A DNA stretch of 50,870 bases from Ruminococcus sp. (GTDB lineage Bacteria > Bacillota > Clostridia > Oscillospirales > Ruminococcaceae). This document shows positions 1 to 50,870 of the stretch, piece by piece. A model generated the notes under the pieces. That model had not been told where the DNA came from and ran no database searches. It saw only the letters and a program-made list of their open reading frames with translations. Made by a program: the position numbers and the translations under genes. How positions within the stretch are numbered: position 1 is the stretch's first letter; every line of letters starts with the position of its first letter. The DNA is taken from contig JAJBSV010000007.1 of assembly GCA_020861185.1 (NCBI GenBank), forward strand, positions 116,093-166,962, written 5' to 3'.

Positions 1-2122
1 CCGCCAAGTATGCGCCGTGATAGGGCGACTTCTCGGTGATATATGGATTATAGCCGTACGCCATCAGCGAGCAAGCGTCGGTGTGCTTTTTCTCAACGGA
101 GACCTTCTGCACCATCGCCTGAATGGGCGTGAGCTGATTCTTGCCGCCGAAGGGCATTAAGACCGTTCCGGTGCCGATGGTCGAGTCGAATCTCTCGGAA
201 AGACCCCTCTTCGAGCAAATATTCAAATCTCCTGCAAGCTTCAGATAATTCTCTCTGAAATCGCCGGTGACAGTCTTATCATAGTTTTCAAGCTTAGCCG
301 GTGCGGCATCAATATGCTTCTCGGCACCGTTCGAGTTGAGGAACTCACGGCTGAGGTTGACAATCGACTTGCCGTTCCAGTTCATAACGAGCCTCGGCTC
401 TGCCTTTACTTCCGCAACCTTGCAAGCCTGCAGGTTCTCGGAATGAGCAATCTCGAGGAATCTCTCAAGGTTCTCAGGCTCGATTACAACCGCCATTCTC
501 TCCTGAGATTCGCTGATTGCAAGTTCTGTGCCGTCGAGTCCTTCATACTTCTTAGGGACAGCATTGAGGTCGATTTCCAAGCCGTCGGCGAGCTCGCCGA
601 TTGCGACCGAAACGCCGCCTGCGCCGAAGTCGTTGCACCTCTTAATCATGAGAGATGCTTCGCGGTTTCTGAACAGCCTCTGTAGCTTTCTTTCCTCGGG
701 GGCGTTGCCCTTCTGGACCTCCGCGCCGCAGGTTTCAAGAGAAGTGAGTGTATGTGATTTCGAGGAACCGGTCGCGCCTCCGCAACCGTCTCTGCCGGTA
801 CTGCCTCCCAAAAGTATTACGATATCTCCCGGCTGTGGAACTTCTCTTCTTACGTTCTCCTCGGGAGTGGCGGCGATTACTGCGCCGATTTCCATTCTCT
901 TTGCGGCATAGCCGGGGTGATAGATTTCGTCGACGATGCCGGTCGCCAAGCCAATCTGGTTGCCATAGGACGAATACCCCGCGGCGGCAGTCGTGACGAT
1001 TTTACGCTGAGGGAGCTTGCCCTTGATGGTCTCGCTGACGGGGACAGTCGGGTCTGCGGCGCCTGTGACTCTCATAGCGCCGTAGACATAGGCACGCCCC
1101 GAAAGCGGGTCTCTGATAGCTCCGCCGATGCAGGTTGCCGCACCGCCGAAGGGCTCAATCTCGGTCGGGTGATTGTGGGTCTCGTTCTTGAAGAGAAGAA
1201 GCCAAGGCTCGGTCTTGCCGTCAACGTCGATGTTCATCTTGACGGTGCAAGCGTTTATCTCCTCGGATTCATCCAAATGCGTTAGCTTGCCGGTTTTACG
1301 AAGATACTTGACCGCAAGGGTCGCTATATCCATAAGGCAAATCGGCTTGGTTCTGCCGAGGTATTCACGGGTCTTTATGTACTCGTCATAGGCGTCCTGC
1401 AAGAGCTTGTCCTCGAAACTTACGTTGTCGATGACTGTCAAGAAAGTCGTGTGACGGCAGTGGTCGGACCAATATGTATCAATCATCCTGATTTCGGTGA
1501 GTGTCGGGTCGCGCTTCTCCGAGCGGAAATAGCTCTGACAGAAGGCGATATCGTCATCGTCCATAGCGAGCCCATAGCTTTTTACAAACTCGTCGAGTCC
1601 CTTTTCGTCGAGGTCGTTGAAGCCGACGAGCGTCTTGACCTCGGTCGGAATGTCATAATTTAGACTCAGGGTCTCGGGCTTTTCGAGGCTTGCTTCCCTC
1701 GCCTCAACGGGGTTGATGACGTATTTCTTTATCTTCGCGATGTCCTCGTCGGAAATATCGCCATAGAGGCAATAAATCTTTGCGGTTCTGATGAGCGGAC
1801 GCTCGCCCTGGGAGATAATCTGGATGCACTGCGAAGCCGAATCGGCTCTCTGGTCGAACTGACCGGGGAGATATTCGACGGCGAAGACATAGGCGCCATC
1901 GGTATCAATCTCGTCCGAGACTATGTCGAGCTGAGGCTCGGAAAAGACCGTCTTCTTTGCGTACTCGAACAGCTCCGGCGTGATGTTCTCGGCGTCATAA
2001 CGGTTGATAAGCCGGACGTCCCGAAGACCTTCTATGCCAAGAAGTGTCCTCGCTTCGTCCAGAAGCCCCTTCGCCTCCGCCGCAAGCTCTTTTCTTTTTT
2101 CGGAATATACACGATATACCAT
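1..2122 (-). CDS. purL: phosphoribosylformylglycinamidine synthase (FGAM synthase), 3' part beyond window
   Basis: Converts FGAR, ATP and glutamine to FGAM in purine synthesis (cytoplasm). The frame stays open from the ATG at 2122 to the left edge, about 707 codons. My translation starts MVYRVYSEKRKELAAEAK and contains SDHCRHTTF, the KNETHNHPTEIEPFGGAATC motif and LLGGSTGRDGCGGATGSS, all typical of the large single-chain PurL (usually about 1200-1300 residues with a C-terminal glutaminase domain, which would lie outside). The start ATG shares one base with the purD stop (TAATG) and has GGAGG ten bases upstream inside purD, so the two are translationally coupled. It is the last visible gene of the pyr-pur array. 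Confidence 0.95.
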   Translation of the reverse strand, partial: MVYRVYSEKRKELAAEAKGLLDEARTLLGIEGLRDVRLINRYDAENITPELFEYAKKTVFSEPQLDIVSDEIDTDGAYVFAVEYLPGQFDQRADSASQCIQIISQGERPLIRTAKIYCLYGDISDEDIAKIKKYVINPVEAREASLEKPETLSLNYDIPTEVKTLVGFNDLDEKGLDEFVKSYGLAMDDDDIAFCQSYFRSEKRDPTLTEIRMIDTYWSDHCRHTTFLTVIDNVSFEDKLLQDAYDEYIKTREYLGRTKPICLMDIATLAVKYLRKTGKLTHLDESEEINACTVKMNIDVDGKTEPWLLLFKNETHNHPTEIEPFGGAATCIGGAIRDPLSGRAYVYGAMRVTGAADPTVPVSETIKGKLPQRKIVTTAAAGYSSYGNQIGLATGIVDEIYHPGYAAKRMEIGAVIAATPEENVRREVPQPGDIVILLGGSTGRDGCGGATGSSKSHTLTSLETCGAEVQKGNAPEERKLQRLFRNREASLMIKRCNDFGAGGVSVAIGELADGLEIDLNAVPKKYEGLDGTELAISESQERMAVVIEPENLERFLEIAHSENLQACKVAEVKAEPRLVMNWNGKSIVNLSREFLNSNGAEKHIDAAPAKLENYDKTVTGDFRENYLKLAGDLNICSKRGLSERFDSTIGTGTVLMPFGGKNQLTPIQAMVQKVSVEKKHTDACSLMAYGYNPYITEKSPYHGAYLA

Positions 2123-3387
2123 TACTTTCTTGCCTCCAAAGCTCTTTTTCCTATATCTTTCCTCATATACTGATTGTCAAAGTGAATCTTGTCTGTCAGC
2201 TGATATGCTTCTTCAATCGCCTCGGGGAGGGTGTCAGCTGTCGCAGTGACTCCCAAGACTCTTCCGCCTGAGGTCACAAGCTTGCCGTCTTTAAGAGCGG
2301 CGCCGGCAACATAAACATTCGGCGCAACGTCCTCAGGGATGGTGATTTCATAGCCCTTTTCGTACGAGACGGGATAGCCCTTCGAAGCCATAACGACACA
2401 GCAGGCGCTTCCCCGAGAAAACTCGACCTCGGTCTCGCTGAGAGTTCCGTTTGTGCAAGCCTGCATAATCGTGAGCAAATCGCTCTTCAGGAGCGGCAGG
2501 ACGACCTGGGTCTCCGGGTCGCCGAAGCGGCAGTTATACTCGATTACCTTCGGTCCATCCGGGGTGAGCATCAGTCCGAAGTAAAGACAGCCCTTGAAGG
2601 TTCTCCCCTCTTTATTCATGGCGTCGATGGTCGGGAGGAAAATCTTCTCCATGCACTCGCTCGCCACTTCTTCCGTGTAATACGGGTTCGGGGCGATTGT
2701 GCCCATGCCGCCGGTGTTGAGCCCCGTGTCGCCGTCGCCCGCTCGCTTATGATCCATAGAGGAAACCATCGGCTTGACGACCTTGCCGTCGGTGAACGAC
2801 AGGACGGAAACCTCGGGACCTGTGAGGAACTCCTCGACAACGATTTCGTTTCCGCTCGCGCCGAACTTCTTGTCGACCATAATGGTCTTGACGGCGTCGA
2901 TTGCTTCTTCGCGTGTCATGCAGACGAGCGCTCCCTTGCCGAGAGCCAAGCCGTCGGCTTTTACGACCGTCGGGATAGGCGCGGTCTCAAGGTACTCAAG
3001 CGCCTTCTCGGCATCGTCAAATACTTCGTACTTTGCGGTCGGGATGCCGTATTTTTTCATCAGGTTCTTCGAAAAGACCTTACTGCCCTCGATAATGGCG
3101 GCGTTCTCTGCCGGACCGAAGCAGGGAATCCCCGCCTCGTTCAGCGCATCGACGCACCCGAGAACAAGCGGGTCATCGGGAGTGACAACGGCGTAATCAA
3201 TCTTATTGTCAGTCGCAAACTTCACAATCCCGCCAATATCCGTCGCCGAAACATTCACGCACTCCGCATCCGCGGCAATTCCGCCGTTTCCCGGCAAAGC
3301 GTAAATCTTCTCGACGTCTTTATTTTCTTTGAGTTTCTTAATTACAGCGTGCTCTCTGCCGCCGGAGCCAACGACTAATAGCTTCAT
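2122..3387 (-). CDS. purD: phosphoribosylamine--glycine ligase (GAR synthetase)
   Basis: Makes GAR from phosphoribosylamine, glycine and ATP, second step of purine synthesis. 421 residues, the family's normal length. The N-terminus MKLLVVGSGGREHAVIKKL carries the GSGGREHA motif; the ATP-grasp part shows VVKADGLALGKGALV and NTGGMGTIAPNPYY, followed by IEYNCRFGDPETQVVLP. GGAGAG lies a few bases before the ATG. Upstream (3388-3560) a repeat element separates it from the AICARFT gene; downstream it overlaps purL by one base. Confidence 0.97.
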   Translation of the reverse strand: MKLLVVGSGGREHAVIKKLKENKDVEKIYALPGNGGIAADAECVNVSATDIGGIVKFATDNKIDYAVVTPDDPLVLGCVDALNEAGIPCFGPAENAAIIEGSKVFSKNLMKKYGIPTAKYEVFDDAEKALEYLETAPIPTVVKADGLALGKGALVCMTREEAIDAVKTIMVDKKFGASGNEIVVEEFLTGPEVSVLSFTDGKVVKPMVSSMDHKRAGDGDTGLNTGGMGTIAPNPYYTEEVASECMEKIFLPTIDAMNKEGRTFKGCLYFGLMLTPDGPKVIEYNCRFGDPETQVVLPLLKSDLLTIMQACTNGTLSETEVEFSRGSACCVVMASKGYPVSYEKGYEITIPEDVAPNVYVAGAALKDGKLVTSGGRVLGVTATADTLPEAIEEAYQLTDKIHFDNQYMRKDIGKRALEARK

Positions 3388-3433
3388 AGAAAGCTCTCCT
3401 TTTCTCTGGGTTTTACTTTTGGCAAAGCAATCA

Positions 3434-3552
3434 TGTAGGGGGCAGAGAAGTTTGGCTTTGCCAAACTTCCGAAGTTCGCTTGCGAACTTCTACATCCAGC
3501 CCGCTACTAAGCGCCAACCGAAGGGTTCGGGCGGATAATATCCGCCCCTACA
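3434..3552. repeat. TGTAGGGG/CCCCTACA palindromic repeat, long copy with two internal hairpins
   Basis: About 119 bp bounded by TGTAGGGGGC on the left and GCCCCTACA on the right. Inside are two perfect hairpins, GAAGTTTGGC-ttt-GCCAAACTTC (about 3447-3469) and GAAGTTCGC-tt-GCGAACTTC (3471-3490). The right part, GGGTTCGGGCGGATAATATC and on to CCGCCCCTACA, also occurs in the copies at 10977, 13451 and 14788. It ends nine bases from the stop of the AICARFT gene. This is the longest copy in the window. Confidence 0.85.
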
Positions 3553-3560
3553 AAATTCAA

Positions 3561-4745
3561 TCAGTGGTGGAAGAGGCGCATGCCGGTAAACGCCATAACC
3601 ATTCCGTACTTATTGCACCTCTCGATGCAGACGTCGTCGCGGATGGAGCCGCCGGGCTCGGCGACGTACATAACGCCGCTACGATGCGCTCTTTCGATGT
3701 TGTCATCAAACGGGAAGAAAGCGTCGGAGCCACAGGAGACTCCCGTGATGCTGTCGAGGTATTCTCTCGCCTCAGCATCAGTAAGCGGCTCGGGCTTCTC
3801 GGTGAAGTATCTTTCCCATACGCCGTCGGCGGTGACGTCTTCCTCGTTCTTATTGATATATCCGTCGATTACGTTGTCACTGTCGGGTCTGCCGAGGGTA
3901 TCTTTAAACGGAAGGTTGAGAACCTTGTCATGCTGACGAAGGAACCATGTGTCCGCCTTGCCGCCCGCAAGACGTGTGCAATGGATTCTTGACTGCTGTC
4001 CCGCACCTACGCCGATAGCCTGCCCGTCATAAGCATAGCAGACGGAGTTCGACTGGGTATACTTAAGTGTGATAAGCGATATAATCAGATCTCTTGCCGC
4101 ATCGTCGGGGAGATTCTTGTTTTCCGTCACGATGTTCGAGAGAAGCTCGCGATTGATTTCGAAGTTGTTTCTTCCCTGCTCAAATGTAATTCCGAAGACC
4201 TGCTTGTGCTCAATCGGGTCGGGAACGTAGTCGGGGGCAATCTGAACGATGTTATAGTTCCCCTTCTTCTTCGACTTGAGAATCTCGAGAGCTTCGTCTT
4301 CATAGCCGGGGGCGATGATTCCGTCGGAGACCTCGCGCTTTACAAGCAAAGCGGTCTTTACGTCGCAGACATCCGAAAGCGCAACCCAGTCGCCGAATGA
4401 GCACATTCTGTCGGTGCCTCTTGCTCTTGCATAGGCGCAAGCGAGCGGAGACTCGTCCAAGCCCTCGATATCGTCGACAAAGCAAGCCTTCTTGAGCTTC
4501 TCGGGGAGAGGAAGACCGACCGCCGCACTCGTCGGGCTGACATGCTTGAAGGATGCCGCCGCAGGAAGCCCCAAGGCTTCTTTCAGCTCCTTTACGAGCT
4601 GCCAAGAGTTGAATGCGTCCAAGAAATTGATATATCCCGGTCTGCCGTTGAGGATTTCGATAGGCAGGTCAGACCCGTCCTGCATGAATATCTTCGACGG
4701 CTTCTGGTTCGGATTGCAACCGTATTTGAGTTCAAATTCTTTCAT
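3561..4745 (-). CDS. stand-alone AICAR formyltransferase (PurH transformylase half)
   Basis: Predicted to formylate AICAR to FAICAR with 10-formyl-tetrahydrofolate. 394 residues starting MKEFELKYGCNPNQKPSKIF; it aligns by eye with the C-terminal transformylase half of bifunctional PurH, with the Lys-His pair in SFKHVSPTSAAVG at K67/H68. The N-terminal MGS-like IMP cyclohydrolase half of ordinary PurH (about 520 residues) is absent. The missing activity is supplied by the PurO-like gene directly upstream (gap 17 bases). A dispersed repeat lies just after the stop. Confidence 0.92.
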   Translation of the reverse strand: MKEFELKYGCNPNQKPSKIFMQDGSDLPIEILNGRPGYINFLDAFNSWQLVKELKEALGLPAAASFKHVSPTSAAVGLPLPEKLKKACFVDDIEGLDESPLACAYARARGTDRMCSFGDWVALSDVCDVKTALLVKREVSDGIIAPGYEDEALEILKSKKKGNYNIVQIAPDYVPDPIEHKQVFGITFEQGRNNFEINRELLSNIVTENKNLPDDAARDLIISLITLKYTQSNSVCYAYDGQAIGVGAGQQSRIHCTRLAGGKADTWFLRQHDKVLNLPFKDTLGRPDSDNVIDGYINKNEEDVTADGVWERYFTEKPEPLTDAEAREYLDSITGVSCGSDAFFPFDDNIERAHRSGVMYVAEPGGSIRDDVCIERCNKYGMVMAFTGMRLFHH

Positions 4746-4762
4746 GATTTTGGTCTCCTCTC

Positions 4763-5500
4763 TTATTTCTCGTTCTTGTTTATAAGCCTGTAATCGCTCT
4801 TGCCGGTTTCAAGGTTGATGTATTCGACATAAAGCGAAATCTTGTTGTCTTCGTTCAAGCCTTCCCAGATGCTGTCCGCAAACTCGTCGATGCTATTAGG
4901 CACGCTGATTCTCTCCGGCTCGCCCTGAAACGTGGGAATCGGGTTTCCGTCTGTCACATAGGTGTGGATGAAGTGCCCGAGCCCTACCTTTGCGGGATAT
5001 GAATATGTATATCTTGCACAGTCGGACCCTTCGGCGTCGATGCTCTTTAAGATGCTCATCTGATAGGAATATTTATCTCCGAACTGCAAAACAGCGCTGA
5101 TTCTCGGCGTCCAGTTCGGGGCGTCTGGCTCGAATTCTCTTGACTCAAGGGCTTCCGAAAAGCTCTTGCCTTCCTTCAAGCCGTCATAGATGGTGTCAGT
5201 CTGGTCGCCGTTCGTGACGATTACACTATTGCCGATGCTTCTTACAGCCGCATAGATGATGAGGCTCGGGTCCTCGACCAAGGACGCGTCGAACGGCTCG
5301 GTATAGAGCGTGTCGCCCTTGAGGGTGAAAACTCGGTTACGGCTGTTATTGCTTCTTCCCATGATGAAATAGGCATAAGCCGCGTTTTTGCCGTCTTCCG
5401 TGAGACCGACGCAGATTCCGCGCCCGACATACGGATTGCCGTTAATTCTGTCGTAAATCGACTTCTTCTCGTAAATATCTCCGATATTTGTGTCCATCAT
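4763..5500 (-). CDS. purO: IMP cyclohydrolase, PurO-like
   Basis: Predicted to close FAICAR to IMP, the last step to IMP. About 245 residues; the N-terminal part NPYVGRGICVGLTEDGKNAAYAYFIMGRSNNSRNRVF matches the archaeal PurO/IMP_cyclohyd family pattern (GRG..G, MGRSxxSRNR). Two in-frame ATGs (5500, 5497) follow AAGGAG; 5500 gives the ATGA overlap with the purN stop, so I use it. A GTG at 5506 is less likely because it lies inside the ribosome site. Position between purN and the transformylase fits the pathway. The family call rests on motif memory. Confidence 0.85.
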   Translation of the reverse strand: MMDTNIGDIYEKKSIYDRINGNPYVGRGICVGLTEDGKNAAYAYFIMGRSNNSRNRVFTLKGDTLYTEPFDASLVEDPSLIIYAAVRSIGNSVIVTNGDQTDTIYDGLKEGKSFSEALESREFEPDAPNWTPRISAVLQFGDKYSYQMSILKSIDAEGSDCARYTYSYPAKVGLGHFIHTYVTDGNPIPTFQGEPERISVPNSIDEFADSIWEGLNEDNKISLYVEYINLETGKSDYRLINKNEK

Positions 5501-6129
5501 TTGCACTCCTTACTATCCATAATCTCTTTTGAAACGAGTTCAGCCGCCTCGGGAAGAAGCTTCCACTCCGCTTCCTGCATGACCCGAAGCTGTAGTGATT
5601 CCGGAGTATCGTCCGGGTTTATATAAACGGCTTTCTGGAGTATAATCTCCCCACCGTCGGGAATCTCGTTGACGAAGTGAACCGTCGCACCGGTAACTTT
5701 CACTCCACGTGCAAGTGCCGCTTCATGAACTTTGAGTCCATAGTAACCCTGTCCGCAGAAGGACGGAATCAGCGACGGATGAATGTTGATAATTCTTCGG
5801 GGGTATCTCTTTGTGAAATCCTCGGATAAAATGCTCAAAAATCCCGCAAGAATTATGATTTCGGCACCCGATTCGTCAAGAAGTTCGACAATCTTCGACT
5901 CGAACTGAGATTGCGTCATCTCCTTTTTCGGGACGACTTCAGCTCTGATTCCGACTTTTTTGGCTCTTTCCAAGGCATAAGCTTCCCGGTTGCTTGCGAT
6001 TACTATCACAATCTCGCCGCTTTTGATTACCGAGCCCTGAGCGTCGATAAGCGCCTGCAGGTTCGTTCCACCGCCTGAAACCAAAACAGCGATTTTAGTT
6101 CTCTTAGCTTGCGAAGCATGCTGTGGCAT
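5497..6129 (-). CDS. purN: phosphoribosylglycinamide formyltransferase (GAR transformylase)
   Basis: Formylates GAR with 10-formyl-THF. 210 residues: IAVLVSGGGTNLQALIDA at the N-terminus, the catalytic INIHPSLIPSF (Asn and His) and VHFVNEIPDGGEIILQ (Asp before GG), all as in PurN. The ATG overlaps the purM stop by one base (TGATG) and the stop overlaps the next gene, which indicates coupled translation in a purM-purN-purO block. Confidence 0.96.
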   Translation of the reverse strand: MPQHASQAKRTKIAVLVSGGGTNLQALIDAQGSVIKSGEIVIVIASNREAYALERAKKVGIRAEVVPKKEMTQSQFESKIVELLDESGAEIIILAGFLSILSEDFTKRYPRRIINIHPSLIPSFCGQGYYGLKVHEAALARGVKVTGATVHFVNEIPDGGEIILQKAVYINPDDTPESLQLRVMQEAEWKLLPEAAELVSKEIMDSKECK

Positions 6130-7172
6130 CAGACTACCTCAATCTTTCTGTCGGACTTGACAATCTTGCCGATGACATAGGCCTCCTCGCCCTCGGCGTG
6201 AAGAATCCTGAGCGCTTCGCCCTCGTCCTCCTTCGAAACGACGATGCTCATTCCGACGCCCATATTGAACGTGTTGAACATGTCTCTCTCGGAGATTCTG
6301 CCCTTTTCGGCGATGAGGTCGAATATCGGGGGCGCCTTGACCGCCGACTTCTCGATAAGAGCGCAGTAGCCGTCGGGGATACTCCTCGGGATATTTTCAT
6401 AGAAGCCGCCGCCGGTGATGTGGGAAATGCCCTTGACCTTAACGCTCTCAAGAAGCTTGAGAACAGGCTTGACATAAATCTTTGTGGGAGTCAGAAGGGT
6501 TTCGCCGATTGACTTGCCGCCGAGCTCCTCAAGAGGGGACTTTATGTCTGCGGTCTCGACGTTAAGGACTTTGCGGACGAGCGAGAAGCCGTTCGAATGG
6601 ACTCCGCTCGAGGGAAGAGCGATGATAACGTCGCCTTCCTGCATTGTCGAATGGTCTATAATCTTCTCTTTGTCGACAATGCCTACCGCAAAGCCGGCAA
6701 GGTCGTATTCATAAGCCTTGTAGAAGCCGGGCATCTCTGCGGTTTCGCCGCCGATTAAAGCCGCATCCGACTGGACACAGCCGTCGCAGATGCCGCCGAC
6801 GATATCCGCAATCTTTTCGGGATAGTTCTTGCCGCAGGCGATATAATCAAGGAAGAAGAGCGGCTTCGCGCCACAGCAGATGATGTCGTTGACGCACATC
6901 GCAACGCAGTCGATGCCGACCGTGTCGTGCTTGTCCATAAGGAATGCAATCTTTAATTTTGTGCCGACGCCGTCAGTGCCACTGACCAATACCGGGTGCT
7001 TCATCCCCTCGGTATTAAGCTCGAACAGCCCGCCGAAGTCGCCGATGCCGGAGCAAACTCCCTCGGTAACGGTTCTTGCGATATGCTTTTTCATAAGCTC
7101 AACAGCCTTGTAACCGGCGGTAATGTCAACCCCCGCCGCAGCGTAGCTTTCGGAACGTGATAAGTCGTTCAT
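6129..7172 (-). CDS. purM: phosphoribosylformylglycinamidine cyclo-ligase (AIR synthetase)
   Basis: Converts FGAM to AIR with ATP. 347 residues, normal length. Motifs: YAAAGVDITAGYKAVELMKK, GTDGVGTKLKIAFLM, GIDCVAMCVNDIICCGAKPL, LIGGETAEMPGFY and ISHITGGGFYENIPR. AGGAGACAAA precedes the ATG. It is followed one base later by purN. Confidence 0.97.
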   Translation of the reverse strand: MNDLSRSESYAAAGVDITAGYKAVELMKKHIARTVTEGVCSGIGDFGGLFELNTEGMKHPVLVSGTDGVGTKLKIAFLMDKHDTVGIDCVAMCVNDIICCGAKPLFFLDYIACGKNYPEKIADIVGGICDGCVQSDAALIGGETAEMPGFYKAYEYDLAGFAVGIVDKEKIIDHSTMQEGDVIIALPSSGVHSNGFSLVRKVLNVETADIKSPLEELGGKSIGETLLTPTKIYVKPVLKLLESVKVKGISHITGGGFYENIPRSIPDGYCALIEKSAVKAPPIFDLIAEKGRISERDMFNTFNMGVGMSIVVSKEDEGEALRILHAEGEEAYVIGKIVKSDRKIEVV

Positions 7173-7216
7173 AATTTTGTCTCCTTCTAATTATTTTGTG
7201 GTTAGGTGCTGTATAG

Positions 7217-7263
7217 CCTCCCCTGAAAGGGGAGGGGGACCGACGAAGTCGGTGGAGGGGTTA
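7217..7263. repeat. second dispersed repeat family: paired hairpins CCTCCCCT/AGGGGAGG and CCGAC/GTCGG
   Basis: On the plus strand CCTCCCCTgaaAGGGGAGG is followed by GGGACCGACgaaGTCGGTGGAGGGGTTA. On the minus strand the purF stop TAA runs straight into CCCCTCCACCGACTTCGTCG, so the repeat edge and the stop codon coincide. I recall near-identical short repeats scattered in clostridial genomes; only one copy is in this window. It lies between purF and purM. Confidence 0.7.
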
Positions 7264-8685
7264 TTCCTTCCCATCCCAGCAATAAGTACAAATTTCGTCT
7301 CTCGGGATTCCTATAGCCTCACACAACCCATCCAACGTCTGAAATTCGAGGGTTGAGAAGTGGAGTTTGTCGCAGACGGCTTGGCGGAAGCTCTTGCCTC
7401 TTTCCGTGGTCGGGTCGCTGTATTCGTCGAGGTGGTTGAAGCCTTCCTCGCCTTCAATCTCCATTATCGTCGAGCGGGTGATGAGCTCCATGTCGCTCGT
7501 CGAGCGTGAGAATGCAAGATACTTGCACCCGTACATAATCGGCGGGCAAGCCGAGCGCATGTGGACGCTCTTGGCGCCGTTGGCATAGAGGAACTCGACT
7601 GTCTCCCTTAGCTGTGTGCCTCTTACAATCGAGTCGTCGACGAAGAGTAAATCCTTGCCTCTTATAAGCTCATGAACGGGAATCTGCTTCATCTTGGCGA
7701 CGGTGTTTCTCTCCGACTGCTCCGCCGGCATGAAGCTACGGGGCCAGGTCGGGGTGTACTTGATGAAAGGTCTTGCGAACGGCACGCCGCTTTCACGGGC
7801 ATAGCCGATGGCGTGCGGCGTTCCGGAGTCGGGGACTCCTCCGACATAGTCGATATCGGGGAGCTTGCCGCTTTCCCGGTCGTTATCCGCCATTATCTCG
7901 CCGTTGCGGTATCTCATGACCTCGACGTTCACGCCCTCATAGGACGATGTCGGATAGCCGTAGTAGGACCATAGGAACGCACAGATTCTCTTTTTCTTTT
8001 CGGGAGCCTTCAGGACGTTCACGCCGTCGTGCGTCAGCTCGACAATCTCGCCTGAGCCGAGCTCACGAACTTTGGTATAACCGAGCTTCATATAGGCGAA
8101 ATCTTCGAAGCTTACGCAGAAGCCGTGCGGGTTCTGCCCTATCGAGACGGGCAATCTTCCGTACTTGTCACGAGCCGCAATAATATTGCCGCCGTCTTTC
8201 AGGATAAGTATCGACGCCGTGCCCTCAATTTCGCTCTGGGCGAAGGCGATTCCCTCTTCAAAACTCGATTTTTGGTTGATAAGAGCCGCAATCAGCTCGG
8301 TTGAATTGATTTTGCCGCCGGTCATGGCATTGAACTGCCCGCCGGTGTGGTCGAAATACTTGTCCATGATGTCGTCGATATTGTTGATGATTCCGACGAT
8401 GCAGATGGCATATGTCCCGAGCTTCGAACGGATGAGAAGCGGCTGAGGGTCGCTGTCGTTGATGCAACCGATTGCCGATGTGCCCTTCATCTCGCTGAAA
8501 ACATGCTCGAACTTGGTTCGAAAAGGTGAATTCCCGATGTGGTGAATGCTTCTCTGAAGACCTTTTCCGGGGTCATATGCCGCTATTCCTCCGCTCTTGG
8601 TTCCAAGGTGCGAGTGGTAGTCGGTTCCGTAAAACACGTCTTCAAGTGCGTACTCGTTTCCTATAGCTCCGAAAAATCCGCCCAT
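7261..8685 (-). CDS. purF: amidophosphoribosyltransferase-like protein lacking the N-terminal cysteine
   Basis: By family, makes phosphoribosylamine from PRPP and glutamine, first step of purine synthesis. 474 residues. The PRPP-binding motif LLFVDDSIVRGT is at about 346-357 and an N-terminal Ntn-like domain precedes it. The protein starts MGGFFGAIGNEYALEDVFYG: the cysteine that follows the initiator Met (or a short propeptide) in class II glutamine amidotransferases is glycine here. ATG is certain (GGAGG five bases upstream: AGGAGGAATCTATG). The enzyme may therefore use ammonia directly or another nucleophile. Near homologues starting MGGFFG probably form a subfamily, which I could not check. 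Confidence 0.88.
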   Translation of the reverse strand: MGGFFGAIGNEYALEDVFYGTDYHSHLGTKSGGIAAYDPGKGLQRSIHHIGNSPFRTKFEHVFSEMKGTSAIGCINDSDPQPLLIRSKLGTYAICIVGIINNIDDIMDKYFDHTGGQFNAMTGGKINSTELIAALINQKSSFEEGIAFAQSEIEGTASILILKDGGNIIAARDKYGRLPVSIGQNPHGFCVSFEDFAYMKLGYTKVRELGSGEIVELTHDGVNVLKAPEKKKRICAFLWSYYGYPTSSYEGVNVEVMRYRNGEIMADNDRESGKLPDIDYVGGVPDSGTPHAIGYARESGVPFARPFIKYTPTWPRSFMPAEQSERNTVAKMKQIPVHELIRGKDLLFVDDSIVRGTQLRETVEFLYANGAKSVHMRSACPPIMYGCKYLAFSRSTSDMELITRSTIMEIEGEEGFNHLDEYSDPTTERGKSFRQAVCDKLHFSTLEFQTLDGLCEAIGIPRDEICTYCWDGKE

Positions 8686-8709
8686 AGATTCCTCCTGTAT
8701 ATATTTATT

Positions 8710-9207
8710 TTATCTGTTCGCTAATTCCTGCGATACTTTTTCGTCTTTTTCAAGTACTTTCTTTCTGTCGGCTTCTCTCTTGGCTTTCAGCTTTGCGGAG
8801 AGCTCCTCGTCCGAAAGTGCCAGCATCTCTGCCGCCAAGAGCGCCGCATTTGCTCCGCCTCCGATTGCAACCGTCGCAACCGGGATGCCCGACGGCATCA
8901 TAACCGTCGACAGAAGCGCATCCATGCCGTCAAGAACGCTCGACTTGCAGGGGATGCCGATGACCGGGAGAGTGGTGTTTGCGGCGATAACTCCTCCCAA
9001 GTGTGCCGTCATTCCGGCAACGGAAATTATAACCCCGAAGCCGTCCTTCTCGGCATTCATGGCGAAATCCCTCGCCTCGTCGGGAGTACGATGTGCCGAA
9101 TAAACATGTGCCTCGAACGGTATATCCAACTCTTTAAGAACCGCGACCGCCTTCTCAACAACCGGCAAATCGCTGTCACTGCCCATTATTATGGCTACTT
9201 TTTTCAT
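8710..9207 (-). CDS. purE: 5-(carboxyamino)imidazole ribonucleotide mutase
   Basis: Isomerises N5-CAIR to CAIR. 165 residues from ATG 9207, which has GGAGG eight bases upstream; the frame extends to 9252 but that part lies in the pyrB end. Motifs: MGSDSDLPVV, YSAHRTPDEA, SVAGMTAHLGGVIAANTTLP and MPSGIPVATVAIGGGANAALLAAE, class I-like. No purK (N5-CAIR synthetase) or purC is in the window. It sits 14 bases after the pyrB stop, so it joins the pyr and pur blocks. Confidence 0.95.
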   Translation of the reverse strand: MKKVAIIMGSDSDLPVVEKAVAVLKELDIPFEAHVYSAHRTPDEARDFAMNAEKDGFGVIISVAGMTAHLGGVIAANTTLPVIGIPCKSSVLDGMDALLSTVMMPSGIPVATVAIGGGANAALLAAEMLALSDEELSAKLKAKREADRKKVLEKDEKVSQELANR

Positions 9208-9221
9208 CTCTTGTGCCTCCA

Positions 9222-10310
9222 TTATTCCGCTCTGGTCTCGCAATATTTGCACCGCCAGATGTTGTTTTCTTTATCCGTCAGCTTGAATGCCTGCGGGAGC
9301 TCCTGCTCGGTCGAGGTTATGCACCTCGAGTTGCGGCAGGTGAATTTGTCGGTGATTATCTCTTCTGCCTGCTCCTGCGGCTCGTTTACGTCGTTTTCGA
9401 TGAGCCCCAATAGCTTCATTATAAGCGCCATGCGGATGTATCTGCCGTTTCTCGCTTGCTTGAAATAGCACGCTCTCGGGTCATCGTCGACGGCAACCGA
9501 AATCTCGTTTACTCTCGGCAAGGGGTGAAGGACAATCATGTCCTTCTTTGCAAGCGCCATCTTCTCGGGCGTTAAGATATACGAATCCTTCAGCCTGAAA
9601 TACTCGTCCTCGCTGACAAAACGCTCTTTTTGTATTCTCGTCATGTACAGAATGTCGAGCTCGCCGATTACTTCCTCGAGCGACTTGCTCTCGTACATCT
9701 CCAAGCCTTTATCAATAATATACTTGCCCTTGACGAAGTATGGAAGTCTCAGCTCCTCGGGCGATATGAGAACGAACTTTATGCCAAGATATCTCGACAT
9801 AGCGGATATCAAGGAGTGCACCGTTCTTCCGAATCTCAAATCTCCGCACAAGCCCACTGTCAGGTTGTCAAATCTCCCCATCTCGTGACGGATGGTCATG
9901 AGGTCTGTCAGCGTCTGCGTCGGGTGGTAGTGCCCGCCGTCGCCGGCATTTATAACCGGGACGCTCGAGTGCATAGCCGCAACAATCGGCGCGCCCTCCT
10001 TCGGGTGCCTCATGGCGATTATATCTGAGTAGCCGCTCACCATAACTGCCGTGTCGGCGACGCTTTCGCCCTTTGCCGCCGAGCTTGAAGACTGTTCCGA
10101 GAACCCAAGGACTTCGCCCCCGAGGGACAGCATAGCCGATTCAAAGCTCAGCCTTGTTCTCGTCGACGGCTCATAAAAGAGGGTCGCTAGGATTTTACTG
10201 TGGCAGACGTCGCCATAGTCGGCGGGGTGCAATATAATATCGTCCGCAACTTCTATGAGTTTGTCGATTTCAGCCGTGGACAAATCCAAGATGTTGATAA
10301 GATGCCTCAT
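9222..10310 (-). CDS. pyrB: aspartate carbamoyltransferase fused to a PyrI-type zinc domain
   Basis: Condenses carbamoyl phosphate and aspartate in pyrimidine synthesis. Residues 1-305 are a normal catalytic chain, with carbamoyl-phosphate motif STRTR at 49-53 and HPLPR at 262-266. Residues about 318-362 look like the zinc domain of the regulatory chain PyrI: C325-x4-C330, then C354-x2-C357 in WRCKYC, with the typical NSRCIT. The roughly 100-residue N-terminal nucleotide-binding (allosteric) domain of PyrI is absent. So it may form the catalytic-zinc interface but not bind CTP/ATP. The start overlaps the pyrE stop by four bases. Confidence 0.95.
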
Positions 10311-10963
10311 CTTTTCGCTCCGTTAATCTTGAGATAGTTCTTTATTCTCTCCACGTTTTCAGTATTTTCGGGGTTTTCTTCGAGATACTCGATAATATCG
10401 TAAACGTCGACGACCGAATAAACCGGGAATCCGAATTCTGTTTCTATTTCTGACATTGCGCTCGCGTCGGTCTTGCCCTTCTCGCCCCTGTCGACCATGA
10501 TAATGACAGCCGCAACTTTGATTCCCTCAATCTTCGAAAGAATCTCCATGCTCTCGCGAATAGCGGTTCCCGCTGTGATAACGTCCTCGACGATTACAAC
10601 CTCTTCGCCGGGCTGAGGCTTATATCCGACGATGGTTCCGCCCTCGCCGTGGTCCTTGGCTTCCTTACGGTTGAAGAAGAACGGCAAATCAAGCCCCTTC
10701 CCCGCAAGCGCCACAGAAGCCGAAACCGCAATCGGGATGCCCTTGTATGCGGGACTGTAGAGGACGGTCTTCTTGTCGCCCAGCTTCTCAAGATAGGTCT
10801 TGGCGTAGAACTCGCCGAGTTTCGAAATCTCCTCGCCGGTCTTAATCTCGCCGGCGTTGATGAAATAGGGAATCTTCCTGCCGCTCTTCGCGGTGAAATC
10901 GCCGAACTTGAGCACTCCGGCGGATTCAAGAAATTCTATAAAATCGTGTTTGTATTGTTCCAT
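10307..10963 (-). CDS. pyrE: orotate phosphoribosyltransferase
   Basis: Transfers phosphoribose from PRPP to orotate. 218 residues. PRPP loop [16 protein letters not shown] and substrate region [23 protein letters not shown] are visible, with [18 protein letters not shown] in between. AAGGAG precedes the ATG by five bases. A dispersed repeat fills the gap to pyrF; the stop overlaps pyrB (ATGA). Confidence 0.96.
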
Positions 10964-10976
10964 TTTAATCTCCTTA

Positions 10977-11046
10977 TGTAGGGGCGGATATTATCCGCCC
11001 GTTGCGGATGCCAAGGGTTTTTGGGCGGATGATATCCGCCTCTACA
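10977..11046. repeat. TGTAGGGG/CTCTACA palindromic repeat, copy 2
   Basis: 70 bp: TGTAGGGGCGGATATTATCC at the left and GGGCGGATGATATCCGCCTC at the right, ending TCTACA. Both halves are short palindromes around GATATTATC/GATATC. It fills the pyrF-pyrE gap and ends three bases before the pyrF stop codon. Confidence 0.9.
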
Positions 11047-11049
11047 AAA

Positions 11050-11748
11050 TTACCCCACAAATTCTTCAACACATCTTCTGTAAGCCGCCACCGGGTCCTC
11101 CGCCTGAGTAATCGGTCTGCCGACTACGATATAGTCCGAACCGACCTCTTTGGCGTGAGCCGGGGTCATAACCCGCTTCTGATCGTCGTTGTTGCCCTCT
11201 GCAAATCTGACGCCCGGGGTGACGGTCAGGAAGTCTTTTCCGAGCGCCTTGTGGATGAATCCCGCCTCATGGGGCGAGCAGACAACTCCGTCCAAGCCGC
11301 TGTTTCTTGCGTTTTCGGCATAGCTTAAAACCGTCTCGGTCATCAGTCTGTCGATAAGAAGCTCTTCATGTAAAGCCTTATCGTCCGTAGATGTGAGCTG
11401 AGTGACGGCGATAAGCTTCGGGCGGGTGCCGTCAGCTCTGGTCAGACCCTCGAGCGCCGCCTTCATCATTGCGCTTGTTCCTGCCGCATGGACGTTGACC
11501 ATATCAACATCCAAAGAGCTCAAAACCTTCATAGCCGATTTTACTGTATTAGGGATGTCGTGAAGCTTCAAGTCAAGGAAAATCTTGTGCCCACGAGCCT
11601 TGATTTCACGAACGATGTCGGGACCTTCTGCATAGAAAAGCTCCATGCCTATCTTGACGAAAGGCTTTTCGTTCTCGAATTTACTCAGAAACTCGAGCGT
11701 CTTCTCCTTCGAAGGGAAATCGCAGGCGATTATAACGTCCTTACCCAT
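11050..11748 (-). CDS. pyrF: orotidine 5'-phosphate decarboxylase
   Basis: Decarboxylates OMP to UMP. 232 residues; [19 protein letters not shown] at the N-terminus, the catalytic [17 protein letters not shown] (D-K-x2-D) and [12 protein letters not shown] near the phosphate site. The ATG overlaps the end of pyrD by eight bases (ATGGGTAA), with GGAGG in the pyrD tail serving as ribosome site. Confidence 0.97.
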
Positions 11749-12673
11749 TGTGTGCCCCTCCTATAATATCGCTTAAGTTGTCGATTCCGTACTTGTCCAT
11801 AGCCGCAGGAAGGTCTTCGATGATCTTCTTGCAAATCATCGGGTCGACGAGGTTCATCGCCCCTACTCCGACAGCCGTAGCACCGGCAAGCATCATCTCG
11901 ATGACGTTGTCAGCGCTCGCAACTCCGCCGATTCCGACAATCGGGATGTTCACAGCGTCGTAGCACTGATATACCAACCTCAAAGCTATCGGGTAAGTAG
12001 CCGGTCCCGAATAGCCGCCCATCTTGTTGGCGATAATCGGCTTCTTGGTTCTTAGGTCTATTCTCATTCCGAAGAGGCAGTTTATAAGGCTCAAGCCGTC
12101 CGCTCCGCCCTCTTCGCAAGCCTTTGCAATCGGGACGATATCGGTGACGTTCGGTGTGAGCTTCGCGATAATCGGCTTATTTGTGATTTCACGGACAGCC
12201 TTTATAGTCTCATAGGACGCCTTCGGGTCGGTGCCGATGCTCATGCCGCCGCAGGAGATGTTCGGGCAACTGATGTTGACCTCGAACCAGCCTATCATAT
12301 CGCTCATTTCGGATTTGTCAAGCTTTTCAATCGCTCTGACGTAGTCGTCAAGGCAGAAGCCGCTGACGTTCGCCATGACCTTCTTGTGGAAGCACTTTCT
12401 GAGCTTCGGGAGCTCTTCGGAAATTACCTTGTCCACGCCCGGGTTCTGGAGCCCGATTGAGTTGACTATTCCCGAGGTGGTCTCGGCAATTCTCGGCGTC
12501 GGGTTGCCGAATCTTTCTTCTATTGTCGTGCCCTTGAACGAGAATGTTCCGAGCATGTTTATATCGTATAGCTCTGCGAACTCCCAGCCATAGCCAAAGG
12601 TTCCGCTTGTCGGGATAACTGGGTTGTCAAGCTCGATTCCGCAGAGTGTCGTTTTTAATCTATTATCAGCCAT
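11741..12673 (-). CDS. pyrD: dihydroorotate dehydrogenase, class 1B catalytic subunit
   Basis: Oxidises dihydroorotate to orotate with FMN, passing electrons to PyrK and NAD. 310 residues from the ATG at 12673, which overlaps the pyrK stop (TGATG); an upstream extension to 12772 only reads through pyrK. Motifs: [24 protein letters not shown] (cysteine as catalytic base, as in class 1), [23 protein letters not shown] and [23 protein letters not shown]. Confidence 0.96.
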
Positions 12674-13413
12674 CACATTTCCTCCCAGATGATTTCTTCG
12701 CTCGAAAGAACGGGTCCTTCGCGGCAGATTCTCTTGAAGCCGTTCCTCGTCTTGCAGGAGCAACCCATGCACGCTCCGAAGCCACAGCCCATTCTCTGCT
12801 CAAAGCTGTATTCGCCCTCGGACTTCATGATTCCCGCCATAGCCTTCAGCATCGCCATCGGTCCGCAGGCATAGAAATATGAGTAATCAAGATTCGGAAT
12901 CACATCCGTGACCATTCCCTTTTCGCCCTTCGAGCCGTCCTCGGTGACGACAACGACGTTCGCACCAAGAGCCTCAAATTCCTCTTCATAGAAGACTTCA
13001 TCGGAAGTCTTGAATCCCAGCACTACGGTCGGCTTCTTGCCCTCGGCTACAAGCTTTTTGCAGAGGCTATACATCGGTGGCAAGCCGACTCCCCCGCCGA
13101 CAAGAAGCGGAGTCTCGCCGCTCTTCGAGAAGTCAAAGCCGTTGCCGAGCCCAACGAGAATATCAAGCTCGTAACCCTCGGGAAGGGTCGACATGAATTC
13201 CGTCCCGTTTCCGACGGTCTTGTAAATCAGGGTCATGGTGCTGTCGTCATAGTCGCAGACAGAGATGGGTCTACGAAGATAGAACCCCTCGAGCCTGATA
13301 TTGACGAACTGCCCGCAGTTTCTGATGCCGCTCACGTCGCCGCCGAGAATCATGCGGTATGTCCCCTTGGCAATCTTTTCGTTTTCGAGAATTTTGTAGA
13401 TGTTGTCGGTCAT
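12673..13413 (-). CDS. pyrK: dihydroorotate dehydrogenase electron-transfer subunit
   Basis: FAD and [2Fe-2S] protein that passes electrons from PyrD to NAD. 246 residues: flavin motif YLRRPISVCDYD, nucleotide motif LLVGGGVGLPPMYSLCKKL, and cluster cysteines C210, C215, C218 and C230 (C-x4-C-x2-C-x11-C, as in Bacillus PyrK). It is four bases from the pyrC stop and overlaps pyrD. Confidence 0.96.
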   Translation of the reverse strand: MTDNIYKILENEKIAKGTYRMILGGDVSGIRNCGQFVNIRLEGFYLRRPISVCDYDDSTMTLIYKTVGNGTEFMSTLPEGYELDILVGLGNGFDFSKSGETPLLVGGGVGLPPMYSLCKKLVAEGKKPTVVLGFKTSDEVFYEEEFEALGANVVVVTEDGSKGEKGMVTDVIPNLDYSYFYACGPMAMLKAMAGIMKSEGEYSFEQRMGCGFGACMGCSCKTRNGFKRICREGPVLSSEEIIWEEM

Positions 13414-13417
13414 ATTT

Positions 13418-14722
13418 TTATCCTTTCGTACTATTGTGTATAGGATCTGATGTAGGGGCGGATATCATCCGCCCGTTATGGGCACCTGCGAAGGGTTCGG
13501 GCGGATAATATCCGCCCCTACAAATTTCGCATCTCCCAAACACGTTCATACCCGCAAACGGCGTAGCCCTGCCCATTGTTTTGAATTCGTCGGGGTTTAC
13601 AGTGTAGGGCGTTGCAATCTCAAACACCGCAAAGCCGGGGTCTTCATTGATTCCGAATCTCTTGCGGGGATTTATTGACATCAGCTCGACGAGTTTCTCA
13701 AGCGTGATGATGCCCTTCTTCACGAGCTCGGTATAGAGAATCGGGAAAGCCGTTTCGAGCCCGACTATTCCCATGGCGCTCTTTTCGAGCCCACGCCCAC
13801 GGGATTTTTCTTCGAGGGAATGCGGCGCGTGGTCGGTAGCTATCATGTCGATGGTGCCGTCTAAGATGCCCTCTATCAGTGTCTCTTGGTCTGCTTTTGA
13901 CCTGAGAGGCGGGTTCATCTTGAAGCGTCCGTCCTCCTCGAGATCTTCGTCGCATAGGACAAGATAATGCGGTCCCGTCTCACAGCTTATGTCGACTCCT
14001 CGCTTCTTGGCGTCACGAATCAGGGCGACGCTTTCTTTTGTCGATATATGACAGACGTGATACTTGGCGCCCGTCTTCTCGGCAAGGGCTATATCCCGCT
14101 CAATCTGCTTATATTCGCTCTCACTCGAGATGCCCCTATGGTTGTAAAGACGGCAATATTCGCCGTCATGTATGTAGCCGCCGTTAAGAAGAGAGTTGTC
14201 CTCACAGTGGGCGGCGATTATCTTGCCGAGAGATTTCGCCTTCAACATAGCCTCTTCCATCATGTCAGATTCTTGCACTCCGTGCCCGTCGTCCGAAAAG
14301 GCGCAGACATAGGGGCTCATCGAATCCATATCCGAAAGCTCTTTCCCAAGCTCGCCAACCGTAATAGCACCGTAGGGAATCACTCGCACTGCGGCGTCCT
14401 TCTCTATAATATCAAGCTGAGCCCGAAGATTATCGAGGCTGTCGGGGACCGGATTCAGGTTCGGCATGGTGCAGACGGTCGTATATCCCCCGTTTTTCGC
14501 CGCAAGGGAGCCGGAGCAAATTGTTTCTTTATATGAAAAGCCCGGCTCTCTGAAATGCACATGCACATCACAAAGACCCGGGACGATTATATAGTTTTCA
14601 GGAAAAGACGACACAGAGTCGGGCATAAAGCCGCAGGAACACAGATACTCCTCGGCAAAAAGGCGCTCTTTCGCGTTAAGGTAGACAGACTTTATTCCAA
14701 CTGCCCCTAAAGAAGCTTCCAT
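13418..14722 (-). CDS. pyrC: dihydroorotase with a repeat-encoded C-terminus
   Basis: Cyclises carbamoyl aspartate to dihydroorotate; zinc amidohydrolase. 434 residues. DVHVHFREPGFSYKE and TDHAPHSLEEKSRG are the metal and substrate motifs; HC near 170 and CHIST near 220 fit the other ligands. The usual end (TPFAGWxVxGxVxxTIVxG) stops at TPFAGMNVFGRCEI; the last 30 or so residues are read through the repeat at 13451-13522 (GGYYPPEPFAGAHNGRM) to a chance stop. GGAGGAG lies eight bases before the ATG. First gene of the pyr-pur array, with its own promoter. Confidence 0.94.
   Translation of the reverse strand: MEASLGAVGIKSVYLNAKERLFAEEYLCSCGFMPDSVSSFPENYIIVPGLCDVHVHFREPGFSYKETICSGSLAAKNGGYTTVCTMPNLNPVPDSLDNLRAQLDIIEKDAAVRVIPYGAITVGELGKELSDMDSMSPYVCAFSDDGHGVQESDMMEEAMLKAKSLGKIIAAHCEDNSLLNGGYIHDGEYCRLYNHRGISSESEYKQIERDIALAEKTGAKYHVCHISTKESVALIRDAKKRGVDISCETGPHYLVLCDEDLEEDGRFKMNPPLRSKADQETLIEGILDGTIDMIATDHAPHSLEEKSRGRGLEKSAMGIVGLETAFPILYTELVKKGIITLEKLVELMSINPRKRFGINEDPGFAVFEIATPYTVNPDEFKTMGRATPFAGMNVFGRCEICRGGYYPPEPFAGAHNGRMISAPTSDPIHNSTKG
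13451..13522. repeat. TGTAGGGG/CCCCTACA palindromic repeat, copy 3, inside the pyrC frame
   Basis: 72 bp: TGTAGGGGCGGATATCATCC, then a variable middle, then GGGTTCGGGCGGATAATATC and CCGCCCCTACA. It is wholly inside the open frame of pyrC and encodes roughly residues 401-424. Confidence 0.9.
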
Positions 14723-14757
14723 AACGCCGACTCCTCCTCAATCCGAAAGTTACTTCA

Positions 14758-14786
14758 AGTATAACAGATTGTAAGACGAAAGTCAA
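14758..14786 (-). promoter_or_regulatory. promoter of pyrC and the pyr-pur array
   Basis: On the minus strand TTGACT (14786-14781), a 17-base spacer and TATACT (14763-14758). Transcription would start near 14751, leaving only about 28 bases of leader before the pyrC ATG: no room for a PyrR attenuator or purine riboswitch. The repeat copy 4 ends just upstream of the -35. Confidence 0.75.
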
Positions 14787-14787
14787 G

Positions 14788-14849
14788 TGTAGGGACGCCT
14801 GTTGTAGTGCCGAATTTTGTGTTTCGGGCGGATGATATCCGCCCCTACA
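14788..14849. repeat. TGTAGGG/CCCCTACA palindromic repeat, copy 4
   Basis: 62 bp, left end degenerate (TGTAGGGACGCCTG) and right end intact (TCGGGCGGATGATATCCGCC then CCTACA). It lies between the stop of the second M14 gene (two bases away) and the pyrC promoter -35 (one base away). Confidence 0.85.
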
Positions 14850-14851
14850 AG

Positions 14852-15772
14852 TCACGCTTTAATAATTTTGTACAAAACCGCCTCAGCGAATACCAATGGG
14901 CGATTATATCTGAAGAACACGATGCCGTCTGTGGGGGCGGTGATTCGTTCGACAACGTTGCCCTCGAGCGGATCGAGGATTTCGCAGAGGAGTTGTCCTC
15001 TCTCGAAGCTGTCCCCCGTTTCCGCATAGGGGCGATCACCTTGGTCGAGTGGAGCTGGATGAGCTCCGATTCGGAGATAATCTCGGTCAGGCTTCCTCCC
15101 GGGATTTTCTGCGTCGTGATGCCGTTCTTATTGGCGAACCGAAGCACCGCGTCAATCGCAATCTTCGCCGACGGCAGGTCAATCTGGTCTGTCGCGTTGG
15201 TGTAGAGCGAGAACGCCTTGGTTTCCCATATCTGCCAGTTGTAGTTGAGCGTTGTGGTGTCGTAAGGTCTCGGCGTTCTTATGAAAGCATACGGCAGTCC
15301 GAAGTCGGTCATATAGCCGTGGTCGGTAAACCCGGTCTCCATCAGCTTGACGTGCGAGAGGAAGTCGCCCTGCTGATAGAAGCTTGCGAACTGGATTCCG
15401 AATTTATACCCCTGAATCTCCTCGAAGAGCCCGTCGGCGATGCGTTGGGTCGTTTCGCCCATGTCGTAGCCGGGGAACATGCGGTTGATGTCGGTGTTGT
15501 CCATCGTCCAGAACCGCTTGCCGATGTTCATCGAATAGTAGTTGACGCAAGGGATGATTAAAATCTCGTGATTCGGGGCGATTTTGCCCTCTTTTTTCGA
15601 GGCGCTTGAACTTCTGGACAAGCTGAGATGCGACGTACATCTGCTGTACTTCGTTTCCTCGCATAGAGCCGACGATGCAGAGCGCCTTCTCGCCGCCTCC
15701 GAAGCGATAGCCGACGATGTCCATCGGTTCACGATATGGGGATGTTATCGAATAGATTGTCTCTTTACGCAT
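14852..15772 (-). pseudogene. degenerate M14-type (AstE/aspartoacylase-like) protein with two frameshifts
   Basis: Start ATG 15772 (MRKETIYSITSPYREPMD) overlaps the upstream M14 gene by eight bases (ATGCGTAA). The frame reads VGSMRGNEVQQMYVASQL, breaks at a run of six A (plus-strand T6 at 15592-15597; five A would restore the frame), continues as GKIAPNHEILIIPCVNYYSM through TDINRMFPGYDMGETTQRIA, then breaks again near 15025-15032 before YAETGDSFERGQLLCEILDP and ends at TGA 14852. Against its neighbour, the HxxE histidine is Arg, the second histidine is Ala (IQFASF) and the catalytic Glu is missing, so it looks catalytically dead even if the frame is repaired. The breaks may be assembly errors. 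Confidence 0.75.
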
Positions 15773-16709
15773 TGTGAACACCTCCCAAAATTCTTGCAAT
15801 AAGCGAGCCGCCGTAAACGACGGGATATTCGCGGAGAGTAAAGATTCGCCCGTCGCAGGGAGATGTGACGTATTCCTCGACATGCCCGGTTGTCGGGTCA
15901 AGGACGTCGCCGATATGGTCGCCCTTCTTTATATCTACCCAGTGCTCAACGCACGGCAGGAAGATTCCGGCGGCGGAGGAGTTGACAAAAGAAACCTCAT
16001 GGTCGGTCGAGAGGATAGACTTGCGGACCGGCTCGGTCTCGCCTGTCCAGATGCCGATGTTCTTAAGTAAATTCAGGATTCCCGCAACAAGCTGGTCGCA
16101 GTATTCCTTCGTTATTCTCATTCCGACGCCCATCTCGACAACGAGGGTTTTCGTGCCGATTGAGTTTAAGCTGTAGGCAAGCGTCGATTCGAGGACGGTC
16201 GCCGAGCTGTGAACCCAGATGAAATCTGTCCCGAGCATTTCGGCATAGGGCACGAGCTCGTCGGCGGTGATTTCATTAATACGCACCTGCGGGATTTCAC
16301 GGAGATAAATATTACTTGCGTGGATATCGATGCAGATGTCTGCGCCCTTGATGTCGTTCACGATGTCATAGGCGATATGCTCCGCCATGGTGCCGTCGGG
16401 GGTGCCGGGGAAGATTCTGTTCATGTCGAGGTCAAACATCGGCATGCCTCTCTGAATGGAGTCGACGCCGAGGGGGTTCAGCGCCGGATAAATATCGACG
16501 ATGCCCTCAAGGTTGGATGCGCCTTTTGTCAATATGTCCGCAAGTCTGGCGCAGACAAGCTGACCCTCCAGCTCGTCGCCGTGGGTTCCCGTGACAATAC
16601 AAGCACGCTTCTTTCTTTTCGTGGAGCGTGCCATATTCGAAATTCGGTTTTTGCGGATGACAAGGTTTTCATTAACCGCAAGCGAAGCTTGGGCGATGGT
16701 TTCTATCAT
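15765..16709 (-). CDS. M14 zinc peptidase/deacylase, succinylglutamate desuccinylase/aspartoacylase type
   Basis: 314 residues. Zinc motif GTHGDELEG gives H43 and E46, the third ligand is H130 in CIDIHASN, and VEMG (E192) fits the general base; R98 in DMNRIFPG fits the substrate arginine. The C-terminal third (AGIFLPCVEHWVDIKKGD to the end) is the beta-barrel half usual in this family. Expected to hydrolyse an amide or C-terminal peptide bond on a small acidic substrate; the substrate is unknown. It follows the transglutaminase by 15 bases and overlaps the degenerate paralogue, in a unit with ATP-grasp and alpha-E genes. Confidence 0.88.
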   Translation of the reverse strand: MIETIAQASLAVNENLVIRKNRISNMARSTKRKKRACIVTGTHGDELEGQLVCARLADILTKGASNLEGIVDIYPALNPLGVDSIQRGMPMFDLDMNRIFPGTPDGTMAEHIAYDIVNDIKGADICIDIHASNIYLREIPQVRINEITADELVPYAEMLGTDFIWVHSSATVLESTLAYSLNSIGTKTLVVEMGVGMRITKEYCDQLVAGILNLLKNIGIWTGETEPVRKSILSTDHEVSFVNSSAAGIFLPCVEHWVDIKKGDHIGDVLDPTTGHVEEYVTSPCDGRIFTLREYPVVYGGSLIARILGGVHNA

Positions 16710-16724
16710 AGGTTGTTTTCCCTT

Positions 16725-17498
16725 CTACTGTACTATTTGTGATTTCACCGTCTGCGTGCTCTCAGTTATCCCCACATAGCACCCCGATTCAATCGGGCAG
16801 TCGGCGTAGTCTCTGCCGTGGTAGAGTTTGAGGTAGTGGGTGCTGATGAGGCAGTTGTTGACGGGGTCAAGCCCGTACCAGCGGGAGCCGTCGTTGACCT
16901 CGACCCATGCGTGGGTTTCGCCCTCGTCGCAGGCGAGCCCGGCGACATACCTGCACGGGATTCCTCCCATGCGGCAGAGCGCAAGCATGATGTGGGCATA
17001 ATCCTGACAAACGCCTTTTCCGAGAGTTAAGGCTTCTTCTGCCGTTGTATGCACATCGGTGACGCCTTTCTCATAAGTCATGTATTCATAAAGGCTGTCC
17101 GCCAAAGCGAGCGCTCTGTACAAGACGTTCGATTCGGTCGGCTGATGCGCTTCGTAAAATGCAGTCAAAGCCTCCCCGGGATGCGTCAGAGGCGACTGAT
17201 AGGCATACATGACGGGAGCCTTGCCGGAAACGGTATAGCTCGAGGTGATGGACGCAGTGCCCTTGACGGAGAAAGCGAACTTGTCGTGCGGCTTTTCGAT
17301 TCTGCCGCAGAGGAGCGAGTTGCCGAAGCTGTCGCGCGAATTCCAGATAACCCCGCCGACAGGCTGAATAGTATATTTCGGCTCGCTTATAATCTGCCGG
17401 TCGTCCGAAAGCGGCAGGCACCGGAGCGTGAAGCAGTGGGCGCTTATCGGGCTTGCGAAATCAAACTCGGTGCTGTATTCAAATGTCAGCTTCTTCAT
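16725..17498 (-). CDS. transglutaminase-like cysteine protease (COG1305 type)
   Basis: 257 residues, no signal peptide, so cytoplasmic. An N-terminal beta domain (1-110) with SAHCFTLRCLP precedes the papain-like core: C164 in GKGVCQDYAHI, H196 in GETHAWVEV, D211 in YGLDPVNN. This domain order is the one found next to alpha-E and circularly permuted ATP-grasp genes. The start overlaps the alpha-E gene by 20 bases, with GAGGT in that gene as ribosome site. More likely a peptidase than a cross-linker. Confidence 0.92.
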   Translation of the reverse strand: MKKLTFEYSTEFDFASPISAHCFTLRCLPLSDDRQIISEPKYTIQPVGGVIWNSRDSFGNSLLCGRIEKPHDKFAFSVKGTASITSSYTVSGKAPVMYAYQSPLTHPGEALTAFYEAHQPTESNVLYRALALADSLYEYMTYEKGVTDVHTTAEEALTLGKGVCQDYAHIMLALCRMGGIPCRYVAGLACDEGETHAWVEVNDGSRWYGLDPVNNCLISTHYLKLYHGRDYADCPIESGCYVGITESTQTVKSQIVQ

Positions 17499-18192
17499 CA
17501 GTTTTTACCTCAACAAGTCTCGAAATGAGCGACAGTGCCTCGAGCCGACAGCTCTCGATTCCCTTTCCTCGGGTCAACAGCTTCTCAAGGCTCTCGTATG
17601 CCTCGACATTCAGAACATGATTATAGACGTTTTCATAGGGATGAACCAAGCCGGTGAGATAGTCAAACACTCTGCGGATATCTTCATCTTTATAGGAAAG
17701 CCGGACGAACAGGTCAAGCCTCTCGACCGCCTTGCCGATATAAATCAGATCTCGTCCCTCGAGGTCCTCCATATTGTCCTCGACACTTCCCCAGAAGGCG
17801 TATAAATCGTCTCTTACTGGGAGCAGATCATAGCGCACTTTGCGGGTTCCCCTGACGGATTTAAACTTATTGAGAGCAAGCTGTAAGTATGAAAGCGAAG
17901 AAGACTTGATAGCTTCTCTGAGAACGATTCCGTTGTCCATAGCCCGCTCGAGATTCGAGCGGAGGGAGTTCGGGTCGGTCTTGTCGAAAAGATACCTGTC
18001 GAAAAAGTCGTTGTCGTCGGTGTAGATGTTCGGCGCACCGATTTTTTCAAGATAGCTCTTGTATGATTCCTTATCGACATCTATCATCAGGTCGAAATAA
18101 TTGAAGAACGAATTAAGGGTTGTGAAGACACGCTCGGTGTATCTCCCGAGCCAATATAAATTGGAACCGTTTAGTCTTGTGATAGTACCCAT
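17479..18192 (-). CDS. alpha-E domain protein (DUF403)
   Basis: 237 residues, all helical in look, starting GTITRLNGSNLYWLGRYTER: the NLYWLGRYxER opening is the hallmark of the alpha-E family. Shorter than the usual 300 or so. Function unknown; the family nearly always accompanies circularly permuted ATP-grasp and transglutaminase proteins and was proposed in comparative genomics (Iyer and co-workers, amidoligase/ATP-grasp survey) to work in peptide synthesis. It overlaps the ATP-grasp gene by 22 bases and the transglutaminase by 20. Confidence 0.92.
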   Translation of the reverse strand: MGTITRLNGSNLYWLGRYTERVFTTLNSFFNYFDLMIDVDKESYKSYLEKIGAPNIYTDDNDFFDRYLFDKTDPNSLRSNLERAMDNGIVLREAIKSSSLSYLQLALNKFKSVRGTRKVRYDLLPVRDDLYAFWGSVEDNMEDLEGRDLIYIGKAVERLDLFVRLSYKDEDIRRVFDYLTGLVHPYENVYNHVLNVEAYESLEKLLTRGKGIESCRLEALSLISRLVEVKTDEEADI

Positions 18193-19499
18193 GTGTCTTT
18201 AAAGCCTCCTCCTTGAGATGAATTTACGACGAACGAATCGGGATTGCGCGAGAATTGGGTCAAGCCGCTCGCCCAGACCTTGGTGGTCTCGCCCGAAAGC
18301 ACAAAAGCACGCAAGTCGGCTTTACGGGGAACCGTCGTGCCGTCGTCGCTGAGAATATCCAGATCGATAAAGTCGATTACTTCCTGAGCAATGAATCTGC
18401 GGGATTGCTCTGTAATCAGCGTCCGCCAGTCGGCGAGCTGTTCTTTCGTCATATCTCTTCCGAACACTACTCCGTAGCCTCCGGCTTCTGAGACATCTTT
18501 GACAACCAGAGTCTCAAGATGGTCAAGGACGTACTTTCTGTCCTCCTCGTAATACGGGAGATATGTAGGTGCGTTCTTTAAAATCGGCTCCTCGCCGAGG
18601 TAGTACTTAATCATCTTCGGGACGAAGTAGTAGATGCCCTTGTCGTCCGCAACGCCGTTGCCGGGTGCATTCATGATGGCGACGTTTCCGGCTCTGTAGG
18701 CGTCCATGATGTGCGGCGCGCCGATTAAGGATTCCGGCACGAAGGTCATCGGGTCGAGGTATTCGTCGGAAATTCTTCTGTAGACCGTGCCGACACGGGT
18801 TCTGCCGCCCTGATAGTCACGCATGTATAGAATATTGTTCTCGACAAAGAGGTCGCTGTTCTGAACTAATACTGCACCGGTTCTCTCCGCCAGATAAGAG
18901 TGCTCGAAGTAGGCGGCGTTATAGCGTCCGGGGGTGAGAATAACGTTGATGCCGCCGCAGTTGACGCTGTCCATCGTGTCCTTCAGGAGCGAGGCGTAAT
19001 TTCTGTTATCGACTACGGACACATCGTGAAATACATCCGGACTGGTCATTCTACACAATTCTCTCGCAATCAGCGGATACGAAGCACCCGACGGAATGCG
19101 CAAATTGTCCTCAAGTATGTACCAAGTCCCATCCTTGGCTTGCACCAAATCAATACCGGAAATATGGCTGTAGACGCCGTGAGCGGGAGTCACGCCCTCG
19201 CACTGCGGCAGATAGCCCTTTGATATGTAGACAAAGTCTGCAGGGATTACTCCGTCTTTTATTATTTTCTTCTCCGAATAGATATCTTTCAGGAAGAGGT
19301 TCAGAGCGTCGACACGTTGGATAAGTCCCTTCTCCATGTCAGAAAAGTCGGACTTTGTAATGATTCTGGGGATGGCGTCGAACGGGAAAAGCTGCTCCTT
19401 GAAGACGCCGTTTTTATAGATTCCGAACTTGACGCCGTATCTGGCAAGAAGCTCGTTTATCTCACGGGTGTTGGCAACGGGTGTGTTCATAGCATTCAT
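18171..19499 (-). CDS. circularly permuted type 2 ATP-grasp protein
   Basis: About 442 residues. VYSHISGIDLVQAKDGTWYI followed by LEDNLRIPSGASYPLIAREL is the characteristic DUF404/407 stretch; later VVKDVSEAGGYGVVFGRDM and FIAQEVIDFIDLDIL are the permuted ATP-binding part. Expected to make a peptide-like amide bond with ATP. Start is ATG 19499 or 19490; neither has a strong ribosome site, and the longer frame to 19571 runs through a hairpin and upstream of the predicted start of transcription. First gene of the five-gene unit. Confidence 0.92.
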   Translation of the reverse strand: MNAMNTPVANTREINELLARYGVKFGIYKNGVFKEQLFPFDAIPRIITKSDFSDMEKGLIQRVDALNLFLKDIYSEKKIIKDGVIPADFVYISKGYLPQCEGVTPAHGVYSHISGIDLVQAKDGTWYILEDNLRIPSGASYPLIARELCRMTSPDVFHDVSVVDNRNYASLLKDTMDSVNCGGINVILTPGRYNAAYFEHSYLAERTGAVLVQNSDLFVENNILYMRDYQGGRTRVGTVYRRISDEYLDPMTFVPESLIGAPHIMDAYRAGNVAIMNAPGNGVADDKGIYYFVPKMIKYYLGEEPILKNAPTYLPYYEEDRKYVLDHLETLVVKDVSEAGGYGVVFGRDMTKEQLADWRTLITEQSRRFIAQEVIDFIDLDILSDDGTTVPRKADLRAFVLSGETTKVWASGLTQFSRNPDSFVVNSSQGGGFKDTWVLSQD

Positions 19500-19515
19500 C
19501 TCAATTCTAAAAAAT

Positions 19516-19549
19516 GCAAAAAGACGCCCAAGAAACCTTGGACGTCTTT
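19516..19549 (-). terminator. terminator-like hairpin in the leader of the ATP-grasp unit
   Basis: On the minus strand AAAGACGtCCAAG-gttt-CTTGGgCGTCTTTTTG followed by CATTTTTT. It lies after the activase stop and only about 20 bases before the ATP-grasp ATG, downstream of the predicted promoter, so it may both end the activase transcript and weaken or control the ATP-grasp one. Confidence 0.7.
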
Positions 19550-19561
19550 GCCACTGTATTA

Positions 19562-19590
19562 AGAATAACACACTAAAGCTAAAATTTCAA
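19562..19590 (-). promoter_or_regulatory. promoter of the ATP-grasp/alpha-E/M14 unit
   Basis: Minus strand TTGAAA (19590-19585), 17 bases, TATTCT (19567-19562) with an extended -10 (TGT before it). Predicted start near 19555, so the hairpin at 19516-19549 would be the first structure in the RNA. Confidence 0.6.
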
Positions 19591-19627
19591 CGGTGAATTT
19601 TGGACAAAGATTTGCGGGAGAAATGCT

Positions 19628-22600
19628 TTACCCATTGTTCATTATTAACATCTGCAACCGATTCTCCACATTCGCAAGGCTCGTGTCGGGGTCGAGGTCG
19701 AGCGGGAGGATGGAGATGTCGGGGTGCTTGTCCTTCAGGCTCTTGATGACTCCCCTGCCGCAGATGTGGTTCGGGAGGCAGCCGAAGGGCTGGAGGATTA
19801 TGAACGACTTCACGCCCTTTTCGGCGTAGTGGTCAATCTCCGCCGCCATCAGCCAGCCTTCGCCACAGCTGAGGGTCTTCGGGATGATGTCGCTTACCGA
19901 ATCATAGAGCTTATTGGGCGAGAGGACTTTTTCATAGAGCGGATGCTTCACGGCGACCTTCTCGAGCTTATCCTGAACATAGTTGAAGAGGAAGTCGACG
20001 GCGAACGGATAGGGGAAGATGTTCGCCCCGAAGTCGCTTATCTCGCTCATCGTGGCGAGGAAGTCCTTTCTTAACTGGTCGGTGACCCTCGGGAAGACGG
20101 CTTCCATGCCGTTCGACTCGAGATACCGCTCAATATGGAAGTTCGAGCCGGGGTGATATGTAACGAGTAGCTCGCCGGTGACGAATACTCTCGGCTTAAG
20201 GTTCGTCCTGTCATAGGGAATCTTCGCCATGTCGTCGATGGTCTCGGAGAAGGCTTTTCGTGCCTCTTTGATGCTCTTTTTGATGCCATCCGCAAGCTTA
20301 TTGATGCAAGCCATATAGACCCTGTCCGTCTCGCCGGGATTGATCTCATAGGGGCGAATCTTTCTTGCGATGTCTGTTAAGATATCCATCATCTCGAACA
20401 CCCAGACGGCTTCGAGGACTGCGCTTACACCGAGTAGGAACACTCCCGGGTGCATGTCTTTTGAATCTCCACCGTCGGTTGTGAGAATCGGCACTTCGGT
20501 GAAGCCTGCGCTGTCGAGTCCTTTTCTTAGGAGCCCGGCATAGTGGGACATACGGCAATCGCACTGGAACTTGACCATGCCGACTGCGACCTCGTCCTGC
20601 TTATAGTTGCCCTTTTGCAATTCACCTATCAGTTCACCGATTACCATCTGGCAGGGGAAGCAGATGTCATTGTGGACATACTTTTTGCCGAGGGCGATTT
20701 CGTTCGGTCCGCCAATGGGGATGGTCTTGACCATGAAGCCTTCTTTTTCGCAGATTGCTTGGAGCAAAATCGAGACCTCTTCGGATATATTGGGGATTAG
20801 AAGCGTGCGGATTTTCTTGTCTTTTTTATAGAACTTCGCGGGGCTCGGTTCGGGGAGCGGCTTCGGCGGGTTGTCAAGCCCCAGATTCCTGCGGATTTCG
20901 ACCGTCTCGATGAAGGACTGCACTCTGATGCCGAGTGAGCCCGAGGCGTCGCTCTCGTCAATCTTCAAAATCAGCGGCGGCTTGTCGCTCGTGGTGGTCA
21001 TGATTCGGATTATTTCGTCCGAGAGGATCGCGTCGTGCCCGCAACCGAAGCTGACGAGCTGAACATATTCGAGCTCCGGCTCCCGGGCGGCGATGACCGC
21101 CGAAGCGAGCATACGGGTGTGGAAGTCGTTGGTGATTTCGGCACGGGTGTTGTGCAGGTCGACTTCGTTTAGTCCCGGCAGGCTGTCAGCAGTGAGAACC
21201 GCTACGCCCTTCTCGGTGAACTTCTTCGAGATGTCATGGCTTATGAATCTGTCGGTGTGGTAGGGTCTGCCCGCCAGAACGACGGCGAACTTGCCCTCAC
21301 GCTTGACATCTTCGATAATTTCTGTCGCCCTGTCGGTAAGCGTCTTTCTGAAGAGCTTTATCGCCGATTCAGCCTGAGTGAAAGCCTGCTCGGCTTCTTT
21401 TTCTGAAGCTCCGAGCTCCTTGACGGCGTACTCGCAAATCTGCGTGTGGCGGTTCTTCTCCGAGAACCAGTGGAAAATCGACGTGTCGAACACTACGCCG
21501 TAGCGCTCTGCGGGGTTCTGCGAATTCTTCACGACCATCGGATATCCCTGAACGACCGAGCAGACGTATGGGCTCTGCTTATCGACGCCTTCCGGCGGCA
21601 TGTGCATGACATATGGCATGAAAATCCGGTCTGCGCCCTTGCCGGCGAGGTCGGCGATGTGCCCGTGGGCAAGCTTCGCCGGGAAGCAGATTGTGTCGGA
21701 AGCGACGAACGAGATGCCGCTTTCGTACATTCCCCTCGAGCTCGGCGAGGAGAATCTGACCTTATAGCCGAGAGCCTTGAAGAAGGTGCTCCAGAAGGGC
21801 ATGCTGTCCCAAAATTCGAGGACTCTCGGGAGCCCGACGGTGATGTCCTTTTCTCCGCAGACGGGCGTGCAATCATAATCTTTGAATAAGAGCTTTTCGC
21901 GCTCTATGTATAAATCGGGCGCCTTCTTCGGCTTCTCGAGGGGCTCCGAGCCTTCGAGCTCTGCGCCGCGCTCGCAACGATTGCCAGTTACCCAAGCCCT
22001 GCCTGATGAAAATCTCGTAATAGTGCGCTTGCAGTGATTGGCGCAATGCGGGCAGGCTACGCCAGTCTCGGTGGTGTAATCGAAGCTTCTGACGGCATCA
22101 AGACCGATAAACTTCGTCTTGCCTTTCATCTTTCTTCTTGTGAGAATAGCCGCGCCGACGGCTCCCATCTCGCCGGGATAGGGCGAAAGGGTGACGGACT
22201 TCCCGAGGTAATCCTCAAGTGCCTTGAGAACCGCAAAGTTGCGGAAAGTGCCGCCCTGAACGACAACTCGGCTTCCGAGCTCGTCGGTGTTCGAGATTCG
22301 GACAACTTTTGTAAATACATTTTCTATAATCGACCGGCAGAGCCCCGCCATGATGTCGTCGGGGAGCTTGCCGTTGCGCTGTTCGTTGATGATGGTGCTG
22401 TTCATGAAGACGGTGCACCGGCTCCCGAGGTGTGCGGGATGCTCCGAACGGAATGCCGACTCGGCGATGTCCTCAACTTTTATTCCCAAGGAGGAGGCAA
22501 AGTTCTCGAGGAACGACCCACAGCCGGACGAGCAAGCCTCGTTAAGGGTCATGTTCGTGATTACACCGTTCTTCATCCAGATAGCCTTCATGTCCTGACC

Positions 22601-23932
22601 GCCGATGTCAAGAAGGAAATCGGTGTCGGGGAAGTACTTGAGGCACCCCTGCGAGTGGGCGACCGTCTCGACGATATGATAATCGGCATTGAACGCGCTT
22701 GCAAAGAGCTGTTCGCCGTAGCCGGTGGTGCCGACGCCTAAGATTTCGAGCCTGATTCCCCGCTCGGCGTATTTGTCCTCGAGGTCGCTTAAGCCCTTGC
22801 AGATGACCCGGAGCGGCTCGCCGCTGTTGTTCGAGTAGAACCGGTCGACAATCCGTTCGTGCTCGTCCATCAGGACAAGCTTCGAGGTGGTGCTTCCCGA
22901 GTCGATGCCGATGTAGACCCGGAGAACTCCGTTCTCGGTTATCGGCTCCTCTAACTCCCGAAGTTCCGTCATGTGCCTGGCTTCAAACTCTTCCCTGTCG
23001 GCTTCACTCTTAAAGAACGGCGGTGCGGATTCACTGCCGTTTACATCGTCCTTAGCCGCTTCGAGTCTCGAAATAAGCTCGTCGGCGGTGTATGCTTCGT
23101 CTCCGGAAAGCCGCTCGGCGGCGATCGCCGTGCCGTAGGCGACGATGGTCTCCGGGTGCTCGGGGATTACTATATCCGATTCCGAAAGATTAAGCCTCTC
23201 GGCGAAAACTTTTATGAGCGTCGGGTTGAACGTAAGCGGTCCGCCCTCGAAGATTATCGGGGCTTTGAGCTCGAGCCCCTGCGAAAGCCCGCCGATGGTC
23301 TGCTTGGCGATGGCGTGGAAGCTTGATAGTGCGATGTCTTCCCTCTTTGCGCCCTGAATTAGAAGCGGCTGGATGTCGGCCTTGGCGAAAACTCCGCACC
23401 GCCCCGAGATGTCGAAAACGGTCGTGCCCTTTTCGGCAAGCGCTTCGAACTCCTCAGTCTTGACGCCCAGAAGCTTTGCAATCTCGTCGATGAATGCGCC
23501 CGTGCCGCCGGCACAGCTTCCGTTCATTCTCATATCGGAGGTCATGAGTTCACCGGTGTGCTCGTCCTTGTGGAAGAAGACGACCTTTGCGTCCTGACCG
23601 CCGAGCTCGATTGCCGTGCGGACGTCGGGATAGAGCTTCTTGACCGCCGCGGCGTTCGCAACGACCTCCTGTATAAACTGAATCCCCGCCGCCTCTGCGA
23701 CCGGCTTTCCTCCCGAGCCGCAAACGGCAGAGCGGAACTTTGTGCCCGGGAATCTTTCCGAGACTTCTCCTAACAGCCCGATAGCCGTCTCACGTTGCCT
23801 TGCATTATGTCTTAAATATCTTGAAAACAAAACCTCATCCGAATCGGGATTTTTCACGACGACCTTGACCGTCGTCGACCCGACATCGATGCCGAGAAGC
23901 AGAGCCTTCTCTTTTGAAACTGTATCTGTCAA
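19628..23932 (-). CDS. giant 2-hydroxyacyl-CoA dehydratase activase (BadF/HgdC family, fused)
   Basis: 1434 residues from TTG 23932, which has GGAGGAG five bases upstream; the longer frame (to 24016) runs through a terminator-like hairpin. Two ASKHA ATPase modules in tandem: GIDVGSTTVKVVV near 14 with cluster cysteines about 140 (GSCAGGTG) and 179 (GRCGVFAKAD), and GIDSGSTTSKLVL near 342 with cysteines about 467/471 and 506 (SRCTVFMNS). A cysteine-rich CPHCANHC stretch follows near 627, then the DUF2229 region (SMPFWSTFFKALGYKVRFSS) and a C-terminal dehydratase-like part with NDICFPCQMVIGEL. Such proteins are thought to pass electrons with ATP to a [4Fe-4S] enzyme; the partner is not in the window. 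Confidence 0.9.
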   Translation of the reverse strand: MTDTVSKEKALLLGIDVGSTTVKVVVKNPDSDEVLFSRYLRHNARQRETAIGLLGEVSERFPGTKFRSAVCGSGGKPVAEAAGIQFIQEVVANAAAVKKLYPDVRTAIELGGQDAKVVFFHKDEHTGELMTSDMRMNGSCAGGTGAFIDEIAKLLGVKTEEFEALAEKGTTVFDISGRCGVFAKADIQPLLIQGAKREDIALSSFHAIAKQTIGGLSQGLELKAPIIFEGGPLTFNPTLIKVFAERLNLSESDIVIPEHPETIVAYGTAIAAERLSGDEAYTADELISRLEAAKDDVNGSESAPPFFKSEADREEFEARHMTELRELEEPITENGVLRVYIGIDSGSTTSKLVLMDEHERIVDRFYSNNSGEPLRVICKGLSDLEDKYAERGIRLEILGVGTTGYGEQLFASAFNADYHIVETVAHSQGCLKYFPDTDFLLDIGGQDMKAIWMKNGVITNMTLNEACSSGCGSFLENFASSLGIKVEDIAESAFRSEHPAHLGSRCTVFMNSTIINEQRNGKLPDDIMAGLCRSIIENVFTKVVRISNTDELGSRVVVQGGTFRNFAVLKALEDYLGKSVTLSPYPGEMGAVGAAILTRRKMKGKTKFIGLDAVRSFDYTTETGVACPHCANHCKRTITRFSSGRAWVTGNRCERGAELEGSEPLEKPKKAPDLYIEREKLLFKDYDCTPVCGEKDITVGLPRVLEFWDSMPFWSTFFKALGYKVRFSSPSSRGMYESGISFVASDTICFPAKLAHGHIADLAGKGADRIFMPYVMHMPPEGVDKQSPYVCSVVQGYPMVVKNSQNPAERYGVVFDTSIFHWFSEKNRHTQICEYAVKELGASEKEAEQAFTQAESAIKLFRKTLTDRATEIIEDVKREGKFAVVLAGRPYHTDRFISHDISKKFTEKGVAVLTADSLPGLNEVDLHNTRAEITNDFHTRMLASAVIAAREPELEYVQLVSFGCGHDAILSDEIIRIMTTTSDKPPLILKIDESDASGSLGIRVQSFIETVEIRRNLGLDNPPKPLPEPSPAKFYKKDKKIRTLLIPNISEEVSILLQAICEKEGFMVKTIPIGGPNEIALGKKYVHNDICFPCQMVIGELIGELQKGNYKQDEVAVGMVKFQCDCRMSHYAGLLRKGLDSAGFTEVPILTTDGGDSKDMHPGVFLLGVSAVLEAVWVFEMMDILTDIARKIRPYEINPGETDRVYMACINKLADGIKKSIKEARKAFSETIDDMAKIPYDRTNLKPRVFVTGELLVTYHPGSNFHIERYLESNGMEAVFPRVTDQLRKDFLATMSEISDFGANIFPYPFAVDFLFNYVQDKLEKVAVKHPLYEKVLSPNKLYDSVSDIIPKTLSCGEGWLMAAEIDHYAEKGVKSFIILQPFGCLPNHICGRGVIKSLKDKHPDISILPLDLDPDTSLANVENRLQMLIMNNG

Positions 23933-23937
23933 CCTTA

Positions 23938-23993
23938 CTCCTCCAAAAAATGCCCCTTCGGGCAGTTGTCCGACACTTTCCAAATCAGTGTCG
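23938..23993 (-). promoter_or_regulatory. two-hairpin leader of the activase gene ending in a terminator beside the ribosome site
   Basis: Minus strand: CGACACT-gatttggaa-AGTGTCG (23993-23971), then TGCCC-gaag-GGGCA-TTTTTT (23964-23945), immediately followed by the ribosome site GGAGGAG (23944-23938) and TTG 23932. The intrinsic terminator touches the ribosome site, suggesting control of elongation or of translation. Confidence 0.6.
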
Positions 23994-24034
23994 TATAATT
24001 TAACCACAATCGACAAAATTCGATATTCAGAATT

Positions 24035-24063
24035 ATTCTATCACAACAGAAAAAGAAAGTCAA
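24035..24063 (-). promoter_or_regulatory. promoter of the activase gene
   Basis: Minus strand TTGACT (24063-24058), 17 bases, TAGAAT (24040-24035) with TG one base before the -10. Predicted start near 24028, giving a leader of about 95 bases. Confidence 0.75.
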
Positions 24064-24121
24064 CGACAGCCGAGGGGACAATGTGGGATATATGGGAGAC
24101 TTTCGGCTGAAGCCGGAAGGC

Positions 24122-24151
24122 AAAAAAAGCATCGGTGCTCCGATGCTTTTA
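24122..24151 (-). terminator. intrinsic terminator after the PAS regulator
   Basis: Minus strand AAAAGCATCGG-agca-CCGATGCTTTTTTT, 13 bases after the regulator stop; nearly perfect stem with a T run. Confidence 0.85.
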
Positions 24152-24163
24152 TGATTCCTTGCT

Positions 24164-25780
24164 TTATTCCAGATTTCCGCTAAGCTCCCCCAGCGTAGTC
24201 TCTCCCCAACTATAGTTGGTAAGATAGCTTCCCTTGAAGAGACCCGCATACTCTTCCCTGCCGGAGAGGTAGTCGTAGAGGTCGCATTGGACTTTCTCGG
24301 GGACGAGGCGGCGCTTGCCGTCTTTTGCTTCTATTATGTTGGAGATGCCGTACTCCTCGAGGGTGTTCTTGAGGCGCAGGGCGACTTTTCTGTATCTTGC
24401 GAACGTGACCGAGTTCGCCGGCTCATCCTCCCAGAGGAAGCTGATCGCCTCTTCCGAGGTGACATAGCCGCCGCGGCGATCTACCAAAAGGGCAAGAAGC
24501 TCTTTCGATTTCTTATTTGAGAACGCAATCGGGCGGTCGCCGACGAAAACATCGAAATAGCCAAATGCACGAACCCTGATGTTCCGGCTGTCTCCGGTCT
24601 TTGAGTCCCCGGAATCGTCCACGGGATAGAGCATTACATAGCGCGAGAACCTGCTCGTCATGCCCTTCTGCGAGAGAACCGCCTTGATTTTCCGCTCCAT
24701 CTTGGTGCGGTGGTCGAAATAGGCGAAGACCGCTTCTCCCCTTCTTAAGAACTCGAGATATTCGTCGACGCCCGACTGACTGTTTTTCACGAAGTCCTCG
24801 AAAGGCGTGTACTTTTCCGTCAGGGCGAGCCATTCGTCCTCCGAGTAGCCGAAGAAGTCCCGGACGTTTTCTGAGGCATAGAGTGGCTTGACCTTCCTCT
24901 CGGGCGAGACCTCAAACGCCGCAATACCGTCGGAGAAGTGGCGCACCAGGTCGCGCATGTTTTCTTTCAGTTGCTCGTTCTCGCTCTTAAGGGCGGCGCT
25001 GTCGTGCGTCTCGCGACAGCAATAGAGGCTGACCGAGTCATCAACCCTGATGAAAAGTCCCAGATACTGTTTGAATGTCCCATCGGCAGAACGGGCACGG
25101 TATCTCACCTGCTCCGGCTTTGCGTCGGGAGTGTGCTTCTGTGAAAAGTTCACGAAAAATGTCCTGACTGCATCCCTGCCCTCCTCTGCGACCATCGGAA
25201 GAAGATAGTTTTCGAGCGCATCGGGCATCCTCATCGGGACGTTTTCAACCTTCTTGAAGCTTGAGCCCTCCTGCGAGCAGAGGCACTTGAATGTCATCGC
25301 ACTGAAATTGAACTCAAAAATCTTGTCGTAAACTTCAGAAAGCCCTCTCAGATATTTTTCAGTCTCTCTTTCTTTCAGCGTCTGGCGTTGCTCGGTGATG
25401 TCCATGCAGAGGCTTTGGAACTCCTCTTCGCCCTGCTCGTTGACAGCCTTTGTGATCCAGCCGAAGACATATGCCCTCGTGCCGTCACACCGAAGAAGCG
25501 AAATCTCGCCCGCAAACGGGGTTTCGTCGGCATAGACATGATTCAGGTATTTCGAAAACCTTCTGCGCTCGTCGGGAGGGATGAAGAAATAGATATTACT
25601 CTTGCACATCTCGATATATTCATCGTCGCTCCCGGGAATTCTGAGCATCTCAAGCATGGTATCGTTGATATAGGTCACCCTCGGTTGCTTCTCGCAGGTG
25701 TATTTCAGGAATCCGCAGGGAACGGTTTTCGTGAAGAATTCGATTATTTCCTTGTCTACTTTTAAATTCTTCTGCTCCAC
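24164..25780 (-). CDS. PAS-domain regulator with C-terminal winged helix (SARP/OmpR-like)
   Basis: About 538 residues from GTG 25780 (AAGGAG eleven bases upstream; GTG 25792 overlaps that site). N-terminal PAS/PAC (about 15-130) with VTYINDTMLEMLRI and FQSLCMDITEQRQTLKERE; a second PAS-like part near 285-370 (YASENVRDFFGYSEDEW). The last 150 residues, RVRAFGYFDVFVGDRPIAF then KSKELLALLVDRRGGYVTSE, resemble the DNA-binding domain of SARP/LAL regulators without a BTAD region. Monocistronic, between two terminators. Its neighbour, the activase, is a possible target; that is inference only. Confidence 0.8.
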   Translation of the reverse strand: MEQKNLKVDKEIIEFFTKTVPCGFLKYTCEKQPRVTYINDTMLEMLRIPGSDDEYIEMCKSNIYFFIPPDERRRFSKYLNHVYADETPFAGEISLLRCDGTRAYVFGWITKAVNEQGEEEFQSLCMDITEQRQTLKERETEKYLRGLSEVYDKIFEFNFSAMTFKCLCSQEGSSFKKVENVPMRMPDALENYLLPMVAEEGRDAVRTFFVNFSQKHTPDAKPEQVRYRARSADGTFKQYLGLFIRVDDSVSLYCCRETHDSAALKSENEQLKENMRDLVRHFSDGIAAFEVSPERKVKPLYASENVRDFFGYSEDEWLALTEKYTPFEDFVKNSQSGVDEYLEFLRRGEAVFAYFDHRTKMERKIKAVLSQKGMTSRFSRYVMLYPVDDSGDSKTGDSRNIRVRAFGYFDVFVGDRPIAFSNKKSKELLALLVDRRGGYVTSEEAISFLWEDEPANSVTFARYRKVALRLKNTLEEYGISNIIEAKDGKRRLVPEKVQCDLYDYLSGREEYAGLFKGSYLTNYSWGETTLGELSGNLE

Positions 25781-25814
25781 GCCGACTTTCACTCCTTAAC
25801 TGAAATCTGCCTCC

Positions 25815-25856
25815 ATTATATCATAAAATCACGCCGGAGAAAAGACTTCGGCGTGA
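25815..25856 (-). promoter_or_regulatory. terminator of the fab operon overlapping the regulator's promoter
   Basis: Minus strand TCACGCCG...CGGCGTGA (25856-25829) followed by TTTTA is an intrinsic terminator ten bases past the acyl-CoA synthetase stop. The next bases, TGATATAAT (-10 at 25820-25815, extended TG), form a core promoter for the regulator; its -35 position falls in the terminator region and is poor. Confidence 0.6.
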
Positions 25857-25865
25857 ATTTGTGCA

Positions 25866-27497
25866 TTATTTCAGACGGAGCTCCGTCTTTTTTATCTTGC
25901 CGCTGATGGTTTTCGGCATCTCGTCGACGAATTCGACAAGGCGAATCCACTTGTATTCGGCTAACTTTTGGTTGCAGAAGTTCTTTATCTCGAGCTCAAG
26001 CTCGGTCGAAGCCTTATAGCCCGACCCAAGGACGATAAACGCCTTGATTGCCTGACCTCGGAGAGTATCGGGAACTCCGACGACACTGCACTCGACCACC
26101 GCCGAATGCTCCATAAGGACGTTTTCGACCTCGTAGGGTCCGACCCGGAAGCCGCCGGTCTTGATGATATCGTCAAATCTGCCGTGGAACCAGTAGTTGC
26201 CGTTTTCGTCCATATATGCCGCGTCGCCCGTGTGATAGACCCCGCCGCGCCAGACGTAATTATACTGCTCCTGATTATCTAGGTAGCCGGTGAAGACGCC
26301 GACCTGTCTGCCGCTATCGTCGGGGATAACGCACACCTCGCCGACCTCTCCCATTTCAACCGGGTTGCCGTCTCTGCCGAGAAGCTTGATGTTATAGAAC
26401 GGCGACGGCACGCCCATCGAGCCCGCAACGGGGTCTCTGCCCTTGAAGTTAGCCATCAGAAGGGTCGTCTCGGTCTGACCGTAGCCCTCGCAGAGGGGGA
26501 TGCCGGTCTTCTCGGTGAACTTTTTGAACACCTCCGGGGCGAGCATTTCGCCCGCAGTCGAAGCGTGCTTGAGGGTCGGCATATCGGGGATGCCCTTTCT
26601 CACAAGATATCTATAGACCGTCGGCGGCGCACAGAAGGACGTCACGCCGTACTTGTTTATAACCGCCGTAAGCTGCTTCGGCTCGAAGTTGTCAAAGTCA
26701 TAGACCATGACGGCTGAACCCACCAGCCACTGACCGTACATCTTGCCCCAAGAAGCCTTTGCCCAGCCGGTCTCGGCGACGGTGAAGTGAAGTCCGCCGT
26801 CCTCCGCCTGTTGCCAGTATTTTGCGGTGACGATGTGTGCAAGAGGATAGGAATGGTCGTGGATAACTCCCTTCGGAAAGCCTGTTGTGCCGGAGGTGAA
26901 ATAGAGCATCATAGGGTCGGTGACTTTCGTCTCGATTCGCTCGAATTCATCGCTTGCGGTTTCCATCAAAGTTGTCAGGTTCTCGAATCCCTCTATGTTT
27001 TTCTGAACGGTCCAGAGCTTCGCCTTGGCTCCCGCTTTCTCAAGAGCCTTGGTAACTTTCCCCGGCACATCGTCCATAGTCGTGCAGACGATGCCCTTCA
27101 CGCCGGAAGCCTTGATGCGATAGACAAAATCGCTTACCGTCAGCATATGCGTCGCCGGAATCATGACGGCACCGAGCTTGTGGAGAGCGATTGCCGCAAA
27201 CCAGTATTCATAGTGGCGCTTAAGGACGAGCATGACCCGGTCGCCCTTGCCGATGCCGGAAGCCTTGAAGATATTTGCGATGCGGTTGCTGTAGGTTCTG
27301 AGGTCCGCAAAGGTGAATATCTTCTCCTCGCCCTCGACGTTGCACCAGACGATAGCCCTCTTATCGGGTTCATCTTTTGCTACTTCATCAACAACGTCAT
27401 AGGCAAAGTTGAAATTGTCGGGATAGCTTAAAGTTATCTTCTCGAGATTCCCGTTATTATCAAAAATTTCGTTGCAAAATTTCGTATATATAGCCAT
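25866..27497 (-). CDS. AMP-forming acyl-CoA synthetase (acetyl/medium-chain type)
   Basis: 543 residues. YFTSGTTGFPKGVIHDHS (P-loop), EGYGQTETTLLM, YHTGDAAYMDENGNYWFHGR and the C-terminal PKTISGKIKKTELR with the adenylating lysine. Overall close to the acetyl-CoA synthetase-like/medium-chain acyl-CoA ligases of Clostridia. ATG 27497 has GGAG eight bases upstream, inside the accA end; a TTG at 27500 is less likely. It follows accA by three bases, so it is the last gene of the fatty-acid operon and may activate exogenous short or medium acids. Confidence 0.9.
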   Translation of the reverse strand: MAIYTKFCNEIFDNNGNLEKITLSYPDNFNFAYDVVDEVAKDEPDKRAIVWCNVEGEEKIFTFADLRTYSNRIANIFKASGIGKGDRVMLVLKRHYEYWFAAIALHKLGAVMIPATHMLTVSDFVYRIKASGVKGIVCTTMDDVPGKVTKALEKAGAKAKLWTVQKNIEGFENLTTLMETASDEFERIETKVTDPMMLYFTSGTTGFPKGVIHDHSYPLAHIVTAKYWQQAEDGGLHFTVAETGWAKASWGKMYGQWLVGSAVMVYDFDNFEPKQLTAVINKYGVTSFCAPPTVYRYLVRKGIPDMPTLKHASTAGEMLAPEVFKKFTEKTGIPLCEGYGQTETTLLMANFKGRDPVAGSMGVPSPFYNIKLLGRDGNPVEMGEVGEVCVIPDDSGRQVGVFTGYLDNQEQYNYVWRGGVYHTGDAAYMDENGNYWFHGRFDDIIKTGGFRVGPYEVENVLMEHSAVVECSVVGVPDTLRGQAIKAFIVLGSGYKASTELELEIKNFCNQKLAEYKWIRLVEFVDEMPKTISGKIKKTELRLK

Positions 27498-27500
27498 CAA

Positions 27501-28295
27501 TCATTCTCCGCTGACAAAGCTTGCGCCCATCTTGCGGAACCGGTCGTAGCGCTTGCTCACGAGGTCCATGTCCTGCGTCATAGCGTTTATTTCTTTTGTG
27601 AGATGGGCTTTTATGCGGTCGTAAAATTCCTTCTTGCCGATGTCCCTTTCGGAGATTATTCTCTCGATGATACCGAAGCTCTTTGCGTCTTCTGCCGATA
27701 ATTTCAGGCTTGCCGCCGCTTCCGCCGCCTTCGATGAATCCTTCCAGAGGATACTGGCGCAACCCTCGGGGCTGATGACGGAATAGACCGAATTCTGTAG
27801 CATCCAGACCCTGTCCGCCATTGCGAGCGCCAGAGCTCCGCCGCTTCCGCCTTCACCGATGAGAATCGAGATAATCGGGACGCAGAGGGTCGACATCTCC
27901 ATGATGTTCTCGGCGATAGCCTGACCCTGTCCCCTCTCCTCGGCGCCGATGCCGCAATAGGCTCCCGACGTGTCGACGAAGCAGATTATCGGTCGCCCAA
28001 ACTTCTCCGCCTGCTTCATGAGTCGAAGGACTTTACGATACCCTTCCGGGTGAGGTGCACCGAAGTTGCGGTATGCCCGCTCTTTCGAGGTGTGCCCCTT
28101 CTCGATTGCGATGACCGTGACGGGCATGTCGCCGAGCTTCGCGATTCCCCCGACGATAGCGTGGTCGTCCGAGTATCTTCTGTCCCCGTGGAACTCTGTA
28201 AAGTTTTTAAAAATATTGTTTATATAGTCGAGACCCGTCGGGCGCTTCGAGTCGCGGGCAAGCTGTACCCGCTCGTATGCCGTTATTTCGCTCAT
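27501..28295 (-). CDS. accA: acetyl-CoA carboxylase carboxyltransferase subunit alpha
   Basis: Transfers carboxyl from carboxybiotin to acetyl-CoA with AccD. 264 residues, short like other Firmicutes AccA. AYERVQLARDSKRPTGLDYI, FGAPHPEGYRKVLRLMKQAE, DTSGAYCGIGAEERGQGQAI and IGEGGSGGALALAMADRVWM are all typical. The ATG overlaps accD by four bases. Confidence 0.96.
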   Translation of the reverse strand: MSEITAYERVQLARDSKRPTGLDYINNIFKNFTEFHGDRRYSDDHAIVGGIAKLGDMPVTVIAIEKGHTSKERAYRNFGAPHPEGYRKVLRLMKQAEKFGRPIICFVDTSGAYCGIGAEERGQGQAIAENIMEMSTLCVPIISILIGEGGSGGALALAMADRVWMLQNSVYSVISPEGCASILWKDSSKAAEAAASLKLSAEDAKSFGIIERIISERDIGKKEFYDRIKAHLTKEINAMTQDMDLVSKRYDRFRKMGASFVSGE

Positions 28296-29164
28296 TCGCT
28301 CACCTCCCGGGGTGTCCTGCCTCTATGCAGTTTGAGTAGGTCGCAGAGATATTTTCTCTGGTTCGGTCGAGGGACGATGGCGTCGATAAAGCCGTGCTCA
28401 AGGACGAATTCCGACTTCTGGAAGCCGTCGGGGAGCGACTTTTTCGTCGTCTGCTCGATAACTCTTGCCCCTGCAAAGCCGACCGTTGCGCCCGGCTCGG
28501 CAAGGATTATGTCTGCCTCCATCGCAAAGCTTGCAGTGACGCCTCCCGTGGTCGGGTCAGTGAGGACCGCTATATAGAGAAGTCCCACGTCGCTGTGCCT
28601 CTTGACGGCGGCGCTTGTCTTCGCCATCTGCATGAGCGAAAGCATGCCCTCCTGCATTCTGGCACCGCCCGAAACGGTGAAGCCGATGACGGGAAGTCGA
28701 TGCTCGATTGCGTATTCAAAAAGCCTCGTTATCTTCTCACCGACGGCTGAGCCCATGCTTCCCATCATAAAATAGGATTCCATGACGAAAATACAGCACT
28801 TCTGCTTGCCAATCATCGCCGTTCCGCAGACGACCGCTTCGGTTTCGCCGCTTGCGGTGCGGACGGTCTCAATCTTCTCCCAATATCCGGGAAAGCCGAG
28901 GGGATTCTCGGCTTTTATATCCGCAAAAAGCTCCGTGAAGCTGTTTTTATCCGTGATAATCTTGATTCTCTGTCTTGCCTTCATTCTGAAATGGTAGCCG
29001 CACGGGCAGACAAGGTCGTTCGCCCAGAGTTTACTTAAGGGGATTTCCTTGTGGCAGTTCGGGCACTTCTTCTCGGGTTCTCCGGCGTCCTGCTGGACGG
29101 GAGCCGCCGAGCGTCCGCCCTCCTCGAGCTTGTTTTTCGGTTTCAAAAATTTCATCAGTGGCAT
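28292..29164 (-). CDS. accD: acetyl-CoA carboxylase carboxyltransferase subunit beta
   Basis: 290 residues. Zinc ribbon near the N-terminus (C34, C37, C53, C55) then the crotonase-fold core with FVMESYFMMGSMGSAVGEKI, SGGARMQEGMLSLMQMAKTS and PTTGGVTASFAMEADII. The second zinc pair is C-P-C rather than the usual C-x2-C. A later ATG (29155) is possible. Four-base overlap with accA; one of the conserved acc block. Confidence 0.95.
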   Translation of the reverse strand: MPLMKFLKPKNKLEEGGRSAAPVQQDAGEPEKKCPNCHKEIPLSKLWANDLVCPCGYHFRMKARQRIKIITDKNSFTELFADIKAENPLGFPGYWEKIETVRTASGETEAVVCGTAMIGKQKCCIFVMESYFMMGSMGSAVGEKITRLFEYAIEHRLPVIGFTVSGGARMQEGMLSLMQMAKTSAAVKRHSDVGLLYIAVLTDPTTGGVTASFAMEADIILAEPGATVGFAGARVIEQTTKKSLPDGFQKSEFVLEHGFIDAIVPRPNQRKYLCDLLKLHRGRTPREVSE

Positions 29165-29168
29165 CTAA

Positions 29169-30476
29169 TCACCTGTTTCCCATGAACGTGAGGTCGTAAT
29201 CGCCCGAAATAAATCTGTCGTCGTCGATGATGGCGAGCTGTTCCTCGATGTTGGTTTCAATCCCGTCGATGACGAGCTCGCAGAGGGATGCGTTCATCTT
29301 TCGGAGGGTCTCTTCCCAGGTCTTTGCATAAACAATCAGCTTCCCGAGTAGCGAATCGTAATAGGGCGAGACCTGTGTGCCTTCGATAAGGCATGTGTCA
29401 AATCTTACGGAAGGACCGCCGGGGACATGGAGCATCTCGAGCGTCCCGCAACCCTTGGCGTTGATTCTGCATTCGATTGCCGAGCCTCGGAGCTTTACAT
29501 CCTTCTGCGTGAAATTAAGGGGAATCCCCGCCGCTATTCGAATCTGCCACTTGACGATATCGAAGCCTGTGAGCATTTCGGTGACGCAGTGCTCGACCTG
29601 TAGCCGCACATTCATCTCCATGAACCAGAAGTTGCCATCACAGTCAAGGAGAAATTCGAGCGTTCCCGCACCGACATAGCCGATTTTCTTAACGGCTTCG
29701 GTGGCGAGCCCGATTATTTCGGCTCTCTGCTCGGCATTGACTGCCGGGGACGGCGTTTCCTCGACAAGCTTCTGATTACGACGTTGCAAAGAGCAGTCCC
29801 TGTCCCCGAGGCAAACGCAGTTCCCCTGCTCGTCGGCTAATATCTGGAGCTCAACATGCCTTGCGGGAAAGACGTATTTTTCCAAGTACAGGCTTCCGTC
29901 GCCGAAGGCGCTTATCGCTTCCGACGAAGCCTGATTATAGTTTTCTTCGATTTCGTCAGGCGACTTTATAAGCCTGATTCCCCGACCGCCGCCGCCTGCG
30001 CAGGCCTTCAGCATGACGGGATATCCTATCTTCTCGGCGGCTTTCTTCGCCTCTTCGACGGAAGATAGCGCCTTTGTCCCCGGGATAACGGTCAAGCCGG
30101 TGTCGCTTATCAGTTCTTTCAAAACTGCCTTGTCACTTAATCTTTCCATGCTCTCCGGGTCGGGACCGATGAAGACGATGCCGTTCTTGCGGCAGAGACG
30201 GGCGAAGTGGGCGTTTTCCGAGAGGAAGCCGTAGCCCGGGTGAATCGCCTGAGCCCCCGAAAGGATTGCGGCGCTGATGATTCGCTCTTCATTGAGATAG
30301 CTCTCCGACGCTTCCGCACCGCCGATGCAGTAGCTCTGATCGGCTAATGCGACATGAAGGGCGTTCTTGTCCGCTTCCGAATAGACTGCGACAGTCGCAA
30401 CCCCCATTTCCTTGCAAGCCCGGATGATTCGCACCGCAATTTCGCCACGGTTGGCAATCAGTATTTTTGAGAACAT
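29169..30476 (-). CDS. accC: biotin carboxylase subunit of acetyl-CoA carboxylase
   Basis: Carboxylates biotin on AccB with ATP and bicarbonate. 435 residues: MFSKILIANRGEIAVRIIRA, KACAGGGGRGIRLIKSPDE, GDRDCSLQRRNQKLVEETPS, FWFMEMNVRLQVEHCVTEM. Slightly short at the C-terminus against the usual 445-450. Its ATG shares a base with the fabZ stop (TAATG). Confidence 0.96.
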   Translation of the reverse strand: MFSKILIANRGEIAVRIIRACKEMGVATVAVYSEADKNALHVALADQSYCIGGAEASESYLNEERIISAAILSGAQAIHPGYGFLSENAHFARLCRKNGIVFIGPDPESMERLSDKAVLKELISDTGLTVIPGTKALSSVEEAKKAAEKIGYPVMLKACAGGGGRGIRLIKSPDEIEENYNQASSEAISAFGDGSLYLEKYVFPARHVELQILADEQGNCVCLGDRDCSLQRRNQKLVEETPSPAVNAEQRAEIIGLATEAVKKIGYVGAGTLEFLLDCDGNFWFMEMNVRLQVEHCVTEMLTGFDIVKWQIRIAAGIPLNFTQKDVKLRGSAIECRINAKGCGTLEMLHVPGGPSVRFDTCLIEGTQVSPYYDSLLGKLIVYAKTWEETLRKMNASLCELVIDGIETNIEEQLAIIDDDRFISGDYDLTFMGNR

Positions 30477-30895
30477 TATTTATCTCCCACAATCGCAAAC
30501 GAAAACTCCGCCGAGACGCAAAGCCGCTCGCCGACGGATACCGTCCCTTCGGCAAAATAAAACGGGTGCTTCGCTCGCTTGATATGGCACTTCGTCTCGA
30601 CCGTGTCACCCGGCTTTACGGGTGAACGGAATTTGACGTTATTTAAGCCCGTATAGACAGGCAATTTGCCGTCGGTCATGACATCCTTCATAAGAACGCA
30701 AGCCGACTGAGCCAGAATCTCGCAGAGAATCACTCCGGGGACTATCGGGTTGCCGGGGAAATGCCCCTTGAGGAAGAACTCGTCGCCCTTTACGGTATAG
30801 TGCCCGATTGCCTCCTCGCCGATTAAATCCACGTCATCAAGAAGAAGCATATTGTCCCTGTGCGGGAGAATTTGCATAATTTCGTCTTTGTTCAT
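30476..30895 (-). CDS. fabZ: 3-hydroxyacyl-ACP dehydratase FabZ
   Basis: 139 residues, hot-dog fold. ILPHRDNMLLLDDV and the catalytic FLKGHFPGNPIVPGVILCE (His, and Glu in the following helix) are clear. Overlaps accB by four bases and accC by one. Confidence 0.96.
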   Translation of the reverse strand: MNKDEIMQILPHRDNMLLLDDVDLIGEEAIGHYTVKGDEFFLKGHFPGNPIVPGVILCEILAQSACVLMKDVMTDGKLPVYTGLNNVKFRSPVKPGDTVETKCHIKRAKHPFYFAEGTVSVGERLCVSAEFSFAIVGDK

Positions 30896-31320
30896 GCTTG
30901 TCTCCTTATCTTGAAGAGCTCGGTGCCGTACTCGACAACCTGCTTGTTCGTGACGCAGATTTCGGCAACGGTGCCGTCCTCCTCGGCGACGATTTCGTTC
31001 ATCAGTTTCATAGCCTCGATGACGCAGAGGGTCTGCCCCTTCCTGACGTGGTCGCCCAAAGAGACATAAGGCTCGGCGTTTTCTGCCGGCGCCGAATAGA
31101 AGATGCCTACAAGCTCGGATTTGACGCTGTAGCAGTCGCCGGACGAAGCCGCAGGTGCAGTGGTATCGGCAGTCTCTACCTGAACAGTCTTGACCGGTTC
31201 AGCCGCAACGGTCACGGTGCGCTCAAGCCTTACTTTGCTGTCATCGTCGGTGATTTCGAGCCCGGTGAGCCCGAGCTCCTTCATAAGCTCGGCGTATTTT
31301 CTGATGTCCGCTTCTTTCAT
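30892..31320 (-). CDS. accB: biotin carboxyl carrier protein of acetyl-CoA carboxylase
   Basis: 142 residues from ATG 31320, which overlaps the fabF stop (ATGA); the longer frame to 31437 reads through fabF. N-terminal helix (DIRKYAELMKELGLTGLEI), a Thr/Ala/Pro-rich linker (about 38-60) and a biotinyl domain with IEAMKLMNEI, biotinylated lysine K105. Confidence 0.96.
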   Translation of the reverse strand: MKEADIRKYAELMKELGLTGLEITDDDSKVRLERTVTVAAEPVKTVQVETADTTAPAASSGDCYSVKSELVGIFYSAPAENAEPYVSLGDHVRKGQTLCVIEAMKLMNEIVAEEDGTVAEICVTNKQVVEYGTELFKIRRQA

Positions 31321-32561
31321 TCTTCGACCCTCCTGAAAGCGAGGCAGGCGTTGTGCCCGCCGAAGCCGAGAGAGTTCGAGAGTGCAAGCGTGATATCGGC
31401 ATTGACAGCCTCGTTCGGGACGCAGTTCAAATCGCACTTTTCGTCCTGCTCTTTAAGGTTGATAGTAGGCGGGATAATGTGCTCATTCAGGGCTAAGAGG
31501 CAGGCAATCGCTTCGATTGCTCCCGCCGCGCCGAGCATGTGTCCGGTCATCGACTTGGTCGAGCTGACGTAAGCCTTCTTCGCCGATTCCTCGCCGAGAG
31601 CCTTCTTGATGGCAATCGTCTCGACGGTGTCGTTCATCGGTGTGCCGGTGCCGTGAGCGTTTATGTAGACGATGTCCGATTCGGAATAGTTTGCCTCCGC
31701 CATAGCATCGGTCATCGCCCGTGCGCCGCCTCTTGCTTCCGGATGGGGAGCCGTGATGTGATAGGCGTCGCAGGTCGAGCCATAGCCGACGACCTCGCCA
31801 TAGATTTTTGCGCCTCTTGCCTTTGCGTGCTCGTATTCTTCCAAGACCAGTGCCGCCGCACCTTCTCCGATTACAAAGCCGCCTCTGCGCTTATCAAACG
31901 GGAGCGACGCTTCGTCGGGGTTCTGGGCGACTGAGAGAGCCTGCATATTCGTGAAGCCCGCAACCGCCGAAGGAATTACGGAAGCCTCGGCACCGCCGGT
32001 GATTGCCGCGTCGGCATAGCCGTGACGGATGAGGCGCATCGCCTCGCCGATGGCATTAGAGCCGGAAGCGCAAGCAGTAACAGCAGGCATTGCGGAGCCC
32101 CGGCAGTCGTTCTTGATTGCAATCAGTCCAGCCGCCATGTTTCCTATCATCATCGGGACGAAGAGGGGCGAAACCCTTCTCGGTCCCTTTTCCATAAGCT
32201 TTGTGTGTTCGGCTTCAAATGTGCCGATGCCGCCGATTCCCGTGCCGAAGATGACGGCAAATCTTTCCGGTTCTACGGTTCCCTTGACGCCGCTTTCAGT
32301 GACAGCCTGCTCAGCGGCGGCAACCGCAAACTGAGCGTAGCGGTCGGTACGGAGGACTTCGTTTACCTCAAGATATTCCTTCGGGTCGAAGCCCTTGACC
32401 TCGGCGGCTAATTTGACTTTATAATTCTCGGTGTCGAACTGGGTGATGGGCGCAATGCCGTTCTTGCCCGATTTCAGCGCTTCCCAAGTGTCGGAAACGT
32501 TCAAGCCCAGAGGCGTGATAGCTCCCAAGCCCGTTACAACAACCCGTCTTAATTCGTTCAT
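31317..32561 (-). CDS. fabF: 3-oxoacyl-ACP synthase II
   Basis: Chain-elongating condensing enzyme. 414 residues with C164 (TACASGSNAIG), H303 (NAHGTGTPMND), K336 and H341 (KSMTGHMLGAAG). AGGAGA precedes the ATG. No fabH is in the operon, so initiation must come from a gene elsewhere or from another route. Confidence 0.97.
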   Translation of the reverse strand: MNELRRVVVTGLGAITPLGLNVSDTWEALKSGKNGIAPITQFDTENYKVKLAAEVKGFDPKEYLEVNEVLRTDRYAQFAVAAAEQAVTESGVKGTVEPERFAVIFGTGIGGIGTFEAEHTKLMEKGPRRVSPLFVPMMIGNMAAGLIAIKNDCRGSAMPAVTACASGSNAIGEAMRLIRHGYADAAITGGAEASVIPSAVAGFTNMQALSVAQNPDEASLPFDKRRGGFVIGEGAAALVLEEYEHAKARGAKIYGEVVGYGSTCDAYHITAPHPEARGGARAMTDAMAEANYSESDIVYINAHGTGTPMNDTVETIAIKKALGEESAKKAYVSSTKSMTGHMLGAAGAIEAIACLLALNEHIIPPTINLKEQDEKCDLNCVPNEAVNADITLALSNSLGFGGHNACLAFRRVEE

Positions 32562-32591
32562 AATACTTTCTCCTCACTTACTTGTAAGTGT

Positions 32592-33317
32592 TTACATTGC
32601 CATTCCGCCGTCTACTCTCAAGACTTCGCCGGTGACGTATTTCGCCGTTATGAGATATGCGACAGCGTCCGCAACATCCTCGGTCTCGCCCATCTTTCCA
32701 AGTGGAATCATCTTGAGAAGTGGATTATCCGTCTGATTTTCGGTCATTTCAGTGGCGATAAACCCGGGAGCTACTGCGTTGCATCTTATATTCTTTGGGG
32801 CAAGCTCCTTGGCGACCGATTTCGTCAAGCCGATAAGTCCGGCTTTCGAGGCGGCATAGTTGCACTGCCCCGCATTGCCGACCATTCCCGAAACGGAGGA
32901 GATGTTGACGATTGCGCCTTCTTTTGCTCTTAAGAACAGCGGCGTTATGTGGCGAATCATGTTGAATGCGCCCTTGAGGTTGGTGTCGAGGACGTCGTCA
33001 AAGTCCGATTCCTTCATCATCGCAAGAAGCCCGTCCCGGGTGATTCCGGCGTTGTTGACCAAGATTTGAACTGAACCGAAATCAGCTTTAATCTTCGCGA
33101 CCGTCTCTTTGACGGCTGAGAAATCCGCAACGTCGCATTTATACGAAACGGCGTTTACTCCGAAAGTTCGACATTTTTCGACAACCGTCTCGGCTTTTTC
33201 CGTGTTTCCGGCATAGATTATGGCGACGTTTGTGCCGAGGGACGAAAGCTTTATTGCAATCGCTTCGCCGATGCCCCGTGAGCCGCCGGTGACGACGGCT
33301 GTCTTTCCTGTCAGCAT
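32592..33317 (-). CDS. fabG: 3-oxoacyl-ACP reductase FabG
   Basis: 241 residues from ATG 33317 (MLTGKTAVVTGGSRGIGEAI); the start lies inside the fabD end (overlap seven bases) after GGAGGA. NADPH motif GGSRGIGEA, NNAG 88-91, catalytic S141, Y154 and K158 (GNAGQCNYAASKAGL), C-terminal VDGGMAM. The frame to 33575 is read-through of fabD. Confidence 0.96.
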   Translation of the reverse strand: MLTGKTAVVTGGSRGIGEAIAIKLSSLGTNVAIIYAGNTEKAETVVEKCRTFGVNAVSYKCDVADFSAVKETVAKIKADFGSVQILVNNAGITRDGLLAMMKESDFDDVLDTNLKGAFNMIRHITPLFLRAKEGAIVNISSVSGMVGNAGQCNYAASKAGLIGLTKSVAKELAPKNIRCNAVAPGFIATEMTENQTDNPLLKMIPLGKMGETEDVADAVAYLITAKYVTGEVLRVDGGMAM

Positions 33318-34219
33318 ACTTCCTCCTCTATATCGAAGATATAATCCATATAGTTTGCCGCTTTGACATTCAAATCTATTTTGCGAATCATATTCGTGAG
33401 CGTCTTCCCGGGTCCTACCTCTATAAATGTGTCGAAGCCCGCCGAAATGAGATTGCGGATAATCTTCTCCCACTGAACCGGGTTGCAGATTTGCTGTGAC
33501 AAAAGCGTCACAACGTCGTCCGTATAGGGCTCGGCGGTCATATTCGAATAAAGCGTAACCGACGCTTTTCGACAAATTTCGACATTCTCTATTTCTTTTT
33601 TGAAGCCGACTGCCGCCTCTTTCATAAACGGCGAATGGAATGCGCCCTTGACCTTCAGGGGAATTGCCTTGCCGCCGAGGGCTTTGACGTCCGCGAAGAA
33701 TCCGGGCATTTCGCTTGAAAGTCCCGAAACGGTTATCTGCCCCGGGCAGTTGAAGTTGACGGGGTAAACCTGATTATGCTTACTGCACGCCTCTTCGACC
33801 TGCTCACGGGTTAGCTTGACAACCGCCGCCATCGAGGTGTCGAACTTCTCGGCTTCGCGTTGCATGAGCTCTCCCCTTTTGCAGACGAGCCTGAAGCCCG
33901 TCTCGGGGTCGAACACTCTGCCGACCGTCGCCGCAACGACTTCCCCGAGGGAGAAGCCCGCAACTGCTTCGGGCTGGATGCCATTCCCGATAAGCACACT
34001 CGCCGCCGCATATTCCATTGCGAAAAGGCAAGGCTGGGTGTTGGCGGTTTCTTTTAATTCATCCTCAGTGCCCGAAAAACACTGTTCTGAAGTATTGGGT
34101 CGAATTTTGTCGAATCTCTCGAAAACGTCCTTGGCGACGGGGTAATTATCATAAAGATTTTTTCCCATTCCGGGGAACTGGTCGCCCTGACCGGAAAATA
34201 CAAACGCTATTCTACCCAT
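33311..34219 (-). CDS. fabD: malonyl-CoA:ACP transacylase
   Basis: 302 residues. FVFSGQGDQFPGMGKNLYD, nucleophile S90, R115 in CKRGELMQ, H195 in GAFHSPFMK. The nucleophile motif is GFSLGE where GHSLGE is usual. GGGAG lies seven bases before the ATG, inside fabK, with a 13-base overlap. Confidence 0.95.
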   Translation of the reverse strand: MGRIAFVFSGQGDQFPGMGKNLYDNYPVAKDVFERFDKIRPNTSEQCFSGTEDELKETANTQPCLFAMEYAAASVLIGNGIQPEAVAGFSLGEVVAATVGRVFDPETGFRLVCKRGELMQREAEKFDTSMAAVVKLTREQVEEACSKHNQVYPVNFNCPGQITVSGLSSEMPGFFADVKALGGKAIPLKVKGAFHSPFMKEAAVGFKKEIENVEICRKASVTLYSNMTAEPYTDDVVTLLSQQICNPVQWEKIIRNLISAGFDTFIEVGPGKTLTNMIRKIDLNVKAANYMDYIFDIEEEVC

Positions 34220-35151
34220 CTTGACGCTCCCATCAGTATCGGCTCGGCTTCTTCTATGACCTCGCGGACGATGTCAGCCGCAGGTTGCTCTTTATTAACC
34301 ATAGCCGCAATCTGCCCCGAGAGGAAGTAACCGTGCTCGTTGTCGCCCTCCTGAACGGCTCTTCTTAATGCACCCGTTCCGAGAGCCTCGAGGTCTTCGT
34401 CGTTCATCCCGCCGTATTCGGCTTTGGAATAATCACGAGCGAACTGGGTCCGAAGGCTACGAACCGGATGCCCGAGTCTCTTTCCCGTTACCATGGTGCA
34501 GAGGTCGGTCGCCTTGAGAATCTTCTTCTTATATTCGGGATGGATAGTGCATTCGTATGCGCTGAGGAACCGGGTGCCCATCTGGACGCCCTGAGCCCCG
34601 AGCATGAATGCCGCCGCAACTCCTCTGCCGTCGGCGATTCCTCCCGCCGCGATTACCGGAAGGTCGGTCGCGTCGCAGACCTGCGGGACGAGAACCATCG
34701 TTGTGAGCTCGCCGACATGCCCGCCGCTCTCGCCGCCCTCGGCGATTACAGCCGAAGCACCAACCCGGGTCATCAGCTTCGCCATTGCGACCGATGCCAC
34801 GACGGGGATTACTTTAATATCAGCCGCAAGCCAGTCCTTCATATATTTGGATGGGTTCCCGGCGCCGGTGGTGACGACTTCGACCTTCTCCTCGACGACT
34901 ACTTTCGCAACCTCGTCGGCATATGGACTCATAAGCATGATGTTGACGCCGACGGGCTTACTTGTGAGGCTTCGTGCGGTCCGAATCTCTTTACGGACAT
35001 AGTCGGCAGGGGCGTTTCCTGCGGCTATGATGCCGAGTCCTCCGCCTTCCGAGACTGCTGCCGCAAGCTTGCCGTCGGCAATCCATGCCATTCCGCCTTG
35101 AAAAACAGGGTACTTAATCCCGAGTAAATCGCAGATAGCCGACTTAAGCAT
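34207..35151 (-). CDS. fabK: FMN-dependent enoyl-ACP reductase II
   Basis: Last reduction of each elongation cycle. 314 residues from ATG 35151, inside the acpP end (ATGCTTAA overlap). YPVFQGGMAWIADGKLAAAVS, GGLGIIAAGN, VIAEGGESGGHVGEL and VIAAGGIADGRGVAAAFMLG are the FMN-barrel marks of FabK/nitronate monooxygenase relatives; the operon position makes FabK the call. It replaces FabI. Confidence 0.94.
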   Translation of the reverse strand: MLKSAICDLLGIKYPVFQGGMAWIADGKLAAAVSEGGGLGIIAAGNAPADYVRKEIRTARSLTSKPVGVNIMLMSPYADEVAKVVVEEKVEVVTTGAGNPSKYMKDWLAADIKVIPVVASVAMAKLMTRVGASAVIAEGGESGGHVGELTTMVLVPQVCDATDLPVIAAGGIADGRGVAAAFMLGAQGVQMGTRFLSAYECTIHPEYKKKILKATDLCTMVTGKRLGHPVRSLRTQFARDYSKAEYGGMNDEDLEALGTGALRRAVQEGDNEHGYFLSGQIAAMVNKEQPAADIVREVIEEAEPILMGASRWVE

Positions 35152-35374
35152 TTTCGACCTTCTTCTGGATGAACTTGTCGAGGTCGTCGATGGTCTCGAC
35201 CTTCTCGTCAAGCTCGATTTCAACGCCGATTTCGTCCTCAAGGTTCATGAGGAGCTCAACGGTGTCGAGGGAGTCGATGCCGAGGTCCGAGAAAGTGCTC
35301 TCCGGCTTGACAGCCTCCACGTCGCAACCTGTTCTCTCCGAAACGATTTTTGCAATAGTATCAATGTAAGACAT
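35144..35374 (-). CDS. acpP: acyl carrier protein
   Basis: 76 residues, acidic; phosphopantetheine serine S35 in LGIDSLDTVELLM. ATG 35374 with GGAGGT six bases upstream; the longer frame is untranslated leader. First gene of the fatty-acid operon. Confidence 0.97.
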   Translation of the reverse strand: MSYIDTIAKIVSERTGCDVEAVKPESTFSDLGIDSLDTVELLMNLEDEIGVEIELDEKVETIDDLDKFIQKKVENA

Positions 35375-35440
35375 AATATTACCTCCGAAAATTTCGGCTT
35401 CCTGAGCCGTATTCTTGGGTCTTTCCGACCCGACAGACTG

Positions 35441-35494
35441 ATTATACACCCAACCCGTTCCCGAAAAAGAGAGAAAGCGTTCCAAAAGCGTTCC
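35441..35494 (-). promoter_or_regulatory. fab operon promoter with tandem upstream repeat
   Basis: Minus strand TATAAT at 35446-35441 with a poor -35 (CTTTTT). Just upstream the decamer GGAACGCTTT occurs twice, at 35494-35485 and 35483-35474, 11 bases apart, at about -40 to -60 from the predicted start. This looks like a binding site for an activator or repressor. A small hairpin (GGGTC-ggaaa-GACCC) lies in the leader near 35417-35432. Confidence 0.55.
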
Positions 35495-35530
35495 CAATGA
35501 ATAAAAAATCCCGATATGAGATATAATCTC

Positions 35531-35559
35531 TTGACGGAAGCAAAAATTTATGATAAAAT
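35531..35559 (+). promoter_or_regulatory. promoter of the DUF4143 ATPase gene
   Basis: TTGACG (35531-35536), 17 bases, TAAAAT (35554-35559); predicted start near 35566, and GGAGGT precedes the ATG at 35599. Divergent from the fab promoter. Confidence 0.75.
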
Positions 35560-35598
35560 ATGATTCATCACCGATTTTCGTAAATTTGGAGGTATAAC

Positions 35599-36822
35599 AT
35601 GGCATATATTCAGCGAGAACTTGAGCGAAAATTCCTGCGCCTGGGCGATTTCTTCAAAGTCATCCTTGTGACCGGTGCCCGACAGGTCGGAAAAACAACT
35701 ATGCTCAGGCATCTGGCTTCGGAAGACAGAACCTATGTCACCCTTGACAACTCCATGGCGAGGGAGCTCGCCAAGTCCGACCCGGTCTTGTTCTTCCAGA
35801 CCTACAAGCCGCCCGTACTCATAGACGAGGTTCAGAAAGCACCGGAGCTGTTCGAGCAGATAAAAATAATCTGCGATGAGAGCGACGAAAAAGGGCTTAT
35901 CTGGCTTACAGGCTCGGAGCAGTTCGAGATGATGAAAAATGTCCGTGAAACCCTTGCCGGAAGAATCGGGATATTGGAGCTATACAGCCTCTCCGAAAGA
36001 GAAAAATCGGGCGTTATCTTTGACGACGAGCTTGATTTCTCGTTCGACGCACTCAGGAGCAGACAACGTCAGCTTCCCAAAAACGACGTAATCAAAGTGT
36101 TCGAAAGCATCTGGGAGGGTGGAATGCCGCAGGTTCAGGGCGTTGACGGCGAGCTCAGGCAGGAGTATTTCAATTCCTATATCGACACCTATCTCATGCG
36201 GGACGTGACCGAAGCAGGAGGAATCACCGACTCGGTAAAATTCCGGAGATTTCTTTCGGGATGCGCTTCGCTCGTTTCCGAGCAGGTCAACTACAGAACT
36301 CTGGCGGAAGCGGCTGATATTTCTCCGTCGACAGCAAAGCAGTGGCTCAGCGTTCTTGAGGGCTTGCACATCATTTACCTTTTGGAGCCGTACTCAAACA
36401 ATGCGCTCAAGCGTCTCTCGAAGACACCGAAGCTCTATTTCTGCGACACGGGGCTCTGCGCCTATCTGTCGATGTGGCTCACACCCGACACTCTTCGGAA
36501 CGGTGCGGCAAGCGGGCATTTCTATGAGAATTACGTCGTTATGGAGCTTGTCAGGAACTATGCCTATGCAAAGTCGAAGGCAAACATCACCTATTACCGC
36601 GACGCGAACCTGAAGGAGATTGACGTTTTTGTCGAGGAGAACAACGTCATCCATCCTCTTGAAATCAAAAAGAGTGCCTCTCCCGACCGCCGCGAGGTCA
36701 AGAAATACGACGTTCTTGACAGAGCATCCCTGAACCGAGGCGCCGGCGGCATAATCTGCATGTGCGAAGAGCCGATGCCGATTGACGAAAACAACTCATT
36801 CATTCCGAGTAATCTGATTTAA
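35599..36822 (+). CDS. AAA ATPase with DUF4143 domain
   Basis: 407 residues. Walker A GARQVGKTT (26-34), Walker B/arm VLIDEVQKAPEL (D76, E77), then a winged-helix region (AEAADISPSTAKQWLSVLEG) and a C-terminal DUF4143 part with VFVEENNVIHPLEIKKSAS, which resembles a nuclease-like fold. Common, often multicopy in gut Clostridia and Bacteroidetes; function not established, sometimes proposed in defence or toxin roles. No toxin partner is visible next to it. Confidence 0.92.
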   Translation: MAYIQRELERKFLRLGDFFKVILVTGARQVGKTTMLRHLASEDRTYVTLDNSMARELAKSDPVLFFQTYKPPVLIDEVQKAPELFEQIKIICDESDEKGLIWLTGSEQFEMMKNVRETLAGRIGILELYSLSEREKSGVIFDDELDFSFDALRSRQRQLPKNDVIKVFESIWEGGMPQVQGVDGELRQEYFNSYIDTYLMRDVTEAGGITDSVKFRRFLSGCASLVSEQVNYRTLAEAADISPSTAKQWLSVLEGLHIIYLLEPYSNNALKRLSKTPKLYFCDTGLCAYLSMWLTPDTLRNGAASGHFYENYVVMELVRNYAYAKSKANITYYRDANLKEIDVFVEENNVIHPLEIKKSASPDRREVKKYDVLDRASLNRGAGGIICMCEEPMPIDENNSFIPSNLI

Positions 36823-36847
36823 GACCATATAAAAAGGAGACCAAACT

Positions 36848-38416
36848 ATGCCTACAACACACCAGCCCGTCCGGCGTCAGCCGGGTTGGCTCGACAATGC
36901 TATCTTTTACGAAATCTATCCGCAGTCCTTCTGCGATTCGAACGGCGACGGAATCGGGGACTTCGAGGGGATTATCTCGAAGCTTGACTATATCAAGGAG
37001 CTTGGGTGCAACGCAATCTGGATGAACCCCTGCTTTGAGTCGCCCTTCGGCGATGCGGGATATGACGTGTCCGACTACTGTAAAGCCGCACCGAGATACG
37101 GCACGAACGAAGACCTGAAGTGGCTTTTCGGCGAGGTTCACAAACGCAATATGCACATTCTTCTTGACCTCGTCCCCGGGCACACCTCCGTCGAGCACAA
37201 GTGGTTCAAGGAGTCGATGAAGGCGGAGAAAAACGAATTTACCGACCGATATATCTGGACGGACAGCGTCTGGGAGGAGCCCGTCGGCTACGGCTCGCTC
37301 CGGGGAATCTCCGATCGCGACGGAAGCTGTGCCGTGAACTTCTTCTCCCACCAGCCCGCTCTCAACTATGGCTACTACAGGCCCGACCGCCCATGGCAAC
37401 AGAGCATGGACAGCGAAGGCGCAATCGCAACCCGGGAAGCGCTCAAAGACATCATGCGCTTCTGGCTCGGGATGGGGTGCGACGGCTTCCGTGTCGACAT
37501 GGCGGGGTCGCTCGTCAAGCAGGACGAGGACTCGAAGGGCACAATCGCCCTCTGGCAGAATATCCGCGAATTCTTGGACGAAGAATTCCCCGATGCCGCC
37601 ATAATTTCCGAGTGGGGCGAGCCGGACAAGAGCCTGCAGGGCGGCTTCCACATGGACTTCCTTCTGCATTTCGGACCCTCGCACTATAACGACCTCTTCC
37701 GCTGTGAGGAGCCGTTCTTCTCAGACAGGGGCAAGGGCGACATCTCGGAATTTGCGGCGAAGTATAAAGAGAACTACGAGAAGTCGGAGCGCAAGGGGCT
37801 TATCTGCATCCCCTCCGGCAATCACGACATGGACAGACTCGCCCGCTCAATCAAAGGCGACAATCTGAAAATCGCGTTTGCGTTCCTCCTGTCCATGCCC
37901 GGTGCGCCGTTCATCTACTATGGCGACGAAATCGGGATGAGATATGTCGAAAACCTCACGTCCGTCGAGGGTGGTTTCGGAAGAACCGGCTCACGCTCCC
38001 CGATGCAGTGGGACGACACCACCAACGCCGGCTTCAGTTCCGCCCCGAGGGAGAAGCTCTACATAAGGCTCGACGAGAGTAAAGACCGCCCGACCGCCAA
38101 GGCGCAGATGGCGGACGAAAGCTCACTCCGAAGCGAAATCAAGCGGCTTATCGGGATAAGGCAGTCCCACAAAGCCCTCATGAACAAGGGCGAAATCGAA
38201 TTCGTCTATGCCGAAAAGGACGAATATCCCCTCGCCTATCTTCGGAGCAGTGGCGACGAGAAAATCTTGGTCATCCTGAACCCCGCGGACAGGGAGACCG
38301 GATTTGAGTGCAATTACACTCTCGGTGCCGAAATCTACTCCTTCGGCGGGAAGGTCACCCAACAGGGCAAAAAAATAACCGTCCCGGCAAAGACGGCGGC
38401 GTTTATCGAGGTTTAA
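36848..38416 (+). CDS. GH13 alpha-amylase family glycosidase
   Basis: 522 residues, no signal peptide, so intracellular. Barrel motifs in order: GCNAIWMNPCFESP, LLDLVPGHTS, GFRVDMAG (nucleophile D217), ISEWGEP (acid E255) and SGNHDMDR (D327), with a C-terminal beta domain from about 445. Closest in style to the alpha-glucosidase/trehalose-synthase branch; the exact substrate cannot be read from sequence. AAGGAGA precedes the ATG; it follows the ATPase gene by 25 bases and ends at a bidirectional terminator. Confidence 0.9.
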   Translation: MPTTHQPVRRQPGWLDNAIFYEIYPQSFCDSNGDGIGDFEGIISKLDYIKELGCNAIWMNPCFESPFGDAGYDVSDYCKAAPRYGTNEDLKWLFGEVHKRNMHILLDLVPGHTSVEHKWFKESMKAEKNEFTDRYIWTDSVWEEPVGYGSLRGISDRDGSCAVNFFSHQPALNYGYYRPDRPWQQSMDSEGAIATREALKDIMRFWLGMGCDGFRVDMAGSLVKQDEDSKGTIALWQNIREFLDEEFPDAAIISEWGEPDKSLQGGFHMDFLLHFGPSHYNDLFRCEEPFFSDRGKGDISEFAAKYKENYEKSERKGLICIPSGNHDMDRLARSIKGDNLKIAFAFLLSMPGAPFIYYGDEIGMRYVENLTSVEGGFGRTGSRSPMQWDDTTNAGFSSAPREKLYIRLDESKDRPTAKAQMADESSLRSEIKRLIGIRQSHKALMNKGEIEFVYAEKDEYPLAYLRSSGDEKILVILNPADRETGFECNYTLGAEIYSFGGKVTQQGKKITVPAKTAAFIEV

Positions 38417-38433
38417 GCGAAAACAGGCATAAT

Positions 38434-38471
38434 AAAAAGCGGCTTCACCAATTTGGTGAGGTCGCTTTTGT
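38434..38471. terminator. bidirectional terminator between converging genes
   Basis: AAAAAGCGgcttCACC-aattt-GGTGaggtCGCTTTTG, a long imperfect stem with A and T runs at both sides. It serves GH13 on the plus strand and the small gene on the minus strand. Confidence 0.8.
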
Positions 38472-38482
38472 GATGTTGTGGG

Positions 38483-38884
38483 TCAGACCAGCTTCGCATA
38501 CTCGGTGCCGTCGGCGTCCCAATCATCATTGCCTGCGGAGTATTTATTGACCACCTTGACGCCGTCCGCAAGCAGGAGGAGCTCATACATCGAGACAACC
38601 GCACCGCTTGAGCCGGTGACACCGCAGAAATGCTTGTCGCAGACGACTATCTGGTAGTCCTTGAACGGGCTGACGTAATCGCCGATGACGTCGCCATCCT
38701 CATGAGTGGTATAGCCGGTGACGTTCTCGATAATGCACCAAGTATGAACCCTGTACTTGCTCGCCTCCTCAAGAATCACGGCAGTCTCCTCGTCGGTGTA
38801 TTCGACCTCTTTGATTTCGGAGAATACATCCTGAATTTTTTTGCCCTTGAAGCTTTCTATCGAGTCGATTGTTTTGAATTTCAT
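38483..38884 (-). CDS. hypothetical protein, 133 residues
   Basis: Starts MKFKTIDSIESFKGKKIQDV; acidic, no signal peptide or membrane segment, no motif I recognise. It has a convincing promoter of its own (38921-38949), a TGA-free frame and a terminator behind it, so it is probably real. It contains WCIIENVTGYTTHEDGDVIG and two cysteines in VVCDKHFCGVTG that might bind a metal or form a pair. Confidence 0.7.
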   Translation of the reverse strand: MKFKTIDSIESFKGKKIQDVFSEIKEVEYTDEETAVILEEASKYRVHTWCIIENVTGYTTHEDGDVIGDYVSPFKDYQIVVCDKHFCGVTGSSGAVVSMYELLLLADGVKVVNKYSAGNDDWDADGTEYAKLV

Positions 38885-38920
38885 TTTGCTTCGCCCTTTC
38901 TGTTTAAGGATTATGCTTTT

Positions 38921-38949
38921 ATTTTACACTACTTAGGGGAGTGAGTCAA
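38921..38949 (-). promoter_or_regulatory. promoter of the small hypothetical gene
   Basis: Minus strand TTGACT (38949-38944), 17 bases, TAAAAT (38926-38921). The -35 includes the TGA stop of the kduD frame. Confidence 0.7.
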
Positions 38950-39748
38950 GGCTGTTTCCCGATATATCCGAGTATGCCGCCGTCGACGTAGAGGATCTGA
39001 CCGTTCACGAAGTTCGAGGCGTCGGAGGCGAGGAAGATTGCCGGTCCCACGAGATCCTCGGTTGTGCCCCAGCGGTTTGCCGGGGTTCTTGAGCAGATGA
39101 ATTGGTCGAAGGGGTGCTTCGAGCCGTCCAGTTGAAGCTCGCGGAGCGGAGCGGTCTGGGGAGTGGCGATATAGCCGGACCGATGCCGTTGCACTGGATG
39201 TTCTTTTCGCCGAACTCCGAGGCGATGTTCTTCGTCAGCATCTTCAGCCCGCCCTTTGCCGCCGCATAGGCGGAGACGGTCTCCCGCCCGAGCTCGCTCA
39301 TCATCGAGCAGATGTTGATGATTTTGCCGTGCCCCTTTTCAATCATGTCAGGGATTACTGCCTTCGACATGATAAAGGCGGCTGTGAGGTCGACGTCAAC
39401 AACCTCGCGGAAATCCTCGACGGACATCTCGCACATCGGGATTCGCTTTATCATTCCGGCGTTGTTGACGAGGATGTCGATAACGCCCAGGTCACTCCTG
39501 ATATTTTCGACCATCCCGGCGACGTCATACTCGTTCGTGACGTCGCAAAGATAGGTTCTGACGTCAACGCCAATCTTGCGATACTCTTCTTGAGCTTTTT
39601 CAAGGCGCTCCTCGTTATGCCCGTTTATGGCGACTTTTGCGCCAGCTCTCGAGTATGCCGCCGCAATTTCGAAGCCGATTCCGTATGTAGCACCCGTGAC
39701 GAGTGCGACTTTCCCACTAAGCGAAAAGCTTTTCAGTATATCGTCCAT
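38946..39748 (-). pseudogene. kduD: KduD/gluconate 5-dehydrogenase type SDR with one frameshift
   Basis: By family, oxidises or reduces 2-keto-3-deoxygluconate and 5-keto-4-deoxyuronate derivatives with NAD. ATG 39748 after AGGAGA. Reads SGKVALVTGATYGIGFEIAA, NNAGMIKRIP, SAYAAAKGGL (Tyr, Lys) to IQCNGIGP, then a missing base near 39175-39178 (one more G would give GIGPGYIATPQTAPLREL); the rest, up to FVNGQILYVDGGILGYIGKQ, lies in the next frame and ends at TGA 38946. Everything else is intact, so this is either a very recent mutation or an assembly error. Follows kduI by nine bases. Confidence 0.85.
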
Positions 39749-39757
39749 AGTGTTCTC

Positions 39758-40600
39758 CTATCTCAAATCTGTGATGGCGATGTTGTCCATGTCGTCGAAC
39801 GCCTGATTTTCGCCGCCCATCGCCCAGATGAAGGTGTAGTTAGAGGTGCCTGCTCCCGCATGAATCGACCACGACGGGTTGATGACCGCCTCTTCGTTCT
39901 GCATGACGATATGGCGGGTCTCGGTCGGCTCGCCCATCATGTGAAATACCACGTTGCCCTCGGGGATGTCGAAATAGGTATAGACCTCCATTCTGCGCTC
40001 GTGGGTATGCGCCGGCATCGTGTTCCAGACGCTTCCCGGTTCAAGTGCGGTGAGTCCCATAGAGAGCTGACAGGTCGGGAGTACCGACGGGTGGATGAAC
40101 TGATAGATTACTCGCTTGTTGGAGGTTTCGGCTGAACCCAACGGACGCTTTGCGGCGTCGGAGAGCGTTATAAGCTTTGCCTCATAGGAGCAGTGCGCAG
40201 GTGCGGAGACCATATAGAACTTTGCGGGAGCGCTCGGGTCGTCACTTGCAAAAAGCACTTCCTTTGCGCCCTTGGTTATATAGAGGCAGTCCTTATTTCC
40301 CATCGGGTAGACCTTGCCGTCGACAGTGATTTTTCCGGGATTTCCGATATTGAAGATGCCGATTTCGCGGCGCTCGAGAAAGTATTCCGTCCCGAAGCAG
40401 TGCCACACGTCCATATCTTTTTCTATCGAAACGGTCTCATTCACAGGCATACAGCCGAGAGTGACCATTCTGTCGACGTGGCTGTAGACCGAAACAACTT
40501 TATCGGGCTGATAGAGATTCTGAATCAGGAACTCGACCCGAAGTTCCTCTGTGGTATAGCGTTTGAAATCGCGCTGATTTGCAGAATAACGAATATCCAT
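39758..40600 (-). CDS. kduI: 5-dehydro-4-deoxy-D-glucuronate isomerase
   Basis: Isomerises 5-keto-4-deoxyuronate to 2,5-diketo-3-deoxygluconate. 280 residues against the usual 278; starts MDIRYSANQRDFKRYTTEEL, metal site PAHTHERRMEVYTYFDIP and the end GGENQAFDDMDNIAITDLR are diagnostic. AGGAGG before the ATG. Sits between the DUF2264 gene and kduD in the uronate operon. Confidence 0.96.
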   Translation of the reverse strand: MDIRYSANQRDFKRYTTEELRVEFLIQNLYQPDKVVSVYSHVDRMVTLGCMPVNETVSIEKDMDVWHCFGTEYFLERREIGIFNIGNPGKITVDGKVYPMGNKDCLYITKGAKEVLFASDDPSAPAKFYMVSAPAHCSYEAKLITLSDAAKRPLGSAETSNKRVIYQFIHPSVLPTCQLSMGLTALEPGSVWNTMPAHTHERRMEVYTYFDIPEGNVVFHMMGEPTETRHIVMQNEEAVINPSWSIHAGAGTSNYTFIWAMGGENQAFDDMDNIAITDLR

Positions 40601-40621
40601 TTAATTTATCCTCCATACCTA

Positions 40622-42280
40622 TTATAAATAGCAGAACTCTGTCTCAATAACCTGCTCGCCCTCGTGAATCTCATAGACCGACATCGGGATGACCGTCTTC
40701 GGGGCGATTAAATTCGTGTTCGGGTCGGGATAGAGAGGCTGGTCTTTGCCGTCGCCCTTGAGAGAAGTAACCTTGCAGTCTTCGGGGTTCGTAACCGCAA
40801 AGCCGGTGTCGTAAGCCTTGCAGGAGATTTCGCTTGTGATTTTATGCGTCCTGATGTGTCCATGCTCGGTGGGACGAATCGAAGTCTCGACTCTGACTGC
40901 CTTGGTCGGAGACCACTTGCAGGTGATTCCGGATTCATCTATCGTGAACTCTTCGGTGACGCTCTTCGGGTAGCAGAGCCCGCCTATTTCGAATGTGAGT
41001 GTGCTGTCGGGTGCACATTCGTAAAGCGTCAGGGATGAGCGGGAGATGCTGAAGCCGAACTTCGAGGAATAGGCGAACTTCGCGTATTTCTCGAGGGTGT
41101 GGCTGTGCCCGTCGGCAAATTTGCGCCCCGGGACGAGCGCCACGACGTTTCCCTCGCCCCTCTGAATAAGCATATCGACGTTTTCAAGATACTTGAGGCT
41201 TTCGAGCTCCGGCATCGGTGCCGCTTCGGCTGTCCAATAGGGGTGGTCGTCGGGAAGTCCGAGGAATGCAAACGCCATCGTTGCCCAGTAGGGCGAGCCG
41301 GGGGCATTGTAGCTCTCGGACATCTGTAAGTTCGGATAAGCATAGCCGATGGTGAGGATTCCGGCGTTGTCGTATATCGGCTGATTCATCCACCATGTCA
41401 GGTGCCGGGTGATGATTCCCTTGAGGACGGGAACAGGCAGAACCTCGGTGCCGCTCAGGAGCGCCATCGCCCAGAAGGAGCACTGCGCGAAGCGGTAGGT
41501 CATCGAGCGCTCGTAGGCAATCGATGCGCCGTCGTCCGCAAACCAGTACTGATAATCACGAGCGAACTGGATTGCTCTTTCACGGAAAATTCTGCACCGC
41601 TCCGGCTCTTCGTCCTCCATGAACATGGCGTAGATGAGCCCGAAGGAGAGCATGACGTAAGGATTATAATAGTCCTTGTCGCCATTATTTCCGTCGCGGT
41701 ACCAGCCGCCGGCGTCGTAGTAGTCCTCCATCATCTGAAGCCCCGACTCGATGCGCTCTTTGCTGTATTCCCTTCCGCAGACCTTGAGGGCAAGGTTTGT
41801 GAACACTGCGAACCACTGCCAGTTGCAGGCACAGCATTCGTGCTCGTTGATTTCCCACAGCCACTTGGTCAGGTTGTCTTTTTCCTTTTCGGAGAGCGGC
41901 TCCCAGACCTTCTCGGGCGCCAAGAGCATCGCATAGGCGAGCCCCGCCATCTCGACGAATTTCTGGTCGAAATCATTGCATTTGCGCCAGTATTCGGGAC
42001 TATCGGGGTCTGTTCCCGAGGCAAAGCCCTTCGGGTAAATTTTTTCGAATTCAGAGTCTTCGCCGCCGCCCATCCAGAAGGGTGCAAGACCCCAGAGGGG
42101 ACGGGTGAACGACTCCATCCGGGCGGTTCGGTCGTCATAGTGTGCGCTCGTCGCGCCGATGTCGAGCTCGGCACAGCCGTCGCTATAGAACGGCTTAAGC
42201 GGGTTCAGGAGGCGAAGAAGCGCTTCCTGCGCCGCCTTTTTTGTCATGAAGTCGGCTTCGGTATAGTGATATCTTTTCAT
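40622..42280 (-). CDS. DUF2264 family protein (putative glycoside-active enzyme)
   Basis: 552 residues, no signal peptide. Mostly (alpha/alpha) barrel in look, with WLWEINEHECCACNWQWFAV, DYYDAGGWYRDGNNGDKDYY and DDGASIAYERSMTYRFAQ, and a beta-rich C-terminus. By family membership it is DUF2264; I recall members being reported as beta-glucuronidases but cannot check. Its start is directly after the GH88 stop, with the ribosome site inside the GH88 end. In this operon it could trim uronic-acid oligosaccharides. Confidence 0.82.
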   Translation of the reverse strand: MKRYHYTEADFMTKKAAQEALLRLLNPLKPFYSDGCAELDIGATSAHYDDRTARMESFTRPLWGLAPFWMGGGEDSEFEKIYPKGFASGTDPDSPEYWRKCNDFDQKFVEMAGLAYAMLLAPEKVWEPLSEKEKDNLTKWLWEINEHECCACNWQWFAVFTNLALKVCGREYSKERIESGLQMMEDYYDAGGWYRDGNNGDKDYYNPYVMLSFGLIYAMFMEDEEPERCRIFRERAIQFARDYQYWFADDGASIAYERSMTYRFAQCSFWAMALLSGTEVLPVPVLKGIITRHLTWWMNQPIYDNAGILTIGYAYPNLQMSESYNAPGSPYWATMAFAFLGLPDDHPYWTAEAAPMPELESLKYLENVDMLIQRGEGNVVALVPGRKFADGHSHTLEKYAKFAYSSKFGFSISRSSLTLYECAPDSTLTFEIGGLCYPKSVTEEFTIDESGITCKWSPTKAVRVETSIRPTEHGHIRTHKITSEISCKAYDTGFAVTNPEDCKVTSLKGDGKDQPLYPDPNTNLIAPKTVIPMSVYEIHEGEQVIETEFCYL

Positions 42281-43417
42281 TTACTTTCCCTCTTTCGTCG
42301 GCGTGAAAATCGGCAGGTCTTTGCCCACAAGCTTGAGCAAAGCCTCAATCAGATAGTAATCGGCATAGATAAGCGTCATCTGCTCGCGGTTGCTCCAGAA
42401 GCTGTCGGCGCAGTTCCACAGGAGATAGTCCGTATTTTCATCAAGACTGAGGCGGTTCTCGCAGAGGAATCCAAGCAAATCCAGAGCCGCATTATAATAT
42501 TTTTCGTTGGTCTTGCCGAGCTCAATAAGCCCGCAAGCCGCAATCGCCGCCGCAGAGGAGTCCTCTCTCTTGCAGTCGAGCGGCTGGTCGAAGTCAATCG
42601 GGATGCCCATGTCGGGTCTCTTCGCCGATTGGAGGATGAAGTTGTCGGCAACCCTCTTTGCGGTTTCGAAATACTTCTCTTCACCGGTGTAGAGCCCGCT
42701 GAGAGTGAAGCCATAGATAGCCCACGCTTGACCGCGAGTCCACGAGCTTCCCGTGGCGTAGCCCTGACCGCCTTCCGAGCGTAAGAATTCGCCCGAATTC
42801 GGGTCGAAAACGCCGATGTGAATCGCCGAGCCGTCCGAACGGACAAAGTGCTTCATCGCCATGTCGGCGTGACGGGTCGCAATCTGCGAAAAACGGGGGT
42901 CTTTTGTCGCGTCCGATGCCCAATAGAGGAGCGGCAGGTTCATCATGCAATCAATAATCGCCGTGCCCACTCTCGAACCGTCGCCCGAGTCGTTCCACGC
43001 ACGAATGAAGTTACCGTTGGGGTTGAACCGCCCCGCCAGATTCTCCGCCGCGATGATGCCGCGGTTATGGGACTTCTCGTTCCAGTCGGCCTTGCAGTGC
43101 GCGACCGCAGTCGGAAGCCACTTGAAGCCGCTGTCGTGGTCCATTCCCCACGGAAGCATGAAGTTTTCGTCAAGCTTTTTTTCGATATCTTCGGCGAGCT
43201 CTTTATAGAGCGAATTACCGGTGTAGTTATACATCTGCCACAACATCCCGCCGAAAAAGCCGTTCGTCCACCAACAAATGCTGTCTTCCCCCGTATCGTC
43301 GAACCGCCCGTCAGCCGTCGTCGAATAAGGGATTATCCCCCGACTTCTTGCGGCGACTGCGGAAAGCTTTTTCTCGATTGCGCTCATTGTTTTATAAGCG
43401 CTGATTGTGTTTTTCAT
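42281..43417 (-). CDS. GH88 unsaturated glucuronyl hydrolase
   Basis: Releases the 4,5-unsaturated uronic acid from the non-reducing end of disaccharides made by lyases. 378 residues, no signal peptide: intracellular. WWTNGFFGGMLW, DHDSGFKW (D95) and IIDCMMNLPLLYW (D156) match the GH88 hydration residues. Its product is the substrate feeding KduI and KduD downstream. GGAAAG precedes the ATG. Confidence 0.93.
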   Translation of the reverse strand: MKNTISAYKTMSAIEKKLSAVAARSRGIIPYSTTADGRFDDTGEDSICWWTNGFFGGMLWQMYNYTGNSLYKELAEDIEKKLDENFMLPWGMDHDSGFKWLPTAVAHCKADWNEKSHNRGIIAAENLAGRFNPNGNFIRAWNDSGDGSRVGTAIIDCMMNLPLLYWASDATKDPRFSQIATRHADMAMKHFVRSDGSAIHIGVFDPNSGEFLRSEGGQGYATGSSWTRGQAWAIYGFTLSGLYTGEEKYFETAKRVADNFILQSAKRPDMGIPIDFDQPLDCKREDSSAAAIAACGLIELGKTNEKYYNAALDLLGFLCENRLSLDENTDYLLWNCADSFWSNREQMTLIYADYYLIEALLKLVGKDLPIFTPTKEGK

Positions 43418-43461
43418 ATTCTTTCCTTCTTTATGCCAAATTCCTGACTGATTATAATTTT

Positions 43462-43489
43462 AAGGCGGGAGCAACTTGCTTCCGCCTTT
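43462..43489. terminator. hairpin between SDR and GH88 genes
   Basis: AAGGCGGgAGCAA-ct-TGCTtCCGCCTT. The T run is better on the plus strand; on the minus strand it is followed by AAAATTATAATC, so it may be only a weak terminator or an RNA-stabilising stem inside the operon. Confidence 0.5.
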
Positions 43490-43508
43490 TGTGATTATAT
43501 GGAGTTGT

Positions 43509-44279
43509 TCAGCAGGTCATACCGCCATCAACAACGATGTCCTGTCCTGTAATGTATCTGGAAGCGTCAGAAACAAGGAACAAAACAGTATTTCCAATAT
43601 CGTCAACCTTTCCGGAATCACGCAGGGCAATAGTGGGAATAAATTGCTCAAGGAAAGCCGGATCCTTGACATAGTCCTGTGTCATCTCTGTCTCGACCAT
43701 TCCGGGCAGGATGGAGTTGACACGAATCTTCTGGGGACCAACCATTCTAGCAAGAGTCTTGACCATGCTCCACATTGCACCTTTGGAAGAAGCATATGCT
43801 ACGGAGCTCATGCCTGATCTTATAGCCGCAACAGAGGAAATATCAACGATTGAACCTCCGCCGACTTTCACCATCTCAGGATAAACATACTTTATCATAT
43901 AGTAGATTCCGTCGAAATTAACGCTCATAACGTTATGAAGGTTATCAGCTTCAAATTGCTCTTCGATAGGAGAATACAGTGTTGAGCTTCCTTCTATGCC
44001 TGCGCAGTAAACCAACGCGTCCACACGACCAAAAGCCTTTACACACGCATCAACGGCGTTCTTGCAATTCTCTTCGCTGGAAGTGTCACAAACCATATAT
44101 TCGCAGACGCCACCATTGCTCGTTATTTCCTTCTGAACATTTGCCAGTTTGCTTTCCCGTCTCGCAAGGATAAAGACCTTTGCCCCTGCCTCAGCGAGAA
44201 TCTTGGCTGTGCCGGCACCCATTCCTGAGCTTGCGCCTGCAACCAATGCTACCTTTCCGTCCATTCTGAATGCATCCAT
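43509..44279 (-). CDS. short-chain dehydrogenase/reductase
   Basis: 256 residues: DGKVALVAGASSGMGAGTAK, CAGIEG in place of NNAG, DISSVAAIRSGMSSVAYASSKGA (Ser, Tyr, Lys), and VDGGMTC at the end. Base composition by eye is clearly more AT-rich than the genes around 20-43 kb. Probably acts on a sugar acid or related alcohol given the operon, but the substrate cannot be read. Own promoter with repeated TTATGAAC upstream. Confidence 0.85.
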   Translation of the reverse strand: MDAFRMDGKVALVAGASSGMGAGTAKILAEAGAKVFILARRESKLANVQKEITSNGGVCEYMVCDTSSEENCKNAVDACVKAFGRVDALVYCAGIEGSSTLYSPIEEQFEADNLHNVMSVNFDGIYYMIKYVYPEMVKVGGGSIVDISSVAAIRSGMSSVAYASSKGAMWSMVKTLARMVGPQKIRVNSILPGMVETEMTQDYVKDPAFLEQFIPTIALRDSGKVDDIGNTVLFLVSDASRYITGQDIVVDGGMTC

Positions 44280-44361
44280 TTAAATACACCATACCTTTCT
44301 TAAATTTTAGCGTACAAAATCTTTCCCGAATGATTGTGACATCATAGTGCCACTCGGGTTT

Positions 44362-44434
44362 GTTCATATTGTAACTGATTTTACAAAAAAAATGCAACCA
44401 CCTTGAGAAGAAAAATTATGAACCTTTTATGAAC
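44362..44434 (-). promoter_or_regulatory. promoter of the uronate operon with three TATGAAC boxes
   Basis: Minus strand TTGCAT (44397-44392), 18 bases, TACAAT (44373-44368). TATGAAC reads on the minus strand at 44368-44362 (start of transcription), and on the plus strand the octamer TTATGAAC occurs twice, at 44416-44423 and 44427-44434, 11 bases apart. Suggests two sites for one DNA-binding protein and looping or cooperative binding. Confidence 0.55.
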
Positions 44435-44462
44435 AAATGCCGATTTCATACAGCAAGCGCAT

Positions 44463-46097
44463 CTACAGCAGGAACGCCGACGTCATTTTTAAAACTGACA
44501 GAATAATCAGTCTCAGCGGTTCATCCAGATATTGAGAAGCAAGAACAGAAGTCTCTTCGCCGCAGTTCAGACAGGCTGTGACAACCGTGGCGGTTCTGTA
44601 GTTATCAGCCCCGACTAAGACAGGCACACTGCCAAAATTGTGACCGAGAGCCTCCGTCTCGCTGTCAATGTAACTGTCGCCGCAGTTGGAGCAGATATGG
44701 GTTGTATAGCCGCCCTCGGTGCAGGTCGGATCTGTTACGGTTTCCTCATAGTTGTGACCGGTGGCTTCCGTTTCACTGTCGGTGTAGGTGTCGCCGCAGT
44801 TGGAGCATACATGGGTCGTATAGCCGCCCTCAGTGCAGGTCGGTTCTGTTACAATCTCTTCATAGCTATGACCGGTCGCTTCTATAACAGTATCACCGAG
44901 CGTGATTTCGGTCGTGGCGTCCTCGTCGCTGAAATAGGTGTCACAGCCGGAGCAGTACCAATAGTCGATGTTGCCCTTCGTTGTGCATGTGGCGCTTTTA
45001 GCCTTGGTTTTGGTCAGAGTATGAGTGTGCACCTCCTCGGTTATCTCCACAGTTGTATCATCGGTAGTCTTACTGGAGGTCCCGAGAGTCAGATAGCTTT
45101 TGGGATACAGCGACAATGTCACGCTGTCGTAGGTATAGGTGACGGTTTTTGATTTGGTAACGAAAGTATAGCCCGAGGAACTGCTCGAGTCGGCATCACT
45201 CGCACAGACTATGAAGAGCCCGCCGTTCTGACCGACGGTGCCGGCGTCGCTGTTGGTGACATCAACAAGATAGTTGACACCGTCGAGACAGACGATATTC
45301 CACATGTGAGCCCCGTCGCCGGTGCCTCCCGTTATTGTGCCGCTGACCGTGATGCAGTCGATGCCCGCAAGGTCGCAAAGATACTTGAACGCCTTTGAAT
45401 AGCCCTCACAGACGACATTAGTCGAGGTGTCCTGATCGAAGACATAGACGAGCTGCCAGATGTCGCCATAGTCTGCGCCCGAATGGTCGCTATCATATGA
45501 AACCAGGGAGCAGATGGTGTCCTTGAACGCCTCGAGCTTTTCTTCGTCGGAGTAATCTGCATATTTTTTCACGACAGACTGTGCATACTTTGCAGCCGTC
45601 TTGGCTGAAGAAACCTTCGACGAGTCGACGGTGGTGGATGAGCCGCCCGACTGATAATCGGTCGCCACCGGCAATGTCACCGTAATCGTGGCAATCAGCT
45701 CCGTGTCCCAGCCGGAAAACTCCTCTTCCGCATATGCTTCAGCTCTCTTATCAATCCAGTAAAACTCGTAAGGACAATCATAGATAAGATAACTGATAAT
45801 CAGATTTAAGTCGAGCGTTTCCGCAAAAGCATTTGCCGCATTTTCCATGGTTCTGTCATCGATAATCCGGGCTACGCCCAGAGAAGTTGTGTCACAGCTG
45901 ACCTCTATTGTGACAACCGTCGACGATACCGTGCCGTCGGCAATATTTTCTATCGCCGCCTTCAGTTTTTGGTATGCCTCCAGATTGATGCCGCTCAGAG
46001 CGTCCTCACCGGTGTAGCTTGCGGACAGAGACACCGGCATGAGCTGAACCGCCATTACAACCGCAATAATTAAAGATAAGATTTTCCTTGATTTCAT
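44463..46097 (-). CDS. secreted transglutaminase-like protein with C-terminal cysteine repeats
   Basis: About 544 residues from ATG 46097. Signal peptide MKSRKILSLIIAVVMAVQLM with likely cleavage after SLSA. Papain-like triad C230 (NVVCEGYSKAFK), H264 (GAHMWNIVCLD), D279 (YLVDVTNS). From about 390 on, two good copies and one degenerate copy of a roughly 38-residue repeat: GHxYEExVTxPTCTEGGYTT followed by CSNCGDxYxDSETEA. The tail LRLIILSVLKMTSAFLL is odd; another frame reads TAETDYSVSFKNDVGVPAVD, so a late frameshift is possible. Probably peptidase or cross-linker on the cell surface. Confidence 0.85.
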   Translation of the reverse strand: MKSRKILSLIIAVVMAVQLMPVSLSASYTGEDALSGINLEAYQKLKAAIENIADGTVSSTVVTIEVSCDTTSLGVARIIDDRTMENAANAFAETLDLNLIISYLIYDCPYEFYWIDKRAEAYAEEEFSGWDTELIATITVTLPVATDYQSGGSSTTVDSSKVSSAKTAAKYAQSVVKKYADYSDEEKLEAFKDTICSLVSYDSDHSGADYGDIWQLVYVFDQDTSTNVVCEGYSKAFKYLCDLAGIDCITVSGTITGGTGDGAHMWNIVCLDGVNYLVDVTNSDAGTVGQNGGLFIVCASDADSSSSSGYTFVTKSKTVTYTYDSVTLSLYPKSYLTLGTSSKTTDDTTVEITEEVHTHTLTKTKAKSATCTTKGNIDYWYCSGCDTYFSDEDATTEITLGDTVIEATGHSYEEIVTEPTCTEGGYTTHVCSNCGDTYTDSETEATGHNYEETVTDPTCTEGGYTTHICSNCGDSYIDSETEALGHNFGSVPVLVGADNYRTATVVTACLNCGEETSVLASQYLDEPLRLIILSVLKMTSAFLL

Positions 46098-46119
46098 AGT
46101 CTTTCTTCCTGAATTTTCG

Positions 46120-46185
46120 CAAAACAAAAATCTCTTCCGGCGAACCGAAAGAGATTCCAAGATAAACACACAAATCCATCCGGTC
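46120..46185 (-). promoter_or_regulatory. possible transcription attenuator before the secreted transglutaminase gene
   Basis: Minus strand terminator AATCTCTTTCGG-ttcg-CCGGAAGAGATT then TTTTGTTTTG (46156-46120), 12 paired bases, inside the predicted leader. Upstream GACCGGATGGATT (46185-46173) can pair instead with the left arm AATCTCTTTCGGTTC, which would prevent the terminator. Confidence 0.6.
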
Positions 46186-46203
46186 CCCCTGCTGTATGTT
46201 AGA

Positions 46204-46233
46204 ATTGTAGCATATCAAGGCTACTGTTGTCAA
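46204..46233 (-). promoter_or_regulatory. promoter of the secreted transglutaminase gene
   Basis: Minus strand TTGACA (46233-46228, perfect), 18 bases, TACAAT (46209-46204). Predicted start near 46197, so the leader is about 100 bases. Confidence 0.75.
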
Positions 46234-46306
46234 TAAGTTTTTTGGAAGGTATCTTTGCCGGTGTTTTAAGAATTTGCGTTGTTTCCTCAGTAAGCTTTAC
46301 CGTATT

Positions 46307-46337
46307 AAAAAAGCACCCACCGATTACTCGTGGATGC
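46307..46337 (-). terminator. terminator enclosing the stop codon of the surface protein
   Basis: Minus strand GCATCCAC (46337-46330), loop with the TAA stop, GTGGGTGC (46320-46313), then TTTTTT. The left arm encodes the last residues (SIHE). Confidence 0.8.
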
Positions 46338-49300
46338 TCTTTTTATTTCTTCTTAAGATCAGAAGCGCCGCGGAAATGATAATCATCAGGCTTCCAGCCG
46401 CATAAGCCACCGGCAAGCTGACGCCGCCCGTCTCGGGGAGTTCGACCTGCACAAACTGGTCGGTCACCTGAACATACACCGACCGGGAGTACAGGCTCGT
46501 TATCGGCGTTGATATTTCGGTGTAGGCATAAGAGGTAGCAGTACCGGCATCAACACGCGCTTGGTGGTAAGCCGTATCTTGGAAGATTTGCAGGTATGAC
46601 CAACCCACGTCAGTAGAAAGCTTCGTCGTATTGCTACCATAGTAACTGTTTGCAACATAGTCGTTAATGGTGCTTTTTAGAGTTCCGTCATATTCGAGAT
46701 ATGCGTGTTCAGACAAAGCATTCCATAACAAAGCATTTGTAGCTTCAACATATTCAGTGAAGTTGAACGTATTAGCCTGACTCGTATTCACCTGTAGTGT
46801 GGTGTAAATCCACGAGAGGGTGTTGTCGATATCGCCGATAACCGCCATCTGGTCGAGGGTGCTGACGATATATCCCGCAGAACGGGCAACGGACACGTTG
46901 TCAGTTGCTGTTCCCGCATTCGCATAAACCGTGCTTGAGGTGACAAGCACCATAACCTCGGTGGTGTTGAGCAGGTAGCCGCTCGGAGCGGAAATCTCTC
47001 GGATATAATAGGTTCCTATTTCTTCCTCAAGATTGTCGAAGACCGCCGTGCCGTCCTCATCGGTGGTGTATTGGAAGCCGGTATATGCAGATGTCTGGTC
47101 ACCCGCCTCCACAGTTGTCTCAACTTCCTTTGGCGTGATGGTGTATGTCGTGCCGTCTATCACAACCGTGATTACACCCTCGGTGCTGTCCTCGGCAGAA
47201 CTGATGGTATATGTGCCGGTCGAGCCGCCTTGCAATTCGGCAGTGCCTGCATTATCTCCGTCATCATCGGGATAAAGATAAATCAATGTCTTGGTGCCAC
47301 TATTATCGTAGCCAACATAGTAAATCTTATCTCCGGCTACTTCCTCCACCTCATACAACGCAAATCTCGCACCGTTGACGAGGTTTCCGTAAACGTCTAA
47401 CTTCTGCACCAAAAGCATATTGCTCAGGTTCGGCACCTGAATGGATGCGCCGAAAATGCGGGTGAAGCTCGTTGCGTCAATGCGGACAGTGTTTGAAGAA
47501 TCTGCTCCATCAAGAGAATCAGCGGTTGTGTAATAAACAGCAACAGTATACTGTGTTGTGCTATCTTGAGCAAGATAATAGTAGGTACCTATATCGCCCG
47601 GCAAAGCTGTGAGATATACCTGCATCGAGCCGCTTGTCGATAAATCGAACACAGAATCACTGTAGCCACTGTTCTCCATCATCTTTGCCGCATCAATAGC
47701 CGCTTCTATTGCATCAGTATACCCGCTCATAACGGTATAACCAATCTCGTCGGTACCGTATACCGGCGCCCAATGGCTGGCATCAGTATCAGTCGACGCA
47801 TCGCCAGTACCAACATACTTCATAACAACTGCAAAAAGTGTGCCATACACTTCGCCGTCGTCGCCTTCATCAGGATCGTAGTATGTTATAGGGCTATCGT
47901 GATTTGTATCTGATGCGGCATATATAGTATCCGTTGAAGTTATAAGTTCGGTAGCGGCGGCATATACGCCCGATTCATAGGTATTGTCGCAATCAAGCGT
48001 CTGATGGTTGACAATTCGCAGATAAATATCCTCGGAAACAAGTCGATAGCCTTCGGGAACCGATATTTCTCTTGCAATGAAGTATGTGCCGAACATTTCC
48101 TCTAATTCCGTCAATGTATACGGCAATAAATCGTCATCGACAAACGTCATTTCGCCGCTTGAATCAGTTGTGCCGACATACTTTGCGGAAATGAGCGGAG
48201 TTGTGCTTCCTGTAACACAGATATTGCCGTCATCGTCAATATAATAAGTACCGTTATCAATTCTTTCGGATACAGCGGTTGCCAATTCGTAATCTGTGTT
48301 GGTGCCTTCGATATAACTATCGTACAGATAATAGTAGTCATCGCCTATTTTCGTTGCGCTGTAGACAGCAAATCCTGCATCCTCAATAGCTTCGCCGTAC
48401 TGATTTACTTTTGAGATACTGGTTTCGGGGATAACGGACAAATTGAACTTGAGCATCAGATTTGATGACGAGTTGCCTCGCTCAAGATAATAGAACTTAA
48501 GCGTGTGATAAGTGCCGTTTTCGTAAGTATTGCCGTCCCAGACATAGTTACCATAAACGCCCGCTTCTGTATAAGCATCTGCTATTGTTGTGGATGATAC
48601 GATATCTTCGTCTGAATTTTTAATGGTGACATCTCCTGTTGAGAAATCAATAACAACACTTATAGCACTGTGAATATCACCAAGGTCTGCGACAAGAACG
48701 CCGTCAATGAAAATCCAGACGTCATCATCGCCGGAGAATTCGAACGTCATAGGAGTTTTCTCGCTTGATGATGTATAACCATTGTTTTCCTGTACAAACT
48801 TTGTTGTAAGTGTCACGCCAAAATAGTGGTTGAAGGTTGAATCCTCGGCATTCGAAGCACTCGCCGCTTCATCGTAGCTGTCAAACGGGAAGAATCCAAC
48901 AGCCTCCTCACTGTAAATCGTAAACGAGTTAGTGCTACTGTCAAACTCAGCATAATTATTATCGCTATTATACGAATAATATCCGTCCTCGTCTACTATC
49001 AACAATCCTTGCACATTGCTGTAAGTAGCTCTGTAACTACTCGCTCCCGTGTATTTTGGGTTAAATAAATAATCAAGTGATTCCGTGCTTCCGGTTGTCG
49101 TCCCATTTAAAGCCGGATAGCTACTGACTAACTGATTCTGAACAATATCCGAATACGTTGTCTTACCCTGATTTACATTAAAGGTAGAAAGCCCACCGAA
49201 TACCGCATTATAAGTGGAATTACCACCGTAGAAGGAAAACTTCAAAGTGTGACCTTCGTTGACGCCGGTATCAGAATTTGTCCAAACATCAATGTCATCC

Positions 49301-50870
49301 TGCCCGGTAGTCCAGTAATCAAACAGATTTATAACTGTACCGGAAGGAGAAACAGTATCGGTGATGACGTATGCAGTTTTACTCTTGGTATAATAAACAT
49401 TGGAACGATTGGGCGAGTAACCTGTTGTATCTTGCACACGTATATAATACTCACCATCCACCGTGACATAAGAAGCATCCACTCTGGTACCTGTCGATTC
49501 TGCATTCGGTGCATACTGGAAAGGACATTCAGTTGCATCAAAAGTAAAACCATAGGTTTTAAAAGCTTCGGTAAAATAGCTGAGCGGAATCAAGAACCAT
49601 GTTACACTATTGGAATCGGTATATTTGAGTGCATCCGTGATATAGTCATCGTCAAAGCTACTAGTTGCGCTATTCCACGTTCCATAACTTGCAATCAACG
49701 TATCGCTATTGTCATGAATCCAGAGATAGAACTGGTCAACAGAAGAACATTCGACAGTTTCTGTTCCTACTGTATATATCAGAAGTCGGCTATTATCCCC
49801 TGTTGTCTCCGGGAACTACTATATGCCACAAAGCCGGCAGAACTACTATCTCCACCTCGTTTGTTGATATAGTATGTACACCCATTTACAGTTGCGGTAA
49901 TTACCAAATATGGCACACCATCAGTATACTTATAAGCATAGACAGTAAACTCAGTAGCATCAGCAGTGCTATCAACAAGAGAAAGTGTTCCGTTATCTGC
50001 ATCGCTATAACCCATTTTCAGATAACTGCCTCCTGATGAAATATAGTAACCGCCGTTACTGCCTGAAGTAAACGTCCATTGCGTGAGTTCCGATATATCA
50101 GTGCCATCTACTTCTACACTCGCCATGGTACTACTGCTTTCTTTCGCTTGCATAGCTCTGGTTCTTTGATTACCTGTGATAATAAAACTGCTTCCATTAA
50201 GACTACTTATAACATCAGCTACATTTACTTCGACCAATACGTCGACAGTGACATATAAGCCTGTGCCCTCTTCTGCAACTGTCGCTATGCCGCCTTCTTC
50301 CTCCGACGCCATCATGATGCCGAATTCGGAGAAGGAGTCGGAGGTGAAGGTGACGGACTGGGTGTCTTCGGTGGTTTCGACGGTGGTGGGAAGAGGCTCG
50401 GTCGAGGTGTCGGTGAAATGGGTGACATAAACGGAATCCATATCAACGTCTTCGCCGGTGTAAGTGACCGTGACGGTGACTGCGGCGGCGGGCTCAATCT
50501 CCGCGCCGTCGTAGTACAAGCCGATATTGAAGAGGCGGAAGCCATGGTAAGGGTCGGTTTCGTCGGAATCTTCCCAACCATAGAGCTCGGCGGCTTCTTC
50601 GTAGCGAGCGAGGAAGTTCTCGGAATCCTGCGCATACTCATAGGCGACGAGCTCGGTGCCCTCGGGCAGAGCGGCGTCCTCGCCATAGCTGACGGTGATG
50701 ACGTAGTCGGTGCCGACAAACTCAAGGGTTGCGAGATCTTCGGCTGAGACGTCGAGCTCCTCAGCGTCGAGGATTTCAGGCTCCTCGTCGTCGATGACAA
50801 CTTCTTCGTCTTCGACTTCTTCGGTGTAATCCACATCGGCATAGCCCAAGATAGTCTCGTCGAGAGCGTA
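46324..50870 (-). pseudogene. LPXTG wall-anchored surface protein (fibro-slime and SpaA/Cna-B domains), 5' end outside, one frameshift
   Basis: The frame is open at the right edge (ALDETILGYADVDYTEEVED), so the signal peptide lies outside. It runs to 49811-49813, where CCC (four C would restore the frame) joins AYSSS to PETTGDNSRLLIYTVG; as written it stops at 49779 and reopens. Then a fibro-slime domain (about 48.4-49.2 kb: FEFSGDDDVWIFIDGVLVAD and YHTLKFYYLERGNSSSN), SpaA/Cna-B repeats (VNGARFALYEVEEV; GTYYIREISAPSGYLLN near 47.0 kb), and the end VELPETGG, a membrane helix and RRNKK: a sortase signal at 46440-46423. Likely a surface adhesin or pilin-like shaft. The gene is more AT-rich than the metabolic genes. 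The break may be an assembly error. Confidence 0.82.

What the first reader, a model, noticed from the sequence alone, without database searches (positions are those of the whole stretch)
14852..19590. ATP-grasp / alpha-E / transglutaminase unit with an M14 pair in place of Anbu
Five overlapping or nearly touching genes share one promoter: circularly permuted ATP-grasp, alpha-E (DUF403), cytoplasmic transglutaminase, active M14 protein and degenerate M14 protein. From literature known to me, the first three families travel together and with the proteasome-like Anbu hydrolase, and were proposed to build and remove a peptide or amide product. Here no Ntn-hydrolase is present; AstE/aspartoacylase-type proteins fill the hydrolase slot. 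This suggests a Firmicutes version in which ATP-grasp makes a small amide-linked product and the M14 enzyme removes it. The product is unknown.
Basis: partly seen in the sequence, partly recalled or inferred. Interest (0 to 1): 0.82.

Follow-up and report, generated by a model that had tools for sequence, protein, structure and literature searches.

The report
Five-gene amide operon with M14 pair
A five-gene cluster common in gut Clostridia joins an amide-bond-making enzyme set, known elsewhere beside a proteasome-like hydrolase, to one intact-looking and one inactive-looking copy of a zinc amidase; it may serve to handle nitrogen held in amide-linked compounds.

Summary
The window holds, in order, a circularly permuted ATP-grasp ligase, alpha-E, transglutaminase and two AstE/AspA-type M14 proteins. 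The set is conserved: of the 80 best named loci fetched by ATP-grasp, 65 have enough contig, and 64 of 65 carry both M14 genes beside the ATP-grasp. In the window's genus, ATP-grasp and M14b occur in the same 10 of 31 genomes. No Anbu was found in 17 carriers. The second M14 looks like a conserved pseudoenzyme: 94 of 94 copies have Arg for the first zinc His, 0 of 94 keep the second zinc His or the catalytic Glu, all keep Asn-Arg. The window's own M14b is also frame-broken in two places; 9 of 9 genus relatives are intact. The M14 pair also occurs alone in 16 genomes, in 11 of them near a GABA transaminase and a PucR regulator. With NtrC control reported for a sister operon, I favour an amide-cycling nitrogen-salvage unit, though another paper reports steady expression. 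M14 holds Anbu's place; substrate and product are unknown. New variant of a known kind.

The parts
18171..19571 (-). Circularly permuted type 2 ATP-grasp ligase (longest ORF, GTG; an ATG lies near 19499)
   Evidence: PF14403 1.2e-137, PF04174 6.5e-127; solved relative 3n6x, 8.1e-136 for alignment A1
17479..18192 (-). Alpha-E (DUF403) helical protein, short form (matches profile positions 7-164 of 294)
   Evidence: PF04168 1.5e-18; all-helical model of the R. albus homologue, pLDDT 88.3
16725..17498 (-). Transglutaminase-family protein with Bact_transglu_N
   Evidence: PF01841 4.5e-22, PF08379 3.6e-11; C164 79/79, H196 78/79, D211 78/79 in homologues
15765..16709 (-). M14a: AstE/AspA-type protein with complete zinc amidase residues
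   Evidence: PF24827 1.7e-24; H43, E46, H130, E192 in 90/90 homologues
14852..15772 (-). M14b: AstE/AspA-type pseudoenzyme; frame broken near 15,595 and near 15,035 in this copy
   Evidence: one open frame in 9 of 9 same-genus relatives that carry it
19520..19549 (-). Terminator-like hairpin between the upstream gene and the ATP-grasp (membership in the unit unsure)
   Evidence: count not above shuffles

Best explanation
A Clostridia/Negativicutes version of the ATP-grasp/alpha-E/transglutaminase amide-ligation system whose hydrolase is a pair of M14 proteins. Shown: the five genes are one conserved, co-inherited cassette; M14a has the complete zinc amidase residue set; M14b has the same fold (model) but lacks two of three zinc ligands and the catalytic Glu in every copy examined while keeping Asn-Arg; M14b was always found next to M14a. 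Inferred: M14a and M14b form a mixed complex in which M14b shapes or regulates the site. Inferred: ATP-grasp with alpha-E joins a carboxyl group (for instance of glutamate or a short acyl) to an amine through an amide, and the M14 pair hydrolyses that amide, or a similar one taken up from outside, to free an amino acid such as GABA or a diamine derivative. Inferred purpose: nitrogen salvage from amines and omega-amino acids, in the way of the gamma-glutamyl-putrescine and ectoine (DoeB) routes. The transglutaminase's step is not assigned.
Against: [quoted passage not shown] Full five-gene loci rarely have nitrogen genes nearby: GABA-transaminase-like in 2 of 90, ammonium transporter in 2 of 90, PotD in 1 of 90. 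The 11 stand-alone loci with GABA transaminase are one genus, so not independent; 5 of 16 lack it. No activity is shown for any member here; the Yersinia ATP-grasp released phosphate without stimulation by glutamate or glutamine. M14b is broken in the window, so the pair may not work in this strain. No M14a-M14b complex was modelled.
Confidence: 0.47

Rival explanations
1. Two modules that share an operon: ATP-grasp/alpha-E/transglutaminase does its own (peptide or tagging) chemistry, and the M14 pair is an independent amine-catabolic deacylase that joined it. M14 is not Anbu's substitute.
For: Pair stands alone in 16 genomes; three phylum genomes have the ligase set without M14 or Anbu; nitrogen genes flank the lone pair but rarely the five-gene set.
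Against: The ligase of this group is almost never without the pair: 7 of 7 in the class sample, 10 of 10 in the genus, 64 of 65 named loci. On the tree of pairs the stand-alone rows fall among five-gene rows (unrooted, quick, and one of six rows labelled stand-alone, L195, later proved probably five-gene).
Confidence: 0.27
2. A biosynthetic cluster: the ligase set makes an exported small peptide or amide, and the M14 pair trims a protecting acyl group before export.
For: A FUSC/ArAE-type membrane protein with a HAD domain flanks 12 to 13 of 90 five-gene loci (domains).
Against: No such exporter in most loci, and no sixth family of 130 aa or more is near-universal (shorter ORFs such as precursor peptides were not searched). 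Stand-alone pairs mostly sit in catabolic-looking settings.
Confidence: 0.15
3. Protein tagging: the ligase set attaches a peptide to proteins and the M14 pair removes it (the published proposal for Anbu, with M14 in Anbu's part).
For: Published proposal for the Anbu operon (passages).
Confidence: 0.11

Closest known systems
Anbu operon (ATP-grasp, alpha-E, transglutaminase, Anbu)
   Same: First three families and gene order identical, e.g. Limimaricola L244; the hydrolase follows the transglutaminase
   Different: No Anbu; two M14 proteins instead; the M14-linked ATP-grasps lie on one side of a long branch (3.07, support 100; quick tree, 10 other rows); alpha-E is shorter
DoeB / EutE N-acetyl-diaminobutyrate deacetylase (M14)
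   Same: Named function nearest to M14a among solved structures (2qj8 and 3cdx, of unknown function, score slightly better); in the tied top fold group for M14b
   Different: TIGR02994 score 68.7 against cut-off 402.7; here always found with an inactive-looking homologue
CphZ cyanophycin dipeptide hydrolase (M14) with CphA1 ATP-grasp
   Different: Ligase here is the circularly permuted type, not CphA1; no paired pseudoenzyme known to me
gamma-Glutamyl-putrescine (Puu) pathway
   Same: Logic of amide protection, hydrolysis and GABA transamination (recalled)
   Different: Different enzyme families (recalled)

Membership tests
Anbu operon | circularly permuted ATP-grasp | tested here: met
   PF14403 1.2e-137
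Anbu operon | alpha-E next to it | tested here: met
   PF04168 1.5e-18
Anbu operon | transglutaminase with catalytic triad | tested here: met
   C164 79/79, H196 78/79, D211 78/79; triad roles recalled
Anbu operon | Anbu Ntn-hydrolase | tested here: not met
   No PF00227 in G000; of 17 carriers 15 have none, one has a protein beside an HslU-like gene, one a sub-cut-off hit
M14 AstE/AspA amidases | M14a: zinc ligands His/Glu/His and catalytic Glu | tested here: met
   H43, E46, H130, E192 in 90 of 90; roles recalled
M14 AstE/AspA amidases | M14b: zinc ligands and catalytic Glu | tested here: not met
   R43 in 94/94, E46 kept, no H130, no E192
M14 AstE/AspA amidases | M14b: fold | tested here: met
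DoeB equivalog | curated score | tested here: not met
   68.7 against 402.7
DoeB equivalog | activity on N-acetyl-diaminobutyrate | not testable with these tools
   needs assay
CphZ | beta-Asp-Arg hydrolysis | not testable with these tools
   needs assay
Glutathionylspermidine synthase (name on 3n6x) | glutathionylspermidine ligation | not testable with these tools
   only a depositor's label

The most novel reading that the evidence does not exclude
An obligate active/dead M14 pair is a new kind of two-subunit amidase that took over Anbu's place in a widespread amide-ligation system; its stand-alone context reveals the substrate class of the whole Anbu-type system: amine or omega-amino-acid amides used for nitrogen salvage.
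Probability: 0.31. Interest if true: 0.8.

Novelty: new variant of a known kind. Interest (0 to 1): 0.64.

Why it matters
The papers read say that the Anbu operon's role has not been confirmed by experiment and that Anbu from Yersinia showed no peptidase or amidase activity. A version with a hydrolase family of known small-molecule chemistry in Anbu's place, whose hydrolase pair also occurs without the ligase near GABA-transaminase genes, gives a short list of testable substrates and points away from proteolysis towards nitrogen metabolism. The recurring active/dead M14 pairing is a clear target for structural work.

Tried and rejected
Anti-phage defence: no PADLOC match for ATP-grasp, alpha-E, transglutaminase, M14a or an intact M14b. 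RNA elements: no Rfam match at the gathering score in 13000-21000. M14b on plasmid records: none at 1e-10. M14a-M14b fusion: none among ORFs over 560 aa in the set. Programmed slippage rescuing M14b in the window: not supported, since the 9 genus relatives have one frame. Assembly error as the cause of the breaks cannot be settled without reads; alignments to L052, L021 and L109 show most other single-base gaps to be paired, compensating ones. A universal sixth gene of 130 aa or more: none; the largest flank families cover 23 (ABC ATPases), 13 and 8 of 90 loci. Rows set aside: weak PF14403 hits (44 bits or less: 16 of 23 matching genomes, 20 of 25, 10 of 11, where two just reach the curated cut-off on proteins of about 830 aa); weak M14b hits in 9 of 19 matching genomes. 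The PDB search for the alpha-E model could not be run: the queue was full each time. Iyer 2009 (PMC3268129) is not held; I saw nothing of it, so whether it already reports M14 neighbours is unknown to me. Paper searches listed none that I recognised as describing this association.

Full report
What is there. The five genes lie on the - strand at the stated place: ATP-grasp, alpha-E, transglutaminase, M14a, M14b. Junctions overlap or nearly touch. M14b starts at 15772 inside the end of M14a and its last stop is at 14852, but the frame is broken near 15,595 and near 15,035. In the 9 other genomes of the genus that carry the set, M14b is one open frame.

How conserved it is. In 60 relatives 11 have the ATP-grasp: 10 of 31 of the genus, own included, and one more of the order. 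The 10 new ones have the five genes side by side; in one, G024, the ATP-grasp is split between two frames. M14b searched separately in the 31 genus genomes is in the same 10 and in no other at 1e-20. In 291 class genomes 7 have a strong ATP-grasp hit (over 400 bits; 16 more have weak ones), and M14b is strong in 10, including those 7 (9 more weak). Of six new class loci, five have the full set in the same order; in the sixth (L049) the contig ends inside M14a and the pair is on another contig of that genome. Of the 80, 65 have at least 3.6 kb behind the ATP-grasp: 62 have the exact order by script, L092 has it too on inspection (its M14b frame extends upstream), L129 has the pair on the other strand just upstream, and L107 has none. 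Of the 15 shorter ones, 3 are complete, L131 has the pair on the other strand, and 11 are cut by the contig end. Named holders include Ruminococcus albus KH2T6, Faecalicatena contorta, Mediterraneibacter catenae and Anaerovibrio slackiae.

Anbu. No PF00227 match is in G000. Of 17 carriers, 15 have none; one has an HslV-size protein beside an HslU-like gene (recognised by eye), and one has a sub-cut-off hit. A Klebsiella Anbu as tblastn query found nothing but itself in the loci then held. Elsewhere the Anbu operon has the same order, with Anbu after the transglutaminase (Limimaricola; Klebsiella, alpha-E not listed there). Of four new strong hits in 249 phylum genomes, three (G367, G559, G511; Bacilli-like by my guess) carry ATP-grasp and transglutaminase, two of them with a weakly matching alpha-E, and neither M14 nor Anbu nearby; one (G586) has all five genes. 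On the ATP-grasp tree the 21 rows labelled five-gene plus L107 lie on one side of a branch of length 3.07 with support 100 (quick method). Three of those rows (L080, L124, L130) come from contigs cut before the M14 genes; two outside rows (L135, L244) were not picked up by the script, one (L243) is partial and one (L152) is very long.

The pair without the ligase. In 147 genomes of another order of the class, M14b occurs in 17. G635 and G650 have all five genes; G680 has the two halves at contig ends, so probably all five. The other 14 (G223 and 13 more of one genus), with G298 and G320, have the pair alone and no strong ATP-grasp in the genome: 16 stand-alone cases (weak hits of 32 bits or less in 10 of them, two just reaching the cut-off on proteins of about 830 aa). 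In 11 of 16 a GABA transaminase (TIGR00700 above cut-off in the three tested) lies within about 3 kb upstream, with a PucR-type regulator; a polar amino-acid binding protein is near 6, PotD near 2, a GltP-like symporter near 6. Among 90 five-gene loci these are rare (GABA transaminase 2, PotD 1, ammonium transporter 2), which speaks against my reading. On a tree of 56 pairs (thinned from 88) the label needs 2 changes and falls among five-gene rows. This fits loss of the ligase half, but the tree is unrooted and one of its six stand-alone rows, L195, is from G680, which I later judged probably five-gene; I did not rerun it.

Nitrogen. Passages read: in Burkholderia cenocepacia the DUF404/407, DUF403 and transglutaminase cluster I35_5080-83 is among common sigma54 and NtrC targets (PMC5491218). 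Anbu is called highly expressed under nitrogen starvation, and no peptidase or amidase activity was detected for Yersinia Anbu (PMC6376114). Against: PMC5666114 says the operon proteins are expressed constitutively, unchanged under various conditions. In Acidithiobacillus the Anbu set lies about 5 kb from ntrC and glnL, with a transposase between. In the Fibrobacteria bin L107 the ATP-grasp frame opens directly behind an ammonium transporter gene (start codon not determined). CphZ is the precedent for an AstE/AspA-type enzyme in the breakdown of an amide store (PMC10206079 passages). The Rlo system of Pseudomonas (PMC12239564 passages) is a looser parallel.

Verdict. 'In place of Anbu' is supported by position and by absence of Anbu in carriers, not by function. 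Most likely mechanism: amide formation by ATP-grasp/alpha-E and amide hydrolysis by an M14a/M14b heteromer, for nitrogen salvage. Shown: conservation, co-inheritance and the lost residues of M14b. Inferred: the ligation step, the complex, the substrate class and the purpose.

Noticed in passing
window 14852-15772: M14b frame broken in two places in this copy although 9 of 9 genus relatives that carry it are intact; recent decay or assembly error, reads needed
   Followed up: partly
L023 (G024), around 11893-12309: In one genus relative the ATP-grasp itself is split between two frames, so more than one strain shows a broken gene of this operon
   Followed up: no
L079:4771-6084 and 12 to 13 of 90 five-gene loci: A FUSC/ArAE-type membrane protein with a HAD domain flanks the operon; a RelA/SpoT-domain protein flanks 8 of 90
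   Followed up: partly
L107:8639-11416: Fibrobacteria bin with the same ATP-grasp group directly behind an ammonium transporter gene and without the other four genes; clusters with a Treponema bin, so gene transfer or misbinning
   Followed up: partly
L240 (Azospirillum plasmid record): An Anbu gene with no ATP-grasp among the listed neighbours, amid ABC transporters, an aspartate/glutamate racemase-family gene and hydroxyisourate hydrolase
   Followed up: no
window 19520-19549: 13-pair terminator-like hairpin just before the ATP-grasp start; end of the upstream gene's transcript or a leader element
   Followed up: no
window 19628-24016: 1462-residue BadF/BadG-DUF2229 activator-like protein upstream; beside the operon in the 9 genus relatives, and among 90 five-gene loci its flank family covers only 4
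   Followed up: partly
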